Assembly: GCF_038397775.1 (NCBI RefSeq)
Contig: NZ_CP151650.1
Coordinates: forward strand, 558,001 to 622,000
Direction: 5' to 3'
DNA from: Pseudomonas sp. RC10
Lineage (GTDB): Bacteria > Pseudomonadota > Gammaproteobacteria > Pseudomonadales > Pseudomonadaceae
DNA: 64,000 bases
Part shown: positions 1 to 64,000 of the stretch, piece after piece
Position numbering within the stretch: the first letter of the stretch is position 1
Layout: the number at the start of each line of letters is the position of its first letter
The notes under the pieces: model-generated
Database searches by the model: none
Told to the model about the DNA's origin: nothing
What the model saw: the letters and a program-made list of their open reading frames with translations, nothing else
Program-made: the position numbers and the translations under genes

Positions 1-217
1 CGATGTCAGGGCGACGATTGGCGAGGGTGAAGCGTTTATCCGATGTGCTTGTGGCTTCCAGTGCCAGCGCCTGTTGGTAAAGCGCGTGCAGATAGGCGAT
101 GGGACCGCTGTTGGATTCCAGCGCGTCGGGGGCGCAGCGGTCGGCGAGTTGTTCCGGAAATAGCTTGGCGTAAGTGGCGGCTTCAGGTGCGACGGCGGGA
201 GCGTTTGTATCGGCCAT
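1..217 (-). CDS. Tc insecticidal toxin complex A subunit, N-terminal fragment
   Basis: The ATG is at 217 and the frame runs off the left edge, so only 72 codons are visible. The segment reads LFPEQLADRC, then SNSGPIAYLHALYQ and DKRFTLANRRPDI. This is the layout of the N-terminus of TcA/TcdA-type toxin subunits (the family pattern is a 'SPAAYL..LY' helix followed by 'RRPDL'). In that family the A subunit forms the pentameric injection channel that delivers a TcB-TcC toxic cargo. The upstream GGACAG could act as a ribosome binding site. The family call rests on a short stretch; TcB/TcC genes, if present, lie outside the window. Confidence 0.7.
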   Translation of the reverse strand, partial: MADTNAPAVAPEAATYAKLFPEQLADRCAPDALESNSGPIAYLHALYQQALALEATSTSDKRFTLANRRPDI

Positions 218-364
218 GACGATGCTGTCCTTTGCATTGGGCGAGGAGGCGTCATCCATGAACTGCAAGGCATAACGCTCAGTGGGTAAGCGGTGTGCTT
301 GGTCTCGCAGGAAAGGCTAGCAGCGGGGGATGGGGCTTGAGGGGGTGTGGCTAGTTGAGTTCGC

Positions 365-392
365 GATAGAGCCGATTGCCAATCGCTCTATC
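365..392. repeat. near-perfect 12-bp hairpin upstream of the Tc toxin gene
   Basis: GATAGAGC (365-372), one bulged C, then GATT, loop GCC, AATC and GCTCTATC (385-392). Neither strand has a T-run after it, so it is not a terminator. It lies between the toxin start (217) and the metK terminator. It could be an operator or a REP-like palindrome. Apart from this hairpin and the metK terminator I see nothing else in 218-509. Confidence 0.5.
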
Positions 393-444
393 CGATCCGG
401 TTGTGATCCTGACTGCTACAGGGTGATCAAAGACAACCGGGCAC

Positions 445-482
445 GAAAAAGCCCCTGACGACTCACATCGTCAGGGGCTCTT
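445..482 (-). terminator. rho-independent terminator of metK
   Basis: The minus strand has AGCCCCTGACGA, a 6-nt loop, TCGTCAGGGGCT and then TTTTT. The perfect 12-bp stem followed by a T-run sits 28 bp after the metK stop. Confidence 0.9.
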
Positions 483-509
483 CTCAACGCGATATATAGC
501 TAACGCGTA

Positions 510-1700
510 TTACAGACCAGCCGCCGCGCGCAGGGCGTCGGCGCGGTCGGTTTTTTCCCAGGTGAACGTGGTGAAGGTATCTTCGCCCACGGTCTTGGTT
601 TGCGGCGTGCGGCCAAAGTGGCCGTAGGCTGCGGTTTCCTGGTACATCGGGTGCAGCAGGTCGAGCATTTTGGTGATCGCGTACGGACGCAGGTCGAAGT
701 GCTCGCGGACCAGTTGGACGATCTTGTCGTCGCTGATCTTGCCGGTGCCGAAGGTGTTCAGCGAGATCGACGTAGGCTGTGCAACGCCGATGGCGTAGGA
801 CACTTGAATCTCACAACGTTCGGCCAGGCCAGCCGCGACGATGTTCTTCGCCACGTAACGACCGGCGTACGCTGCCGAGCGGTCGACCTTGGACGGGTCT
901 TTGCCGGAGAACGCGCCGCCGCCGTGACGGGCCATGCCGCCGTAGCTGTCGACGATGATCTTGCGACCGGTCAGACCGCAGTCGCCGACCGGGCCGCCGA
1001 TGATGAACTGACCCGTCGGGTTGATGTGGAACTGGGTGTCTTTGTGCAGCAGGTTGGCTGGCAGCACGTGCTTGACGATCAGCTCCATCACACCTTCACG
1101 CAGGTCGGCGTAGGAGACTTCCGGGTTGTGCTGGGTCGACAGAACGATGGCGTCGATGCCGACCACGATGCCGTTTTCGTAGCGGCAGGTGACCTGGGAT
1201 TTGGCATCCGGGCGCAGCCATGGCAGCAGGCCGGATTTGCGCGCTTCAGCCTGGCGCTTGACCAGTTGGTGCGAGAAGGCGATCGGCGCAGGCATCAGTT
1301 CTGCGGTTTCGTTGCTGGCGTAGCCGAACATCAGGCCTTGGTCGCCCGCGCCCTGATCTTCAGGCTTGGCGCGGTCCACGCCTTGGTTGATGTCAGGGGA
1401 CTGCTTGCCGATGATGTTCATCACGCTGCAAGTGGCGCCGTCGAAACCGACGTTGGAGCTGGTGTAGCCGATGCCGCTGATCACGTCACGAACGATCTGT
1501 TCCAGATCGACCCACGCGCTGGTGGTGACTTCACCGGCGACGATGGCAACGCCGGTCTTGACCAGGGTTTCCACAGCAACGCGTGCGTGTTTGTCCTGGG
1601 CAATGATAGCGTCCAGCACCGCATCGGAGATCTGGTCGGCGATTTTGTCCGGATGCCCTTCGGACACGGACTCGGAGGTGAAAAGGGAGTATTCGCTCAT
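510..1700 (-). CDS. metK: S-adenosylmethionine synthetase
   Basis: Makes S-adenosylmethionine from methionine and ATP in the cytosol. The 396-residue protein has the normal family length and begins [19 protein letters not shown]. It contains the signature hexapeptide region [12 protein letters not shown] (about residue 117) and the glycine-rich [16 protein letters not shown] loop (about residue 260). The start is supported by CAGGAAA 9 nt upstream. It lies 20 nt after the ArsR-methyltransferase gene and is probably co-transcribed with it. That links SAM synthesis to a regulator whose own methyltransferase domain is expected to bind SAM or SAH. Confidence 0.98.
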
Positions 1701-1720
1701 CTCGACGATTTTCCTGAGTG

Positions 1721-2716
1721 TTACCGATGGTGAGTGTTGCCAGATGGCCGCTGAAAGTGGCGGACTTGAATCTGGAAACCATTACGTAAACCTACATACA
1801 GACTTTCTCCGGGGACCAGCCCCGCAGCGATGGCCCAACGGGCCAGGTCTTCCTGTTCGAACCCCAACCACAGATCGCCACAGGCCTCCCTGGCCCAGCT
1901 CTGGTCGTGGCTGCACAACTCTGTGATCAGCAGGCTTGCGCCCGGTTTCAACAGGTTGGCCAGTTGTTTTAATGCTTCGGCCGGTGCCGCGAAATGATGA
2001 AGCACCATATTCAAGACGACGCAGTCACCGAAAACATTAGCGTCCGACAACGCATCGGCCAGCTTCAGCTCGACGTTGTGCAGCGCCTTCTGCTCACAGA
2101 TGTTACGCGCCAGATCAAGCATGGCCGGGCTGTTGTCCAGCCCCGTGACATGCCGAAAACGCTGCGCCAGATCCGGCAGAAAACCGCCGTCACCGGGGCC
2201 GACTTCCACGGCCGTGGCGTCAGGCGCGAAGCTGAGTTTGTCCAGCAGCGACAACAGGCTGTCGCGGTACTGAGGCAGTCCTGCGATCAGGTCCTGCTGG
2301 GCACGAAATTTTTCCGCAGTGCGTGCGAAAAAGTCCTGACTGGCGGTGGCGCGCTGGCGATGAACCAGACCGATGCGGGCCTGAACGTCTTGCGGTAGGG
2401 CGAGACCGTCGACCTCTTCGAGCAGCGCTGCGTGCAGCTTGCCGCCCACCTGTTCGGTGTGGGGCAGGGCGCGGCGGTAGAAGATCGCGTTGCCTTCGCG
2501 ACGGGTCGCCACCAGATCGGCCTGGGCCAAGACTTTCAAGTGATGGCTCATGCCCGACTGACCGATGGCGAAAATCTGCGCCAGCTCCAGCACACCGAAG
2601 GAATCGTTGGACAGCGCGCGCAGCACATTGAGCCGCAGCGGATCGCCACCGGCCTTGCACAAGGCAGCCAGTTCGTCGCTTTGATCGTGGTCAAGGGCAG
2701 GCGCGTGGAGATTCAT
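1721..2716 (-). CDS. ArsR-family regulator fused to a SAM-dependent methyltransferase (SahR-like)
   Basis: The 331-residue protein has two parts. Residues 1-90 form an ArsR winged helix ([11 protein letters not shown], then [25 protein letters not shown] split over two helices). Residues about 155-270 form a class I methyltransferase fold with motif [11 protein letters not shown]. ArsR-methyltransferase fusions beside methionine-cycle genes are known in Proteobacteria as SahR-type regulators, which are thought to sense S-adenosylhomocysteine. The position directly before metK fits that role, which is inference here. The ATG at 2716 has no clear ribosome binding site and lies about 10 nt from the predicted transcription start, so the message may be nearly leaderless. 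Confidence 0.85.
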
Positions 2717-2731
2717 AGGGTTGGCAGTCTA

Positions 2732-2760
2732 GTTATCGACTAGGTCCGCTGCAAGACCAA
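2732..2760 (-). promoter_or_regulatory. predicted sigma-70 promoter for the regulator-metK operon
   Basis: On the minus strand a -35 TTGGTC (2755-2760) and a -10 GATAAC (2732-2737) are separated by exactly 17 bp. The -35 element overlaps one end of the palindrome at 2757-2782, so a protein bound there would block this promoter. Prediction only. Confidence 0.5.
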
Positions 2761-2782
2761 TATCAAAAAGTTTTGATATTGG
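2757..2782. promoter_or_regulatory. perfect 12+2+12 palindrome, likely operator of the ArsR-type regulator
   Basis: CCAATATCAAAA (2757-2768), AG, then the exact inverted arm (2771-2782). It lies between the divergent regulator-metK and tkt genes and overlaps the predicted -35 of the former. ArsR-family proteins bind such AT-rich two-fold sites, so autoregulation of the operon is the simplest reading. An effect on tkt is possible but not shown. Confidence 0.7.
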
Positions 2783-2975
2783 TGACGAGTGTCAGACGTT
2801 GAGCGCCGCGATTACGCCGTTTCAAGGCGCAAGCCGCGCATGGTTGGACGAAAAACGCCTGCAACTCAGGAAAAACGCGCATCAGGCCGCATCTGTCATT
2901 GCCCCGAAGCAGTGCCTGAGGGAAAATGGCCGCCTTTTTCAGATCCCACTTCTTTCTGCCCCCAGGAGATCAGCG

Positions 2976-4973
2976 ATGCCAAGCCGTCGTGAGCGTGCCA
3001 ATGCCATTCGTGCACTCAGCATGGATGCCGTGCAAAAGGCCAACAGCGGCCACCCAGGTGCCCCGATGGGCATGGCGGATATCGCTGAAGTCCTTTGGCG
3101 CGATTATCTGAAGCACAACCCGAGCAACCCGTCGTTCGCTGACCGTGACCGGTTCATCCTGTCCAACGGCCACGGCTCGATGCTGATCTACTCGCTGCTG
3201 CACCTGACCGGTTACGACCTGTCGATTGAAGACCTGAAAAACTTCCGTCAACTGCACAGCCGTACCCCGGGTCACCCTGAATTCGGTTACACCCCAGGCG
3301 TAGAGACCACCACCGGCCCGCTGGGTCAGGGTTTCGCCAACGCTGTCGGTTTCGCTGTCGCGGAAAAGACCCTGGCCGCCCAGTTCAACCGTCCTGGCCA
3401 CAACATCGTTGATCACCACACCTACGTGTTCATGGGTGATGGCTGCATGATGGAAGGCATTTCCCACGAAGTCGCTTCGTTGGCGGGCACGCTGCAACTG
3501 AACAAGCTGATCGCCTTCTACGACGACAACGGCATCTCCATCGACGGTGAAGTCGAAGGCTGGTTCACGGATGACACGCCGAAGCGCTTCGAGTCCTACG
3601 GCTGGCTGGTGATCCGCAACGTTGACGGCCATGACGCCGACGAAATCAAGACCGCCATCGATACCGCTCGCAAGAGCGACAAGCCGACCCTGATCTGCTG
3701 CAAGACCACCATCGGCTTCGGTTCGCCGAACAAGCAGGGCAAGGAAGAGTGCCACGGCGCACCGCTGGGCAACGACGAAATCGCCCTGACTCGTGCAGCG
3801 CTGAAATGGACCCACGGTCCGTTCGAAATCCCGGCTGACATCTACAAAGAGTGGAACGCCAAGGAAAAAGGCCTGGCGACCGAAGCCGAGTGGGACCAGC
3901 GTTTCGCGGCCTACTCCGCTGCATTCCCGGCCGAAGCCAACGAACTCATCCGTCGCATGAGCGGCGAGCTGCCGGCTGACTTCGCTGAGAAATCGGCGGC
4001 TTATGTCGCTGAAGTCAACGCCAAAGGCGAGACCATCGCCAGCCGTAAAGCCAGCCAGAACGCCCTGAGCGCCTTGGGCCCGCTGCTGCCAGAGTTCCTC
4101 GGCGGTTCGGCTGACTTGGCCGGTTCCAACCTGACCATCTGGAAAGGCTGCAAATCGATCACCGGTGAAGACGCCAGCGGCAACTACCTGCACTACGGTG
4201 TGCGTGAGTTCGGCATGGGTGCGATCATGAACGGTATCGCCCTGCACGGCGGTTTCGTGCCGTACGGCGCGACCTTCCTGATCTTCATGGAATACGCCCG
4301 CAACGCGGTGCGCATGGCCTCGCTGATGAAGCAGCGCACTATCTACGTGTTCACCCACGACTCCATCGGTCTGGGCGAAGACGGCCCGACGCACCAGCCG
4401 ATCGAGCAATTGACCAGCCTGCGCACCACGCCGAACCTGGACACCTGGCGTCCAGCCGACGCCGTGGAATCGGCCGTGGCCTGGAAACACGCCATCGAAC
4501 GTAGCGACGGTCCTTCGGCGCTGATCTTCTCCCGTCAGAACCTGCCTCACCAGGCACGTGATGCGCTGCAACTGGAGAACATCAACCGTGGCGGTTACGT
4601 GCTGCGCGACTGCAACGGTGAGCCGGACCTGATCCTGATCGCCACCGGTTCCGAAATAGGTCTGGCCGTTCAGGCATTCGACAAGCTGAGCGCCGACGGC
4701 AAAAACGTGCGTGTCGTTTCGATGCCGTGCACCAGCGTTTTCGAATCCCAGGACGCTCTGTACAAGCAGTCGGTCCTGCCGCTGGAAGTCAGTGCGCGTA
4801 TTGCCATCGAAGCCGCTCACGCGGACTACTGGTACAAGTACGTCGGTCTGGAAGGCCGCGTGATCGGCATGACCACCTTCGGTGAGTCGGCGCCTGCGAA
4901 CCTGCTGTTCGAAGAGTTCGGCTTCACGCTGGAGAACGTCATCAGCACGGCTGAAGAGCTGCTGGAAGACTAA
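2976..4973 (+). CDS. tkt: transketolase
   Basis: Transfers two-carbon units between sugar phosphates in the pentose phosphate pathway, using thiamine diphosphate. The start at 2976 ([19 protein letters not shown]) has AGGAG 8 nt upstream and gives 665 residues, the usual length; a longer open frame to 2799 lacks a good start. Visible motifs are [18 protein letters not shown] near the N-terminus, the ThDP motif [12 protein letters not shown], and the C-terminal-half [13 protein letters not shown]. It heads the tkt-epd-pgk-fba group; a REP pair separates it from epd. Confidence 0.97.
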
Positions 4974-4990
4974 GAAGCCTGCGCAATCAC

Positions 4991-5080
4991 TGTAGGAGTG
5001 AGCTTGCTCGCGATAGCGGTTTGTCGGTGATGAATTCGTCGACAGATGTACCGCAATCGCGAGCAAGCTCACTCCTACAG
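4991..5080. repeat. REP doublet (TGTAGGAGTGAGC type)
   Basis: Two inverted copies of TGTAGGAGTGAGCTTGCTCG face each other around a variable centre between tkt and epd. The same type recurs at 46987 and 47755. Confidence 0.9.
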
Positions 5081-5116
5081 GTTCTCTAAACATCACCAAA
5101 TATTTGAGAACCCCCC

Positions 5117-6166
5117 ATGCCTCAGTCACGCCCTTATAAAGTCGCCCTTAATGGTTACGGTCGGATTGGCCGCTGCGTGCTGCGCGCGCTGTGCGAGCGA
5201 GGTGCGAAGGCGGGCTTTGAAGTGGTGGCGATCAACGACCTGGCCGACATGGCCAGTCTCGAATACCTCACGCGCTTTGACTCCACACACGGCCGGTTTC
5301 CCGGCGAAGTGCGGGTCGAAGGCGATTATCTGCACATCAACGATCACGTCATCAAAGTGTTCCGCAGCGCGACGCCGGAAGGCATCGACTGGAACGAGCT
5401 GGACGTCGATCTGGTGCTCGAATGCTCGGGCGTCTACAACAGCCGAGCTGATGGCGAACGTTTTCTGTCCGCGCGCGCGCCGCGTGTCCTGTTCTCGCAG
5501 CCGATGGCGAGCGAGGCCGATGTCGATGCCACGATTGTCTACGGCATCAATCAGGAAACGCTGACCGGCGACGAACTGCTGGTGTCCGCCGCGTCTTGCA
5601 CCACCAATTGCAGCGTACCGTTGCTGCACCTGCTAAACCGCGAGCTGGGCCTGGAATACGTCACCATCACCACGATTCACTCGGCGATGAACGACCAACC
5701 CGTGATTGACGCCTATCATCATGAGGATTTGCGTCGCACGCGCTCGGCCTTCCAGTCGATCATTCCGGTGTCCACTGGTCTGGCGCGGGGCATCGAGCGG
5801 CTGCTTCCGGAACTTGCCGGCCGAATTCAGGCCAAAGCAGTTCGTGTGCCGACGGTGAACGTCTCTTGCCTGGACATCACGTTGCAGGTGGCGCGTGACA
5901 CCGACGCGGTCGAGATCAACCGTATTTTGCGCGCGGCCGCCACCAGCGGCCCGCTCAAAGGTTTGCTGGCTTACACCGAATTGCCGCACGCCAGTTGTGA
6001 TTTCAACCATGACCCTCATTCGGCCATCATCGATGCTAGCCAGACACGGGTGTCCGGCCCGCGACTGGTCAACGTCCTGGCCTGGTTCGACAACGAATGG
6101 GGTTTTGCCAACCGAATGCTGGATGTCGCTGATCACTATCTGCGCAGTATCCATAAACAACAGTAA
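5117..6166 (+). CDS. epd: D-erythrose-4-phosphate dehydrogenase
   Basis: A GAPDH-family enzyme of 349 residues that oxidises erythrose 4-phosphate to 4-phosphoerythronate, the first step of the DXP-dependent pyridoxal phosphate route. It has the Rossmann start [17 protein letters not shown], the catalytic cysteine in [14 protein letters not shown] and the C-terminal [14 protein letters not shown]. The assignment to Epd rather than glycolytic Gap rests on its place between tkt and pgk and on family features such as [14 protein letters not shown]. The start has no strong ribosome binding site. Confidence 0.92.
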
Positions 6167-6182
6167 AAACAGGGAACGCCTC

Positions 6183-7346
6183 ATGACCGTGTTGAAGATG
6201 ACCGACCTCGATCTGCAAGGTAAGCGTGTACTGATCCGCGAAGACCTCAACGTTCCGGTCAAGGACGGTGTCGTCACCAGCGACGCGCGCATTCTTGCTT
6301 CGCTGCCGACCATCAAACTGGCGCTGGAGAAAGGTGCAGCCGTCATGGTTTGCTCGCACCTGGGTCGTCCGACCGAAGGTGAATTTTCCGCCGAAAACAG
6401 TCTCAAGCCCGTTGCCGATTATCTGAGCAAGGCCCTGGGCCGCGACGTGCCGCTGGTGGCTGATTATCTGGACGGCGTCAGCGTCCAGGCCGGCGACATC
6501 GTGCTGTTCGAAAACGTGCGCTTCAACAAGGGCGAGAAGAAAAACGCCGACGAGTTGGCGCAGAAGTACGCAGCGCTCTGCGACGTCTTCGTGATGGACG
6601 CCTTCGGCACCGCTCACCGCGCTGAAGGCTCGACCCACGGCGTCGCCAAATTCGCCAAAGTCGCTGCGGCCGGTCCTTTGCTGGCCGCCGAACTGGACGC
6701 GCTGGGCAAGGCGCTGGGCAACCCGGCCAAGCCGATGGCGGCCATCGTCGCTGGCTCCAAGGTTTCGACCAAGCTGGACGTGCTCAACAGCCTGAGCGAG
6801 AAGTGCGATCAACTGATCGTCGGTGGCGGCATCGCCAACACTTTTCTGGCCGCAGCCGGTCACAAGGTAGGTAAATCGCTGTACGAACCGGACCTGCTGG
6901 AGACCGCCAAAGCCATTGCGGCCAAGGTCAGCGTGCCATTGCCGGTGGATGTAGTGGTTGCCAAAGAGTTCTCGGACAAAGCCGAAGCGACCGTGAAGTT
7001 GATCGCCGACGTGGCCGACGACGACATGATCCTCGACATTGGCCCGAAAACTGCCGCCCAATTCGCCGACTTGTTGAAATCTTCCAAGACTATTCTGTGG
7101 AACGGCCCGGTGGGCGTGTTCGAATTCGACCAGTTCGGTGAAGGCACCAAGACGTTGGCCAAAGCGATTGCCGACAGCTCGGCGTTCTCCATCGCGGGCG
7201 GCGGCGATACGCTGGCAGCCATCGACAAATACGGTGTGAAGGACGACATCTCTTATATTTCCACCGGCGGCGGCGCGTTCCTTGAGTTCGTCGAGGGCAA
7301 GGTCTTGCCAGCCGTGGAAATTCTGGAACAACGCGCCAAGGCCTGA
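6183..7346 (+). CDS. pgk: phosphoglycerate kinase
   Basis: Interconverts 1,3-bisphosphoglycerate and 3-phosphoglycerate with ADP/ATP. The 387-residue length and the motifs [19 protein letters not shown] and the C-terminal nucleotide loop [10 protein letters not shown] (with GGGDTLAA before it) are typical. It starts 16 nt after epd with GGGAACG upstream, so the two are co-transcribed. Confidence 0.98.
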
Positions 7347-7374
7347 ATTCCAGGCTGAGGTGAAGGGGAGTGAG

Positions 7375-7602
7375 ATGGTCAAGCCATTACCGCTGTTGAT
7401 CATGGCGGGTTTGCTGGTCGGCTGCGCGAGCAAGCCCGAAGCCCAGACGGCGCTGAACGCGGCGCCGGAACAGCTTCAGGTCAGCTGCTATCAGGCGGGC
7501 TGGCAGGCGGAAACCGTGCCGATCGTGTACAAACGCGGCGGTCCTGAGGTCTGGGAAAAGTACGAGTTCATGCCCGCTGTCGGGCCGGTAGCCTGTCGCT
7601 GA
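7375..7602 (+). CDS. small lipoprotein of unknown function
   Basis: A 75-residue protein with a lipoprotein signal: MVKPLPLLIMAGLLVGC, lipobox LVGC, so lipidation is expected at Cys17. The mature part has two further cysteines and the segment VSCYQAGWQAETVPIVYKRG. I do not recognise the family. It lies 28 nt after pgk with AGGGGAG before the ATG, so it is probably translated from the pgk transcript. Confidence 0.75.
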   Translation: MVKPLPLLIMAGLLVGCASKPEAQTALNAAPEQLQVSCYQAGWQAETVPIVYKRGGPEVWEKYEFMPAVGPVACR

Positions 7603-7701
7603 ATCTGAACTGACAGCGAACAGAAACATCAGAAACAGAACTGCCCCTGGGTATCGAAACGTCGATGGAAATCGTGTTTCGCAGGGGTTCCAGGAGTGGT
7701 A

Positions 7702-8025
7702 ATGAAAGGCTTGATTGCCCTTGCGACACTGATGCTGCTGGGCGGTTGCGCCAGCATGAAGGCTTCTGAACCCGCTACGCCCTGGACCCATTGGGTCTGT
7801 GACAGCAAGGCGGAGATTTACTGGCGCTATGCTGACCCTGCGAAGAAAGAGGTCGATGTGCGCTTGAACCAGAGCGAGCAAGTGTTCCGTCTGCAGGCTG
7901 CACCCGGTGCTTCGGGTGCGCTGTACAGCAACGGGGTCTTGGCGTTCGACAACAAGGGTAGCGAAGGCCTGGTCTATTGGGACGCTACCAACGATTTGAT
8001 CGGTCGCGGCTGCACGGCGCCTTGA
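7702..8025 (+). CDS. MliC-family lipoprotein, predicted lysozyme inhibitor
   Basis: A 107-residue protein with lipobox MLLGGC (Cys15). The mature domain has WVCDSKAEIYWRY near the start and a closing GRGC, the two-cysteine pattern of the MliC/PliC fold that inhibits C-type lysozyme in the periplasm. The start at 7702 follows CAGGAG by 5 nt. Classification is by pattern and length; inhibitory activity is inferred. Confidence 0.75.
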   Translation: MKGLIALATLMLLGGCASMKASEPATPWTHWVCDSKAEIYWRYADPAKKEVDVRLNQSEQVFRLQAAPGASGALYSNGVLAFDNKGSEGLVYWDATNDLIGRGCTAP

Positions 8026-8080
8026 TGCGCTGAGCGGTTCGACCGATGCAACACCGGGCGGTGATCAGCAGTAACGCCCC

Positions 8081-8086
8081 TATAAT
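8081..8086 (+). promoter_or_regulatory. candidate -10 box for fba
   Basis: A consensus TATAAT preceded by CCCC lies 64 bp before the fba ATG. No good -35 hexamer is seen at 16-18 bp, so an activator or read-through may contribute. Confidence 0.4.
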
Positions 8087-8149
8087 TTGAATAGCCGCCG
8101 TTACGGCAGGCACACGCGATTAACGACCCTACCGGGAGAGAGACAGACA

Positions 8150-9214
8150 ATGGCACTTATCAGCATGCGCCAGATGTTGGACCACGCCGCCGAATTCGGC
8201 TACGGCGTTCCAGCCTTCAACGTGAACAACCTGGAACAGATGCGCGCCATTATGGAAGCGGCCGACAAGACCGATTCCCCGGTGATCGTTCAGGCCTCGG
8301 CCGGCGCGCGTAAATACGCAGGCGCCCCGTTTCTGCGTCACCTGATCCTCGCGGCAATCGAAGAATTCCCGCACATCCCGGTGGTCATGCACCAGGACCA
8401 CGGCACCAGCCCTGCCATCTGCCAGCGTTCGATCCAACTGGGCTTCAGCTCGGTCATGATGGACGGCTCCCTGCGCGAAGACGGCAAGAGCCCGGCCGAC
8501 TACGAATACAACGTCCGCGTCACCCAGGAAACCGTCGCCATGGCTCACGCCTGCGGCGTTTCCGTTGAAGGTGAGCTGGGTGTTCTCGGTTCGCTGGAAA
8601 CCGGCATGGCCGGTGAAGAAGACGGCGTTGGCGCCGAAGGTCAACTGGATCACAGCCAGATGCTGACCGACCCGGAAGAAGCCGCGGACTTCGTGAAGAA
8701 GACTCAGGTTGACGCCCTGGCCATCGCCATCGGCACCAGCCACGGCGCGTACAAGTTCACCAAACCGCCAACCGGCGACATCCTGGCGATCGAGCGCATC
8801 AAAGAGATTCACAAGCGCATTCCGAACACCCACCTGGTGATGCACGGTTCGTCGTCCGTTCCTCAGGAATGGCTGAAGATCATCAACGAGTTCGGCGGCG
8901 ACATCAAAGAAACCTACGGTGTGCCGGTTGAAGAAATCGTCGAAGGCATCAAGCACGGCGTGCGCAAGGTCAACATCGACACCGACCTGCGTCTGGCGTC
9001 CACCGGTGCCATCCGCGAGTTCATGGCCAAGAACCCGAGCGAGTTCGACCCGCGTAAATACCTGGCGAAAACCGTTTCGGCCATGCGCGACGTCTGCATC
9101 GCCCGTTACGAAGCCTTCGGCACCGCTGGCAACGCCTCCAAGATCAAACCGATCTCCCTGGAGAAAATGTTCGAGCGTTATGCCAAAGGCGAGCTGAACG
9201 CCAAGGTCAACTGA
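8150..9214 (+). CDS. fba: class II fructose-1,6-bisphosphate aldolase
   Basis: Zinc-dependent aldolase of 354 residues acting in gluconeogenesis and glycolysis. It starts [19 protein letters not shown] with GGGAGAGAGA upstream. Motifs include the metal ligands in VVMHQDHG (about residue 80), [12 protein letters not shown] and the histidines in GTSHGAYK and MHGSSSVP. It closes the tkt-epd-pgk-fba group and is followed by a strong terminator. Confidence 0.97.
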
Positions 9215-9243
9215 TCATTATTTGATCGGTAAGAAATACGAAG

Positions 9244-9270
9244 AAGCCCGCAGCGATGCGGGCTTTTTTG
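9244..9270 (+). terminator. rho-independent terminator of fba
   Basis: AAGCCCGCA, loop GCGA, TGCGGGCTT followed by Ts, 30 bp after the fba stop. Confidence 0.9.
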
Positions 9271-9301
9271 TGGCCTGGATTTATCGGATTCATACGATTC
9301 A

Positions 9302-9470
9302 CCTGTGGGAGCAGTCGGAGGTTACGACGGCCGCGAAAGCGGTGTGTCAGACAAACTCCATTCGCCACCGTCGTAACCTCCGGAAGCTCCCACAGGGGCC
9401 TGCATTCAGCCTGATACCTGTGGGAGATGCCGGAGGTTACGAGGACAGCGAAAGCGGTGCATCAGACAAA
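9302..9470. repeat. three copies of a distinct REP-like unit
   Basis: The unit is CTGTGGGAG(C)...CGGAGGTTACGA followed by a GCGAAAGCGGTG tail. It appears at 9303 (plus), 9367-9396 (inverted) and 9418 (plus). The core differs from the GCGAATTCATTCGCGA type found elsewhere in the window. This fills most of the 390-bp gap between fba and the next gene. Confidence 0.7.
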
Positions 9471-9574
9471 GCCTTGACCTCGATGTGGCAACTCAAAACC
9501 ACACTCCGTGAATCGCCCTGCCACGGTTTGCACGTTGTTTGGGGACAGGGCAGGTCTAGGATGAGGATCACTAC

Positions 9575-9584
9575 AAAAACAAAA
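9575..9584 (+). promoter_or_regulatory. candidate Hfq/Crc catabolite-repression motif
   Basis: AAAAACAAAA just upstream of the GGAG ribosome binding site (9592-9595) fits the AAnAAnAA pattern through which Hfq/Crc blocks translation of catabolic genes in Pseudomonas. It would suit a secondary carbon-source operon. Motif match only. Confidence 0.4.
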
Positions 9585-9604
9585 CCGAACCGGAGAAACA
9601 CCTG

Positions 9605-10624
9605 ATGAAGCCTCTGATTGGACTTATGCTCGGTGATGTCACAGGCATCGGCCCTGAGCTGGTGGTGAAGCTGCTCTCGACTCCCCTAGCGCGTGAACGG
9701 GCTGACGTGGTGATCATCGGTGACGAACGTGTCCTCAAATTGGGGATGCGCGACGCAGGCTTGACCATTCCTTACACCGTTATCTCGACCCTCCGCGACG
9801 CCGATCACAGCGGCGAAGCCGTTCCCTTGCTGGACCTGCACAACGTCGACCCTTCGTTGTTCGAACGCGGCCAGGTTAACGCCGAATCCGGCCGCCTGAC
9901 TGGCGAAACCCTCAAAGTGATGACCGACCTCGCGCTGGCTGGCGAGCTGGACGGCATCTGCTTTGCGCCGCTCAACAAGGCAGGCCTGCACCGTGGCGGC
10001 TGGAATTACCATGACGAACATCAGATGTTTGCCGCGTGGACCGATCATGTCGGCTACTTCGGCGAAGTGAACATCATCCCGCAGTTTTCTACCTTTCGTG
10101 TCACCTCCCACGTTGCCCTGCGCAAAGCGGTCGATATGGTCCAGCCGGATCGCATCGAAGGCGCGCTGCAACTGGCCCACGACACCTTGAAAGCGCTCGG
10201 TAACCCAGCGCCGCGCATCGGCGTTGCCGCGCTCAATCCGCACAACGGCGAGAACGGCCTGTTCGGCGACGAAGAGATCACGATCATCCGCCCAACCCTC
10301 GAAAAACTGCGTGCCAAAGGCTTGGCCAGTGAAGGTCCATTCCCGTCCGACACCGTGTTTATCAAGGCCCGCAACGGCGATTTTGACGCGGTGGTGATCA
10401 TGTACCACGACCAGGGCCAGATCGCGACCAAGCTGCTCGGCTTCTCTCAAGGCGTCACCCTGACCGGTGGACTGAAAACGGTATACGCGACGCCCGCCCA
10501 TGGCGTGGCCTACGACATCGTTGGCACCGGCAAGGCGGACGTGGGCGCGATGGCTGCTGCTTTCCGCGTCGCCACCGATAACGCCGCCGCCCGCAAACTC
10601 AAGCGCGAGGTGGCCACCGCATAA
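9605..10624 (+). CDS. PdxA2-like 4-phosphohydroxyacid dehydrogenase
   Basis: A 339-residue member of the PdxA family, NAD-dependent dehydrogenases/decarboxylases of phosphorylated hydroxyacids. Family features are GDVTGIGPELVVK at residue 10, FAPLNKAGLH, the metal-site MYHDQGQ and PAHGVAYDIVGTGKAD. The first motif differs from the usual GDPAGIGPE. Its place in a catabolic operon argues for a PdxA2-type role (the family includes D-threonate and D-erythronate phosphate oxidation) rather than vitamin B6 synthesis. The DUF1537 kinase normally paired with PdxA2 is absent here, so the substrate is unknown. GGAG precedes the ATG. Confidence 0.85.
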   Translation: MKPLIGLMLGDVTGIGPELVVKLLSTPLARERADVVIIGDERVLKLGMRDAGLTIPYTVISTLRDADHSGEAVPLLDLHNVDPSLFERGQVNAESGRLTGETLKVMTDLALAGELDGICFAPLNKAGLHRGGWNYHDEHQMFAAWTDHVGYFGEVNIIPQFSTFRVTSHVALRKAVDMVQPDRIEGALQLAHDTLKALGNPAPRIGVAALNPHNGENGLFGDEEITIIRPTLEKLRAKGLASEGPFPSDTVFIKARNGDFDAVVIMYHDQGQIATKLLGFSQGVTLTGGLKTVYATPAHGVAYDIVGTGKADVGAMAAAFRVATDNAAARKLKREVATA

Positions 10625-10698
10625 GGACAGGGAATTCATCTGGTTGGTAAAGGACGTTCGTACTCAAGAATAAAACCGATAAGAAAGAGGCTGGCGAT

Positions 10699-11577
10699 AT
10701 GTTCGAGAATTTCACCAAAACCACCGTCAAAACCAGCGGCGCCGAGATCGTCACCGTCGTCGGCGGCGAAGGACCACCCCTGTTGCTGATGCACGGCAAC
10801 CCGTTCAATCACCTGTCCTGGCACAAGATCGCGCCGCGTCTGGCCAAGGATTTCACCGTTGTCTGCACCGATTTGCGCGGCTATGGCGACAGCTCCAAAC
10901 CCGAAGGCGGTGGCGACCATTCGGCTTATTCGTTCCGCTCCATGGCGCAGGATCAGGTCGAAGTCATGCAGTCGCTGGGCTTCGAGCAATTCAACGCTGC
11001 TGGGCATGATCGAGGTGCCCGTGTGCTTCATCGCATGTGCCTGGATCACCCTGAAAAGGTGCTGAAAGCGGGGTTTGTCGACATGCTGCCGCAGCACCAC
11101 TTGCTCAATAACGTCACCCGCCAATGGGGCAAGTTCTCGTGGCACTGGTTCTTCATGGCGCAGGACTACCCGACCCCGGAAACCATGATGAACGCCGACC
11201 CCGAGTTCTTCATTCTGCGCAAACTCTCGAAAACCGCGCAGGGCACGGCCTTTTTCGGCCCTGAAGCGCTGGCCGATTACATCCGCTGCATCAAGAACCC
11301 GGCCACCACGCATGCCATGTGTGAAGACTACCGGGCGACGTTCGGCATCGATCTGGACATGGACACCGCGGACTTCGACGCAGGCCGCAAGGTGCAAACC
11401 CCGTCGCTGATCGTGTGGGGCGAGAAAGGCGGCGTCGGCCGCAATCACAACGCCGCCGAAGTCTGGGGCCGTTACGCGACCAATATCGTGCAGACGGCCA
11501 CCGTGCCCTCAGGGCATTACCTGCAGGAAGAATGCCCCGACGAGACCTACGAGGTGTTGCAGGGCTTCTTCAAATAA
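10699..11577 (+). CDS. alpha/beta hydrolase of the fluoroacetate (haloacetate) dehalogenase type
   Basis: A 292-residue alpha/beta hydrolase. The nucleophile elbow is GHDRGARV with Asp104, Arg105 and Arg108; Asp128 lies in GFVDML; His149-Trp150 in SWHWFF; Tyr211 in CEDYRA; His273 in SGHYLQ. These correspond to the catalytic Asp, carboxylate-binding Arg pair, fluoride-pocket His/Trp/Tyr and general-base His described for fluoroacetate dehalogenase. Haloacetate hydrolysis is therefore a reasonable prediction, though the natural substrate could be another small carboxylic acid. It lies 74 bp after the PdxA2-like gene and 91 bp before an organic-anion transporter. Confidence 0.82.
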   Translation: MFENFTKTTVKTSGAEIVTVVGGEGPPLLLMHGNPFNHLSWHKIAPRLAKDFTVVCTDLRGYGDSSKPEGGGDHSAYSFRSMAQDQVEVMQSLGFEQFNAAGHDRGARVLHRMCLDHPEKVLKAGFVDMLPQHHLLNNVTRQWGKFSWHWFFMAQDYPTPETMMNADPEFFILRKLSKTAQGTAFFGPEALADYIRCIKNPATTHAMCEDYRATFGIDLDMDTADFDAGRKVQTPSLIVWGEKGGVGRNHNAAEVWGRYATNIVQTATVPSGHYLQEECPDETYEVLQGFFK

Positions 11578-11668
11578 GTCGCAGTTGTCAGCAGTAGCGA
11601 CGCGAGCGGCCTGACCCAAATCGGGAAGGCGGCTCGTTCCACGATAAAGATAAGAACAGGTGGAAAAA

Positions 11669-12937
11669 ATGTTACCGACTCATGCGCAAAAGCGCAGGGC
11701 GACACTGACCTTCGTGTTGCTTTGCGTCATGGCTTTCATCATGTATGTCGACCGCACCAATCTGGCGGTCGCCGCCCCCACCATCAGTAAAGAGCTGGGT
11801 TTCAGCAACACCAACCTCGGCATGATGTTCTCGGCCTTCGCGGTGGCCTACAGCTGCTTCATGATCCCTGGCGGCTGGCTCAGTGACCGGATCGGCTCAC
11901 GCAAAGCGATGTTGCTGTACGGCGTGATCTGGTCGGTGGCGACGATTGCGACCGGCCTGGTCAGCGGGCTGGTCGTGCTGGTCATTGCCCGATTCGTGGT
12001 CGGTATTGGCGAGGCGCCGATCTACCCGACCGCTGCGCGGATGATCGCGCGGGCCATTCCCATCACCCAGCGCGGCACGGCCCAGGGCGTGATGCATGCG
12101 TCAGGACGATTGGCCAATGCGCTGGCGCCGCTGATCGTGACTTTCCTGATCCTGCAGTTCTCGTGGCGTATGGCATTCATCATTCTGGGTGTGCTGACGC
12201 TGATCTACATGTTTGTCATGTACTTCATCCTCGGTGAGTCGAAGAAACAGGTCGAAGCCGTGGTCATGGAGCCAGTTCGTGCACCGACGCCGGTGCATTG
12301 GCCAACGATGTTGCGCAAAGTCTGGCCGGCTGCCGCGACGTGCTTTTGTCATGGGTGGGTGCTGTGGTTTTTTCTGAACTGGATTCCGTCGTTTTTCACA
12401 CAGCGCTACGGGATGGATCTGTCGAAGACCGCGCTGTTTTCCACCTTTGTATTGCTGGGCGGGACGGTTGGTACGGCAGTGGGCGGAATGCTCTCAGATT
12501 GGCGGTTCAAGGTGACCGGCAACAAGCTGCGCTCGCGTCGTGATCTGATCATCTTTGGCTTTCTGGCGTCGATCATCGGGCTGATCCCACTGATGTTTAC
12601 GCAAAACATTTACATCTGTGCGGCAGGCCTGAGCTTTTCGTTTTTCTGCTCGGAGCTGGCGGACTCGCCGTTGTGGGTGATCGGGACGGAGGTCTCTCAC
12701 GAGCATTCAGCCACCTCCAGCGCGTGCACCTTCTTCGGCATGGCCGTGGCAGGGGCGGTGTCGCCGGTCGTGATCGGCTGGTTGCTGGACGTGACAGGCA
12801 CCAACTGGATGGCGGCCTTCTCGGCGTCCATCGTCGTGGTGTTGTTGGGGCCGGTGTTGGCGATGTTCATCAAGCTGGACGATGAACCGGCTGTCAGCGC
12901 CGTTTCACCGTCCACCGGGAAACGGGTGGTGGCGTAG
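11669..12937 (+). CDS. MFS transporter, anion:cation symporter type
   Basis: A 422-residue inner-membrane carrier with about 12 hydrophobic segments. Features of the ACS branch of the major facilitator superfamily are YVDRTNLAVAAPTI in the first helix and the loop-2/3 motif GGWLSDRIGSRK. That branch carries organic anions such as hexarates and phthalate. The ATG at 11669 follows ACAGGTGG; a GTG at 11660 in the same frame is less likely. It is probably the uptake step of the operon begun at 9605. It converges with cdhB. Confidence 0.88.
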   Translation: MLPTHAQKRRATLTFVLLCVMAFIMYVDRTNLAVAAPTISKELGFSNTNLGMMFSAFAVAYSCFMIPGGWLSDRIGSRKAMLLYGVIWSVATIATGLVSGLVVLVIARFVVGIGEAPIYPTAARMIARAIPITQRGTAQGVMHASGRLANALAPLIVTFLILQFSWRMAFIILGVLTLIYMFVMYFILGESKKQVEAVVMEPVRAPTPVHWPTMLRKVWPAAATCFCHGWVLWFFLNWIPSFFTQRYGMDLSKTALFSTFVLLGGTVGTAVGGMLSDWRFKVTGNKLRSRRDLIIFGFLASIIGLIPLMFTQNIYICAAGLSFSFFCSELADSPLWVIGTEVSHEHSATSSACTFFGMAVAGAVSPVVIGWLLDVTGTNWMAAFSASIVVVLLGPVLAMFIKLDDEPAVSAVSPSTGKRVVA

Positions 12938-13019
12938 ATCATCGATGGCCGTACGGCTCGTAAGCGGAAAGCGATTTTCACCCATGCCACCGCCGACGAG
13001 CCGCGCGGCTACAGAGACA

Positions 13020-13496
13020 TCAGCGTTTCGGTAGACCGATCACTCGACCGACATACGTCGGAGACGGTTGGTCGTGCTGCGCTTCACTGAGCAAGCGCAA
13101 TGCTTCCAGCGATTGCTCACTGAACGGCGCCGATTTGGGACCTGCTGCGAGGTCCACATGCAGCAGCATCTGATCGCTGGCCGCCAGTTCTTCGTCGCCG
13201 CCCGCTTTGTACAGGCTGTGATAAAGCTGCACGCGTTTGAGGTCGTGGGCAACGATTTGCGTACGCACCTCGACGTCTTCGCCAAGTTTCACTTCGTGCA
13301 GGTAGTTGATGTGCGCTTCCAGAGTGAACAGCGAGTTGCCGCTGGCATCCCGGTCGTCGCTGGCCAGGCCGATACGGTCCATGAACGCGTCGGTGGCATA
13401 GCTGAAGATCAGCAGATAGAACGCATCGCGAAGATGGCCGTTGTAGTCGACCCAATCCTGGAGGATCGGGGTTTTGTGGGTGATCAAAGTGGGCAT
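13020..13496 (-). CDS. cdhB: thioesterase of carnitine catabolism
   Basis: A 158-residue single hot-dog-domain thioesterase, with DWVDYNGHLRDAFYL carrying the acidic/histidine active-site region near residue 15. In Pseudomonas carnitine degradation the matching protein hydrolyses betainyl-CoA to glycine betaine. It is the last gene of the minus-strand cdhC-cdhA-cdhB run. I chose the ATG at 13496 (MPTLITHKT) over 13505. Confidence 0.85.
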   Translation of the reverse strand: MPTLITHKTPILQDWVDYNGHLRDAFYLLIFSYATDAFMDRIGLASDDRDASGNSLFTLEAHINYLHEVKLGEDVEVRTQIVAHDLKRVQLYHSLYKAGGDEELAASDQMLLHVDLAAGPKSAPFSEQSLEALRLLSEAQHDQPSPTYVGRVIGLPKR

Positions 13497-13542
13497 GGCA
13501 AACATCCAGAAAGGTCACAGAGTGGCGGGCTAGCGCGATCCC

Positions 13543-13634
13543 CTGTAGGAGCGAATTCATTCGCGAGAGGCCGGTACACCCGACGCAGATCCATCGTTTG
13601 TACCACCGCATCGCGAATAGATTCGCTCCCACAG
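13543..13634. repeat. REP doublet (GGAGCGAATTCATTCGCGA type)
   Basis: Inverted pair CTGTAGGAGCGAATTCATTC / GCGAATAGATTCGCTCCCAC between cdhA and cdhB. The right copy is slightly degenerate. Confidence 0.9.
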
Positions 13635-13661
13635 GTTGCGCGTTATTCAATCAGGCGCTGA

Positions 13662-14627
13662 TCAGTCCTCAAACGCCATCCCGTGCTTGGCCTTGGTGGC
13701 CTTCACTGCTTCCAGCACCGCCAGCAGGCAGTCATCGCGATAACGCTCCAGCGCCGAGATGCTGTGCGTGCCGAGCTGATCGCTGGTGCCATCGACCACA
13801 TCGTCGATCAGCTTGTCGGTCAGCTCAGGCGCTGGCAGGTACGTCCACGGCAGTTGAAGGGCCGGACCAAACTGCGCCATGAAGTGCCGCATGCCTGCAT
13901 CGCCGCCTGCCAGGGTGTAAGTCAGGAACGTGCCCATGAACGACCAGCGCAGCCCGGCGCCAAAGCGGATCGCATCGTCGATCTCACCCGTGGTCGCCAC
14001 GCCATCGTTGACCAGGTGCAGCGCCTCACGCCACAGCGCTTCGAGCAGGCGGTCGGCAATGAAGCCCGGGACTTCCTTGCGCACGTGAAGAGGGCGCATG
14101 CCAAGGGATTCGTACACTTTGATCGCCGCCTGAACGGCTTCGGGTGCGGTGTTCTTGCCGCCAACGACCTCGACCAGCGGCAGCAGGTAAACCGGGTTGA
14201 ACGGGTGACCGACCACGCAACGCTCAGGGTGGGTCGCGCTTTCGTAGAATTCCGACGGTAGCAGACCCGAGGTGCTGGAGCCGATGATCGCGTTAGGCTT
14301 GGCCGCGGCGCTGATCTTGCTGTGCAAATCGAGCTTCAGGTCCAGACGCTCCGGGGCGCTTTCCTGAATGAAATCGGCATCGCGCACGCATTCTTCGATG
14401 GTCGCGACGAACTTCAGGCGATCTTGAGACGCGCCAGCGGCCAGGCTTTTCTGCTCCAGCGCAGGCCAGGCGTTGGCGACGCGTTTGCGCAGGGCGGCTT
14501 CGGCACCCGGTGCCGGATCCCAGGCGACGACGTCAAGGCCGTGGGCAAGGGCGCGGGCAACCCAGCCGCTGCCAATGACACCGCTACCCAGCGCGGCGAA
14601 GGTTTTGATTTCGGTGATGAAGGTCAT
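13662..14627 (-). CDS. cdhA: L-carnitine dehydrogenase
   Basis: NAD-dependent oxidation of L-carnitine to 3-dehydrocarnitine. The 321-residue protein has the 3-hydroxyacyl-CoA-dehydrogenase-like Rossmann start [18 protein letters not shown] and [29 protein letters not shown] with the catalytic His, and [11 protein letters not shown]. Its neighbours cdhC and cdhB encode the next steps, which makes the specific assignment firm. Confidence 0.93.
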
Positions 14628-14667
14628 GGTGATGTCCTGACAAGAATTCTGTGGTCGATGCGATCAA

Positions 14668-14759
14668 CTGTGGGAGCGAATTCATTCGCGATGGGGCGAT
14701 TCAGCCAATACGTCTCCATTGGATGTACTGGCGTCTCGCGAATGAATTCGCTCCCACAG
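14668..14759. repeat. REP doublet (GGAGCGAATTCATTCGCGA type)
   Basis: Nearly perfect inverted pair CTGTGGGAGCGAATTCATTC / GAATGAATTCGCTCCCACAG between cdhC and cdhA, within the operon. Confidence 0.92.
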
Positions 14760-14780
14760 GGAGATAGATGAAACTCGGAG

Positions 14781-15668
14781 TCAGAAGCGCTTCTTCAGGC
14801 CCATCTTCACGCGGCCTTCAGCCGGGGTCATGACCCGGGCACCCATGCGGCTGAGGATTTCGCTGGCCCGTTCGACCAGTGCGCCGTTGCTCGCCAGCAC
14901 GCCCTTATCCAGCCAGATGTTGTCTTCCAGACCGACCCGCACGTTGCCGCCCAGCAGCACCGCTTGCGCCGCCATTGGCATCTGCATGCGTCCGATCCCG
15001 AAACCGGCCCAGACCACGTCCGCTGGCAGGTTGTCGACCATGGCCTTCATCGTAGTGGTGTCCGCTGGCGCGCCCCACGGAATGCCCAGGCACAGCTGGA
15101 ACAGCGGGTTGTCGAGCAGGCCTTCCTTCATCATTTGCTTGGCGAACCACAGATGACCGGTGTCGAAGATTTCCAGCTCAGCCTTCACGCCCAGTTCCTG
15201 AATGCGTTTGGCGCCCGCGCGCAGCTGTGCCGGGGTCGACACGTAAATGGTGTCGCCATCGCCGAAGTTCAGGGTGCCGCAGTCCAGCGTGCAGATTTCT
15301 GGCAGCAGCGCTTCGACGTGGGCCAGACGGGCCAGCGGGCCGACGAGGTCAGTGTTCGGACCGAAATCGGTGGGACGCTCGCCCGGGCCGATTTCCAGGT
15401 CGCCACCCATGCCTGCGGTCAGGTTGACGATGATGTCGATGTCCGCTTCACGGATGCGGTCCATGGTCTCGCGGTACAGCTCGACGTCACGACTGAACTT
15501 GCCGGTCTGCGGATCACGCACATGGCAATGCACGACGGTCGCACCTGCTTTAGCGGCCTCGACGGCGGCAGCAGCGATCTGTTTCGGGGTGATCGGGACC
15601 AGATGGCTTTTCCCGGTCGTGTCGCCAGCACCGGTAAGTGCGCAGGTGATGATGACGTCGTGATTCAT
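14781..15668 (-). CDS. cdhC: 3-dehydrocarnitine cleavage enzyme (BKACE family)
   Basis: A 295-residue beta-keto acid cleavage enzyme (formerly DUF849). It uses acetyl-CoA to split 3-dehydrocarnitine into betainyl-CoA and acetoacetate. Motifs are [13 protein letters not shown] at the N-terminus, [13 protein letters not shown] with zinc-binding histidines and [10 protein letters not shown]. It is first in the cdhC-cdhA-cdhB transcript and divergent from cdhR. The binding-protein gene caiX, which lies between cdhC and cdhR in P. aeruginosa, is missing here. Confidence 0.92.
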
Positions 15669-15716
15669 GAGTGAGGTTCCTTGCAGGCCAGGGTCGTGTG
15701 AGGCGCAGGCTTTTTA

Positions 15717-15735
15717 GCACCTGCTTTTGAGGTGC
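15717..15735. promoter_or_regulatory. inverted repeat in the cdhC-cdhR promoter region
   Basis: GCACCT, 7 bp, AGGTGC, 49 bp before the cdhC ATG in the 220-bp divergent spacer. It is a possible operator for CdhR or another regulator; the family assignment of the site is a guess. Confidence 0.35.
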
Positions 15736-15888
15736 AAAGCTACGCAGCCCAAGGCCCCTCAAAACGCACAGCGGCGACAAGCTCTTGCACGGGAGCGACC
15801 TGTGTTATTGCCTCGGTGTCTGAACAGGCGTATCTCATACCGGCTATAGAGGCTTTGCCCGACAAAATCCCCAAGGAACGCGCCAACG

Positions 15889-16848
15889 ATGTCCCAGGAT
15901 TTCTATTTTCTGCTCATGCCCGGTTTCTCCATGATGGGCTTCGTCTCGGCACTGGAGCCTCTGCGCGTGGCCAACCGGTTTGGGGGCGAGTTGTATCGGT
16001 GGCATGTGCTGAGCGCCGACGGTGGGCCGGTGATTGCCAGCAACGGCATGTCGGTGAACGCCGACGCTGCGCTGGAGCCGCTGAAAAAGGGCGCGACGTT
16101 GTGCGTCATGGCCAGCGTAGACCCGCTGAAGTGTTACACCTCGACGTTGGAGCATTGGCTGCGACGCCTTGATCTGGAAGGCGTGACGTTGGGAGCCATC
16201 GACACCGGCAGTTTCGTACTGGCCGAAGCGGACCTGTTGGACGGCTACCGTTTGACCCTGCACTGGGAAGCGCTCGACGCCTTCAAGGAAACCTATCCGA
16301 AGGTGCAAGCGACCCAGGAACTCTTCGAAATCGACCGCCGCCGCATCAGCTCGGCAGGCGGTACGGCCTCCATCGACCTGATGCTCGACCTTATCGGCCA
16401 GGCCCACGGTCCGGATCTGGCGATCAAGGTGTCAGAACAGTTCGTGCTGGGCCGCATCCGCCAGCGCAAAGACCACCAACGCATGCAGATCGCCACGCGT
16501 TACGGCATCAACAATAAGAAGCTGGTGCAGGTGATTGGCGTGATGGAACAGCACACCGAGCCGCCATTGAGCACGCTGGAATTGGCCGAAGGCATTCAGG
16601 TGACACGCCGCCAACTGGAGCGGCTGTTTCGTCTGCATCTGAATGACACGCCAAGCAACTTTTACCTCGGCCTGCGCCTTGAGAAGGCCCGACAGTTGCT
16701 GCGGCAGAGCGACATGAGCGTGCTGGAGGTCAGCATTGCCTGCGGGTTTGAATCGCCGTCGTACTTCACCCGCAGTTACAAGGCGCGGTACGTGGTATGT
16801 CCAAGGGAGGATCGTGGGCGGGTGGCGCGGGAGCCCAAGGTCGTTTGA
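15889..16848 (+). CDS. cdhR: GlxA/AraC-family regulator of carnitine catabolism
   Basis: A 319-residue protein with an N-terminal DJ-1/PfpI-like domain (LMPGFSMMGFVSALEPLR) and a C-terminal double helix-turn-helix (ELAEGIQVTRRQLERLFR; CGFESPSYFTRSYKAR). CdhR activates the cdh genes in response to carnitine in P. aeruginosa, and the divergent position here fits. The last 20 residues after the second helix read CPREDRGR, a normal AraC-type ending. CAAGGA lies before the ATG. Confidence 0.88.
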   Translation: MSQDFYFLLMPGFSMMGFVSALEPLRVANRFGGELYRWHVLSADGGPVIASNGMSVNADAALEPLKKGATLCVMASVDPLKCYTSTLEHWLRRLDLEGVTLGAIDTGSFVLAEADLLDGYRLTLHWEALDAFKETYPKVQATQELFEIDRRRISSAGGTASIDLMLDLIGQAHGPDLAIKVSEQFVLGRIRQRKDHQRMQIATRYGINNKKLVQVIGVMEQHTEPPLSTLELAEGIQVTRRQLERLFRLHLNDTPSNFYLGLRLEKARQLLRQSDMSVLEVSIACGFESPSYFTRSYKARYVVCPREDRGRVAREPKVV

Positions 16849-16853
16849 CTCTG

Positions 16854-16918
16854 AATTATGGTCAATTATACTGACGACCATAAATTATGGTTGTAGCAAT
16901 AATTGGGTATAAATTATG
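16854..16918. repeat. three direct AT-rich repeats at exact 29-bp spacing
   Basis: AATTATG occurs at 16854, 16883 and 16912, and the third copy contains the ATG of the ATPase gene. The second is part of the palindrome CCATAAATTATGG (16878-16890). Flanking bases are also partly conserved (GG after the first two, ATA before the last two). The array starts 5 bp after the cdhR stop. Confidence 0.75.
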
Positions 16919-18085
16919 ACAAAGCGCACCGGCTTTGTATTCAGACGCGACATCCTTGCCCTCTCCATTGCGCAGGGCCTGATCGGCGAAGGCTTGCACG
17001 ATTATTCCTCAGGGCTGTTTTTGGCGGCTCCCCGTCGCACGGGTAAAAGCACATTTCTGCGCGAAGATCTGGTGCCTCAATGCCTGAAGCAGGATTGGGA
17101 GCCGGTCTACGTGGATCTGTGGGCGGATCGGGAGAAGGACCCTGCGGATCTCATCAGTGCAGCCATCGCCGCAGCGTTGGTCCCCTACGAGAAAGGCATA
17201 CGTAAGCTCGCCAAATCAGCTGGCATCGAAAAGCTCAATTTCCTGCGCACGCTGTCTTGGGACTTCACCAAGCCGCAGTTGCCTGTTGGCGCAACGCTCA
17301 CGCAGGCATTGGAGCTACTGCACAGTGCTGCACAGAAAATGATCGTGCTGATCATCGACGAGGCACAGCACGCGTTGACCAGCGAGGCAGGCGTCAATGC
17401 CATGTTTGCATTGAAAGCTGCACGCGATGAACTCAACCAAGGGGTCGAGCGCGGTATTGGCGGATTGCGGCTGGTCCTCACGGGTTCCAATCGGGACAAG
17501 CTGGCGCATCTGGTGTTGAACAAGAATCAGCCGTTCTATGGGTCGAGCGTCACGCCGTTTCCTCTGTTGGGCAAAGACTTCACCAAGGCCTACACCGCCC
17601 ACCTGAACAGCCATCTCGCGCAAACCAACCAATTCTCGGCAGTTGATATCGACGCAGCGTTCGATTTGGTAGGACGTCGGCCTGAAATGCTGCGCACGAT
17701 CATCGGTAATGTTGCGCTGGAGCTTGGAGAAGCGGAAAACCTTGGCGAACTGCTGCGCAACAGCGCCGAATCGCTGCGCGCTGGCGTCTGGGAAGAGTTT
17801 GAGAGCGCCTATAACGCGCTGACGCCTCCGCAACGCGGTGTGTTGGAAGTCATGGCTGATCGCACGCATGACAACCAACCGTTTGCGCCGTTTGCCGATG
17901 CGACGGTATTGGCAGTTGGTAAAGCGTTGGAGAGTCTCGGCAGTGACGTCGTGCCTGGAACGCAAACCATTCAGGCCGCCATCGAGTCCTTGCGTGAAAA
18001 GGAGCTGGTCTGGAAATCGAGCCGGGGCGCCTATGCGTTGGAAGACAAGGCGTTTGGCGAGTGGTTAAGACAGCGCAGAGCGTAG
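16916..18085 (+). CDS. AAA/STAND-like ATPase of unknown function
   Basis: A 389-residue protein. Its P-loop is APRRTGKST at residues 38-46, Walker B is MIVLIIDEAQHA (Asp148-Glu149), and a sensor-like strand LVLTGSNRD lies near residue 190. The region after about residue 300 looks like a winged-helix C-terminus. This resembles single-protein 'ATP-binding protein' families related to archaeal-type ATPases. No specific function is known to me; defence or DNA maintenance are possibilities only. No Shine-Dalgarno is visible, and AT-rich repeats run into the start codon. It sits alone between cdhR and DUF3010, so it looks like an insertion. Confidence 0.75.
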   Translation: MTKRTGFVFRRDILALSIAQGLIGEGLHDYSSGLFLAAPRRTGKSTFLREDLVPQCLKQDWEPVYVDLWADREKDPADLISAAIAAALVPYEKGIRKLAKSAGIEKLNFLRTLSWDFTKPQLPVGATLTQALELLHSAAQKMIVLIIDEAQHALTSEAGVNAMFALKAARDELNQGVERGIGGLRLVLTGSNRDKLAHLVLNKNQPFYGSSVTPFPLLGKDFTKAYTAHLNSHLAQTNQFSAVDIDAAFDLVGRRPEMLRTIIGNVALELGEAENLGELLRNSAESLRAGVWEEFESAYNALTPPQRGVLEVMADRTHDNQPFAPFADATVLAVGKALESLGSDVVPGTQTIQAAIESLREKELVWKSSRGAYALEDKAFGEWLRQRRA

Positions 18086-18110
18086 CTGGATTCATCAGGA
18101 CCTGAGGGAC

Positions 18111-18192
18111 CGATTCATTCGCGATGGCCGGTACCGCCGGTAGAGAGGTGGCGGCTGATCAATTGATTCGCGAATGAATTCGCTCCCACAGG
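18111..18192. repeat. degenerate REP doublet, left arm truncated
   Basis: The left copy keeps only GATTCATTCGCGATGG; the right copy GCGAATGAATTCGCTCCCAC is complete. It lies between the ATPase gene and DUF3010. Confidence 0.75.
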
Positions 18193-18213
18193 GTAGAACG
18201 TTGACTCCAACTG

Positions 18214-18636
18214 TTACTTCAAGCCTTTCATCAACGCCGAACACGCCGCCTTGTACGCCTCATGCTGATACTTGTTCAGCGTCGCAGGCAGTTCGAAGTT
18301 GTGCTTTTTCATCTGGGCGTTGATGGTCTGGGGCGACAACAGCACGACGTCGCAGTCATCCAGCAGCTGAAAAATCGTTTCGATCTTGAACGTGGTCGGG
18401 CCACCTGCGAATTCGCCTTTTTTGCTGCGCTTTTTGATGGCGATGTGGGTGATGGCGTTTTCGTGAACGAAGGTCGAGATTTGGCGCCCGAACGCTTTGA
18501 CGTTGGCGGCTTCGTCATCGTCTTCCAGGGCGATCTTTTTGGTTGCCAGTGGCAGATGTTCAGGCGCGCCGGAGGCGCGAGTGGCGACAGCGAAAATGGC
18601 TTCGCTGCCTTTGATTTCTACGCCGCAGATATTCAT
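18214..18636 (-). CDS. DUF3010 family protein
   Basis: A 140-residue cytosolic protein beginning MNICGVEIKGSEAIFAVA. The start and the spacing of acidic residues suggest an RNase H/RuvC-like fold, but the biochemical role of DUF3010 is unknown. The length is normal for the family. It is a single gene with nothing evident upstream except the spacer to the LprI-like gene. Confidence 0.75.
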   Translation of the reverse strand: MNICGVEIKGSEAIFAVATRASGAPEHLPLATKKIALEDDDEAANVKAFGRQISTFVHENAITHIAIKKRSKKGEFAGGPTTFKIETIFQLLDDCDVVLLSPQTINAQMKKHNFELPATLNKYQHEAYKAACSALMKGLK

Positions 18637-18684
18637 GTGCTGACCTTGAGCCTGTAAAAGGCGTCAGGGTAGCGCATTCGAACG

Positions 18685-19089
18685 TCATTCAGACTGGGCG
18701 ATGCTTTCCAGATACTCAGACCGCTCGTCGCTCGTGCGCGCCAGGCAGTCGTTCTGGCCGATGTTGAATTCCTTGCTGCCGGGTTTGGCAGGGAAGACTT
18801 CCACGGCGCAGTCGGCGTCGCGCAGTTTTTTCCAGGCATCCTGGGCGGTTTTCAGCTTGGCGATGAATTCGTTGGCCTGTGCTTTGTTCGCACCGAACTG
18901 GGTGTTCACGCGCTCTTGCAGGTTGTCGAAGTTCTCGTCCAGCAGCTTCACCGCGGTGTCGCGGCTGTACACGGAACATTCCAGGGTCTGTTTGTCCTCG
19001 TCCACGCCGTCGCAAGGGGTGGCGTCCGGATTTGCCGCTGCATGTGCGCCTGTCGCGAATAGAGCCAGAGCCAGAAAAATCGTCTTCAT
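18685..19089 (-). CDS. secreted LprI/DUF1311-like protein
   Basis: A 134-residue protein with a signal peptide MKTIFLALALFATGAHA and probable cleavage after AHA. Mature cysteines (TPCDGVD, LECSVYS, DADCAVE, NDCLART) give the four-cysteine pattern of the LprI/lysozyme-inhibitor-like family, with the closing helix NDCLARTSDERSEYLESI. The start at 19089 fits the signal peptide; longer frames upstream are out of character. Function is inferred from family only. Confidence 0.72.
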   Translation of the reverse strand: MKTIFLALALFATGAHAAANPDATPCDGVDEDKQTLECSVYSRDTAVKLLDENFDNLQERVNTQFGANKAQANEFIAKLKTAQDAWKKLRDADCAVEVFPAKPGSKEFNIGQNDCLARTSDERSEYLESIAQSE

Positions 19090-19186
19090 TGGGGTTTCCC
19101 GATTCAGTGATGTCGGGAATTCTCGCCCAACCGGGCGGCAAAGAACAGTTATCAAACGCAGGCGGCAGACGCATGCGGTCGCCCTT

Positions 19187-19225
19187 TGTCGTTTCTTGAC
19201 GCTTTCGGCAATTCCCCTGTCGTTT
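19187..19225 (+). promoter_or_regulatory. direct repeat TGTCGTTT in the dgc promoter region
   Basis: TGTCGTTT occurs at 19187 and 19218, 31 bp apart (about three helical turns). AraC-type activators such as GbdR often bind direct half-sites, and this operon belongs to the GbdR regulon in P. aeruginosa. The sequence was not matched to a verified GbdR consensus. Confidence 0.25.
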
Positions 19226-19317
19226 TTGCACCCGGCTCGTCCGACCCTCAGGCATATGCTGGCCCCAAAGCGCCGGCAGACGTTTCGGCGCGTGATTAAC
19301 CTAGAGGGGACAGCCTG

Positions 19318-20295
19318 ATGAGCCCAGCCGAATTGCACGCAGACAGCATCGTTATTGACGGTCTGATCATTGCCAAATGGAACCGTGAGCTGTTTGAAGA
19401 CATGCGCAAAGGCGGCCTGACCATGGCCAACTGCACAGTGTCGGTGTGGGAAGGCTTCAAGCAGACTGTCGACAGCATCGCTGCCAGCCAGAAGCTGATC
19501 CGCGAGAACAGCGACCTGGTGATCCAGGTGCGCAACACTGCTGATATCCGCAAGGCCAAAGAGCTGGGCAAGACCGGCATCCTGTTCGGCTTCCAGAACG
19601 CCCACGCGTTCGAAGACCAGATCGGCTACGTCGAGATCTTCAAGCAACTGGGCGTGGGCATCGTGCAGATGTGCTACAACACCCAGAACCTCGTCGGCAC
19701 CGGCTGCTACGAGCGCGACGGCGGCCTGTCGGGCTTCGGGCGTGAAATCGTCGCGGAAATGAACCGCGTCGGCATCATGTGCGACCTGTCCCACGTCGGC
19801 TCCAAGACCTCCGAAGAAGTCATCCTCGAATCGAAGAAGCCAGTGACCTATTCCCACTGCCTGCCTTCGGGTCTGAAAGAACACCCTCGCAACAAATCCG
19901 ACGCTGAACTGAAGTTCATCGCTGACCACGGCGGTTTTGTCGGCGTGACCATGTTCGCGCCGTTCCTGGCCAAGGGCATCGATTCGACCATCGACGACTA
20001 CGCCGAAGCCATCGAATACGTGATGAACATCGTTGGCGAAGACGCCATCGGTATCGGCACCGACTTCACCCAGGGTCACGGCCAGGAATTCTTCGAATAC
20101 CTGACCCACGACAAGGGCTACGCCCGCCGCCTGACCAACTTCGGCAAGATCATCAACCCGCTGGGTATCCGTACCGTCGGCGAGTTCCCGAACCTGACCG
20201 AAACCCTGCTCAAACGCGGCCATTCGGAGCGCGTTGTACGCAAGATCATGGGCGAGAACTGGGTTCGCATCTTGGGCGATGTCTGGGGCGAGTAA
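19318..20295 (+). CDS. membrane-dipeptidase (M19) family protein of the dgc operon
   Basis: A 325-residue TIM-barrel of the renal dipeptidase family. It keeps the second-site histidines (MCDLSHVG and VTYSHCLP) and the late aspartate (GIGTDFTQG). The first-site H-x-D that normally follows 'VDGHND' is replaced by VIDGLIIAKWN, and the bridging Glu region reads FGFQNAHAF. It therefore probably lacks a normal two-metal centre. It corresponds in place to PA5396, first gene of the dimethylglycine operon; its role there is unknown. AGAGGGGA precedes the ATG. Confidence 0.85.
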   Translation: MSPAELHADSIVIDGLIIAKWNRELFEDMRKGGLTMANCTVSVWEGFKQTVDSIAASQKLIRENSDLVIQVRNTADIRKAKELGKTGILFGFQNAHAFEDQIGYVEIFKQLGVGIVQMCYNTQNLVGTGCYERDGGLSGFGREIVAEMNRVGIMCDLSHVGSKTSEEVILESKKPVTYSHCLPSGLKEHPRNKSDAELKFIADHGGFVGVTMFAPFLAKGIDSTIDDYAEAIEYVMNIVGEDAIGIGTDFTQGHGQEFFEYLTHDKGYARRLTNFGKIINPLGIRTVGEFPNLTETLLKRGHSERVVRKIMGENWVRILGDVWGE

Positions 20296-20370
20296 CCCTT
20301 TCTACTGAATTTCTCCCCCTCCCGTCCGCGGAGGGGGCATCCAAACAAAATTTTCTGGAGTTAAGTTTCC

Positions 20371-20901
20371 ATGGCCAAGATCGCCCCGCAATTGCCAATC
20401 GAAGTCGACAGCGAGACCGGTGTCTGGACCTCCGACGCCCTGCCAATGCTGTACGTGCCGCGTCACTTCTTCGTGAACAACCACATGGGCATCGAGGAAG
20501 TGCTGGGCGCTGAAGCCTACGCCGAGATTCTTTACAAGGCCGGTTACAAGTCCGCCTGGCACTGGTGCGAAAAAGAAGCCGAATGCCATGGCATCGAAGG
20601 CGTCGCGGTATTTGACCACTACATGAACCGCCTGTCGCAGCGTGGCTGGGGCCTGTTCAAGATTCAGGAAATCGATCTGGATAAAGGTACGTGCAGCGTC
20701 AAGCTGGAGCACTCGGCGTTCGTGTACGTGTACGGCAAGGTTGGTCGCAAGGTCGATTACATGTTCACAGGCTGGTTCGCCGGCGCCATGGACCAGATTC
20801 TCGCTGCCAAAGGCAGTTCCGTTCGCACTGTAGCCGAGCAGGTTTACGGCGGATCGGAAGAGGGCCACGAAGATGGCCTGTTCGTCGTAAACCCAATTTA
20901 A
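20371..20901 (+). CDS. DUF5943-like protein of the dgc operon
   Basis: A 176-residue cytosolic protein corresponding in position to PA5397. It carries SAWHWCEKEAECHGIEG (about residue 65) and the pattern of the V4R/heme-NO-binding-like fold, LFKIQEIDL...FVYVYG. It lies between the dipeptidase-family gene and dgcA and is presumably co-expressed with dimethylglycine catabolism. No catalytic role is known to me. TCTGGAG lies 15 nt upstream of the ATG. Confidence 0.7.
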   Translation: MAKIAPQLPIEVDSETGVWTSDALPMLYVPRHFFVNNHMGIEEVLGAEAYAEILYKAGYKSAWHWCEKEAECHGIEGVAVFDHYMNRLSQRGWGLFKIQEIDLDKGTCSVKLEHSAFVYVYGKVGRKVDYMFTGWFAGAMDQILAAKGSSVRTVAEQVYGGSEEGHEDGLFVVNPI

Positions 20902-21053
20902 ACCGAGCCGTTTTAAAGCGTCGCGAGCGAAGGCCAGGCAAGGCGAACTCAAGCGAGAAAGCGGAGTTGACTTTAGTCAATGAGCATTTCGAGTTTGAGT
21001 TCAACGCAGCATCGCCGAGCGCAGCAGCTTTCTTTCGTCTTGAGGAGTTAGAA
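20902..21053. repeat. long imperfect hairpin element before dgcA
   Basis: A 152-bp spacer inside the dgc operon. Outer arms GAACTCAA (20944) and TTGAGTTC (20996) enclose an inner palindrome TTGACT-TT-AGTCAA at 20968. Matching blocks (GAAA/TTTC) lie between them. It ends in a pyrimidine run and TTGAGGAG, which supplies the dgcA ribosome binding site. From memory similar sequences are repeated in Pseudomonas genomes, but I cannot name a family. It could be a MITE-like or structured RNA element. Confidence 0.5.
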
Positions 21054-23114
21054 ATGGCTTTCGAAGCAATGTTTCAGCCTATCCAAATCGGCAAACTGAC
21101 AATCCGCAACCGCGTCCTCAGTACCGCGCACGCCGAGGTTTATGCCACTGATGGCGGCATGACCACCGACCGTTACGTGAAGTATTACGAGGAGAAAGCC
21201 AAAGGCGGCATCGGCCTGGCCATTTGTGGCGGCTCTTCCAGCGTGGCGATCGACAGCCCGCAAAGCTGGTGGAAGTCGGTCAACCTGGCCACCGACAAGA
21301 TCATTCCGCACTTCCAGAACCTCGCGGACGCCATGCACAAGCACGGCGCCAAGATCATGATCCAGATTACCCACATGGGCCGTCGCTCCCGTTGGGACGG
21401 CGACCATTGGCCGACGCTGATGTCGCCATCGGGTATCCGCGAGCCTGTTCACCGCGCGACCTGCAAAACCATCGAGCCGGAAGAAATCTGGCGCGTGATC
21501 GGCAACTACGCCAGCGCGGCAGCTCGTGCCAAGGCCGGTGGCCTGGACGGCGTTGAACTGTCGGCCGTGCACCAGCACATGATCGACCAGTTCTGGAGCC
21601 CGCGCGTCAACAAGCGTACGGACGAATGGGGCGGCAGCTTCGAAAACCGCATGCGTTTCGGTCTGGAAGTGATCAAGGCTGTGCGTAAGGAAGTCGGTCC
21701 TGACTTCTGTGTGGGCCTGCGTATCTGCGGTGACGAGTTCCACCCGGACGGTCTCAGCCATGAAGACATGAAAGAGATCGCCAAGTATTACGACCAGACC
21801 GGCATGATCGACTTCATCGGTGTGGTGGGCTCGGGTTGCGACACGCACAACACCCTGGCCAACGTTATCCCCAACATGAGTTATCCACCGGAGCCGTTCC
21901 TGCACCTGGCGGCCGGTATCAAGGAAGTGGTGAAGGCCCCGGTTCTGCACGCGCAGAACATCAAGGACCCGAACCAGGCCACGCGTATTCTGGAAGGCGG
22001 TTACGTCGACATGGTCGGCATGACCCGCGCGCACATCGCCGACCCGCACCTGATCACCAAGATCAAGATGGGCCAGGTCGACCAGATTCGTCAGTGCGTC
22101 GGTGCCAACTACTGCATCGACCGCCAGTACCAGGGTCTGGACGTGCTGTGCATCCAGAACGCCGCGACCTCCCGTGAATACATGGGCGTCCCGCACATCA
22201 TCGAGAAAACCACCGGCGTGAAACGCAAAGTGGTGATCGTCGGTGCCGGTCCTGCCGGGATGGAAGCAGCGCGTGTGTCAGCCGAGCGTGGCCACGACGT
22301 GACCCTGTTCGAGAAGAAGGACGCCATTGGCGGCCAGATCACCACGGCGTCGAAAGCGCCGCAGCGTGACCAGATCGCCGGTATCACCCGCTGGTATCAG
22401 CTGGAGCTGGCGCGTCTGAAGGTCGATCTGCGTCTGGGCACCGCGGCCGATGTCGCCACCATTCGCGACCTGCGTCCGGATGTGGTGGTGCTGGCAGTGG
22501 GCGGTCACCCGTTCATCGAACAGAACGAGCACTGGGGCGCTGCTGAAGGCCTGGTGGTCAGCAGCTGGGACGTGCTGGACGGCAAAGTTGCACCGGCCAA
22601 GAACGTGCTGGTCTACGACACCATCTGTGAATTCACCGGGATGTCGGTGGCCGACTTCATGGCCGACAAAGGCAGTCAGGTCGAGATCGTTACCGACGAC
22701 ATCAAGCCGGGCGTGGCCATGGGCGGTACGTCGTTCCCGACGTACTACCGCAGCATGTACCCGAAAGAAATCATCATGACCGGCGACATGATGCTGGAGA
22801 AGGTCTACCGCGAAGGCGACAAGCTGGTGGCGGTGCTGGAGAACGAATACACCGGCGCCAAAGAGGAGCGGGTCATCGACCAGGTGGTGATCGAGAACGG
22901 CGTGCGTCCTGACGAAGAGCTGTACTACGGCCTCAAGGAAGATTCGCGCAACAAGGGCCAGATCGACATCGACGCACTGTTCGCGATCCAGCCTCAGCCG
23001 TTGTTGAGCCAGGCCGGTGATGGCTACCTGCTTTACCGCATCGGTGACTGCGTGGCGCAGCGTAATACCCATGCCGCCATCTATGACGCGCTCCGGCTTT
23101 GTAAGGATTTTTGA
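21054..23114 (+). CDS. dgcA: dimethylglycine demethylase subunit DgcA
   Basis: A 686-residue flavoenzyme of the old-yellow-enzyme/trimethylamine-dehydrogenase family. An N-terminal FMN barrel (residues 1-370; MFQPIQIGKLTIRNRVLST) is followed by an FAD/NAD-type domain (VVIVGAGPAGMEAARVSAE near residue 390). The Cys cluster that would bind a 4Fe-4S centre lies around QCVGANYCIDR...LCIQNA. With DgcB it oxidatively demethylates dimethylglycine to sarcosine. GAGGAG lies 7 nt before the ATG; the much longer open frame to 20691 runs through the repeat and is not the gene. Confidence 0.93.
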   Translation: MAFEAMFQPIQIGKLTIRNRVLSTAHAEVYATDGGMTTDRYVKYYEEKAKGGIGLAICGGSSSVAIDSPQSWWKSVNLATDKIIPHFQNLADAMHKHGAKIMIQITHMGRRSRWDGDHWPTLMSPSGIREPVHRATCKTIEPEEIWRVIGNYASAAARAKAGGLDGVELSAVHQHMIDQFWSPRVNKRTDEWGGSFENRMRFGLEVIKAVRKEVGPDFCVGLRICGDEFHPDGLSHEDMKEIAKYYDQTGMIDFIGVVGSGCDTHNTLANVIPNMSYPPEPFLHLAAGIKEVVKAPVLHAQNIKDPNQATRILEGGYVDMVGMTRAHIADPHLITKIKMGQVDQIRQCVGANYCIDRQYQGLDVLCIQNAATSREYMGVPHIIEKTTGVKRKVVIVGAGPAGMEAARVSAERGHDVTLFEKKDAIGGQITTASKAPQRDQIAGITRWYQLELARLKVDLRLGTAADVATIRDLRPDVVVLAVGGHPFIEQNEHWGAAEGLVVSSWDVLDGKVAPAKNVLVYDTICEFTGMSVADFMADKGSQVEIVTDDIKPGVAMGGTSFPTYYRSMYPKEIIMTGDMMLEKVYREGDKLVAVLENEYTGAKEERVIDQVVIENGVRPDEELYYGLKEDSRNKGQIDIDALFAIQPQPLLSQAGDGYLLYRIGDCVAQRNTHAAIYDALRLCKDF

Positions 23115-23120
23115 CGGCAT

Positions 23121-23213
23121 AGCTGCGAGCTTTGAGCTGCAAACTTCAAGTTAAAAGCGCTGCGTTCACCGTTGCTCTTTCTTGCAGCTTGCAGCTTGTG
23201 GCTTGCACCTCGC
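23121..23213. repeat. AGCTGCAAGCTT-type extragenic repeat between dgcA and dgcB
   Basis: The stretch starts with AGCTGCGAGCTTTGAGCTGC and ends with TTGCAGCTTGCAGCTTGTGG, which is roughly its inverted complement. It is a common style of Pseudomonas extragenic palindrome and differs from the GGAGCGAATTC REPs. Confidence 0.6.
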
Positions 23214-23226
23214 AGAGGTGAGTCTG

Positions 23227-25173
23227 ATGTTGAGTACCCTTCTTCCAATCCTGCTGTTCGCCGCTTTGGGCCTTGGTGTCCTCGGCGCCTTACGGCGGGT
23301 TGCCATGTGGCGTAACGGGCGTGCGTCCAAGGTCGATCTGCTGGGCGGCCTGCTGGCCATGCCCAAGCGCTACATGGTCGATCTGCACCACGTGGTCGCG
23401 CGGGACAAATACATCGCCAACACCCACGTCGCCACGGCTGGCGGCGCGGTTGCGTCGATCATTCTGGCGATTCTGGTCCACGGTTTCGGCCTGCATAACC
23501 GCATTCTCGGTTACGCGCTGCTGCTGATGACGGCGGTGATGTTCGTCGGCGCGATCTTCGTTTATATGCGTCGCCGTAACCCACCAAGCCGCCTGTCGAA
23601 AGGCCCGTGGATGCGCCTGCCGAAAAGCCTGCTGGCGTTCTCTGGCTCGTTCTTTCTGGTGACCTTGCCGGTCGCGGGCATCCTCCCGGAAAACTTCGGT
23701 GGCTGGCTGCTGGCAATCATCCTGGGGATAGGTGTGCTGTGGGGCGTTTCCGAATTGTTCTTCGGCATGACCTGGGGCGGCCCGATGAAGCATGCCTTCG
23801 CCGGTGCGCTGCACCTGGCGTGGCACCGTCGCGCCGAGCGCTTTGGCGGTGGTCGTTCGACCGGCCTGAAACCGCTGGACCTGGCCGACCCGACCGCGCC
23901 GCTGGGCGTGGAAAAACCCAAGGATTTCACCTGGAACCAACTGCTGGGCTTCGACGCCTGCGTGCAGTGCGGCAAGTGCGAAGCAGCGTGCCCTGCGTTC
24001 GCCGCTGGCCAGCCGCTGAACCCGAAAAAGCTGATTCAGGACATGGTCGTCGGTCTGGCGGGCGGCACTGACGCAAACTTCGCAGGCAGCCCTTATCCAG
24101 GCAAAGCAATCGGCGAACACAAAGGCAACCCACATCAACCGATCGTCAACGGTCTGGTCGATGCCGAAACCCTGTGGTCATGCACCACCTGCCGCGCCTG
24201 CGTGGAAGAGTGCCCGATGATGATCGAGCACGTGGACGCCATCGTCGACATGCGTCGTCACCTGACGCTGGAAAAAGGCGCGACCCCGAACAAGGGTGCC
24301 GAAGTGCTGGAAAACCTCATCGCCACCGACAACCCGGGCGGTTTTGCACCCGGCGGCCGGATGAACTGGGCGGCTGACCTGAACCTCAGCCTGATGAGCG
24401 ACAAAAAGACCACTGACGTGCTGTTCTGGGTCGGTGATGGCGCGTTCGACATGCGCAACCAGCGTACGCTGCGCGCCTTCGTCAAAGTGCTGAAAGCGGC
24501 GAAAGTCGACTTCGCGGTACTGGGCCTGGAAGAGCGCGACAGCGGTGACGTGGCTCGTCGTCTGGGCGATGAAGCGACCTTCCAGATGCTCGCCAAACGC
24601 AACATTCAGACGCTGGCCAAATACAGCTTCAAACGCATCGTCACCTGTGATCCGCACAGTTTTCACGTGCTGAAAAACGAGTACGGCGCCTTTGACGGCA
24701 ACTACCTCGTGCAGCACCACAGCACCTACATGGCCGAGCTGATCGGCGGTGGCGCGCTGAATCTGGGCCAGCACAAAGGCTCCAGCGTGACCTATCACGA
24801 CCCGTGCTACCTGGGACGATACAACGGCGAGTACGAAGCGCCGCGCGACGTGCTCAAGGCGCTGGGTATTGAGGTCAAGGAAATGCAGCGCTCCGGTTTC
24901 CGCTCCCGTTGCTGCGGCGGCGGTGGCGGCGCGCCGATCACCGACATTCCGGGCAAACAGCGGATACCCGACATGCGCATGGAAGACATCCGCGAAACCG
25001 GCGCCGAACTGGTGGCCGTGGGTTGCCCACAGTGCACCGCGATGCTGGAAGGTGTGGTCGAACCACGCCCGATGATCAAGGACATCGCCGAACTGGTGGC
25101 CGACGCGCTGCTCGAAGACGCTGCACCGGTCAAACCGGCACCGACCAAACGTGAACCTGCGGAGGCGCATTGA
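23227..25173 (+). CDS. dgcB: dimethylglycine catabolism Fe-S oxidoreductase DgcB
   Basis: A 648-residue protein. Four to five N-terminal membrane helices (residues 1-190) are followed by two 4Fe-4S motifs (CVQCGKCEAACP; CTTCRACVEECP) and two CCG-type domains (DPCYLGRYN; CCGGGGGAP; VGCPQC). It links DgcA and the ETF to the quinone pool during dimethylglycine oxidation. The start at 23227 (MLSTLLPILLF) follows GCAGAGGTGAG; the ATG-less extension to 23182 is inside a repeat. Its stop overlaps the start of the ETF alpha gene (TGATG). Confidence 0.92.
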   Translation: MLSTLLPILLFAALGLGVLGALRRVAMWRNGRASKVDLLGGLLAMPKRYMVDLHHVVARDKYIANTHVATAGGAVASIILAILVHGFGLHNRILGYALLLMTAVMFVGAIFVYMRRRNPPSRLSKGPWMRLPKSLLAFSGSFFLVTLPVAGILPENFGGWLLAIILGIGVLWGVSELFFGMTWGGPMKHAFAGALHLAWHRRAERFGGGRSTGLKPLDLADPTAPLGVEKPKDFTWNQLLGFDACVQCGKCEAACPAFAAGQPLNPKKLIQDMVVGLAGGTDANFAGSPYPGKAIGEHKGNPHQPIVNGLVDAETLWSCTTCRACVEECPMMIEHVDAIVDMRRHLTLEKGATPNKGAEVLENLIATDNPGGFAPGGRMNWAADLNLSLMSDKKTTDVLFWVGDGAFDMRNQRTLRAFVKVLKAAKVDFAVLGLEERDSGDVARRLGDEATFQMLAKRNIQTLAKYSFKRIVTCDPHSFHVLKNEYGAFDGNYLVQHHSTYMAELIGGGALNLGQHKGSSVTYHDPCYLGRYNGEYEAPRDVLKALGIEVKEMQRSGFRSRCCGGGGGAPITDIPGKQRIPDMRMEDIRETGAELVAVGCPQCTAMLEGVVEPRPMIKDIAELVADALLEDAAPVKPAPTKREPAEAH

Positions 25174-26393
25174 TGAGCGACATTATCCGCCGCGACCCTC
25201 GTGCCGAGTGGATCGCTCGCAACCGCTTGCACCCGCTGCACGCCGCCATGCAACCGGCGCAGTCCAGCTGGATGGGACCGAACGGTATCATCCGCAAAAG
25301 CCTGCATGGCATTGGTTTCATTGGCCCCAACGGCATCAAGCGCATCGACCGCAGTGGCGCACAGCAGGGCGGGACCACGAAGCGTTCGGCTTCCGTTGAA
25401 GTGCAATTGCCGCTGCATCAAGTGGCCGATCCGGCGTTCTTCATTGCGGTCGTTCCCGACATGGTCGGTGGTCGCCTGAGCAGCCACGACCGCGACTTGC
25501 TTGGCCTGGCCCACAGCCTTGCAGGCAAGGACGGCGCAGTATTGGCCGTGGTCTTCGGTGAGCACAAAGAAAGCGCGTTCGACACCGCAGGCGTTGATCG
25601 TCTGCTGGTATTGGAAGGCAGCGAATTTGCCGGTTATTCACCTGAGCAGCGTGTGCAGGGTCTGCGAGCTGTGGATAACCAGTTCGACCCGCATCACTGG
25701 TTGTTGCCCGACAGCCGCACCGGTGGCGGTGAGCTGGGCCGTCGCTTCGCCGCCAGTTTGGGTGAACGCCCGGCCACGCGCGTATGGCAGATCAAGGATC
25801 AACAGGCCACCGGCCGCGCAGGTGCGGGTCGTGAAGATATTTCGCGTACAGTTTCTCGCCTCATCCTGGCCGCCGCCGAGTGCGCCGAACCGGTCAGCGA
25901 AACCCGCCACGAAGCCCTGCCGGTCGAGTTGTCCACAACCATCGCCCGCAGCCTGCCACGCATCGAAGACCTCGGCGCGGTGGCGGTCGACCCTGCACTT
26001 ATCCCCATGGCCGAAGCGGAGTTCATTTTCTCCGGCGGCAATGGCGTGAAAGATTGGGGCCTGTTCCACCGTACCGCTGCCGCGCTGGGCGCCACTGAAG
26101 GCGCCTCCCGCGTGGCGGTGGACGATGGTTTCATGACCCGCGATCGCCAGGTCGGCGCATCGGGCACCTGGGTCACGGCCCGGGTTTACGTGGCTGTGGG
26201 TATCTCCGGCGCGATTCAGCACTTACAAGGCATCGGCGCGTGCGACAAAGTCGTGGCGATCAACCTTGATCCAACGTGCGACATGATCAAACGTGCTGAT
26301 TTGTCAGTCATTGGCGAAAGCGCTGAAATCCTCAACGCGCTCATCGAAGCCGTCGAGGCCTACCGGAACGAGGCGAAACGCGATGCAGCCTGA
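25173..26393 (+). CDS. electron transfer flavoprotein alpha-type subunit, dgc operon
   Basis: A 406-residue protein with an ETF-alpha C-terminal FAD domain (IFSGGNGVKDW, then ASRVAVDDGFMTRDRQVGASG, and AVGISGAIQHLQGIGACDKVVAIN). It has an N-terminal extension of about 70 residues lacking in housekeeping EtfA. It accepts electrons from dimethylglycine oxidation with the following beta-type subunit. GGAGG is 7 nt before the ATG. It overlaps dgcB by one base. Confidence 0.9.
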   Translation: MSDIIRRDPRAEWIARNRLHPLHAAMQPAQSSWMGPNGIIRKSLHGIGFIGPNGIKRIDRSGAQQGGTTKRSASVEVQLPLHQVADPAFFIAVVPDMVGGRLSSHDRDLLGLAHSLAGKDGAVLAVVFGEHKESAFDTAGVDRLLVLEGSEFAGYSPEQRVQGLRAVDNQFDPHHWLLPDSRTGGGELGRRFAASLGERPATRVWQIKDQQATGRAGAGREDISRTVSRLILAAAECAEPVSETRHEALPVELSTTIARSLPRIEDLGAVAVDPALIPMAEAEFIFSGGNGVKDWGLFHRTAAALGATEGASRVAVDDGFMTRDRQVGASGTWVTARVYVAVGISGAIQHLQGIGACDKVVAINLDPTCDMIKRADLSVIGESAEILNALIEAVEAYRNEAKRDAA

Positions 26394-27186
26394 AAAAAAA
26401 CTGCCTGTGGATAAAGCCGCCTTGCACGTCATCAGCCTCGTTTCCATCGGCGCGCACCCGACTTCCGGTCGTCCGCGCCGCGCCGAGCAGGATGCGCGCG
26501 CTGTCGAGCTAGGCTTGCAACTGGCTGGGGATAACTTACACGTGCTGCATGCCGGTAGCGCTGAGGAGCCCGCACTGCGTGCTTACCTCGGAATGGGCCT
26601 GAAAGAGTTGCACGTTCTCGACCAACCCCAAGGCGCCGACGCGCTGCCGGGGCTGGCTGATTACATCCGCGAATCCGGCGTACAGCTGGTGCTTGCTGGC
26701 ACCCAAGCCGAAACGGGCGAAGGATCGGGCATGCTGCCCTACCTGCTCGCCGAGAAACTCGGCTGGCCGCTGGTGGTCGGCATGGCGGAAGTAGAATCCA
26801 TCAGCAATGGCAGCGCCCAAGTGCTCCAGGCGTTGCCACGCGGTCAACGCCGCCGCCTGAAGGTGCGTCTGCCATTCCTCGCCACTGTGGATAACGCCGC
26901 GCCGAAACCGCGCCAAAGCGCCTACGGCCCGGCGCAGCGCGGCACGCTGGACGTGGAAGACATTGAAGTCACGATCGACGAGTTATTCACAGGCGCCGAA
27001 CTGACTCCGGCCAAACCTCGGCCGAAACGGCTGAAAGTGATCAAGGCGAAGAGCGGCGCGGACCGGATGAAGGCGGCGACGGCAAAAGCCAGCGGCGGCG
27101 GCGGGCAAGTGCTTAAAGGTGTTAGCCCCCAGGAAGGCGCTGCGGCGATTTTGAAGTTGTTGGTGGAGGAAGGGGTGGTGCGTTAA
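26383..27186 (+). CDS. electron transfer flavoprotein beta-type subunit, dgc operon
   Basis: A 267-residue ETF-beta-like protein overlapping the alpha gene by 11 bp. It has the adenine-nucleotide-alpha-hydrolase-type fold with VLAGTQAETGEGSGMLPYLL and the recognition segment VLQALPRGQRRRLKVRLP. The C-terminal 60 residues are basic and glycine-rich (KASGGGGQVLKG). It is the last gene of the dgc operon and is followed by a terminator. Confidence 0.9.
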   Translation: MQPEKKLPVDKAALHVISLVSIGAHPTSGRPRRAEQDARAVELGLQLAGDNLHVLHAGSAEEPALRAYLGMGLKELHVLDQPQGADALPGLADYIRESGVQLVLAGTQAETGEGSGMLPYLLAEKLGWPLVVGMAEVESISNGSAQVLQALPRGQRRRLKVRLPFLATVDNAAPKPRQSAYGPAQRGTLDVEDIEVTIDELFTGAELTPAKPRPKRLKVIKAKSGADRMKAATAKASGGGGQVLKGVSPQEGAAAILKLLVEEGVVR

Positions 27187-27206
27187 GGCGCACCTCTTCA
27201 AACGCA

Positions 27207-27231
27207 AAAGGCGCCTGTTTGGCGCTTTTTG
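27207..27231 (+). terminator. terminator of the dgc-etf operon
   Basis: AAAAGGCGCC, loop TGTTT, GGCGCTTTTT, ending about 45 bp after the stop. The A-run and T-run make it usable from both strands, which suits the convergent gene at 27235. Confidence 0.88.
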
Positions 27232-27234
27232 TGT

Positions 27235-27753
27235 TTAAGACTGCGGATCATCAAGCGCTACAGTCGTGTTGATGGAGGCCGAGTCGACGATCATTACGTC
27301 GAACACTTGCTCTATGACCTGGCGTGGGCCTTGTTTCAGACTCCAGGTAAAGAAGACGAGACAGCCTAACAGCATGATGAAGCATGCAGAGCCAATGACG
27401 CTTTGTGATACGCCAGTCCAGAAGCCCGGTCGGGCGGATCGTATCTCATGACTGGCTTTGGCCGCATATATCTCTTCCATCTCCCTTGTTTCATCCGCGA
27501 GAGATGCTTTCAAAAAATCCACGGCAAGCTGCGCTGCCTGACTTCGGTAGCTCTCAAGGGCTGACACGTTATTGCTCATGTCGTGGAACGCCGCAAGGTC
27601 AGCGTCGTTCGGGAGTTCTCCGTGCTTTTCCTTGAACGCCAGGATGTATTCGATTTTCTGACGTTTGTATTGCGAGTAGGCGAGTTTGCCAACGATGTCG
27701 TTATTGTCTGCGACCAATGCGTTATAGATGTGGTTGTAGTTTGCTTTTGTCAT
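27235..27753 (-). CDS. unknown protein with one C-terminal membrane segment
   Basis: A 172-residue protein I do not recognise. The first 120 residues are hydrophilic and helical (YNHIYNALVADNND; YRSQAAQLAVDFLKASL). One membrane helix follows (SQSVIGSACFIMLLGCLVFF), then a 30-residue tail. It is co-translated with the upstream 64-residue gene through an ATGA overlap. The base composition is more AT-rich than the neighbours. It may be accessory cargo; a membrane-acting effector is one guess. Confidence 0.6.
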   Translation of the reverse strand: MTKANYNHIYNALVADNNDIVGKLAYSQYKRQKIEYILAFKEKHGELPNDADLAAFHDMSNNVSALESYRSQAAQLAVDFLKASLADETREMEEIYAAKASHEIRSARPGFWTGVSQSVIGSACFIMLLGCLVFFTWSLKQGPRQVIEQVFDVMIVDSASINTTVALDDPQS

Positions 27754-27944
27754 GCAAACTCAGTCTCACGCAGCTTTGCATACGCAGAGGCAAAGGCGCT
27801 GTTGATCTCTTCTATTGTTCTAGGCCGGAAGGTGACGACACCTAGCAGCTCTCGTGGCAGCTTTGCAGGGCGGCCTCCCTGTTCGATCAGATGGGCATTG
27901 GCTCTCAAGACGACGTCTCGCGAGAAGGGGGTTCTGATTTTCAT
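27750..27944 (-). CDS. unknown 64-residue protein, first gene of a two-gene operon
   Basis: Starts MKIRTPFSRDVVLRANAHL with GAAGGA 8 nt upstream and stops inside the ATGA overlap with the 172-residue gene. It is basic in its first half and has IEEINSAFASAYAKLRE at the end. A frame extending to 27980 lacks support. Small protein plus membrane partner resembles a toxin-antitoxin or regulator-effector pair, but no family is recognised. Confidence 0.55.
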   Translation of the reverse strand: MKIRTPFSRDVVLRANAHLIEQGGRPAKLPRELLGVVTFRPRTIEEINSAFASAYAKLRETEFA

Positions 27945-28158
27945 GATGGAATCCTTCCGGTCGTGTTGCACAGGCGGCAAGTTTACAGTTCTTGCACTTA
28001 TCGCTCTGTCAGACGTTTCCGAACATTCAGCAAGATGAATGTTCTTCGACCTCTCTTGAAAGCCAGCCTCGACACACGTGTACGCATGACGATTTCAGAC
28101 TCTTCTCATAAGGGCTAAGCCAACCTATCCACATATCCACAGTCGCTGTTGATCCATT

Positions 28159-28690
28159 TGTGGATAAACTGTTCGGCCATTGCGCTAGGCGTTACGCTCC
28201 GTGGCTTACAAGCATCTGATCAAAAATCACCCAGCCTATCCCTCGGTTTTTTAACGCTTTTCTCCACAGTTGACCGGCCAACATGCACACATTTGCCCAC
28301 AATCTCTGTTGGCGGCTATGTGGATAAGATGTTCGCTATCCTCTGTAAGCCCCATAAATACACGTTTTCAGGCGATTGGTTAAGTTTTGATCAATCCGAC
28401 ATTTCTTTGGCGATGTTATGTCTCGCCATGCTGGATATTGACGCAAATGTCAGTTTTCCACATGTCAAACTTTAATAGCACAACTTGCGCACAATCTCTG
28501 TGAGTGGTCCTGTGGATAAGGTGTTCGCGTTCCTCTGTGAGCCATGTATCGCGCGGCCTTCAGAGTTTTGATCAGAATATGATCAGCTATTTCTCCTTCA
28601 CCTCAGTTTGAATAAGTCACGGTTTTTTCTGGCTTTTCGCACGGACGCGGATTGAGTTCCCCACCATGCACCGGATTGTGCTGTGGATAA
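28159..28690 (+). repeat. iteron-like direct repeats carrying TGTGGATAA
   Basis: Consensus TGTGGATAARNTGTTCG for the first three copies (28159, 28319, 28511); the fourth (28682) keeps only the 9-mer plus AG. Spacings are 160, 192 and 171 bp. TGTGGATAA is the exact complement of the high-affinity DnaA box TTATCCACA. Confidence 0.7.
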
Positions 28691-28767
28691 GAGAAATGAA
28701 GAATCGCATAACTGTCAGAAATGACAGTGCAGGAAGACTCGGAGGGGGAATGCTGCGGGGTGTCAGG

Positions 28768-28804
28768 CGAAAAAACGCATCGTCCGGGACTAGCCCGGAC
28801 GATG
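28768..28804 (-). terminator. terminator of gbcA
   Basis: On the minus strand CATCGTCCGGG, CTAGT loop region, CCCGGACGATG, then CGTTTTTT, 32 bp after the gbcA stop. Confidence 0.92.
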
Positions 28805-28835
28805 GTGTGGTTTCAAGCGTCGTAGCCGTAAAGCC

Positions 28836-30134
28836 TTACTCGTGATTAACCGCCACACCCTTCAAATAAGGCGCAGGCTCTGCGCCCATGTTTTCCAGCA
28901 ACTTGGCGCTGTACCAGTCGATGAAGTTGACCACGCCGAACTCGTAGGTTTGCGAGTACGGGCCTGGCTGGTAGGCGACGGAGTTGATGCCGCGCTGGTT
29001 TTCTTCGGCCAGGCGACGGTCCTGGTCGTTGGTGGCGTCCCAGACTTCACGCAGGCGCGCGACGTCGTAGTCCACGCCTTCGACGGCGTCTTTGTGCACC
29101 AGCCATTTGGTGGTGACCATGGTTTCCTGTGCGCTCAGTGGCCATACGGTGAACACGATGACGTGATCGCCCATGCAATGGTTCCACGAGTGCGGCAAAT
29201 GCAGGATGCGCATCGAGCCCAAGTCCGGGTTCTTGATGCGGCCCATGAGCTTCTTACTGCCTTGCTGGCCGTCCATGGTCATGGATACGGTGCCTTTGAG
29301 CAGCGGCATACGCACGATACGGTTACGCAGGCCGAAGCTCTTGTGCAGGTAAGGGATCTTCTCGGCTTCCCACGCAGCAGCGGATTCAGCGACGTGATCC
29401 TTGAATTTCTGGTCGGCGCGCGGATCGTTGGTGTCATCCCACTCCAGCAGGGTGTTCAACAGCTCTGGGTGCGAACCACTGCAGTGGTAGCACTCGCGGT
29501 TGTTTTCCAGCACGAGTTTCCAGTTGGCCTTCTCGATCAAGGTGGTTTGCACCGCCACCTTGGTGTTTTCCATGTCGTACGGTTCCATGTAGTGATTCAG
29601 CGTCTGCAGGAACTCGTCGATGGCCGGCGGGTTTTGCGCCAGGCTGATGAAGATGTAGCCGCCGGACACTTTGCAGTGCACAGGCTTGAGGCTGAACTTC
29701 TGCATGTCGAAGTCGGCGCCCATTTCGGTGCCCGCATACAGCAGGCGGCCGTCGAGCTCGTAGGTCCACTGGTGGTACGGGCACACCAGTTTGGCGACCT
29801 TGCCTTTCTCTTTGGTGCACAGACGCGAACCGCGGTGGCGGCAGACGTTGTGGAACGCGGCGACGGTGCCGTCAGGCTTGCGCACGACCAGGATCGGGTT
29901 CTTGCCGATTTCCAGCGTCAGGAAGTTACCTTTGGCCGGAATCTCGCTGGTCATGCCCGCGATCAGCCATTCCTTTTGAAAGATTTCCTGCATGTCGATT
30001 TCAAACAGCCGCTCATCGCTGTAGAAAGGCTGCGGCAGCGAGTACGTGCGCTCGCGGGTTTGCAGCATTTCGGCGGTTGCCTTGCGTGCGGGTTCCAGCG
30101 GATCGCCCAGGCTCAGAGTTGCGGTGACGTCCAT
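28836..30134 (-). CDS. gbcA: glycine betaine monooxygenase oxygenase subunit
   Basis: A 432-residue Rieske non-heme iron oxygenase that removes one methyl of glycine betaine as formaldehyde, giving dimethylglycine. The Rieske cluster ligands are CRHRG (Cys98, His100) and CPYHQW (Cys118, His121). The mononuclear iron histidines are in NNRECYHCSGSH (His217, His222). It is divergent from gbcB, its reductase. GGACTTGAAAG precedes the ATG. Activation by GbdR is established in P. aeruginosa. Confidence 0.96.
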   Translation of the reverse strand: MDVTATLSLGDPLEPARKATAEMLQTRERTYSLPQPFYSDERLFEIDMQEIFQKEWLIAGMTSEIPAKGNFLTLEIGKNPILVVRKPDGTVAAFHNVCRHRGSRLCTKEKGKVAKLVCPYHQWTYELDGRLLYAGTEMGADFDMQKFSLKPVHCKVSGGYIFISLAQNPPAIDEFLQTLNHYMEPYDMENTKVAVQTTLIEKANWKLVLENNRECYHCSGSHPELLNTLLEWDDTNDPRADQKFKDHVAESAAAWEAEKIPYLHKSFGLRNRIVRMPLLKGTVSMTMDGQQGSKKLMGRIKNPDLGSMRILHLPHSWNHCMGDHVIVFTVWPLSAQETMVTTKWLVHKDAVEGVDYDVARLREVWDATNDQDRRLAEENQRGINSVAYQPGPYSQTYEFGVVNFIDWYSAKLLENMGAEPAPYLKGVAVNHE

Positions 30135-30464
30135 CTTTCAAGTCCTCAGGTCGCGGTTTCAGCGGCCTACGAATGTGGCTAATACGGTTGTGTTGTGTGT
30201 CTGGCACGCGAGGCGACGGTGTTGGAAGTCGCTCATGTTTATTAGGTAAAAATCTGTATTCGATTGACGGCGAGTGTGTAGCCGGTCGCGACACGAACCT
30301 TATCCATGGGCGACATGGCCGAATCCGTTTCCGACTACGCAGCCCCTATAGATCGGGGCTGGTCGCCATAAGTATGTGAATGTCGCTGATAGGTAAATAG
30401 GCGGCTCGTGCGTTACGCAGAATCGCCACCATAAGAGGCCGACAGTCGGCCGTGGAGAGTGAGT
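30135..30464. promoter_or_regulatory. gbcA-gbcB divergent regulatory region
   Basis: This 330-bp spacer should hold the GbdR-controlled promoters. Visible structure: AGCCCC-8 bp-GGGGCT at 30342-30361, and GGCCGA-CAG-TCGGCC at 30437-30451. The second hairpin ends 2 bp before the gbcB ribosome binding site (GGAG at 30454) and could affect its translation. I cannot place a verified GbdR site. Confidence 0.45.
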
Positions 30465-31565
30465 ATGTCCCAGAGTTTCCTCAGCCCGGTTACCACGCAG
30501 ACCTGGGCCAATGGCCGCCACCTTGTGCGCGTCGTCAAAGTGATCCAGGAAACCTGGGACGTTCGCACTTTTTGCTTCATGGCCGACCAGCCGATCCTGT
30601 TCTTTTTCAAGCCGGGCCAGTTCGTCACCCTGGAGCTGGAAATCGACGGCGTGCCGACCATGCGCTCCTACACCATTTCCAGCTCGCCCTCGGTGCCGTA
30701 CAGCTTCTCGATCACCATCAAGCGCGTGCCGGGCGGTAAGGTCTCGAACTGGCTCCACGACACCCTGCATGAAGGCCAAGAGCTGGCGGTTCACGGGCCG
30801 GTCGGGCTGTTCAACGCCATCGACTTCCCGAACCCGAAGATTTTGTACCTCAGCGGCGGCGTCGGCATCACGCCGGTCATGTCCATGGCGCGCTGGTATT
30901 ACGACACCAACGCCAATGTCGACATGGTGTTCGTTCACAGCTCCCGTTCGCCAAAAGACATCATCTACCACCGCGAACTTGAGCAGATGGCGTCGCGTAT
31001 CAATAACTTCTCGCTGCACATCGTCTGTGAGAAGCACGGTCTGGGCGAACCATGGGCCGGTTATCGCGGCTACCTGAACCAAAAGATGCTGGAGCTGATG
31101 GCGCCGGACTTCATGGAACGTGAAGTCTTCTGCTGCGGCCCGACCCCTTACATGAACGCGGTCAAGCGCCTCCTGGAAGCCAACGGCTTCAACATGGCCC
31201 AGTACCACGAGGAATCCTTCGGTGCGACGCCACCCGAAGCCCGCGCCGATGCCGTGGAACACGCCGAACAGGCCGCCGACGCGCCGGAAATCGACATTGC
31301 CGAACTGCACCAGGTCGAATTCACCGACACCGGCAAGAGCATCCGCGTGGCGCCAGGCGAAACCGTTCACGCCGCCGCTGCCAAGCTGGGCCTGATGATC
31401 CCGAAAGCCTGCGGCATGGGCATCTGCGGGACCTGCAAGGTGATGAAGCTGAGCGGCGAAGTCGAGATGGAACACAACGGCGGCATTACCGACGACGACG
31501 TGGAAGAAGGCTACATCCTGTCGTGCTGCAGCATTCCGAAGGGCGACGTGCGAATCGAGTATTGA
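30465..31565 (+). CDS. gbcB: glycine betaine monooxygenase reductase subunit
   Basis: A 366-residue three-part reductase. It has a ferredoxin-reductase FAD domain (MRSYTISSSPS), an NAD domain (LSGGVGITPVMSM; CCGPTPYM), and a C-terminal plant-type 2Fe-2S ferredoxin domain (ACGMGICGTCKV...SCCS). It supplies electrons from NADH to GbcA. I chose the ATG at 30465 because GGAG is 7 nt upstream. Confidence 0.95.
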   Translation: MSQSFLSPVTTQTWANGRHLVRVVKVIQETWDVRTFCFMADQPILFFFKPGQFVTLELEIDGVPTMRSYTISSSPSVPYSFSITIKRVPGGKVSNWLHDTLHEGQELAVHGPVGLFNAIDFPNPKILYLSGGVGITPVMSMARWYYDTNANVDMVFVHSSRSPKDIIYHRELEQMASRINNFSLHIVCEKHGLGEPWAGYRGYLNQKMLELMAPDFMEREVFCCGPTPYMNAVKRLLEANGFNMAQYHEESFGATPPEARADAVEHAEQAADAPEIDIAELHQVEFTDTGKSIRVAPGETVHAAAAKLGLMIPKACGMGICGTCKVMKLSGEVEMEHNGGITDDDVEEGYILSCCSIPKGDVRIEY

Positions 31566-31582
31566 TGAAATAGGTAGCAGCA

Positions 31583-31630
31583 CGGCTTGTCGGCGGTGGC
31601 GATTTCGAATGCGCGACCGTCGGCAAGCCG
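31583..31630. terminator. hairpin between convergent gbcB and abi genes
   Basis: CGGCTTGTCGGCGG (31583) pairs at 12 of 14 positions with CCGTCGGCAAGCCG (31617) around a 20-nt loop. No T-run is present. It may slow or end transcription from both sides, or be a REP-like remnant. Confidence 0.4.
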
Positions 31631-31635
31631 AGCTG

Positions 31636-32634
31636 TTATCCGAGATGGATCTCGGCCCAGTGCTCCTGCGCTGCCCAGCCATTCGGGAATCCCATAGGCT
31701 TCAGCCTTGAGGCGTCCTGATCTCCCAGCAACTTCAACGCTCGAGCTTTCCACTGAGCGTCCGGGCTGATCAGATCAGTCAGATAAGCGAGCATGGTCAA
31801 CACCACGTATAGCCGCTGCGATGGCTGAGGCTGGTTCTGACAAGCCTTGGCGATCGTCCAGCTTTTCGGCAGCGCGGGACGAACAGGCAGCTCTCTGTTC
31901 CACAGGCGTGAGTGGTGCGCGCAACAGTTGCGAATGAACGTCAACGTGTGCAGCCAAGACTCAAGCACTTCAAACGGCAACTTGAACCGGGATGCGATGG
32001 CTTTTTTGTCGCGGCTTCGAGCAATGGCCCTGAACAGCGTTGACACTGTCCCCAGACTCATTTCCTCAAGCATCGCCCACGCGGGCGGTAGCTCAGGATC
32101 GTTATAGGTCGCACCATAAAAACGGAAGTAGTTATCGCGAGCGCGGTTGTCCATGTGTTGGCGTATCGCGTGCTCGGAACGCCCGCTGCGTTGGTTTCGT
32201 GTCAGTTCACGCTTGAGCTTTCTAGCCTCGTCAGCGAGCTTCAGCCTTAGGGGGCGCAACAGTTCGCCGTGTGCATAGGAAGAATGAAACGATTTGGGGT
32301 CGGTTATCCAGCTTGAGCCGAGCCTGGGACTCAGGTGATTGTTGATGGCTGCGCGTACGGCCACTTCGACTCTCTCTATTGCCTCCATGACCAGGCTGCG
32401 TAATGAAGAGTCGAAGCGATAGACCTCTACGATGTCTTTCAATGCGGAACCGGGCTTGAAGGCATGGTCCGGTCGTGTCTCCTGAAACGGCCGCATGTAT
32501 GGGCTGAGCCGAAACAGCGTGACCACCTCCAGCAGACACATTGCCTTGTGTTCATTCGCGATGCGCAGGCCACGTTTTTTCAGCAGTTCCAATTGCTGAT
32601 CGACGCTGAGGGCGGGTTTATCGAATGGCCTCAT
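31636..32634 (-). CDS. Abi_2 (AbiD/AbiF-type) abortive infection protein with HEPN motif
   Basis: A 332-residue Abi_2-family protein. The family core is DSSLRSLVMEAIERVEVAV (about residue 75), the fold region DPELPPAWAMLEEMSLGTVS (about residues 180-200), and the HEPN RNase motif FIRNCCAHHSRLWN with Arg235-x4-His240. HEPN proteins with R-x4-6-H usually cut RNA, and Abi_2 proteins act in phage defence by stopping growth of infected cells. The ATG at 32634 has GGAG 9 nt upstream; an extension to 32691 would run through the RNA terminator. It is a lone gene between gbcB and the chemoreceptors. Confidence 0.88.
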   Translation of the reverse strand: MRPFDKPALSVDQQLELLKKRGLRIANEHKAMCLLEVVTLFRLSPYMRPFQETRPDHAFKPGSALKDIVEVYRFDSSLRSLVMEAIERVEVAVRAAINNHLSPRLGSSWITDPKSFHSSYAHGELLRPLRLKLADEARKLKRELTRNQRSGRSEHAIRQHMDNRARDNYFRFYGATYNDPELPPAWAMLEEMSLGTVSTLFRAIARSRDKKAIASRFKLPFEVLESWLHTLTFIRNCCAHHSRLWNRELPVRPALPKSWTIAKACQNQPQPSQRLYVVLTMLAYLTDLISPDAQWKARALKLLGDQDASRLKPMGFPNGWAAQEHWAEIHLG

Positions 32635-32651
32635 GCCACTTTTCTCCAGGC

Positions 32652-32713
32652 AAAAAAAACCCGCGCGATTTGAGCGTGCTGACCAGGTCAACCTAGGCTT
32701 GGCGGGTGTGTTG
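32652..32713 (-). ncRNA. predicted small RNA upstream of the abi gene (abiF-RNA-like)
   Basis: Read on the minus strand, the promoter at 32720-32747 would start a transcript near 32713. About 5 nt in, ACCCGC (32702-32707) pairs with GCGGGT (32659-32664), closing a structure that holds a smaller hairpin CTAGG-TTGA-CCTGG. Eight Ts follow directly, so the unit ends as a rho-independent terminator 18 bp before the abi ATG. Size is about 62 nt. A conserved abiF RNA motif upstream of abiF genes has been described from comparative genomics; this unit has the expected place and layout. Covariation was not tested. Confidence 0.7.
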
Positions 32714-32719
32714 CGCTGG

Positions 32720-32747
32720 ATTATAGGGACCTCAGGAACGCGGTCAA
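32720..32747 (-). promoter_or_regulatory. strong sigma-70 promoter for the abi-upstream RNA
   Basis: Minus-strand -35 TTGACC (32742-32747), 16-bp spacer, -10 TATAAT (32720-32725). It is the closest match to consensus seen in the window. Confidence 0.75.
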
Positions 32748-32844
32748 CGTTGAGGTTTCAGCAAATTGTAACGGTGGTTTCTCCAGTTTCAGAGGGCAGG
32801 AATGTCGCGATGAACAGCATTCCCCTCCTGGATCTGGAACCCAT

Positions 32845-34470
32845 TTACACCCTGAACCGCGCCACCATCCCGTTCAAATCCACCGCCAGTCGCGACAGTT
32901 CGTTGCTGGCTGCGCTGGTCTGGCTGGCGCCGGTGGTGGATTGCGCAGAGAGGTCGCGGATGTTGACTAGATTGCGGTCCACCTCGCGAGCGACTTGTGC
33001 CTGTTCCTCGGCGGCGCTGGCGATCACGAGGTTGCGTTCGTTGATTTCAACCACTGCGCCGTTAATGGTGTCCAGCCCAACGCCTGCGCCTTTGGCGATG
33101 TTCAGGGTCGATTCAGCGCGTTCGGTGCTGCTGCGCATCGAGTTGACGGCCTTTTCGGTGCCACCCTGAATACTGCCGATCATGCGTTCGATTTCGCTGG
33201 TCGATTGCTGGGTACGGTGGGCGAGGGCGCGCACTTCGTCGGCCACGACGGCAAAACCGCGACCGGCTTCACCGGCACGTGCGGCTTCGATGGCCGCGTT
33301 GAGGGCGAGGAGGTTGGTCTGGTCGGCCAGGCCACGAATGACGTCCAGCACCTTGCCGATGTCGCGGGATTCATCTGCGAGGTTGCCGATCAGGGTGGCG
33401 GTGCTTTGCACGTCTCCGCTCATGCGTTCGATGGCGCTGACGGTTTCCTGCACCAGATCACGGCCGTCGCTGGCCGAAGACGTAGCGTTCTTCGAAGCTT
33501 CCGAAGTGCTGACTGCGTTGCGGGCCACTTCTTCGACGGCGCTGGTCATCTCGTTGACAGCGGTCGCGGCCTGTTCGATTTCGTTGTTCTGTTGCGACAG
33601 GCCTCGGGCACTCTCGTCGGTCACGGCATTGAGTTCTTCAGCGGCAGACGCCAGTTGAGTGGCTGAGCCGGAAATGCGTTGCAGCGTGTCGCGCAGTTTT
33701 GATTGCATCTTCAGCATGGCCGTCAACAAGCGACCCGCTTCGTCCGAACCGTCCGCGACAATCGTTGACGTCAGGTCGCCCTCGGCGATTTCTTCGGCGG
33801 CCTTGAGCGCAGCGCCGATCGGGCGAGTGATGCTGTTGGTCAGCAGCCAGGCGAACAGCAACGTCAGGACCGTCGCAAGGATCAGCAACCCGACCACCAT
33901 ATTGAACGCCATGTTGTATTGCTCGCCCGCAGCAGCGTTGGCGGCGTCAGACTCTTTGCTGTTGATCTCCACCAGCTTCGACAGAACTGCATTCATCTTG
34001 TCGGAGTTTTCCTGCAAGTCGACGTTCAACAGCCGGGCGAGCTCTTCCGTTTTTCCGTCTTGGCTGAGGGCGCGCATGCGGTCTTCGAGCTGACGGTACT
34101 GGATCAGCAGCTGCTTGAATTCGGCATAGTTGGTTTTTTCGTCCGCGGTCGTCGGCAGCTTTTCATAAACAGCCTGGGCGATACCCATTTGCTGGAAGCG
34201 GGATGTCATGGCATCGAGGGTCTTCTGTTGAACGGCCGGGTCACGGTTGACCAGCAGCCGGAAAGACAGGACGCGTAAGCGCACGCTGGTGTCGATCATC
34301 TTGTCCAGGCTGCGAATGCTCGGCACGGTGTTCTTTGCGATTTCGTTGCCTTCAGAGCGAATCTTGCTCATCTGCGTCAACGAGAAGATGCCGAGAAACA
34401 ACATCAGGGCGCCTATCAGGGCAAAACTGAAAAACGCGCGTGGAGCGATGTTCATGTTGCGCAGTGACAT
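32845..34470 (-). CDS. methyl-accepting chemotaxis protein 1
   Basis: A 541-residue chemoreceptor. It has an N-terminal membrane helix ([18 protein letters not shown]), a periplasmic four-helix-bundle domain to about residue 190, a second helix ([17 protein letters not shown]), HAMP ([19 protein letters not shown]) and a cytoplasmic signalling domain with the hairpin tip [20 protein letters not shown]. From HAMP on it is almost identical to the receptor at 34687, while the ligand domains differ. The ligand is unknown. It has its own sigma-28-like promoter. Confidence 0.93.
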
Positions 34471-34537
34471 AACCGATCATCCGAGAAATGGGCGCAGACC
34501 TGCGCCCTGGCCGTTTTTAAACGAGTCTGGTTACTGC

Positions 34538-34564
34538 CTATCGGTCGTAAATCCGGGGCCTTGA
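34538..34564 (-). promoter_or_regulatory. sigma-28 (FliA)-like promoter of chemoreceptor 1
   Basis: TCAAGGCC (34557-34564), 11 bp, ACCGATAG (34538-34545). The spacing and GCCGATAA-like -10 match motility-class promoters. A GGGCGCAG/CTGCGCCC hairpin at 34488-34505 lies in the leader. Confidence 0.65.
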
Positions 34565-34632
34565 GCGGATTTGCATTATTTTGAAATAAATAGCTTGCTG
34601 TCGATCCGAAGGTTTGCGAACCATCAGGGACG

Positions 34633-34670
34633 AAAAAAGGGGAATACGCATTGGCGCATTCCCCTTTTTT
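34633..34670 (-). terminator. terminator of chemoreceptor 2
   Basis: AAAAAAGGGGAAT, 12-nt loop, ATTCCCCTTTTTT, 17 bp after the stop on the minus strand. The arms are symmetrical, so it may work in both directions. Confidence 0.9.
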
Positions 34671-34686
34671 CATTGCTGTCAGCGGG

Positions 34687-36312
34687 TTACAGGCGGAAGC
34701 GGGCGACCATGCCGTTCAGGTCCACGGCCAGACGCGACAGCTCGTTGCTCGCGGCGCTGGTCTGGTTGGCGCCGGTGGCTGATTGAGTCGACAGATCGCG
34801 GATGTTGACCAGGTTGCGGTCCACCTCGCGAGCAACTTGAGCCTGTTCCTCGGCGGCGCTGGCGATCACGAGGTTGCGTTCGTTGATTTCAACCACTGCG
34901 CCGTTAATGGTGTCCAGCGCAACGCCTGCGCCTTTGGCAATGTTCAACGTCGATTCGGCGCGTTCGGTGCTGCTGCGCATCGAGTTGACGGCCTCCTCGG
35001 TCCCGCCCTGAATACTGCCGATCATGCGTTCGATTTCGCTGGTCGATTGCTGGGTGCGGTGGGCGAGGGCGCGCACTTCGTCGGCCACGACGGCAAAGCC
35101 ACGGCCGGCTTCGCCCGCACGTGCAGCTTCAATGGCGGCGTTGAGGGCCAGCAGGTTGGTCTGGTCGGCGAGACCCCGAATCACGTCCAGGACCTTGCCG
35201 ATGTCGCGGGATTGCTCGGCGAGGTTGCCGATCAGGGTGGCGGTGCTTTGCACATCTCCGCTCATGCGTTCGATGGCGCTGACGGTTTCCTGCACCAGAT
35301 CGCGGCCGTCGCTGGCCGAGGTGGTGGCGTTTTTCGATGCTTCGGAGGTGCTGACCGCGTTGCGGGCCACTTCTTCGACGGCGCTGGTCATCTCGTTGAC
35401 AGCGGTCGCGGCCTGTTCGATCTCGTTGTTTTGCTGGGAAAGGCCACGGGCGCTTTCGTCGGTGACGGCGTTCAGCTCTTCAGCGGCAGACGCCAGTTGA
35501 GTCGCGGAACCAGAAATGCGTTGCAGTGTGTCGCGCAGCTTCGATTGCATTTTCAGCATGGCCGCCAGCAGACGACCGGCTTCGTCATTCCCGTCTACCT
35601 GAATGGTGCGGGTCAGATCACCCTCGGCGATTTCCTCCGCCGCTTTCAGCGCAGAGGAGATTGGGCGAGTGATGCTGTTCGTCAGCAGCCAGGCGAACAG
35701 TAGCGTCAGCAGAGTGGCAATGATCAACAGCGTGACCACCATCGTGAAGGCCGTCGAATACTGGTTCGAGGCGTCTTTGTTGGTGTCGTTGAGCTGCTGG
35801 GTGTTGATTTCCACCAGCTTGCTCAAGACCACGTTCATCTGGTCCGAGTTGGTTTGCAGGTCGTTGTTAAGCAAAGCCGTCAGCTCGTCCAGCTTGTTAG
35901 CGCTGCTCAACGATTTCATGCGGTCTTCGAGCTGGCGATAGTCGCCCAGCAGTTTCACGTATTGATCGTACGTCACCTGCTCTTCAGGGGCGGAGATCAA
36001 TTTCACATAAACGGCGCGTGCTTCTTCGATCTGCCGGTTACGGGTCGCCAGCAGGTCGAGCGTCTTTTGCTGGGTGTCGGCTTCGCGGTTGAGCATCAGA
36101 CGATAGGACAGGACGCGTAGGCGAACGCTGGCCTCGGTCAGCTTATCCAGCGCCTTGATGCTGGGCATGCTGTTGGTGGCCATGACTTCGGTGGCATCGT
36201 TGATCTCGCTCATCTGCGCGAGCGCGAAGATGCCAAGCACCAGCATCAGCAAGCCGATGATGGAGAAGCCGAGAAAAGCACGGGGCGCGATGTTCATATT
36301 GCGAAGGGACAT
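34687..36312 (-). CDS. methyl-accepting chemotaxis protein 2
   Basis: A 541-residue chemoreceptor with the same plan as its neighbour: first helix [21 protein letters not shown], four-helix-bundle periplasmic domain, second helix, HAMP ([19 protein letters not shown]), and a signalling domain with few changes from chemoreceptor 1. The N-terminal 190 residues have diverged (for example [14 protein letters not shown] against [13 protein letters not shown]), so the two probably sense different ligands. CAGGAACAG precedes the ATG. Confidence 0.93.
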
Positions 36313-36633
36313 GACTGTTCCTGAATTGGGGCGCGATCCATGCGAAACAAAAGGGAGGTACGAAAAGGAATACTTGCTTATCGGTCAGGCATGCCAGGAC
36401 TTGAACTGGTTGGTCCATAGTGCGCGCATCTGTCGCAGGCAGGTCGATCTGACGAACAGCAGGAACAAGAGGGGGAAAACGCAGTCAATCAGGTCCGTTA
36501 TGCGTTTGCGGAATTGAAGCGGTATCTGTGCTTTTTGTGTCGGTGTTGTGGCGTGAATGCCCTGATTTCACTGGTAGCTGAAGTGACTTTTCTTTATCGT
36601 ACGCGCCCTTTGAAATTTGCCTGAGAAATCAAA
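36313..36633. other. 321-bp spacer with sigma-28 promoter of chemoreceptor 2
   Basis: The left side holds the sigma-28-like promoter at 36378-36404 for the receptor. I see no terminator, repeat or RNA in the rest, and no clear promoter for the ZapB-like gene. Confidence 0.5.
36378..36404 (-). promoter_or_regulatory. sigma-28 (FliA)-like promoter of chemoreceptor 2
   Basis: TCAAGTCC (36397-36404), 11 bp, ACCGATAA (36378-36385), about 65 bp before the ATG. It matches the promoter of the neighbouring receptor in spacing and -10 element. Confidence 0.7.
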
Positions 36634-36867
36634 ATGTTGGAAGCATCTCTAAGCCAGTTGGAAAAACTCGTCGGTGACCTCGTTCAGCAGAATCAGACGC
36701 TGCAGAACACGAACGTTCAGCTCGCCGAAGAATTGAAACAAGCCAAGGATGACAACGACAGTTTGCAGTTGAGCCTGCTGGAGCAGGAAGAAAAGCAGGG
36801 CGCCACGGCCGCCCGTATTCAGGCGTTGGTTGATCGCGCCACCAGCGCAAGTGCGGTCGGCGCATGA
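36634..36867 (+). CDS. ZapB-like coiled-coil protein (TIGR02449 type)
   Basis: A 77-residue protein made almost wholly of heptad-type coiled coil (LVQQNQTLQNTNVQLAEEL). Small coiled-coil proteins of this kind are encoded directly before zapA in pseudomonads. Its stop overlaps the zapA start in ATGA, so the two are made together. Its division role is inferred from that pairing. Confidence 0.75.
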   Translation: MLEASLSQLEKLVGDLVQQNQTLQNTNVQLAEELKQAKDDNDSLQLSLLEQEEKQGATAARIQALVDRATSASAVGA

Positions 36868-37166
36868 TTCTCGACCGCGACACCACCAAGGTCATTTCCA
36901 TTCTTGGCAACGATTACACGATCAAGGCGCCTGAAGGTCAGGAACAGACCTTGATGGATGCCGTGGTCATGCTGAAATCGGCGTTGTCTGAAACCAAACG
37001 TAGTTATCCGACTTTGATCGGTGATCGTCTGTTGGTGCTGGCGGCGCTGAACCTGTGTTCGAAGCAGATCGAACTCAAAGAGCAGCACGCCGAAGCGCTG
37101 AGCCGCTATGAAGACAAGGTCAGTGCGACGGTCGAGGTGATTGAGAAGGTGATTGCGCAGGGGTGA
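36864..37166 (+). CDS. zapA: cell division protein ZapA family
   Basis: A 100-residue ZapA-like protein: an N-terminal beta part with VISILGNDYTIKAPEG, then a helix pair (LVLAALNLCSKQIELKEQ) that forms the dimer coiled coil. ZapA bundles FtsZ at the division ring. In pseudomonads the main zapA is followed by 6S RNA, and I see none here; a REP pair and threonine aldolase follow instead. This may be a second zapA paralogue. Confidence 0.8.
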   Translation: MILDRDTTKVISILGNDYTIKAPEGQEQTLMDAVVMLKSALSETKRSYPTLIGDRLLVLAALNLCSKQIELKEQHAEALSRYEDKVSATVEVIEKVIAQG

Positions 37167-37208
37167 ATGCTTCTGCAGGGATTGATCGGTCTGATTGCAG
37201 TGATTCCT

Positions 37209-37298
37209 TGTGGGAGCGAATTCATTCGCGATTGGTAGGTACATCCGACACATTGATGTCGGCTGTACCCTTTATCGCGAATGAATTCGCTCCCACAG
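37209..37298. repeat. REP doublet (GGAGCGAATTCATTCGCGA type)
   Basis: TGTGGGAGCGAATTCATTCG / CGAATGAATTCGCTCCCACA facing each other between convergent zapA and the threonine aldolase gene. Confidence 0.92.
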
Positions 37299-37328
37299 TT
37301 ATACGGCTATACGGCGCCGTTTCTCGGA

Positions 37329-38369
37329 TCAGGCCCCCATCACCAGACGGATATCCGCCGCCAGCTCCCGCACGCGGGCTTCTTCGGTGTCCCACGAGCA
37401 CATGAAGCGCGCGCCGCCGCTGCCGATGAAGGTGTAGAACCGCCAGCCCTTGGCGGTCAGTGCGGCGATGGCTGCCTCCGACAGTTGCAAGAATACGCCG
37501 TTGGCCTGCACCGGGAACATCAGCTCAACGCCCGGAATGTCCTTGACCAGGTCGGCCAGCAATTGCGCGCAGGCGTTGGCGTGGCGAGCGTGTTTGAGCC
37601 ACGCATCGTTTTCCAGCAGGCCCACCCAGGGGGCCGACAGAAAACGCATTTTCGACGCCAGTTGCCCTGCCTGCTTGCAGCGATAGTCGAAGTCTTCGGC
37701 CAGCTGGTGGTTGAAGAACAGAATCGCCTCACCCACTGCCATGCCGTTCTTGGTGCCGCCGAAGCACAGCACGTCGATGCCTGCTTTCCAGGTCAGCTCA
37801 GCGGGTGAGCAGCCCAGAAATGCGCAGGCGTTGGCGAAACGGGCGCCGTCCATGTGCAGGTTCAGGCCGAGTTCCTTGCAGGTGTCGCTGATGGCTTTCA
37901 GCTCTTCGGGCAGGTAGACGCTGCCGACTTCGGTTGCCTGAGTCAGCGTCACGACACGCGGTTTCGGATAGTGGATGTCGGCGCGCTTGAGCGCGACTTC
38001 ACGAATCGACGTGGGCGTCAGCTTGCCGTTCTCGCTGCGGGCGGTGAGCAGCTTCGAGCCGTTGGAAAAGAACTCCGGCGCGCCACACTCGTCGGTTTCG
38101 ACGTGGGCGGTCTCGGAGCAGATGACGCTGTGATAGCTCTGGCACAACGACGACAGCGCCAATGAGTTGGCTGCCGTGCCGTTGAAGGCGAAGAACACTT
38201 CGCAGTCGGTTTCGAACAGCTGGCGGAATTGATCGGCCGCGCGTGCTGTCCACTGATCGTCGCCGTAGGCACGCTGGTGGCCATAGTTGGCTTGCTCCAT
38301 GGCCGCCCACGCTTCCGGGCAGATTCCCGAATAGTTGTCGCTGGCAAACTGCTGGCTTTGGTCTGACAT
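37329..38369 (-). CDS. ltaE: low-specificity L-threonine aldolase
   Basis: A 346-residue PLP enzyme that splits threonine and allo-threonine into glycine and acetaldehyde. It begins MSDQSQQFASDNYSGICPE; the PLP lysine is in DVLCFGGTKNGMAVGE; HMDGARFANA carries the cofactor Asp and Arg. Location in the glycine/serine/betaine neighbourhood (the same gene sits by gbcB in P. aeruginosa) fits a role in the glycine pool. Confidence 0.93.
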   Translation of the reverse strand: MSDQSQQFASDNYSGICPEAWAAMEQANYGHQRAYGDDQWTARAADQFRQLFETDCEVFFAFNGTAANSLALSSLCQSYHSVICSETAHVETDECGAPEFFSNGSKLLTARSENGKLTPTSIREVALKRADIHYPKPRVVTLTQATEVGSVYLPEELKAISDTCKELGLNLHMDGARFANACAFLGCSPAELTWKAGIDVLCFGGTKNGMAVGEAILFFNHQLAEDFDYRCKQAGQLASKMRFLSAPWVGLLENDAWLKHARHANACAQLLADLVKDIPGVELMFPVQANGVFLQLSEAAIAALTAKGWRFYTFIGSGGARFMCSWDTEEARVRELAADIRLVMGA

Positions 38370-38468
38370 GGCCGGTTCCCTGTAATCGAAGGTTGCGACT
38401 GTAACCAGATTTCAATGCAGAGGTCATGCATTCTTGCGTCAGAAAATTCAGCAAACATGTGAGGTCCG

Positions 38469-39212
38469 ATGATCGAGACGATTTCAGCGGTGCGCCCCGA
38501 GCGCGACCGGGCCTTGGACCTGCTCAAGTGGCTGGCGATGCTGAGCATGGTGCTCGATCACTTGCGTTATGTCGGCTGGCATGTCGATGGGCTGTACGTG
38601 CCGGGACGATTGGCGTTTGCGTGGTTCTGTCTGGCGATTGCGGCGAATGTCGGACGCAGCCTTTTGCGCGGGGTGACGCCTCGTCCGGACTGGAAATATC
38701 TGACGTGGCTGGTGGTGTTTTCCGTGGTCGCCGAGCTTCCCTATCGGCTGTACATGGCGGATGAGGTCACTACGCTGAACGTCCTGCCGACCTTGGTGCT
38801 GGGGCTGCTGGTGGCGCAGGGCGCGGTTGCTCGCTCATGGATGCCACGCATTGTGGGTGTTGTCGCACTCGGTCTGGGTGTCGCGTTTGGCCAGCAACTC
38901 ATGTTCGGTGCTTACGGAGTGTTGCTGCCGACGGCCTTTCTATTGGTGTTGCGCGGGCCACTTTGGCTGGCGGTGGTTCCGGGGACAGTGTGCCTTTTAA
39001 GCAATGAATGGCCGAAGATCATCGACGGAATGATGTGGGGTGATCCGATTTCGATTGGGGCGTTGATCGCGTGTCTGCTGGGGCCGTTTCTGGGGCTGGC
39101 GCTGTTGCGGTGGCGGCCGAGGTTTGGCGTCTGGCCGATGCGCAGGTGGGCGTATCTGATTTATCCCCTGCATTTTCTGGTGCTGCTCGGTCTGCGCGAT
39201 CTGCTCCTTTGA
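38469..39212 (+). CDS. TraX-like integral membrane protein
   Basis: A 247-residue protein with seven or eight hydrophobic segments. It begins RDRALDLLKWLAMLSMVLDH, the acyltransferase-3/TraX-type start in which a buried Asp-His follows the first helix, and ends with YLIYPLHFLVLLGL. TraX acetylates F-pilin; chromosomal homologues in Pseudomonas probably O- or N-acetylate another target. GTGAGG precedes the ATG. No partner gene is seen. Confidence 0.78.
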   Translation: MIETISAVRPERDRALDLLKWLAMLSMVLDHLRYVGWHVDGLYVPGRLAFAWFCLAIAANVGRSLLRGVTPRPDWKYLTWLVVFSVVAELPYRLYMADEVTTLNVLPTLVLGLLVAQGAVARSWMPRIVGVVALGLGVAFGQQLMFGAYGVLLPTAFLLVLRGPLWLAVVPGTVCLLSNEWPKIIDGMMWGDPISIGALIACLLGPFLGLALLRWRPRFGVWPMRRWAYLIYPLHFLVLLGLRDLLL

Positions 39213-39254
39213 CGTATTCAAAACGTCACGACGATTCTGTGTCTGGTGGCGAAC

Positions 39255-39348
39255 CTGTGGGAGCGAATTTATTCGCGAAAGAGGCGTTACTTTCGATGGA
39301 GATGCGTCGCCTGAAAAACCCCATTCGTGAATGAATCCGCTCCCACAG
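39255..39348. repeat. REP doublet (GGAGCGAATTCATTCGCGA type)
   Basis: CTGTGGGAGCGAATTTATTC / GAATGAATCCGCTCCCACAG, each copy with one change, between the TraX-like gene and alaC. Confidence 0.9.
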
Positions 39349-39478
39349 TCGGAAATGTAGTCAGGCTGAAATCCCTGTAGACAAACCGCCATCACGCCCC
39401 TTATCTTCCGCACCAGGCCACCGCAGTGGCCAGCGTCGCTCGGACGGTTCCGGGCGCTTACGTCTTCTTGAGGTTTCC

Positions 39479-40696
39479 ATGGCTGACCAAGGTTCGCCGC
39501 GCCGCTTTGCGCGCATCGATCGACTCCCCCCTTACGTGTTCAACATCACTGCCGAGCTGAAAATGGCTGCTCGTCGTCGTGGTGAGGACATCATCGACCT
39601 GAGCATGGGCAACCCCGATGGGGCAACGCCGCCGCATATCGTCGAAAAACTGGTCACCGTCGCCCAACGTGAAGACACTCACGGCTACTCGACTTCGCGT
39701 GGCATCCCGCGTCTGCGTCGGGCGATTTCCAGTTGGTACAAAACCCGGTACGAGGTCGACATCGACCCCGAAACCGAAGCCATCGTCACCATTGGCTCGA
39801 AAGAGGGCCTGGCACACCTGATGCTCGCCACCCTTGACCAAGGCGACACGGTGCTGGTGCCGAACCCCAGCTACCCGATCCACATCTATGGCGCCGTGAT
39901 CGCAGGCGCTCAGGTGCGTTCGGTGCCGCTGGTGCCGGGCGTGGACTTCTTCGCCGAGCTGGAAAAGGCCATTCGTGGCTCGATCCCCAAGCCGAAGATG
40001 ATGATTCTGGGCTTCCCGTCCAACCCGACCGCGCAGTGCGTCGAATTGGACTTCTTCGAACGTGTCGTCGCGCTGGCGAAGCAATACGACGTGCTGGTGG
40101 TGCACGACCTGGCCTACGCCGACATCGTCTACGACGGCTGGAAAGCCCCGTCAATCATGCAAGTGCCCGGCGCCAAGGACATCGCGGTGGAGTTTTTCAC
40201 CCTGTCCAAGAGCTACAACATGGCGGGCTGGCGCATTGGCTTCATGGTCGGTAACCCCGAACTGGTGAATGCGCTGGCCCGAATCAAGAGCTACCACGAC
40301 TACGGCACCTTCACGCCGCTGCAAGTGGCGGCGATTGCGGCACTGGAAGGCGACCAACAGTGCGTGCTCGACATCGCCGAGCAATACCGCCAACGCCGCA
40401 ACGTGCTGGTCAAAGGTCTGCATGAACTGGGCTGGATGGTGGAGAACCCGAAGGCGTCGATGTACGTCTGGGCCAAGATTCCCGAAGCCTATGCACATTT
40501 GGGCTCGCTGGAATTCGCCAAGAAGCTGCTGCTCGAAGCCAAGGTCTGCGTCTCGCCGGGTGTCGGTTTTGGTGAATACGGCGACGATCACGTGCGTTTC
40601 GCCCTGATCGAAAACCAGGACCGGATTCGTCAGGCCGTGCGCGGTATTCGCGGGATGTTCCGGACCGACGGACTGCTCCCTGCAAAATCGGTCTGA
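39479..40696 (+). CDS. alaC: alanine transaminase
   Basis: A 405-residue class I aminotransferase. It begins [20 protein letters not shown] and has [12 protein letters not shown], the substrate loop [13 protein letters not shown] and the PLP lysine in [17 protein letters not shown]. These fit the AlaC family, which makes alanine from pyruvate and glutamate. The ATG follows TTGAGG by 6 nt. A terminator-like hairpin follows 35 bp after the stop. Confidence 0.9.
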
Positions 40697-40731
40697 TTGC
40701 GACATTCGTTATTCCGCTTTTCACCTACAAG

Positions 40732-40762
40732 ATCCCCGGCCCAGGCTGGGGATTCTTATTTG
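40732..40762 (+). terminator. likely terminator of alaC
   Basis: ATCCCC, a partly paired 10-nt middle, GGGGAT, then TCTTATTTGT. The T-run is interrupted. Confidence 0.6.
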
Positions 40763-40783
40763 TGTGCTGCAATACGCCCTCTC

Positions 40784-40918
40784 TGTAGGAGCGTGGCTTG
40801 TCCCGCGACCTGCCGGGAACCGGCAGTAAAATCTGCTGACGCGACCTGTCTGGCACAGCGCATTCTGCGGATTTGCGACCGCTTCGCGCTCGATCGCGGG
40901 ACAAGCCACGCTCCTACA
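40784..40918. repeat. REP doublet of a third type (TGTAGGAGCGTGGCTTGTCC)
   Basis: TGTAGGAGCGTGGCTTGTCC CGCGA and its inverted copy enclose 85 bp that also contains CTGCCGGGAACCGGCAG. It is the only member of this type in the window. With the alaC terminator it fills most of the 401-bp alaC-glyA gap; 40919-41097 should hold the glyA-sox promoter. Confidence 0.85.
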
Positions 40919-41097
40919 CGACAGGCGTCGCATCCAGACATTTCACACTCCCCGCAAAACCATGTCGTAAACGCGCCTTTGTGTGGCGTGCGTAGGCATC
41001 TGGCCTGTCTGCGTCGGCCCTACCATCGCTGCCAAGGGGTGATCCAAAAGCCCCAACACGACAATTCAGGCGCCGCGCCGCCGCTGGGAGAACCGCG

Positions 41098-42351
41098 ATG
41101 TTCAGCAAGCAAGACCAAATCCAGGGTTATGACGATGCACTGTTGGCAGCGATGAATGCCGAAGATCAACGTCAGGAAGATCACATCGAGCTGATCGCCT
41201 CGGAGAACTACACCAGCAAGCGCGTGATGCAGGCTCAGGGCAGCGGCCTGACCAACAAATATGCCGAAGGCTATCCGGGCAAGCGTTACTACGGTGGCTG
41301 CGAGCACGTCGACAAGGTCGAGCAACTGGCCATCGACCGCGCCAAGCAACTGTTCGGTGCTGATTACGCCAACGTCCAGCCGCACTCCGGTTCGTCCGCC
41401 AACAGCGCGGTTTACCTGGCCCTGCTGCAAGCTGGCGACACCATTCTGGGCATGAGCCTGGCCCACGGCGGTCACTTGACCCACGGCGCCAAAGTGTCGT
41501 CCTCGGGCAAGCTCTACAACGCTGTTCAATACGGCATCGACACCACCACTGGCCTGATCGATTACGACGAAGTCGAGCGTCTGGCCGTTGAGCACAAGCC
41601 GAAAATGATCGTTGCCGGTTTCTCGGCTTACTCCAAGACCCTGGACTTCCCCCGCTTCCGCGCCATCGCTGACAAAGTCGGTGCCCTGCTGTTCGTCGAC
41701 ATGGCCCACGTGGCCGGTCTGGTCGCTGCCGGTCTGTACCCGAACCCGATTCCGTTCGCTGACGTGGTCACCACCACCACCCACAAAACCCTGCGCGGTC
41801 CACGTGGCGGTCTGATCCTGGCCAAAGCCAACGAAGAAATTGAAAAGAAACTGAACGCCGCTGTATTCCCGGGCGCTCAGGGCGGCCCGCTGATGCACGT
41901 CATCGCTGGCAAGGCCGTGTGCTTCAAGGAAGCCATGGAGCCAGGCTTCAAGGCTTATCAACAGCAAGTGATCGACAACGCCCAGGCCATGGCGCAGGTG
42001 TTCATCGATCGCGGTTATGACGTTGTGTCCGGCGGCACCGACAACCACCTGTTCCTCGTGAGCCTGATCCGTCAGGGCCTGACCGGTAAAGAAGCTGACG
42101 CCGCTCTCGGTCGTTCGCACATCACCGTGAACAAGAACGCCGTGCCGAACGATCCACAATCGCCGTTCGTGACTTCGGGCCTGCGTATCGGCACCCCGGC
42201 CGTCACCACCCGTGGTTTCAAAGTTACCCAATGCGTCACGCTGGCCGGCTGGATCTGCGACATTCTCGACAACCTCGGCGATGCCGATGTCGAGGCCAAT
42301 GTTGCCAGCCAAGTCGCCGCGCTGTGCGCCGATTTCCCGGTTTACCGCTGA
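41098..42351 (+). CDS. glyA: serine hydroxymethyltransferase (GlyA1)
   Basis: A 417-residue PLP enzyme that condenses glycine with 5,10-methylene-tetrahydrofolate to serine. Motifs are [29 protein letters not shown] and the PLP lysine in [14 protein letters not shown]. It heads the sox genes, where it uses both products of sarcosine oxidation, glycine and the folate-bound methylene group. GGGAGAACCGCG precedes the ATG. Confidence 0.97.
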
Positions 42352-42366
42352 GTCAGGAGTCGCACC

Positions 42367-43617
42367 ATGCAGCATTACTCGGGCTTCGGCCTCTTCAAAC
42401 ACTCCCTCAGCCACCACGAAAACTGGCAGCGCATGTGGCGCACGCCGACCCCTAAAAAGGTCTACGACGTGGTCATCGTGGGCGGTGGCGGTCACGGTCT
42501 GGCGACCGCGTACTACCTGGCCAAAGAGCACGGCATCACCAACGTGGCCGTGGTCGAAAAAGGCTGGCTGGGCGGCGGCAACACTGCCCGGAACACCACC
42601 ATCGTGCGCTCCAACTACCTGTGGGACGAATCCGCTCACCTGTACGAACACGCGATGAAACTGTGGGAAGGCCTGTCCCAGGACCTGAACTACAACGTGA
42701 TGTTCTCCCAGCGCGGCGTCTACAACCTGTGCCACACCCTGCAGGACATGCGTGATTCCGAGCGTCGTGTCAGCGCTAACCGCCTGAACGGCGTTGATGG
42801 CGAACTGCTCAACGGCAAACAGGTGGCGGAAGAAATCCCGTACCTGGACTGCTCGAAAAACACCCGTTACCCGATCATCGGCGCGACCGTTCAACGTCGC
42901 GGCGGTGTCGCCCGTCACGACGCCGTGGCCTGGGGCTTCGCCCGTGCCGCTGACGCTTTAGGCGTGGACCTGATTCAGCAAACCGAAGTTACCGGTTTCC
43001 GTAAGGAGAACGGCGTGTGCATCGGCGTTGAAACCAACAAAGGCTTCATCGGCGCCAAGCGCGTCGGCGTGGTGACCGCTGGTAACTCCGGTCACATGGC
43101 CAAGCTCGCAGGCTTCCGTCTGCCGGTCGAATCTCACCCGCTGCAAGCGCTGGTGTCCGAGCCGATCAAACCGATTATCGACAGCGTGATCATGTCCAAC
43201 GCCGTCCACGGCTACATCAGCCAGTCCGACAAGGGCGACCTGGTGATCGGCGCCGGTATCGACGGGTGGGTTGGCTATGGTCAACGCGGTTCGTACCCGG
43301 TGATCGAGCACACCATTCAGGCCATCGTCGAGATGTTCCCGGTGCTGTCGCGCGTGCGCATGAACCGTCAGTGGGGCGGCATCGTCGACACCACGCCGGA
43401 CGCCTGCCCGATCATCTCCAAGACGCCTGTGCCGAACATGTTCTTCAACTGCGGTTGGGGCACCGGCGGCTTCAAGGCCACTCCGGGTTCGGGCAACGTT
43501 TTCGCTGCCAGTCTGGCGAAAGGCGAAATGCATCCGTTAGCCAAACCGTTTTCCATCGACCGTTTCCACAACGGCGCACTCATCGACGAACACGGCGCTG
43601 CTGCCGTCGCCCACTAA
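42367..43617 (+). CDS. soxB: sarcosine oxidase beta subunit
   Basis: A 416-residue FAD subunit of heterotetrameric sarcosine oxidase. It has [20 protein letters not shown] (dinucleotide fold), the covalent-flavin region [14 protein letters not shown] and the C-terminal [16 protein letters not shown]. It oxidises sarcosine to glycine. It starts 15 nt after glyA with AGTCAGGAG upstream. Confidence 0.96.
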
Positions 43618-43631
43618 CAGGAGAAATCCCG

Positions 43632-43946
43632 ATGCTTCATATCTTCTGTCCACACTGTGGCGAGCTGCGCTCCGAAGAGGAATTCCACGGTTCGGGTCAG
43701 GCTCACATTCCGCGTCCTCTGGACCCGGCTGCCTGCACCGACGAGCAGTGGGGCGACTACATGTTCTTCCGCGATAACCCGCGTGGCCTGCACCACGAGC
43801 TGTGGATTCACGCCGCCGGTTGCCGCCAGTACTTCAACGCCACGCGTGACACCGTGACTTACGAAATTCTCGAAACCTATCTGATTGGCACCAAGCCACA
43901 GTTCGTGAACCCTGTGCCTGCGGTCGGAAAGGGAGACAAAGCATGA
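43632..43946 (+). CDS. soxD: sarcosine oxidase delta subunit
   Basis: A 104-residue small subunit. It begins MLHIFCPHCGELRSEEEF with two zinc-type cysteines and has WIHAAGCRQYFNATRDT. In the known structure the delta subunit binds zinc and holds the complex together. AGGAG (43619) lies 9 nt before the ATG; the stop overlaps soxA in ATGA. Confidence 0.95.
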   Translation: MLHIFCPHCGELRSEEEFHGSGQAHIPRPLDPAACTDEQWGDYMFFRDNPRGLHHELWIHAAGCRQYFNATRDTVTYEILETYLIGTKPQFVNPVPAVGKGDKA

Positions 43947-46900
43947 GCCAGTCCAATCGTCTGCCCAATGGTGGCCGCATCGACCGCAGCAAGGTCCTGA
44001 ACTTCAACTTCAACGGCCAGACCTATCAAGGCTTTGAAGGCGACACCCTGGCCGCAGCCCTGCTGGCCAACGGCGTTGATGTCATCGGCCGCAGCTTCAA
44101 ATATTCGCGTCCTCGCGGCATCTTCGCGGCAGGTTCCGAAGAGCCGAACGCAGTGCTGCAGATCGGCGCGACCGAAGCTACCCAGATCCCGAACGTGCGC
44201 GCCACGCAACAAGCGCTGTACTCGGGCCTGGTCGCCACCAGCACCAACGGCTGGCCAAGCGTGAACACCGACATGATGGGGATTCTCGGCAAGGTCGGCG
44301 GCAAGCTGATGCCACCGGGCTTCTACTACAAAACCTTCATGTACCCGCAATCGTTCTGGATGACCTACGAGAAGTACATTCGTAAGGCCGCCGGTCTTGG
44401 CCGTTCCCCGACCGAAAACGATCCGGACACCTACGACAACATGAACCACCACGCCGACGTGCTGGTGGTTGGCGCAGGCCCTGCTGGCCTGGCGGCGGCA
44501 CTGGCGGCTGCACGCAGCGGCGCCCGTGTGATCGTGGCTGACGAACAGGAAGAATTCGGTGGCAGCCTGCTGGATTCCCGCGAAAGCCTCGACGGCAAGC
44601 CCGCCGCTGAGTGGGTCGCGACCGTCGTTGCCGAGCTGAAAGGCCTGGCCAACGTGGTCCTGCTGCCGCGCGCTACCGTGAACGGCTACCACGACCACAA
44701 CTTCCTGACCATTCACGAGCGTTTGACCGATCACCTCGGCGACCGTGCACCGATTGGCCAAGTACGTCAGCGTCTGCACCGCGTTCGCGCCAAGCGCGTC
44801 GTGCTGGCGACCGGTACTCACGAACGTCCGCTGGTCTACGGCAACAACGATGTGCCGGGCAACATGCTGGCCGGTGCCGTTTCGACGTATGTCCGCCGTT
44901 ATGGTGTGGCACCGGGCAAGAAATTGGTCCTGTCCACCAACAACGACTACGCCTACCGTGTGGCGCTGGACTGGCTCGACGCCGGTCTGCAAGTGATTGC
45001 CGTCGCCGATGTGCGTCACAACCCACGTGGCGCGCTGGTCGAAGAAGCCCGTGCCAAAGGCATCCGCATCCTGACCGGCAGCGCCGTGATCGAAGCTCGC
45101 GGCAGCAAGCGCGTCAGCGGTGCCCGCGTGGCCGCGATTGACGTGAAAGCGCACAAAGTTACCAGCCCAGGCGAATGGCTTGATTGCGACCTGATCGCCA
45201 GCTCCGGTGGTTACAGCCCGATCGTTCACCTGGCCTCCCACTTGGGCGGCAAGCCGGTCTGGCGTGAAGACATCCTCGGTTTCGTGCCGGGTGAAGCCCC
45301 TCAGAAACGCGTCTGCGTGGGCGGGATCAACGGCGTTTACGCGCTCGGCGACGCGCTGGCTGACGGTTTCGAAGGCGGCGTGCGAGCAGCCACTGAAGCC
45401 GGTTTCCAACCTGTAGAGGGTGTTATCCCGAAAGCGTTGAGCCGCGTGGAAGAGCCTACCTTGGCGATCTTCCAGGTGCCGCACGAGAAAGGCACGTCCC
45501 GCGCGCCGAAGCAATTCGTCGACCTGCAAAACGACGTCACCGCCGCCGCCATCGAACTGGCGACCCGCGAAGGCTTCGAGTCGGTCGAGCACGTAAAACG
45601 CTACACCGCGCTGGGCTTCGGCACCGATCAGGGCAAACTGGGCAACGTCAACGGTCTGGCCATCGCGGCCCGTTCGCTGAACGTCACCATCCCTGAGATG
45701 GGCACCACCATGTTCCGCCCGAACTACACGCCGATCACCTTCGGTGCGATTGTCGGTCGTCACTGCGGCCACATCTTCGAGCCTGTGCGCTTCACCGCGC
45801 TGCACGCCTGGCACGTCAAGAACGGCGCCGAATTCGAAGACGTCGGTCAGTGGAAACGTCCGTGGTACTTCCCGAAAGCCGGTGAAGACATCCATGCTGC
45901 CGTGCGCCGCGAATGCAAAGCCGTGCGCGATAGCGTCGGCCTGCTGGACGCCTCGACCCTCGGCAAGATCGACATTCAAGGCCCGGATGCGCGTGAGTTC
46001 CTGAACCGCATCTACACCAACGCCTGGACTAAGCTCGATGTGGGCAAGGCGCGTTACGGCCTGATGTGTAAAGAAGACGGCATGGTCTTCGACGACGGTG
46101 TCACCGCTTGCGTCGCTGACAACCACTTCATCATGACCACCACCACGGGCGGCGCTGCGCGCGTCCTGCAATGGCTGGAAATCTATCAGCAGACCGAATG
46201 GCCGGACCTGAAGGTGTACTTCACCTCAGTGACCGACCACTACGCGACCCTGACCCTGTCGGGCCCGAACAGCCGCAAGCTGCTCGACGAAGTGACCGAC
46301 ATCGACCTGGGCCGTGAAGCCTTCCCGTTCATGACCTGGAAGGAAGGTCTGGTCGGTGGTGTCCCGGCACGTGTGTTCCGGATTTCCTTCACCGGTGAGC
46401 TTTCCTACGAAGTGAACATCCAGGCTGACTACGCCATGGGCGTTCTGGAAAAAATCGCTGAAGCGGGCAAGAAGTACAACCTGACCCCGTACGGCACTGA
46501 AACCATGCACGTACTGCGTGCGGAGAAGGGCTTCATCATCGTCGGCCAGGACACCGACGGCTCGATGACTCCGGACGACCTGAACATGGGCTGGTGTGTC
46601 GGTCGCACCAAACCGTTCTCGTGGATCGGTCAGCGCGGCATGAACCGTGAAGACTGCGTGCGTGATCAGCGCAAGCAACTGGTTGGCCTCAAGCCAATCG
46701 ACCCGAACAAATGGCTGCCGGAAGGCGCGCAACTGGTGTTCGACCCTAAACAGTCGATCCCGATGACGATGGTCGGTCACGTGACGTCGAGCTACGCGGC
46801 GAACTCGCTGGGTTACTCGTTCGCCATGGGCGTGGTCAAGGGCGGTCTGAAGCGCATGGGCGAACGCGTGTTCTCGCCACAGGCGGATGGCAGCGTGATC

Positions 46901-46963
46901 GAGGCGGAAATCGTTTCCTCGGTGTTCTTCGATCCGAAGGGCGACCGGCAGAACGTGGAGTAA
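43943..46963 (+). CDS. soxA: sarcosine oxidase alpha subunit
   Basis: A 1006-residue subunit. A 2Fe-2S-like N-terminal domain (NGQTYQGFEGDTLAAALLAN) is followed by an NAD-binding domain (LVVGAGPAGLAAALAAARSG at about residue 175). The C-terminal GcvT-like half (LRAEKGFIIVGQDTDGSMTP) binds tetrahydrofolate and captures the methyl group as 5,10-methylene-tetrahydrofolate. It is translationally coupled to soxD. Confidence 0.97.
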   Translation: MSQSNRLPNGGRIDRSKVLNFNFNGQTYQGFEGDTLAAALLANGVDVIGRSFKYSRPRGIFAAGSEEPNAVLQIGATEATQIPNVRATQQALYSGLVATSTNGWPSVNTDMMGILGKVGGKLMPPGFYYKTFMYPQSFWMTYEKYIRKAAGLGRSPTENDPDTYDNMNHHADVLVVGAGPAGLAAALAAARSGARVIVADEQEEFGGSLLDSRESLDGKPAAEWVATVVAELKGLANVVLLPRATVNGYHDHNFLTIHERLTDHLGDRAPIGQVRQRLHRVRAKRVVLATGTHERPLVYGNNDVPGNMLAGAVSTYVRRYGVAPGKKLVLSTNNDYAYRVALDWLDAGLQVIAVADVRHNPRGALVEEARAKGIRILTGSAVIEARGSKRVSGARVAAIDVKAHKVTSPGEWLDCDLIASSGGYSPIVHLASHLGGKPVWREDILGFVPGEAPQKRVCVGGINGVYALGDALADGFEGGVRAATEAGFQPVEGVIPKALSRVEEPTLAIFQVPHEKGTSRAPKQFVDLQNDVTAAAIELATREGFESVEHVKRYTALGFGTDQGKLGNVNGLAIAARSLNVTIPEMGTTMFRPNYTPITFGAIVGRHCGHIFEPVRFTALHAWHVKNGAEFEDVGQWKRPWYFPKAGEDIHAAVRRECKAVRDSVGLLDASTLGKIDIQGPDAREFLNRIYTNAWTKLDVGKARYGLMCKEDGMVFDDGVTACVADNHFIMTTTTGGAARVLQWLEIYQQTEWPDLKVYFTSVTDHYATLTLSGPNSRKLLDEVTDIDLGREAFPFMTWKEGLVGGVPARVFRISFTGELSYEVNIQADYAMGVLEKIAEAGKKYNLTPYGTETMHVLRAEKGFIIVGQDTDGSMTPDDLNMGWCVGRTKPFSWIGQRGMNREDCVRDQRKQLVGLKPIDPNKWLPEGAQLVFDPKQSIPMTMVGHVTSSYAANSLGYSFAMGVVKGGLKRMGERVFSPQADGSVIEAEIVSSVFFDPKGDRQNVE

Positions 46964-46986
46964 GCCTGCGGGCTTGTTGAAATCCC

Positions 46987-47076
46987 TGTAGGAGTGAGCT
47001 TGCTCGCGATTACGTCAGATCAGACCCAGATGCGGTGACTGACACAATGCATTCGCGAGCAAGCTCACTCCTACAG
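46987..47076. repeat. REP doublet (TGTAGGAGTGAGC type)
   Basis: TGTAGGAGTGAGCTTGCTCG / CGAGCAAGCTCACTCCTACA between soxA and soxG, inside the operon. The type is the same as at 4991. Confidence 0.92.
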
Positions 47077-47119
47077 GGGCCGTGTTCACCGCTATAACAG
47101 AATTCAAGACAGGTGCTCT

Positions 47120-47752
47120 ATGACCACAGCCAACGTTTACCAACAGCGGCCAACGACCGACGCTAAAGTCGAGTCGCCTCTGTTTCACGCCGACCTGAAA
47201 AGCCTGGTCGGCAAGGGCCGCACCAACCCAGGTGTGGTGCTGCGCGAGAAAAAACTGCTGGGCCACCTGACCATTCGTGGCGATGCCCATGATCCGGCCT
47301 TCGCTGCCGGTGTTCACAAAGCGCTGGGCATGGAATTGCCTGCCGCGTTGACGCTGGTTTCCAGCGGCGACAGTTCGATCCAGTGGATGGGTCCGGATGA
47401 GTGGCTGCTGATCGTGCCAACCGGCGAAGAGTTCGCTGTCGAGCAGAAACTGCGTGAAGCGCTTGCAGGCTTGCACATTCAGGTGGTCAACGTGTCCGGC
47501 GGCCAATCCATTCTGGAGCTGACCGGCCCGAACGTGCGCGACGTGCTGATGAAATCCACCAGCTACGATGTACACCCAAGCAACTTCCCGGTCGGAAAGG
47601 CCGTCGGCACGGTGTTCGCCAAGTCGCAATTGGTGATCCGTCGTACGGGCGAAGAGACGTGGGAGCTGCTGATCCGCCGCAGCTTCTCCGATTACTGGTG
47701 GCTGTGGCTGCAGGATGCGAGCGCCGAGTACGGTCTCGGCATCGCTGTTTGA
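47120..47752 (+). CDS. soxG: sarcosine oxidase gamma subunit
   Basis: A 210-residue GcvT-related small subunit. It has ESPLFHADLKSLVGKGRT, SIQWMGPDEWLLIVPTGEE and the closing IRRSFSDYWWLWLQDASAEYG as in SoxG. It completes the SoxBDAG enzyme. GACAGGTGCTCT lies before the ATG; a 156-bp REP-containing spacer separates it from soxA. Confidence 0.93.
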   Translation: MTTANVYQQRPTTDAKVESPLFHADLKSLVGKGRTNPGVVLREKKLLGHLTIRGDAHDPAFAAGVHKALGMELPAALTLVSSGDSSIQWMGPDEWLLIVPTGEEFAVEQKLREALAGLHIQVVNVSGGQSILELTGPNVRDVLMKSTSYDVHPSNFPVGKAVGTVFAKSQLVIRRTGEETWELLIRRSFSDYWWLWLQDASAEYGLGIAV

Positions 47753-47754
47753 TT

Positions 47755-47880
47755 CTGTAGAAGCGCTCGCCCGCGATATGGCAGGTTTCACGAAAATCAT
47801 TGGCTGGACCTATTGCTATCGCGAGCAGGCTCACTCCTACGGGGCATGTGATCACCTGTAGGAGTGAGCTTGCTCGCGAA
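47755..47880. repeat. REP triplet between soxG and purU
   Basis: A degenerate direct copy (47755), an inverted copy (GCGAGCAGGCTCACTCCTAC, 47821) and a good direct copy (TGTAGGAGTGAGCTTGCTCG, 47857). The odd number suggests a doublet plus a stray unit. Confidence 0.8.
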
Positions 47881-47937
47881 GGCGTCATATCAAGCGCTAT
47901 AGCTTCAACTGATTGACACAAACAGGAGCAACACCCC

Positions 47938-48795
47938 ATGAGCCGCGCCCCCGATACCTGGATTCTGACCGCCGACTGCCCCAGCGTGCTGGGCACGGTG
48001 GATGCGGTGACGCGCTTTCTGTTCGAGCAGGGCTGCTACGTCACCGAGCACCATTCGTTCGATGACCGGCTGTCCAGCCGCTTTTTCATTCGCGTTGAAT
48101 TCCGTCAGCCCGACGGCTTCGACGAGGCATCTTTTCGCGCGGGCCTGACCGAACGTGCCGCAGCCTTTGGCATGAACTTCGAGCTGACGGCGCCGAATTA
48201 CCGCCCAAAAGTGGTGATTATGGTCTCCAAGGCCGATCACTGCCTGAACGACCTACTCTACCGTCAGCGCATCAATCAACTGTCGATGGACGTGGTCGCC
48301 GTGGTCTCCAACCACCCCGATCTCGAACCACTGGCGCGCTGGCACGACATTCCCTACTACCATTTCCCACTCGACCCCAACGACAAGCCTGCGCAGGAAG
48401 CGAAGGTCTGGCAGGTAATCGAGGAATCCGGCGCGGAGCTGGTGGTGCTTGCCCGTTACATGCAAGTGCTGTCGCCGGAGCTGTGCCGCAAGCTCGATGG
48501 CAAGGCGATCAACATTCACCACTCGCTGCTGCCGGGCTTCAAGGGCGCCAAGCCGTATCACCAGGCCTACAACAAAGGCGTGAAACTGGTCGGCGCAACG
48601 GCGCATTACATCAACAACGATCTGGACGAAGGTCCGATCATCGCCCAGGGCGTCGAGGTGGTAGACCACAGTCACTACCCCGAAGACCTGATCGCCAAGG
48701 GCCGCGACATCGAAGGCCTGACCCTGGCGCGAGCGGTGGGTTATCACATTGAACGGCGTGTGTTCCTCAACGCCAACAGGACAGTCGTCCTCTAA
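47938..48795 (+). CDS. purU: formyltetrahydrofolate deformylase
   Basis: A 285-residue enzyme with an N-terminal ACT domain (WILTADCPSVLGTVDAVTRF) and a C-terminal formyltransferase-type hydrolase domain (VVAVVSNHPDLEPLA; NIHHSLLPGFKGAKPYHQA; DEGPII). It releases formate and free tetrahydrofolate, recycling the folate loaded by sarcosine oxidase. AGGAGCAACACCCC precedes the ATG. This is the catabolic-cluster copy; the housekeeping purU would be elsewhere. Confidence 0.95.
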   Translation: MSRAPDTWILTADCPSVLGTVDAVTRFLFEQGCYVTEHHSFDDRLSSRFFIRVEFRQPDGFDEASFRAGLTERAAAFGMNFELTAPNYRPKVVIMVSKADHCLNDLLYRQRINQLSMDVVAVVSNHPDLEPLARWHDIPYYHFPLDPNDKPAQEAKVWQVIEESGAELVVLARYMQVLSPELCRKLDGKAINIHHSLLPGFKGAKPYHQAYNKGVKLVGATAHYINNDLDEGPIIAQGVEVVDHSHYPEDLIAKGRDIEGLTLARAVGYHIERRVFLNANRTVVL

Positions 48796-48796
48796 C

Positions 48797-48888
48797 CTGT
48801 AGGAGCGAATTCATTCGCGATGCGGGAGTACAACCGATAGAGATGCAGGGGATGTACGGGCCTCTCGCGAATGAATTCGCTCCTACAG
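48797..48888. repeat. REP doublet (GGAGCGAATTCATTCGCGA type)
   Basis: CTGTAGGAGCGAATTCATTC / GAATGAATTCGCTCCTACAG between purU and fdhA. Confidence 0.92.
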
Positions 48889-49002
48889 GGACAAGCGTTC
48901 CTTCAGATGGACGCGAATATTTTCAAACGAATCACCCAGAGCAACCATTGCGTTGCAGCAACACCCAAGCAACGCAGTTATCCGCTACACAGCTGTATCC
49001 AT

Positions 49003-49010
49003 AACAACAA
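49003..49010 (+). promoter_or_regulatory. candidate Hfq/Crc motif before fdhA
   Basis: AACAACAA, a perfect AAnAAnAA match, ends 6 bp before the GCGAGGTG ribosome binding site. It suggests catabolite control of the formaldehyde step. Motif match only. Confidence 0.4.
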
Positions 49011-49027
49011 TTCAGCGAGGTGAAAGC

Positions 49028-50227
49028 ATGTCTGGTAATCGTGGTGTGGTGTATCTCGGCGCAGGCAAAGTCGAAGTACAGAAGATCGACTATCCCAAAA
49101 TGCAGGACCCGCGTGGGAAGAAGATCGAGCACGGTGTCATCCTGCGCGTGGTGTCCACCAACATCTGTGGCTCCGACCAACACATGGTTCGCGGCCGTAC
49201 AACTGCCCAGGTTGGTCTGGTGCTGGGCCATGAGATCACCGGTGAAGTGGTCGAAAAGGGCACTGGCGTCGAAAACCTGAAGATCGGTGATCTGGTTTCC
49301 GTTCCTTTCAACGTGGCGTGCGGCCTGTGCCGTTCCTGCAAAGAGCAACACACCGGCGTGTGCCTGACCGTCAACCCGGGCCGTCCGGGTGGTGCTTACG
49401 GCTATGTCGACATGGGCGACTGGACCGGCGGCCAAGCTGAATACGTCCTCGTTCCATACGCTGACTTCAACCTGCTCAAGCTTCCTGATCGCGACAAGGC
49501 CATGGAAAAAATCCGTGACCTGACCTGCCTTTCCGACATTCTGCCGACTGGCTATCACGGTGCTGTCACTGCCGGTGTAGGCCCAGGCAGCTCGGTGTAC
49601 ATCGCCGGTGCCGGTCCTGTCGGTCTGGCGGCGGCCGCTTCGGCTCGTCTGTTGGGCGCGGCGGTCGTCATCGTCGGTGACGTTAACCCTGTTCGTCTGG
49701 CGCACGCCAAGGCTCAGGGCTTCGAAATCGCTGACCTGTCCACCGACACCCCACTGCACGAACAGATCGCCGCATTGCTGGGCGAGCCTGAAGTGGACTG
49801 CGCCGTCGATGCCGTGGGCTTTGAAGCCCGTGGTCATGGTCACGCGGGCGTCAAGGAAGAAGCACCCGCCACCGTGCTCAACTCCCTGATGGGCGTCGTG
49901 CGCGTCGCGGGCAAGATCGGTATCCCTGGCCTGTACGTCACTGATGATCCGGGCGCTGTCGATGCGGCCGCGAAAATGGGCAGCCTGAGCATTCGCTTTG
50001 GTCTGGGCTGGGCGAAATCCCACAGCTTCCACACCGGTCAGACCCCGGTCATGAAGTACAACCGTCAACTGATGCAAGCCATCATGTGGGATCGCATCAA
50101 CATCGCTGAAGTGGTAGGCGTGCAAGTCATCAGCCTCGACGATGCGCCACGCGGTTACGGCGAGTTCGACGCAGGCGTTCCGAAGAAATTCGTGATCGAC
50201 CCGCACAAACTGTTCAGCGCGGCGTAA
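49028..50227 (+). CDS. fdhA: glutathione-independent formaldehyde dehydrogenase
   Basis: A 399-residue zinc-containing alcohol-dehydrogenase-family enzyme that oxidises formaldehyde to formate with tightly bound NAD. It has ICGSDQHM with the catalytic zinc Cys, GHEITGEVVEKG, structural zinc cysteines in CGLCRSCKEQHTGVC and the Rossmann motif GAGPVGLAAAASAR. It removes the formaldehyde made by GbcAB and the demethylases. The start MSGNRGVVYLG at 49028 follows CGAGGTGAAAGC. Confidence 0.96.
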   Translation: MSGNRGVVYLGAGKVEVQKIDYPKMQDPRGKKIEHGVILRVVSTNICGSDQHMVRGRTTAQVGLVLGHEITGEVVEKGTGVENLKIGDLVSVPFNVACGLCRSCKEQHTGVCLTVNPGRPGGAYGYVDMGDWTGGQAEYVLVPYADFNLLKLPDRDKAMEKIRDLTCLSDILPTGYHGAVTAGVGPGSSVYIAGAGPVGLAAAASARLLGAAVVIVGDVNPVRLAHAKAQGFEIADLSTDTPLHEQIAALLGEPEVDCAVDAVGFEARGHGHAGVKEEAPATVLNSLMGVVRVAGKIGIPGLYVTDDPGAVDAAAKMGSLSIRFGLGWAKSHSFHTGQTPVMKYNRQLMQAIMWDRINIAEVVGVQVISLDDAPRGYGEFDAGVPKKFVIDPHKLFSAA

Positions 50228-50245
50228 GCCAGCTCGCGGTAACTG

Positions 50246-50275
50246 AAAAGGCGACCTTCGGGTCGCCTTTTTTGT
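50246..50275 (+). terminator. terminator of fdhA
   Basis: GGCGACC-TTCG-GGTCGCC followed by TTTTTT, 25 bp after the stop. The same stem-loop recurs at 52663. Confidence 0.92.
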
Positions 50276-50372
50276 GCGCGATGAATGGCGCAAAGCCTCG
50301 CGGCGACGCTGTATTCGGCAGATGTTTCATGGTATTAACACGCACCTATTCAACAAGGATGTGAGTGGTTTC

Positions 50373-50801
50373 ATGGTGATCGACGCGCTGAAGATGTCCC
50401 TGCAGGGTTACGCTGTTCTCGGCTTCGTGTTGTACCTGATTGGCGCGGTGGCGATCTTCTCGCTCTTCGCCGTCGCCTATACCCGCCTGACCCCCCATGC
50501 CGAATTTGCGCTGATCCGCGAGGGCAACACGGCAGCCTCCATCGCGTTGTCAGGCGCGCTGATCGGTTTTGCGATTCCGGTCGCCAGCGTCATCTCCCAT
50601 TCGATTTCCCTCCTCGACTTTCTCGTCTGGGCGCTGATCGCGTCCGTTGTGCAATTGCTGGTGTTCGGCGGCGTGAGCTTCGTGCTCAAAGGCCTTTCGC
50701 GCCGTATCGAAAGCGGTGAGATCGCCGCTGCGGTGTTCGTCGCCGCCATCTCCATCAGCATCGGGCTGCTCAACGCGGCCTGCATGACGCCGTCTGCCTG
50801 A
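50373..50801 (+). CDS. DUF350 family membrane protein
   Basis: A 142-residue protein with four membrane helices in two similar pairs (VLGFVLYLIGAVAIFSLFAV; AVFVAAISISIGLLNAACM), the DUF350/YjfL layout. It lies before a DUF1190 gene and a glutathionylspermidine-synthase-like gene, a combination found in many bacteria and linked in E. coli to the yjf genes. The start is uncertain: 50373 (MVIDALKM) or 50394; extension to 50274 would run into the terminator. Confidence 0.78.
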   Translation: MVIDALKMSLQGYAVLGFVLYLIGAVAIFSLFAVAYTRLTPHAEFALIREGNTAASIALSGALIGFAIPVASVISHSISLLDFLVWALIASVVQLLVFGGVSFVLKGLSRRIESGEIAAAVFVAAISISIGLLNAACMTPSA

Positions 50802-50810
50802 GGAGTCGCC

Positions 50811-51479
50811 ATGAAACGCAGCAAAAGCATTCGGCTGGCCGCGCTGGGCAGCCTTTCGCTGGCGTTGACCGCGTGCGACAGCGGCAAGCGCCCGATGAAA
50901 ACCGTCAGCGAAACCAGGCAATACGAAAACCTCGAAGCCTGCACCAAAGCAGGTGTGGCGACAGACGTTTGTATCGACGCGTACACCGCTGCGTATGAGC
51001 TGCATCGCAACCGGGCGCCGTCCTACGACAGCTACGCCGATTGTGAAGCGGACTACGACGTCGGTATGTGCACCGAGCGCTCGAACAACGGGCGGATCAT
51101 GCCGGTCTCCAGCGGTTTTGCCGTGACGACGCAACGCGAAGTGCCCGCCGATGAGCCAGCGACCTCGTCCGGTGGCGGCAGTGGGGGCGGAGGCGGTGGG
51201 CATGGCTCCGGCGGCTTCTGGCGCTGGCTCAGTTACGGCGATGACGGCCCGCGTTATTACAGCGAGCCGCTGTACCGTGAGCGTGTCGGGATCGATCAAT
51301 CGCGGCTGGTTTCGTTGAATCAGCAGCTCAGCGAAGGCAAGACGTTCCCCAAAGCCAAAAACGGGCGCTTCAAGGTCTCCAGTCCTGAGTCGTTCTCCAC
51401 CAGCGTGAAGCTGTCCGGCGCTGAGCCCATTCGCGTGAGCCGGGGCGGTTTTGGCGCCCGTGGCGGCTCTGGCGGCTGA
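50811..51479 (+). CDS. DUF1190 (YgiB-like) lipoprotein
   Basis: A 222-residue protein with an N-terminal lipoprotein-like signal MKRSKSIRLAALGSLSLALTAC (split at the Cys). It has a cysteine-rich YgiB core (ENLEACTKAGVATDVCIDAY; YADCEADYDVGMC) and a glycine-rich linker (GGGSGGGGGGHGSGG, about residue 120). The tail FYG/RG-rich end is GGFGARGGSGG. It is 9 nt after the DUF350 gene and 11 nt before the synthetase-like gene. Confidence 0.82.
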   Translation: MKRSKSIRLAALGSLSLALTACDSGKRPMKTVSETRQYENLEACTKAGVATDVCIDAYTAAYELHRNRAPSYDSYADCEADYDVGMCTERSNNGRIMPVSSGFAVTTQREVPADEPATSSGGGSGGGGGGHGSGGFWRWLSYGDDGPRYYSEPLYRERVGIDQSRLVSLNQQLSEGKTFPKAKNGRFKVSSPESFSTSVKLSGAEPIRVSRGGFGARGGSGG

Positions 51480-51490
51480 GGACGCGTTCG

Positions 51491-52645
51491 ATGAAAAGAA
51501 TCCGAATCGCGCCGCGCCCGGACTGGCGAGAGACCGCTGAGCAGTTTGGCTTCGGTTTCCACACGTTCGACGGCGAGCCTTACTGGGACGAGTCTGCGTA
51601 TTACCAGTTCTCGCTGGCGCAGATCGAGAACGACCTGGAGGACCCCACGCGGGAAATCCATGAGATGTGCCTGGACCTCGTCGCGCGGGTGGTGGACAGC
51701 GAGGAGTTGCTTGAAAGGCTGGCGATCCCTACGCAATACCGCGACTTCGTTCGGCGTTCGTGGAAGGAACGGCAGCCTCATTTATATGGCCGGATGGACC
51801 TCAGCTACGACGGCCACGGCCCGGCCAAGCTGTTGGAGACCAACTACGACACGCCGACGTCGTTGTACGAGGCGAGCTTCTTTCAGTACTTGTGGCTCGA
51901 CCAGCAGATTCAGCGCGGCCAACTGCCCTCTGAGTCGGATCAGTTCAACAGTCTGGAAGAAAAGCTGACTGATCTGTTTCGCGGCTTGCCCATCGAAACC
52001 CCGTTTTATTTCTCGTCCGTGAAAGGCTCGGTCGAGGATCGTGGCACGGTGGAATACTTGCGAGACATCGCCCGTGAAGCCGGGCTACAGACCCACCTGA
52101 TCGACATCGAAGACATCGGCCTGGACACGCGTGGCAGATTCGTCGATGAGTCGAACGCGCCGATCAGCAGGCTGTTCAAACTGTACCCATGGGAGCACAT
52201 GTTTCAGGAGCAATTCGGTGCTGCCATCGAGAAGAGTGGCACGCTGTTCATCGAGCCTGCGTGGAAGTCGATCCTCTCGAACAAAGGCGCGCTGGCGCTG
52301 CTGTGGGAATTGCACGAAGGGCATCCGAACCTGCTGCCGACCTTCTTCGACGCCGATCCGACTCAGCCACTGGCCAACGGCTGGGTGCGCAAACCGTTCT
52401 TCTCCCGCGAAGGCGCCAACATCGACATCCGCACGGACAATGGCCGCAGGGTTTATCAGAACGGCCCTTATGGCTCAGGCCCGAGCGTGCTGCAGAAATT
52501 TCACCCGCTGCCTTGTTTCGATGGCCATTACACCGTCATCGGCAGCTGGATGATTGGCGATCAGCCTGCCGGGATCGGCATTCGCGAGGATGATTCGTTG
52601 ATTACCAAGGACACCAGCCGCTTTCTGCCGCACATCATTCGATGA
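51491..52645 (+). CDS. glutathionylspermidine synthase-like ATP-grasp protein (YgiC/YjfC family)
   Basis: A 384-residue ATP-grasp ligase-like protein. Its motifs are FHTFDGEPYWDESAYYQFS at the start, DLSYDGHGPAKLLETNYDTP with substrate/ATP residues, EPAWKSILSNKGALALLWEL and FFSREGANI near the end. Homologues resemble the synthetase half of glutathionylspermidine synthase, but YgiC/YjfC proteins may ligate other substrates. It is the third gene of the DUF350-DUF1190-ligase operon. Confidence 0.87.
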   Translation: MKRIRIAPRPDWRETAEQFGFGFHTFDGEPYWDESAYYQFSLAQIENDLEDPTREIHEMCLDLVARVVDSEELLERLAIPTQYRDFVRRSWKERQPHLYGRMDLSYDGHGPAKLLETNYDTPTSLYEASFFQYLWLDQQIQRGQLPSESDQFNSLEEKLTDLFRGLPIETPFYFSSVKGSVEDRGTVEYLRDIAREAGLQTHLIDIEDIGLDTRGRFVDESNAPISRLFKLYPWEHMFQEQFGAAIEKSGTLFIEPAWKSILSNKGALALLWELHEGHPNLLPTFFDADPTQPLANGWVRKPFFSREGANIDIRTDNGRRVYQNGPYGSGPSVLQKFHPLPCFDGHYTVIGSWMIGDQPAGIGIREDDSLITKDTSRFLPHIIR

Positions 52646-52662
52646 TTGTGGATGACTGAACA

Positions 52663-52688
52663 GGGCGACCTTCGGGTCGCCTTTTTTA
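52663..52688 (+). terminator. terminator after the ligase-like gene
   Basis: GGCGACC-TTCG-GGTCGCC plus TTTTTT, identical in stem and loop to the terminator at 50246. Confidence 0.92.
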
Positions 52689-52741
52689 CGTCTGGCGTAG
52701 GGCGAAGCCTTGGGCGATGTAAGGCGTTTCTGTGATTGCCT

Positions 52742-52766
52742 CGGGAATTTTTGATTTCTATTCCCG
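52742..52766. repeat. CGGGAAT/ATTCCCG inverted repeat
   Basis: Seven-bp perfect arms around an 11-bp T-rich spacer, 66 bp before the second DUF1190-like gene. It is a possible operator. Confidence 0.35.
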
Positions 52767-52831
52767 CTTGTTTCTAGAGGTGTGATCGCGTGCTATTTGT
52801 CTGCCCGGTTTTTTCTGGGTGCGGATACAGC

Positions 52832-53488
52832 ATGTCGATGGGGGCGTTGAAAGCAGGGTTTCTCGTGGGGATTGGCCTCGGGTTGATTGCCGTGCCCGCC
52901 GTGTTGGCCAAGGCGGATTCGGACGCGCAAGCGCCGCGCTGGATTTCCTCAGTGGTCTTCTTCGAAAACGCCAACGCCTGCCAGTGGGCGGGTGTGCCTG
53001 CGCAGATTTGCCAATCCGGTTATCGCTCTGCCTACCGCCAGCACGTTCGAATCGCACCGGCTTATCAGGACGAAGCCAGCTGTGAAGCCGATTTCGTTCC
53101 GGGGGAATGTTTTGTCGGTGGCGTGTCACGTCTGTGGACGCCGTGGCTGTCGGGATTTGCCTTGATCACTCACGCGCAATTGCCGCCTGGCAAAGCGCAT
53201 GAAGCGTTTGCCAGCGTCAGTCAGTCGTGGTCACAGCGATTGCTGGGTGTGAGTGAAGCGCCGGAGCCTGCGACACAGGTGCGCTATTTCAGCGAGCCGC
53301 TGTACTGGGAGCGTGATCATCAGGGCGGCGCTCGCCTGACGACCCTGCGAGAAAAACTGCGCAATGGGGAGCGCTTCGCCAACGCCTTCAGCAAACGCCC
53401 GCCAGTCCAGTCGGGTTCGGTGTTATGGACCCGTCAGTTGGCGCGGTTTTTCGAGCCGCAACGCCTGATTGACGTTGCGATTCCCTGA
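52832..53488 (+). CDS. second DUF1190-like secreted protein
   Basis: A 218-residue paralogue of the DUF1190 protein at 50811. Shared blocks are the spaced cysteines (ANACQWAGVPAQICQSGYRSA; EASCEADFVPGECF), YFSEPLYWERD (YYSEPLYRER in the other) and LRNGERFANAF (LSEGKTFPKA in the other). It has a cleavable signal peptide (MGALKAGFLVGIGLGLIAVP, then VLAKAD) rather than a lipobox, and no glycine linker. The start could be 52832 or 52838; the open frame back to 52790 is less likely. Confidence 0.7.
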   Translation: MSMGALKAGFLVGIGLGLIAVPAVLAKADSDAQAPRWISSVVFFENANACQWAGVPAQICQSGYRSAYRQHVRIAPAYQDEASCEADFVPGECFVGGVSRLWTPWLSGFALITHAQLPPGKAHEAFASVSQSWSQRLLGVSEAPEPATQVRYFSEPLYWERDHQGGARLTTLREKLRNGERFANAFSKRPPVQSGSVLWTRQLARFFEPQRLIDVAIP

Positions 53489-53495
53489 GCCGCGC

Positions 53496-54170
53496 TTACA
53501 GCGACGCCAACTGGCCTTTGTACAGAATCGGTCCGGTCGGCTTGCCTGACGGCGAGCCCCCTTTCGGTTCCAGCGTGATCGCCATCGTCGTTTGCCCGCT
53601 CAGCAATTTGCGCTGAGCATCGCTCAAGTCCACGCGTCCTTTGCCGTCGTCGGGAATCACGCCCAGCGAGACAGGCACGCCATCCAGCGGAATCGCCCAC
53701 AGCTCTAGACTGCGGCCCGGATCGACCGAGGCTACGGCCACTGGCTCCACTTTCAGATAGCGCTCGAACGCCTGAACGGTCAGGGCTGGCTGTTGGTCGT
53801 TGGCCACCAGTGTGGCGTTGAAGTCCGGTTTGTCGCGGGTGTAGATCACGCCCACGATGATCGCGACCAACAGCGAGCAGGCGACAGCGGCCACGCGCAT
53901 CCAACTCCAGAACGAGCGTTTTTCCGGCACGTGCAGACGCTGCGGTTCAATGCGCGCGACGATCTGTTGCCACACGCGCTCAGGCACCGGTTCTGGCCGC
54001 AACTCCGTCGTCAGCCCGACCAGGCTTTCCTGCCACTGAGCGACTTCAGCGCGCAGGTTTGGATCGTCCAGCAGCAGGCTTTCGAAGCGCCTGCGGGCGG
54101 TCGAGGGCATCAGGCCGATGGCGTAGTCGGCGGCGAGGGCACGGCGCAATTCAGGCTGAAGGTAATTCAT
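53496..54170 (-). CDS. RskA-type anti-sigma factor
   Basis: A 224-residue protein. The N-terminal 85 residues (LAADYAIGLMPSTARRRFE) match the cytosolic anti-sigma domain. One membrane helix (VAAVACSLLVAIIVGVIY) follows, then a periplasmic RskA domain (ELWAIPLDGVPVSLGVIPDD; TMAITLEPKGGSPSGKPTGP). It should hold the sigma factor at 54167 inactive until an envelope signal. The genes overlap in ATGA. Confidence 0.88.
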   Translation of the reverse strand: MNYLQPELRRALAADYAIGLMPSTARRRFESLLLDDPNLRAEVAQWQESLVGLTTELRPEPVPERVWQQIVARIEPQRLHVPEKRSFWSWMRVAAVACSLLVAIIVGVIYTRDKPDFNATLVANDQQPALTVQAFERYLKVEPVAVASVDPGRSLELWAIPLDGVPVSLGVIPDDGKGRVDLSDAQRKLLSGQTTMAITLEPKGGSPSGKPTGPILYKGQLASL

Positions 54171-54805
54171 GATTCAAGGCACCTGCGCAGACGCTCCATG
54201 CCTCGGCGAATCCACGATTTGACCGTGCCCAGCGGCGCGGCCAGCTGCGTGACCAGATCGCCATGCGACGCGCCGTGAAAATACGCGGTGATAATCGATT
54301 GGCGCTGCATGCCGTCCAAGGTGTCGAGGCAGCGACGCAGCGCCGTGGCATCGCGCAGGCTTTCCATCTGCTCATGAGCCGATGGCGCCTCATCGAACAG
54401 GGCTTGCACTTGCTCGTCGGTCAGCGGGTCTTCACGGTGTTTGCGCAGTTGGTCGATGGCCTTGTTGCGCGTGATGCTGACCATCCAGGTCATCGGCGCC
54501 GAGAGGCTCGGCTCGTATTGCGACGCGCTGTTCCAGATACGCACGAAGGCTTCCTGCAACACATCCTCGGCCTGATCGCGATGGCCCATGCAACGCAACG
54601 CCACTGCGAACAATTGGCCGGACACCTTGCGGTAGAGGGTTTCGAACGCCCGGCGATTGCCCAGCGAACATTGCGCCAGCAGTTGCCGGAGTTCATCGGC
54701 GTCGACAGAAGAGATAAGCGTGCTCCCGGCATGGGTTCGGCGACGGCCACGCAGGTGGCCAGAATGCTGGCAGATTAGTCCAGGTTGAGCCGCAGTTCCA
54801 TTCAC
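54167..54805 (-). CDS. ECF sigma factor, SigK-like
   Basis: An extracytoplasmic-function sigma factor. Region 2 is NRRAFETLYRKVSGQLFAVA and QAEDVLQEAFVRIWN; region 4 is MQRQSIITAYFHGASHGDLV and LGTVKSWIRRGMERLR. The start is uncertain: no ATG lies just upstream of the conserved LISSVDADELRQLL, so I used the GTG at 54805 (212 residues); initiation nearer the conserved part is possible. It is co-translated with its anti-sigma factor and divergent from the DUF2780 gene, a possible target. Confidence 0.82.
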   Translation of the reverse strand: MNGTAAQPGLICQHSGHLRGRRRTHAGSTLISSVDADELRQLLAQCSLGNRRAFETLYRKVSGQLFAVALRCMGHRDQAEDVLQEAFVRIWNSASQYEPSLSAPMTWMVSITRNKAIDQLRKHREDPLTDEQVQALFDEAPSAHEQMESLRDATALRRCLDTLDGMQRQSIITAYFHGASHGDLVTQLAAPLGTVKSWIRRGMERLRRCLES

Positions 54806-55036
54806 CGTTTTTACTCGCGAAAAGGAATCGGGAGCGCCACCGCCCATCGGGCAGGACAGTGCGCGCGTTTTCGTCCATGCAGGGGATACGTCGCGGCGGA
54901 TCAACTGGATGCACGGCAAACGCAGATATTTCGCAGGCTCTGCGGATTCTGGCGGGTTTGAACTTCCATCGGGGCAGCGGTCCAACGCGGAGTTACGCCG
55001 GCCCCGGCCGGTTCTTTTGCATGTGAGGTTGGCTCA

Positions 55037-55597
55037 ATGAACGTTTCACTGAAAAACGCACGCGGCGCTGTTCTGGCGACCCTGATGGCACTGGCGGCAA
55101 CCCCGGTTTTCGCTTTCAACTTGAACGATGCAGCCAATGCTGTTTCCGGCGCCACCGGCGGCCAACAAAAAGCCACCGCAGCCCCTGAGGCCGCCGGACT
55201 GCTCAACACCCTCGGCACCCAACTGAACGTCACCCCGCAGCAAGCCGTCGGCGGCACCGGCGCACTGCTGGGTCTGGCCAAGAACAAGCTCTCTGGCAAT
55301 GACTACTCGCAACTGAGCCAGTCCGTCCCCGGCCTTGATCAACTCGCCGGCACCTCTGCACTCGGCAGCCTCGGCGGGTTGGGCGGCATGCTCGGCAACT
55401 CCGGCAGCCAATCAGCCGTCAACAACGCACTGGGCAACGTGCAAAGCATGGGCGACGTGACCAAAGCCTTCGGCGCACTGGGCATGGACGGCAACATGGT
55501 CGGTCAGTTCGTCCCGGTGATCCTGCAATACCTGGGTCAGCAAGGCGCAAGCGGCTCGGCGTTGTCAGCGTTGGGTGGGGTGTGGGGGGCGAAGTAG
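55037..55597 (+). CDS. DUF2780 secreted protein
   Basis: A 186-residue protein with signal peptide ending TPVFA before FNLNDAANAV. The mature part is rich in Gly, Ala, Gln and Leu and has GLLNTLGTQLNVTPQQAVGG, the DUF2780 pattern, then a glycine-rich stretch (LGSLGGLGGMLGNSG). Function is unknown. TGTGAGG lies about 10 nt before the ATG. It is divergent from the SigK-like sigma factor. Confidence 0.8.
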   Translation: MNVSLKNARGAVLATLMALAATPVFAFNLNDAANAVSGATGGQQKATAAPEAAGLLNTLGTQLNVTPQQAVGGTGALLGLAKNKLSGNDYSQLSQSVPGLDQLAGTSALGSLGGLGGMLGNSGSQSAVNNALGNVQSMGDVTKAFGALGMDGNMVGQFVPVILQYLGQQGASGSALSALGGVWGAK

Positions 55598-55695
55598 TTG
55601 TCTCTATGCCACCGCGCCTCTACGGCCGGATCTATGGGGCGCACGTAGTCGGGATCATCGGTACAGGCGGCACGCCTTTGTCGCCTGACCGTTCT

Positions 55696-55787
55696 TTCGC
55701 GAATGAATTCGCTCCCACAGTTAAGCCAGCGGCAGGCCTTCATTCCTCCGTTGCACAGACTTCTGTAGGCGCGAATTCAACCGCGAT
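55696..55787. repeat. two REP units after the DUF2780 gene
   Basis: GCGAATGAATTCGCTCCCAC (55699) and a degenerate CTGTAGGCGCGAATTCAACC (55763). They are back to back, unlike the usual facing arrangement. Confidence 0.75.
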
Positions 55788-55820
55788 CGGGTGGTGGGTT
55801 CGGTAAATGTCTATCGACCT

Positions 55821-56714
55821 TCAACTCTGTGATCGATCCCCACGCAACTCAGCAATCCTCGCGTTTTTCTCGGTCCACAGCCGGTTCACCCAGTCCTGCA
55901 CGTATTCGCGAAACACCGGGTCGTTTTCGTAATCGCCTCGCCACAGGGCGGGGTCGAGTTCGCGGGTTTTGATGTCGATGATGACCCTTGGCACTTGCCC
56001 TGAGATCAAGTCCCAAAAACCGGGAATGCGGTCGCCGGGGTACACGACGGTGACGTCCAGCACGGCGTCCAGCTGTTCACCCATCGCGGCCAGCACGAAG
56101 GCTACGCCACCGGCCTTGGGGCGGAGCAGGTAGGAGTGGGGCGATGCCTGTTCCGCGTGTTTGGCGGGTGTGAAACGCGTGCCTTCCAGGTAATTCACGA
56201 TGGTGACGGGCTGGCGCTTGTACAGCTCGCAGGCCTCCTTGGTGATTTCCAGGTCTTTGCCTTTCAGCTCGGGATTCTTCGCCAGGAACGCCTTGGTGTA
56301 GCGCTTCATGAACGGGTAGTCGAGCGCCCACCACGCGAGACCGAGAAACGGCACCCAGACCAGCTCTTTCTTGAGAAAGAATTTGAAGAACGGCGTCCGG
56401 CGATTCAACGCCTGCACCAGCGCTGGAATGTCGACCCACGATTGATGATTGCTGATCACCAGATACGACGTGTCGTCGCGCAGGCCCTGGTCGCCGTTGA
56501 TCTCCCAGCGCGTCGGAATGCACAGCTTGAAGATCAGCTTATTGACCTCGGCCCACGTCTCGGCAATCCACATCACCGCCCACGAACAGCGGTCTCGCAT
56601 CTCGCTCTGGAACACCAGTTTCAGTAGCGCGAAGACCATCAATGGCCCGAACAGCACCAGGGTGTTGAGCAGAAGCAGGAGCGTGACAGCAATTCCGGTG
56701 AGCAGGTGACGCAT
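55821..56714 (-). CDS. lysophospholipid-type acyltransferase (YihG/PlsC family)
   Basis: A 297-residue inner-membrane protein. The N-terminal helix is LTGIAVTLLLLLNTLVLFGP. The catalytic HX4D motif is SNHQSWVDIP (His89-like), followed by FFLKKELVWVPFLGLAWWAL and the EGTRFTP motif near residue 176. Homologues such as YihG acylate lysophosphatidic acid. It is a single gene. Confidence 0.88.
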   Translation of the reverse strand: MRHLLTGIAVTLLLLLNTLVLFGPLMVFALLKLVFQSEMRDRCSWAVMWIAETWAEVNKLIFKLCIPTRWEINGDQGLRDDTSYLVISNHQSWVDIPALVQALNRRTPFFKFFLKKELVWVPFLGLAWWALDYPFMKRYTKAFLAKNPELKGKDLEITKEACELYKRQPVTIVNYLEGTRFTPAKHAEQASPHSYLLRPKAGGVAFVLAAMGEQLDAVLDVTVVYPGDRIPGFWDLISGQVPRVIIDIKTRELDPALWRGDYENDPVFREYVQDWVNRLWTEKNARIAELRGDRSQS

Positions 56715-56908
56715 AAATCACTCAGGGTCGAGGGCAGGGGTGGGCATGATAAGCAGCTTGGTTCAGGTAGCCAAATCCGGCCAGCGCTGACAAATGTTTC
56801 ACTCGGTTATCGATAGCCTGACTTCTTTCTTTGTAAGCGAACGAACCCCAAAGTTGCGGTCTAAAATCGGGCTCGTGCAACGCCCACCCATTGCGAGGAA
56901 CCTGTTAC

Positions 56909-57409
56909 GTGAAATCCCTTCTGGCGCTTCTGTCTCTGCTGGCGTTGCCTGTCATGGCCGCCGAACCGACGTTGTACGGTCGCTACGAGTACATTCAGGT
57001 TTCGGAATTCGGCGAAACCTTCAAGGCCAAGATGGACACCGGCGCGCTCACTGCCTCGTTGTCGGCCAAGGATATCGAGCTGTTCAAGCGTGATGGCGAT
57101 GACTGGGTGCGCTTCCGTCTGGCCACCAAAGACGCTGATAACAAGGTCTACGAACACAAGGTGTCGCGCATCAGCCGCATCAAAGGCCGGTCCGATGGCG
57201 ATGATGACGATGAGCCGGTCGATCCGACCAAACGCCCGGTGGTGGACCTGGAGCTTTGCCTCGGCAACGTCAAGCGCACCGTCGAGGTGAACCTGGTGGA
57301 CCGAAGCCATTTCAACTACCCGTTGCTGATCGGCGCCAAGGCCTTGCGTGAATTCGGCGCGGCCGTGAACCCGGCCCGTCGTTACACCGCTGACAAGCCC
57401 GAGTGCTGA
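56909..57409 (+). CDS. retropepsin-like ATP-dependent zinc protease family protein (RimB-like)
   Basis: A 166-residue protein with a signal peptide (VKSLLALLSLLALPVMA) and a retropepsin-like domain holding KMDTGALTASLSA (Asp-Thr-Gly) and PLLIGAKALREF. The family is annotated as a putative ATP-dependent zinc protease, but the fold is aspartic-protease-like. An acidic loop DGDDDDEPVD interrupts it at about residue 97. The GTG at 56909 follows GAGGA by 9 nt and gives a clean signal peptide; an ATG-type extension to 56891 is unlikely. Confidence 0.78.
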   Translation: MKSLLALLSLLALPVMAAEPTLYGRYEYIQVSEFGETFKAKMDTGALTASLSAKDIELFKRDGDDWVRFRLATKDADNKVYEHKVSRISRIKGRSDGDDDDEPVDPTKRPVVDLELCLGNVKRTVEVNLVDRSHFNYPLLIGAKALREFGAAVNPARRYTADKPEC

Positions 57410-57485
57410 TGAAGCCGTAGCGCCGATTGACGTACGGACCTGATATCCGGCACCGTTCCGGCTTTACGCCAAGTGCTCGGATGCC

Positions 57486-58169
57486 ATGCCCCACATTCTG
57501 ATTGTCGAAGATGAAGCCGCCATCGCCGATACCCTCGTCTATGCCTTGCAGGGCGAGGGTTTCACCACCACGTGGCTGGCGCTGGGGCTGGCGGCCGTCG
57601 AGTATCAGCGTGCGACACCTGCCGATCTGGTCATCCTCGACATCGGTTTGCCCGACATCAGCGGCTTCGAAACCTGCAAGCAACTGCGCCGTTTCACCGA
57701 AGTGCCGGTGATGTTTCTGAGTGCTCGCGATGGTGAAATCGACCGGGTGGTGGGGCTTGAAATCGGCGCGGACGATTACGTCGTCAAGCCTTTCAGCCCC
57801 CGGGAAGTCACCGCGCGGGTTCGGGCGATTCTCAAGCGTATGTCACCACGCATCGATCCCTCGGCCTCCAGCAATGGTCATTTTTTGATCGACGCGGATC
57901 GCGTGCTCATCACCTATCGCGGGCAACCGCTTGGCCTCACGCGTCACGAATTTCGGCTGTTGCAGTGCTTGCTGGAACAACCCCAGCGGGTATTCAGTCG
58001 CGAGCAATTGCTCGACGCGTTGGGCGTGCCCAGCGATGCGGGCTATGAGCGCAGCATCGACAGCCACATCAAGAGCGTGCGCGCCAAACTGCGCATGATT
58101 GCGCCCGATGCGGAGCCGATCCAGACCCATCGTGGCTTGGGGTACAGCTACAGCCCGGAGCGCAGCTGA
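57486..58169 (+). CDS. creB: two-component response regulator CreB
   Basis: A 227-residue OmpR-type regulator. The receiver domain has the phosphoacceptor Asp52 in VILDIGLPD and acidic residues VEDE at 8-10. The C-terminal winged helix has LTRHEFRLLQCLLEQPQRVF and HIKSVRAKLR. With creC (overlapping in TGATG) and creD it forms the creBCD system, which in Pseudomonas links cell-wall stress to beta-lactam response and metabolism. Confidence 0.92.
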   Translation: MPHILIVEDEAAIADTLVYALQGEGFTTTWLALGLAAVEYQRATPADLVILDIGLPDISGFETCKQLRRFTEVPVMFLSARDGEIDRVVGLEIGADDYVVKPFSPREVTARVRAILKRMSPRIDPSASSNGHFLIDADRVLITYRGQPLGLTRHEFRLLQCLLEQPQRVFSREQLLDALGVPSDAGYERSIDSHIKSVRAKLRMIAPDAEPIQTHRGLGYSYSPERS

Positions 58170-59584
58170 TGCGCCTGAGCATCCGGATTTTTCTGGTCTA
58201 TGCGCTGTTCATCGGCCTGACCGGCTATTTCGTGCTCAGTACCGTGATGAAGGAAGTCCGTCCCGGCGTTCGTCAGTCCACAGAGGAAACCTTGGTCGAC
58301 ACGGCCAACCTGCTGGCCGAAGTGCTGCGTGAAGACGTCAAGAACGGCACTTTGAGCCAGAGCCATTTCCCCGAGGTGTTGAAGGCCTATGGTCTGCGTC
58401 AGCCCGGCGCGACGATCTGGGGCTTGCCGAAGAATCAGGTCAACAACCGGGTCTACGTGACCGACGCCAAAGGCATCGTGCTGCTCGACTCCAGCGGCGA
58501 AGCGGTGGGGCAGGATTACTCGCGCTGGAACGACGTCTACCTGACCTTGCGAGGCGAGTACGGCGCGCGTTCGACGCGCCTCGATCCACACAATCCGGAC
58601 TCGTCCGTGATGCACGTCGGCGCGCCGATTCGTGACGGCGGCCAGATCATCGGCGTCGTGACCGTCGCCAAACCCAACAGCTCGCTCCAACCCTATGTGG
58701 ACCGGACCGAGCGACGCTTGCTCTGGTACGGCGCGGGGCTGGTGGTGTTGGGGCTGTTATTCGCCGCGCTGCTGTCGGGTTGGCTGAGCCACTCCTTACG
58801 TCGGCTGACGAGCTACGCGCAGTCTGTGAGTGAAGGGCGACGCGCCGAGCTGCCGCATTACCGGGGCGGCGAGTTGGCGCAACTCTCACACGCGGTGGAG
58901 CACATGCGCACACAGCTTGAGGGCAAGGCCTACGTCGAACGGTATGTGCATACGCTGACTCACGAGCTGAAAAGCCCGTTGGCCGCCATTCGTGGGGCAG
59001 CGGAATTGCTCCACGAAGACATGCCGTCCGAGCAACGTCGGCGTTTCATCTGCAATATCGACAACGAGAGCGCACGGATGCAGCAGTTGATCGAGCGGCT
59101 CCTGCACCTGGCGATGGTCGAGCAACGCCAGGCGCTGGAAGAGTCTGTCAGCGTACCTGTTGCGGAATTGATCGATGACGTTCTCGCGGCCCAAAGTGGG
59201 CGCATCGAGCGCAAACGGCTGAAGATCGAGCAGTCGATTGGGCCGGACGTCAGCGTCACGGGCGAACGTTTTCTGTTACGTCAGGCGTTCGCCAATCTGG
59301 CGGAGAACGCGCTGGACTTCACTCCGGGCGAGGGCACATTGCGCTTTTCTGCCGAGCGAGCAGGTGGGCGGCTGCGTGTCAGTCTGTTCAACAGCGCCGA
59401 AGCCATTCCCGACTACGCACTGCCTCGCCTGAGTGAGCGCTTTTATTCACTGCCAAGGCCTGACAGCGGCCGTAAAAGCACGGGGCTTGGACTCAATTTC
59501 GTTGAGGAAGTGGTGCAGCTGCACGGCGGTGAACTGCACATTGGAAATGTTGAAGGCGGCGTTCTGGTGAGCGTTCTTCTGTAG
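58169..59584 (+). CDS. creC: sensor histidine kinase CreC
   Basis: A 471-residue kinase. A membrane helix at 5-25 and another at about 187-205 flank a periplasmic sensing domain; a HAMP linker follows. The phosphoacceptor His265 is in HTLTHELKSPLAAIRG, and the ATP-binding domain has NLAENALDFTPGEG and RKSTGLGLNFVEEVV. It phosphorylates CreB. It overlaps creB by one base. Confidence 0.92.
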   Translation: MRLSIRIFLVYALFIGLTGYFVLSTVMKEVRPGVRQSTEETLVDTANLLAEVLREDVKNGTLSQSHFPEVLKAYGLRQPGATIWGLPKNQVNNRVYVTDAKGIVLLDSSGEAVGQDYSRWNDVYLTLRGEYGARSTRLDPHNPDSSVMHVGAPIRDGGQIIGVVTVAKPNSSLQPYVDRTERRLLWYGAGLVVLGLLFAALLSGWLSHSLRRLTSYAQSVSEGRRAELPHYRGGELAQLSHAVEHMRTQLEGKAYVERYVHTLTHELKSPLAAIRGAAELLHEDMPSEQRRRFICNIDNESARMQQLIERLLHLAMVEQRQALEESVSVPVAELIDDVLAAQSGRIERKRLKIEQSIGPDVSVTGERFLLRQAFANLAENALDFTPGEGTLRFSAERAGGRLRVSLFNSAEAIPDYALPRLSERFYSLPRPDSGRKSTGLGLNFVEEVVQLHGGELHIGNVEGGVLVSVLL

Positions 59585-59671
59585 CCGATCTCCACACAAA
59601 CTCCACATTCACCCCATCATTCCTCCACACGGGCTTCTCACACTCTTCCTATCAAAAACCGGGAGAGTCAC

Positions 59672-61045
59672 ATGAACAAAGGCGTGTCGTTGTACAAACT
59701 GGGGATGATCGGGCTGCTGATGCTGCTCTTGTTGATCCCGCTGATGATGATCAACGGGATCATTCAGGACCGGCAGAGTCGGCGCAATGTTGTGATCCAC
59801 GACATCGCTCGCAGTTCCAGTTATAGCCAGCAACTGACCGGCCCTGTGCTGATCGTGCCGTATCGCAGGACCGTTCAGGCGTCTCGCCGCAGCGAGGTCA
59901 CTCAACAACGTTACGAGGAGCCTGTCGAAGAGCGAGGGCGGCTGTATTTTCTCCCCGATGAATTCACCCTCAACGGCAAGGTGCAGACCGAGGTGCGCGC
60001 TCGGGGTATTTACGAGGCGCGGCTCTACCATGCGACCAACACGATCGCGGGCAATTTCGTTTTGCCTGAACGTTTCGGGTTAGGCGACGAATACAAGAAT
60101 TACCATTTCGACGAGCCGTTCCTGGCGGTGGGTATCAGCGATGTTCGTGGCATCGAAAATGATCTGAAGCTCAACCTTGACGGCAAGACATTCGATTTCG
60201 TGCCCGGCACCGATGTCCCGCTGCTCGGCGAGGGCGTCAGGGTCATGCTGCCGACGGAAAATGGCGCTGAGAAAACGACACTGAGTTTCGCCTTCGACCT
60301 GCGCCTGCAAGGCACCGGGCAGCTTCAGGTCACGCCCGTTGGCAAATCCAGCCGAGTGGAGCTTTCTGCGGATTGGCCGCACCCCAGCTTCATCGGCAAT
60401 TTCCTGCCCAGCGCTCGCAACGTGTCCGACACGAATTTCAATGCCACTTGGGAAACCTCATTCTTCTCAACCAACTTGCAAGACATTCTTAATCGCTGCC
60501 CGGCGTCGAAAATCTGCACTGAGCTCACGTCACGCAGCTTCGGCGTCAGCTTCATCTCGCCGGTCGATCAATACCTCAAGGCAGATCGCTCGATCAAATA
60601 CGCGCTGCTGTTCATCGCGCTGACGTTTGCCGGTTTCCTGCTGTTCGAAGTGCTCAAGGGGTTGGCCGTGCACCCGGTTCAATACGCCCTGGTCGGTGCG
60701 GCGCTGGCGCTGTTTTACCTGCTGCTGTTGTCGCTGTCGGAGCACATCGGCTTTGGAGTCGCCTATCTGATCTCAGCAACGGTCTGCGTCGCGCTCATCA
60801 GCTTTTATGTCTCCCACGTGCTGGGTAGCGTGGCGCATGGGACGGGGTTCGGCATTGGGCTGGGCACGTTGTACGCGCTGCTTTATGGGTTGCTCAGCGC
60901 CGAGGATTACGCACTGCTGATGGGCTCGTTGCTGTTGTTCGGTTTGCTGGTGGTGTTCATGGTGTTGACTCGCAAACTTGATTGGTACGCGATCGCTCAG
61001 CGACCGGCTAAACCTGTCGAACCCGTGCTGGAGGTGGCCAAATGA
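59672..61045 (+). CDS. creD: inner-membrane protein CreD
   Basis: A 457-residue member of the CreD family. It has one N-terminal helix (IGLLMLLLLIPLMMINGI), a large periplasmic domain (residues 40-310) and five or six C-terminal helices (YALLFIALTFAGFLLFEVLK onward). It is the main target of CreBC in other Gammaproteobacteria; its molecular role is not settled. CGGGAGAG lies 7 nt before the ATG. One TTCAC half-site (59608) is visible upstream. Confidence 0.92.
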   Translation: MNKGVSLYKLGMIGLLMLLLLIPLMMINGIIQDRQSRRNVVIHDIARSSSYSQQLTGPVLIVPYRRTVQASRRSEVTQQRYEEPVEERGRLYFLPDEFTLNGKVQTEVRARGIYEARLYHATNTIAGNFVLPERFGLGDEYKNYHFDEPFLAVGISDVRGIENDLKLNLDGKTFDFVPGTDVPLLGEGVRVMLPTENGAEKTTLSFAFDLRLQGTGQLQVTPVGKSSRVELSADWPHPSFIGNFLPSARNVSDTNFNATWETSFFSTNLQDILNRCPASKICTELTSRSFGVSFISPVDQYLKADRSIKYALLFIALTFAGFLLFEVLKGLAVHPVQYALVGAALALFYLLLLSLSEHIGFGVAYLISATVCVALISFYVSHVLGSVAHGTGFGIGLGTLYALLYGLLSAEDYALLMGSLLLFGLLVVFMVLTRKLDWYAIAQRPAKPVEPVLEVAK

Positions 61046-61127
61046 GTCGCTGGTTGGGGTTGCGGGAGGATCAGCGAGTGGGCCGTGGGCTGTCCCTGGA
61101 AATCGGGCGTTGGTTGACGCTGGATAC

Positions 61128-61218
61128 CTGTGGGGGTGAATTTCAACGCGAGAGGCCGGTACAACCGACGGGTTTACGGGCCACGAGCCTTTTTTCGCGA
61201 TTGAACTCGCTGCCGCAG
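61128..61218. repeat. degenerate REP doublet after creD
   Basis: CTGTGGGGGTGAATTTCAAC and TTCGCGATTGAACTCGCTGC facing each other. Both have several changes from the common type. Confidence 0.75.
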
Positions 61219-61241
61219 GGGCCGATTGATCTGCAAAGAGA

Positions 61242-61868
61242 CTAAACGGGTGTCTGGGTCTCCAGCATCGATGGACGCTGGCTGATCTCGTAATACCAGC
61301 TGGCCAGGCGGGGATAGGTGCTGCGCCAGCCCAGGTCGGGTTGGCGGAAGTCCAGATAGCCCAACCCGCTGGCGAGGCTGATCGACGCGATGTCGAAACG
61401 CGCACTCAGCTCAGTTACCGCTTCGGTTTCGAAATAGGAAAGCGATCGGGCGATTTTTTCGCTCTGGTTTTCGAGCCAGTCATTCCACTGTTTCTCCTCG
61501 GGGCGAAGAAAGGTCTCGTAGCGGATCAATACAGCTGCGTCGAGAATAGCGTCGGCCAGTGACGCCAGTGTCAACCGTCGCCAGCGCGACGGGCCTTCGC
61601 GGGGGATCAGCGGGTTACCGACGTGTTGATGGTCCAGATAATCGAGGATCACCCGGCTGTCGTGGATGACGTTGTCGTCGGCGAGGACCAGCGCGGGGAT
61701 TTTGCCGGAAGGGTTGTCGTGACACACCTCGGGATTGGGATTGACGGGCGTGACATTGACCGGCTTGAGGTGGACTCTCCCTGTCTGTCCCGTTTCGTGG
61801 AGCAGAATCAGCACCTTGCGCGAGAACGGCGAGGCCGGGTTGAAATACAGCGTCATGCTGGGGGACAT
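61242..61868 (-). CDS. glutathione S-transferase family protein
   Basis: A 208-residue GST. The thioredoxin-fold N-terminus has YFNPASPFSRKVLILLHE with the catalytic Ser region and PALVLADDNVIHDSRVILDYL with the glutathione-binding Asp-Ser. A helical C-terminal domain follows. Substrate unknown. The ATG at 61868 has AGAGGA 6 nt upstream; in-frame ATGs at 61874 and 61856 are less well placed. Confidence 0.9.
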   Translation of the reverse strand: MSPSMTLYFNPASPFSRKVLILLHETGQTGRVHLKPVNVTPVNPNPEVCHDNPSGKIPALVLADDNVIHDSRVILDYLDHQHVGNPLIPREGPSRWRRLTLASLADAILDAAVLIRYETFLRPEEKQWNDWLENQSEKIARSLSYFETEAVTELSARFDIASISLASGLGYLDFRQPDLGWRSTYPRLASWYYEISQRPSMLETQTPV

Positions 61869-61954
61869 GGACATTCCTCTGAGCGAACTGGCCCTAAGAC
61901 TAGTCAGGGCCAGTGCCCCGCGCAATGTTCGACCGGGTTTCGCTGGATCGGCAG

Positions 61955-62146
61955 TCAAGCCCGTCGCCGCACCATCAATCCCTTGAGGCTCAACCAGGCC
62001 GGAATGCCCATGCCGACCCATGACAGCACGTCCCACGCGCCATCACCCAGCAGCGCGGCGAACAGGCCGGCGGCGGTGAGTGCGGCGATCCATGTCGGTT
62101 TGGCGAAGGTCTTCCAGAAGGCCGAGTGCTTCTTGTGCCGGGTCAT
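61955..62146 (-). CDS. small membrane protein downstream of the PepSY gene
   Basis: A 63-residue protein with two hydrophobic segments (WIAALTAAGLFAALL; WVGMGIPAWLSL) and basic ends. It overlaps the PepSY gene in ATGA and has the strong ribosome binding site GGAGG, so it is real and co-translated. It probably belongs to the iron-reduction/uptake function of the locus; the family is not recognised. Confidence 0.75.
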   Translation of the reverse strand: MTRHKKHSAFWKTFAKPTWIAALTAAGLFAALLGDGAWDVLSWVGMGIPAWLSLKGLMVRRRA

Positions 62147-63276
62147 GCTGCCTCCACTGCCTGATGAACATTGGCCGTTGTCGCCGCTTTACGCCGCACC
62201 CACCACAGGTACACGCCACTGCCCAGCACGATGATGGTCAGCACATCCAGCACGCCCCACAGGATTTTCATCGGCATGCCGCCGTAATCGCCGAAGTGGA
62301 GCGGTTGCGACAGCAGTAGCGCGTCCATGTACCACGGGCTGCTGACGATGGCTGTGACGGTCAGGTCTTTCGCGTCGATCAGCACGGGTGTCAGCAAGTG
62401 CGAGGTCAGGTGCGTGTCGCCCTTCATGAACACTGAGTAGTGGTGCTCGCTGGAAAAGCGCGAGCCGGGAAACGCGATAAACGAAGGCTCAGCGCCCGGC
62501 ACCGTGGTCTTGGCGATGTCCAGTAAGCGCGTGGCGGGCGCGCGGTCGGTCAGCGGCGGGGCGTCCTTGTAGGGCGCGACCATCGCGGCGAGTGAGTCGT
62601 TGCGCCATTGCGCGATCACCAGGTCTGCGCAGGCGTTGAGCACGCCGGTGATGCCGACCACGGAGGCCCACGTCAGGGTCACCACACCAATGAGGTTGTG
62701 CAGATCGAGCCAGCGCACGCGGGTCGATTTGTTCGGGCGCACGGTGGCGAAATCCAGTCGGCGCATGAACGGCGCATACAGCACTACGCCTGAAATAATC
62801 GCTAATACAAAAAGCAGCCCCATGAAGGCGAGTAGCAGCTTTCCGGGCAGCCCGGCGTACATGTCCACATGCAAACGCAGCATCACCATCATGAAACCGC
62901 CGTTGGCTGACGGTGTTTCAACCGCTTCGCCAGTGCGGGCGTCGAGCATGAAGGTATGGGTATCGTTAGGGTCGCCACCCGCCGTCTTGCCCATGTACGC
63001 ATAGATGCCGTTGGGCTCGTCTTCGTCCCAGCCGAAGTATTGGACGACCTCGCCAGGGCGATGGGCTTCGGCGGCTTTTACCAGTTGCTGGAGGTCCATG
63101 CGCGGCGTATCGGCGGGCATTTCCTTGATTTCAGGGGCATCGCCGAGCAGGTGATCGATCTCATGATGAAACACCAGCGGCAGGCCGGTGATCGACAGCA
63201 TCAGCAGAAACAGCGTGCAAATCAGGCTGCTCCACGTGTGGATGAACGACCAGCGGCGGATGGTTTGGCTCTTCAT
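62143..63276 (-). CDS. PepSY-associated membrane protein (siderophore-reductase-like)
   Basis: A 377-residue protein with four membrane helices: ICTLFLLMLSITGLPLVF, LLLAFMGLLFVLAIISGVVL, GVVTLTWASVVGITGVL and ILWGVLDVLTIIVLGSGVYL. Histidines near the helices (HTWSSL, LHNLIG) and a periplasmic part follow the FoxB/PiuB pattern, thought to reduce or release iron from ferri-siderophores. It lies 83 bp after a TonB-dependent receptor. The ATG at 63276 is chosen; a TTG at 63306 would lie inside the terminator. Confidence 0.85.
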   Translation of the reverse strand: MKSQTIRRWSFIHTWSSLICTLFLLMLSITGLPLVFHHEIDHLLGDAPEIKEMPADTPRMDLQQLVKAAEAHRPGEVVQYFGWDEDEPNGIYAYMGKTAGGDPNDTHTFMLDARTGEAVETPSANGGFMMVMLRLHVDMYAGLPGKLLLAFMGLLFVLAIISGVVLYAPFMRRLDFATVRPNKSTRVRWLDLHNLIGVVTLTWASVVGITGVLNACADLVIAQWRNDSLAAMVAPYKDAPPLTDRAPATRLLDIAKTTVPGAEPSFIAFPGSRFSSEHHYSVFMKGDTHLTSHLLTPVLIDAKDLTVTAIVSSPWYMDALLLSQPLHFGDYGGMPMKILWGVLDVLTIIVLGSGVYLWWVRRKAATTANVHQAVEAA

Positions 63277-63307
63277 GGTGCGGGTACCGGGTTTAAGCGA
63301 AAGCAAA

Positions 63308-63333
63308 AGGGCCGCTGTTGCGAGCGGCCCTTG
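63308..63333 (-). terminator. hairpin between receptor and PepSY genes
   Basis: AAGGGCCGCT, loop, AGCGGCCCTT followed by TTGC on the minus strand. It is a partial terminator that may lower expression of the downstream genes. Confidence 0.7.
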
Positions 63334-63359
63334 TTGTACAGTTTCGAGAGTTTAAACGA

Positions 63360-64000
63360 TTACCATTTGTAGTCCACGCTTGCGAGCACGCTGCGGCGAT
63401 CGCCGAAGTAGCAGTAGAAGCCGTCGCACGTGGAAATGTATTCCTTGTCGAACACGTTGTTCGCGTTCACCGAGACGCTCACGCCTTTGAGGGAGTTGTT
63501 CATGCGACCGAGGTCGTAATGAACGGCCGCGTCATAAACGGTGTAAGCATTGCTGTGACCGTAATTCGAGTCAGCAACGAAGCCGTAGCTACCAATGGCA
63601 ATGTTGTCGGTTTCGCCGATGTAGCGTGCGCCGAAGCCCAGACCGAAGCCGTCGAGCAGCCCGGTATGCCAGGTGTAGTCGCCCCAGATGGAAGCAGCGT
63701 TTTCAGGCGTCAGCGGCAGTGGACGGTTCTTGTCCAGCGGGTCGGTGACTTTGGTCATCTTGCTGTTGGCGTAGGTGTACGACGCGGTGACTTTCAGGTT
63801 GTCGGTGACGTTACCGACGGCTTCCAGTTCGAAACCACGCACCTTCGCTTCGCCCAGAGGACGCTGCACGCCCAGTGTGTCGCTCAGCACGATGTCGCGA
63901 CGGGTCAGGTCGTAAGCGGCGGCTGTGAACAGCAGGTCGGTACCTGGAGGCTGGTACTTGATCCCTGCTTCGTACTGCTTGCCAGTGCCCGGTTTGAAGG
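63360..64000 (-). CDS. TonB-dependent siderophore receptor, C-terminal part
   Basis: The last 213 codons of an outer-membrane beta-barrel; the gene continues past the right edge. Strands alternate as in the family (GTGKQYEAGIKYQPPGTD; ATASYTYANSK-like), and the end reads NANNVFDKEYISTC...YCYFGDRRSVLASVDYKW with the terminal Trp. The Cys pair and YFGDRRSV resemble ferrichrome/ferrioxamine-type receptors. With the PepSY protein this indicates hydroxamate siderophore uptake (inference). Confidence 0.9.
   Translation of the reverse strand, partial: FKPGTGKQYEAGIKYQPPGTDLLFTAAAYDLTRRDIVLSDTLGVQRPLGEAKVRGFELEAVGNVTDNLKVTASYTYANSKMTKVTDPLDKNRPLPLTPENAASIWGDYTWHTGLLDGFGLGFGARYIGETDNIAIGSYGFVADSNYGHSNAYTVYDAAVHYDLGRMNNSLKGVSVSVNANNVFDKEYISTCDGFYCYFGDRRSVLASVDYKW

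Follow-up and report, generated by a model that had tools for sequence, protein, structure and literature searches.

Within the window (the whole 64-kb stretch of Pseudomonas sp. RC10 DNA analysed here), the minus strand carries, in this order, a promoter, an RNA of about 60 nt, a closing stem followed by eight T's, and an Abi_2/HEPN gene. The promoter (32720-32747) is composed of a -35 hexamer TTGACC (32747-32742), a 16-bp spacer, and a -10 hexamer TATAAT (32725-32720). It had been called near-consensus in the preliminary description, and it does match 11 of the 12 consensus letters. No other site in the 64 kb, whichever strand is read, reaches at least 11/12 at a spacing of 16-18; similar hexamers occur in the closest relatives and weaker ones in other relatives. 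With its start inferred from the -10 position, the predicted transcript extends from about 32713 to 32652 and lies within the abiF-type small RNA (32652-32714, minus strand) matched by Rfam RF03085 and by our own model R1. The RNA stretch reads GCAACACACCCGCCAAGCC...GCGCGGGTTTTTTTT on the minus strand and ends at 32652. The 3′ arm of the closing stem and the T run (32652-32664) probably double as an intrinsic terminator. The stem ACCCGC/GCGGGT with its following T's, as earlier described, is present, the T's ending at 32652; the pattern CCCGC..GCGGG-T6 occurs in the window only at this stem, and a T-rich stretch also follows the closing stem in aligned relatives. A terminator scan that allows loops of up to 8 bases did not list this terminator, whose stem closes a longer stretch. 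From the end of the T run to the abi ATG there are 17 nt, which corrects the 18 bp first given, and this spacer contains GGAG (32644-32647), judged from its sequence to be the probable ribosome binding site of abi.

The abi gene (31636-32634, minus strand, ATG at 32634) encodes a protein of 332 aa in which Abi_2 (PF07751; 156.8 bits, cut-off 25.6) is the only Pfam domain at E <= 0.001. PADLOC labels the protein AbiD (191.9 bits), and a comparison with PDB 8vz6_A, an AbiF, gives E 1.6e-51 with both protein halves covered. The minus-strand Abi_2 reading frame and its HEPN motif, which the preliminary description had recognized, are thus confirmed: R235-N-C-C-A-H240 (31915-31932) aligns with RNSCCH of 8vz6, and the HEPN residues R, N, and H are invariant among 17 aligned sequences. 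By homology, the protein is assigned to the Abi_2 / AbiF-AbiD family. The genome contains one Abi_2 match and one abiF RNA match, both at this locus, where promoter, RNA, terminator, and toxin gene form, as read from the sequence, one unit.

Structure and conservation of the small RNA

At 32706-32659, the Rfam abiF model (RF03085) scores 34.1 bits (E 1.1e-4 in a search of 301 bases), so that the check proposed in the preliminary description did return the family, but under the cut-off of 37. By the Rfam gathering cut-off the RNA stands outside RF03085, whereas homology and covariation place it among RNAs of the abiF type. All printed consensus positions of RF03085 are identical in the window RNA, which has the consensus nucleotides and helices (P1, P2, and the segment CAAAUC) and the location before an Abi_2 gene in common with the family; it differs in the apical part, unprinted in the Rfam match, which is 19 nt long in the window RNA against 9 nt in the consensus. 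The same cut-off misses most of the Pseudomonas matches listed, 18 of 20 being below 37 in a search of 298 genomes; the filters of that search were tighter, and the copy in the window was not among its listed matches.

The structure was derived from an alignment (A1) of 44 RNAs that precede Abi_2 genes in Pseudomonas, other gammaproteobacteria, Xanthomonas, environmental genomes, and plasmids. Near-identical loci (including L014-L018 and L023), four exact duplicates, L009 (RNA unclear), and the divergent or internally duplicated L008, L010, and L110 were left out; the RNA coordinates of L028 were placed by hand, and two of the 44 RNAs (L035, L037) precede broken toxin genes. Three conserved helices, P1 (7 pairs), P2 (3 pairs), and P3 (6 pairs), are paired in 95.5% of 606 cells, and 13 of the 16 pairs show changes on both sides. 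Double-change cells number 84 vs 22.3 in shuffles, and the pairing falls to at most 43% when the arms are slid by 1-3 columns. The alignment indicates that all three helices covary, the covariation of P1 being partly selected, and to that extent flattered, because its arms were located partly by pairing; P2 and P3 had no part in locating these arms. The 5′ arm of P1, ACCCGCC (32701-32707), is predicted to pair with 32666 and 32664-32659, leaving C32665 bulged. The 5′ arm of P2, AGC (32697-32699), pairs with GCU (32675-32673) in 100% of cells, its first pair being UA, CG, or AU among relatives. P3, the hairpin GUUGAC-CUG-GUCAGC (32678-32692), shows double changes in 6/6 pairs with 84.9% of cells paired, and it is present in the minimum-energy fold of the window RNA. 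Between P2 and P1, the single-stranded CAAAUC (32667-32672) is identical to the Rfam consensus and, after the bulge of AbiFr as presented in the available part of PMC12737573, is likely to be the toxin-inhibiting segment.

The preliminary description had proposed, besides the closing stem, an inner hairpin CTAGG-TTGA-CCTGG and had suggested examining both stems for covariation. The closing stem, our P1, covaries, but the inner hairpin is paired in 53.3% of cells, no more than in shuffles; it is not conserved and was rejected in favor of P1, P2 (AGC/GCU), and P3. Folding energy was likewise dropped as support: the window RNA alone folds no better than shuffles (z = -0.60), and the evidence for structure is therefore comparative.

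Model R1, built from the 44 RNAs with the window RNA among them, gives 68.3 bits at the locus and no other match in the window, that is, a single abiF motif, and no direct repeats were found at 32600-32860. Matches of R1 below 37 bits (mostly 28-40 nt among those listed) were discarded as ordinary terminators, and 44 matches of at least 38 bits were retained; this cut loses genuine RNAs, namely those of L165-L170 and the second RNA of L076, which score 23.8-28.4. In P. putida 700447 (L003), the RNA is identical at 63/63 positions and the promoter stretch at 32/39, while abi codon positions 1, 2, and 3 are 91.1, 93.9, and 67.3% identical, a pattern resembling that of a gene under selection.

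RNA classes and solitary RNAs in bacteria and viruses

A protein match was found in 67 of the 298 Pseudomonas genomes. When an intact Abi_2 gene is defined by at least 290 aa and RxxxxH, 59 genes are counted, and a structured RNA adjoins all 59, 53 recognized by a model at threshold, five as weak R1 matches (L166-L170, 23.8-28.4 bits), and one by eye only (L187). Class I is the abiF type of the window. Class II, a different 5′ RNA, precedes another Abi_2 clade (L171-L174, L176-L184, L188-L191, L076); in its alignment (A3), 99.3% of 153 cells are paired with double changes in 4/12 pairs, and its model R2 yields 30 matches in 29 of the 298 genomes. Class III is encoded on the opposite strand, just past the abi stop codon, with its own promoter-like site and terminator. 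It lies beside 12/12 intact genes counted in one clade (L036, L038, L039, L040, L156-L161, L163, L164), in which the upstream RNA is absent, and it also occurs outside the genus (L092 and L101, and by eye L089). In the class III alignment (A2), 93.8% of 193 cells are paired, with double changes in only 3/15 pairs, and two of the five measures do not clearly exceed those of shuffles; model R3 yields 22 matches in 21 of the 298 genomes. The Rfam abiF model did not match class II (L171, L176, L183) or the scanned class III loci at E <= 1, and a weak R1 match in L158, to its class III RNA (18.9 bits, E 0.034), is no more than a hint of common origin. Because one clade carries its RNA in convergent orientation, not every Abi_2 system can be under terminator control. 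We found no paper on convergent abiF antitoxin RNAs in the open-licence literature searched.

Among 96 RNA loci detected with the three models (44, 30, and 22), the toxin is intact at 53, partial at 16, and undetectable at 27, which leaves 43 without an intact toxin. Broken or absent toxins are found in all three classes (L061, L062, L065, L144-L152, L243-L262). A Pfam re-search of 29 genomes for Abi_2 found none in 16 (E <= 0.01), so that 16 of the 298 genomes have an RNA and no Abi_2 match; in three of these (G153, G044, G230) the RNA is weak or partly unpaired, and some genomes (G135, G137, G169) retain short stubs of the toxin. Some orphan RNAs are identical to a working RNA (G137, G277, G252), and others are eroding, with P1 shortened (L147, L150) or the core changed (L148). 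In the 27 RNAs with undetectable toxins, each compared with the nearest aligned RNA as reference (a few of these references being beside broken toxins), 134 substitutions break 19 pairs vs 49.3 by random placement. Relative to the nearest intact locus, orphan RNAs of classes I and II are 87.9 and 90.8% identical and their flanks 72.5-75.4%. Selection is likely for some bacterial orphan RNAs. Several points tell against a function: a 1-kb gene is a bigger target than a 60-nt RNA and would by chance break first, the searches favor intact helices, and many of the substitutions may predate toxin loss; moreover, RNAs beside intact toxins are conserved more (94.6 and 95.9% in classes I and II). Orphan toxins and antitoxins in general are already in print, according to the sections of PMC9424990 and PMC12654330 available to us.

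Some RNA loci are linked to restriction genes. In L025, L027, L005, and L111, RNA and abi head a type I restriction-modification operon and are followed by hsdM. In L065, L147, and L148, where abi is missing or reduced to a stub, hsdM starts 18, about 90, and about 100 nt past the RNA, respectively; in L144, the toxin is lost and hsdM starts 2.3 kb after the RNA. A 2013 paper (PMC3710099) had already reported restriction operons that contain Abi2/AbiF/AbiD genes, and the portion of that paper available to us does not mention an RNA left alone in such operons.

Solitary abiF RNAs also occur in viruses. An abiF RNA is listed, without an antitoxin reading in the part of the paper at hand, for the lytic cyanophage S-CREM1 (PMC9964418). 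In that genome (L263), the RNA (2532-2568) scores 52.2 bits against the Rfam cut-off of 37 and is located 4 nt before a tRNA-Gly gene, inside a tRNA cluster; no Abi_2 was found in the 178-kb genome at E <= 1. A search with the S-CREM1 stretch revealed six more phages (L384-L389), namely S-SZBM1, S-SRM01, the Aeromonas phages PZL-Ah8, T7-Ah, and PZL-Ah152, and Salicola phage CGphi29, all six above the Rfam cut-off with 49.3-55.7 bits. None of the seven isolated phages with an abiF RNA has an Abi_2 match. In S-SZBM1 and S-SRM01, the RNA again precedes a tRNA by 4-5 nt, and the connector and capsid-assembly genes flank it in the three Aeromonas phages, which are T7-like Studiervirinae. Among viral contigs, an exact RNA pattern occurs in at least 120 stretches (L264-L383); R1 gives 37.8 bits or more in 73 of 74, a score not independent of the pattern, which shares letters with R1. 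Pfam found no Abi_2 in 43 of the first 44 contigs among these stretches. With a purpose-built HMM, trained on relatives of the window's Abi_2 family only, an Abi_2 ORF directly follows the RNA in 6 of the 120 viral stretches listed and in none of the other 114; the contigs are fragments, and in several stretches little sequence is left beyond the RNA. A blastn search of phages with the 63-nt RNA of the window gave no match.

The simplest reading of the viral solitary RNAs, and the one their occurrence suggests, is that of a phage-borne antidote to AbiF, an RNA for disarming the defence; such a reading was not found in the open-licence literature searched. It would apply to a lytic T4-like cyanophage and to T7-like Aeromonas phages, with some of the RNAs in tRNA arrays. 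Alternatively, the RNA could tune host RNA metabolism, or it could serve as a terminator or leader, in keeping with the T's that follow many viral copies; in the cyanophages, however, a tRNA follows the RNA, so that use as a terminator is unlikely there. A broader proposal, in which phages use the RNA for counter-defence, solitary bacterial RNAs, kept although the toxin is lost, provide immunity against AbiF of mobile elements, one Abi_2 clade has turned the RNA into a convergent gene of its own, and the core of the system is action in trans, not attenuation, could in our judgement go either way. If it is true, the solitary abiF RNAs of phages are RNA counter-defence and AbiF exerts real pressure on lytic phages. 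This wider pattern of solitary and convergent RNAs outweighs the single locus in importance.

Proposed mode of action and known systems

The preliminary description regarded the mechanism of such loci as little described, a view now out of date because experiments on AbiF_Cd and RCd22 of C. difficile have been published (PMC12373285; this and the other papers on homologues are cited from excerpts). AbiF_Cd is toxic and requires the HEPN residues R202 and H207. RCd22, upstream of abiF, ends in a terminator with rare read-through; it lowers abiF expression in cis and binds and neutralizes the toxin in trans, for which its stems are needed, and this AbiF has been described as a new type III member (PMC12373285). 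PDB 8vz6 is described in a review as the complex of PbAbiF with its ncRNA, with one RNA per monomer, in which the RNA inhibits the RNase (PMC12737573); this Prevotellaceae AbiF RNP (PbAbiF-AbiFr) is due to Zilberzwige-Tal et al., as cited in PMC12373285 and PMC12737573.

With the parts of the RC10 locus and their order, the homology of protein and RNA, the covarying structure, and the strong conservation of the RNA all observed, the locus very probably encodes an AbiF/AbiD-type toxin with an RNA antitoxin. A single promoter would direct synthesis of the ~60-nt RNA, with the closing stem and U run stopping most transcripts and a minority reading through into abi. The short, abundant RNA would fold into P1-P2-P3, bind the HEPN RNase, and block it, and the terminator would keep the RNA dose above that of the toxin. 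If the RNA disappeared, for instance because infection had halted transcription in the host, the RNase would be freed, RNA cut, and growth stopped. Co-transcription, attenuation, direct binding, RNase activity, and toxicity at this locus are extrapolated from the published homologues, and phage defence by the locus is presumed. The earlier suggestion that the RNA restrains the HEPN RNase now has good support from the homology to 8vz6, the covarying RNA, the 59/59 Abi_2 genes with an adjoining RNA, and the RCd22 experiments (PMC12373285). The other suggestion of the preliminary description, relief of the terminator on phage infection, gains no support from the present data. In the sections available, the AbiF literature offers such relief as speculation, reports a phage protein acting on the abiD1 5′UTR, and notes that an effect of AbiF on lytic phages is hard to demonstrate (PMC12373285).

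That the RNA is only a cis attenuator, a terminator leader lowering abi expression without binding the protein, would agree with a terminator that follows the promoter and ends 17 nt short of the abi ATG, and with the cis effect in the homologue (PMC12373285). We nevertheless consider it very improbable, since conservation and covariation extend to nucleotides and helices outside the terminator, the convergent RNA of a related clade cannot attenuate its gene, RNAs occur without a toxin in genomes and viruses, and the homologous RNA binds in trans (PMC12373285). The convergent class separates antitoxin action from attenuation and is in this respect a natural experiment; together with the solitary RNAs, it implies that what these systems share at their core is binding in trans, to which attenuation has been added locally. 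Still less probable is a crRNA-like guide or activator that directs the HEPN RNase to phage RNA. Its appeal comes from the published evolutionary link between AbiF and Cas13, in which AbiF is proposed as the Cas13 ancestor (PMC12737573). A variable spacer is absent, the RNA outside P3 being among the most conserved parts, there is a single HEPN motif, no repeats are present at 32600-32860, and the RNAs of PbAbiF and AbiF_Cd are reported as inhibitors (PMC12737573, PMC12373285); the guide reading was rejected on the absence of spacer and repeats. Equally remote is the view that the locus is in decay and no longer functions. Copies in that state are frequent in Pseudomonas, as the 43 of 96 RNA loci show, but here the ORF is intact, its codon positions diverge from L003 in the uneven manner given above, and the RNA is unchanged.

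As a toxin with an RNA antitoxin, the module appears to be an AbiF-RNA pair of the recently described kind and contributes a case from a Pseudomonas chromosome in which there is one motif and the closing stem is also the terminator. AbiF_Cd/RCd22 resembles it in having promoter, abiF RNA, terminator, and Abi_2 gene in one unit and in RNxxxH; it differs in carrying two motifs in RCd22 vs one here, in using a separate hairpin as terminator, and in its site, the lysis module of prophage phi027 in Clostridioides difficile (PMC12373285). PbAbiF-AbiFr has a homologous protein with the aligned RNxxxH in both but comes from a different organism, the comparison made here being between the proteins. Type III toxin-antitoxin systems (ToxIN, AbiQ, CptIN, TenpIN) likewise combine an RNA, a terminator, and an RNase gene, with neutralization by RNA presumably common to both; unlike their toxins, that of the window is HEPN/Abi_2 and not ToxN-like, Abi_2 being its only Pfam domain (E <= 0.001), and its RNA has no tandem repeats, with no direct repeats at 32600-32860. 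Type VI CRISPR-Cas13, with its two HEPN motifs and adjacent CRISPR array, does not fit a 332-aa protein with one Abi_2 domain and one HEPN motif beside a region free of repeats (32600-32860). The lactococcal AbiD/AbiD1/AbiF proteins are of the same family as the window protein, as its PADLOC label AbiD indicates, and are plasmid-borne.

Chromosomal setting

In both the window and L003, the module is located between gbcB and a chemotaxis receptor gene. No abi match stands beside gbcB in the stretches examined from 12 other genomes with gbcB; a receptor gene is close to gbcB in L194 and L197 and follows after about 1.2 kb in L201. The G+C content at the locus is not aberrant, and the identified neighbors are gbcA, gbcB, and receptor genes. 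At 28836-31565, the window contains divergent Rieske oxygenase and ferredoxin-reductase genes, recognized by their Pfam domains, a pair that we take to be gbcA/gbcB of glycine betaine demethylation. On the other side, tandem chemotaxis receptor genes (32845-34470 and 34687-36312, minus strand) adjoin the module. The two receptors are 96.3% identical over residues 301-541 and 56.5% over residues 1-200, which suggests that their signalling halves have been homogenized.
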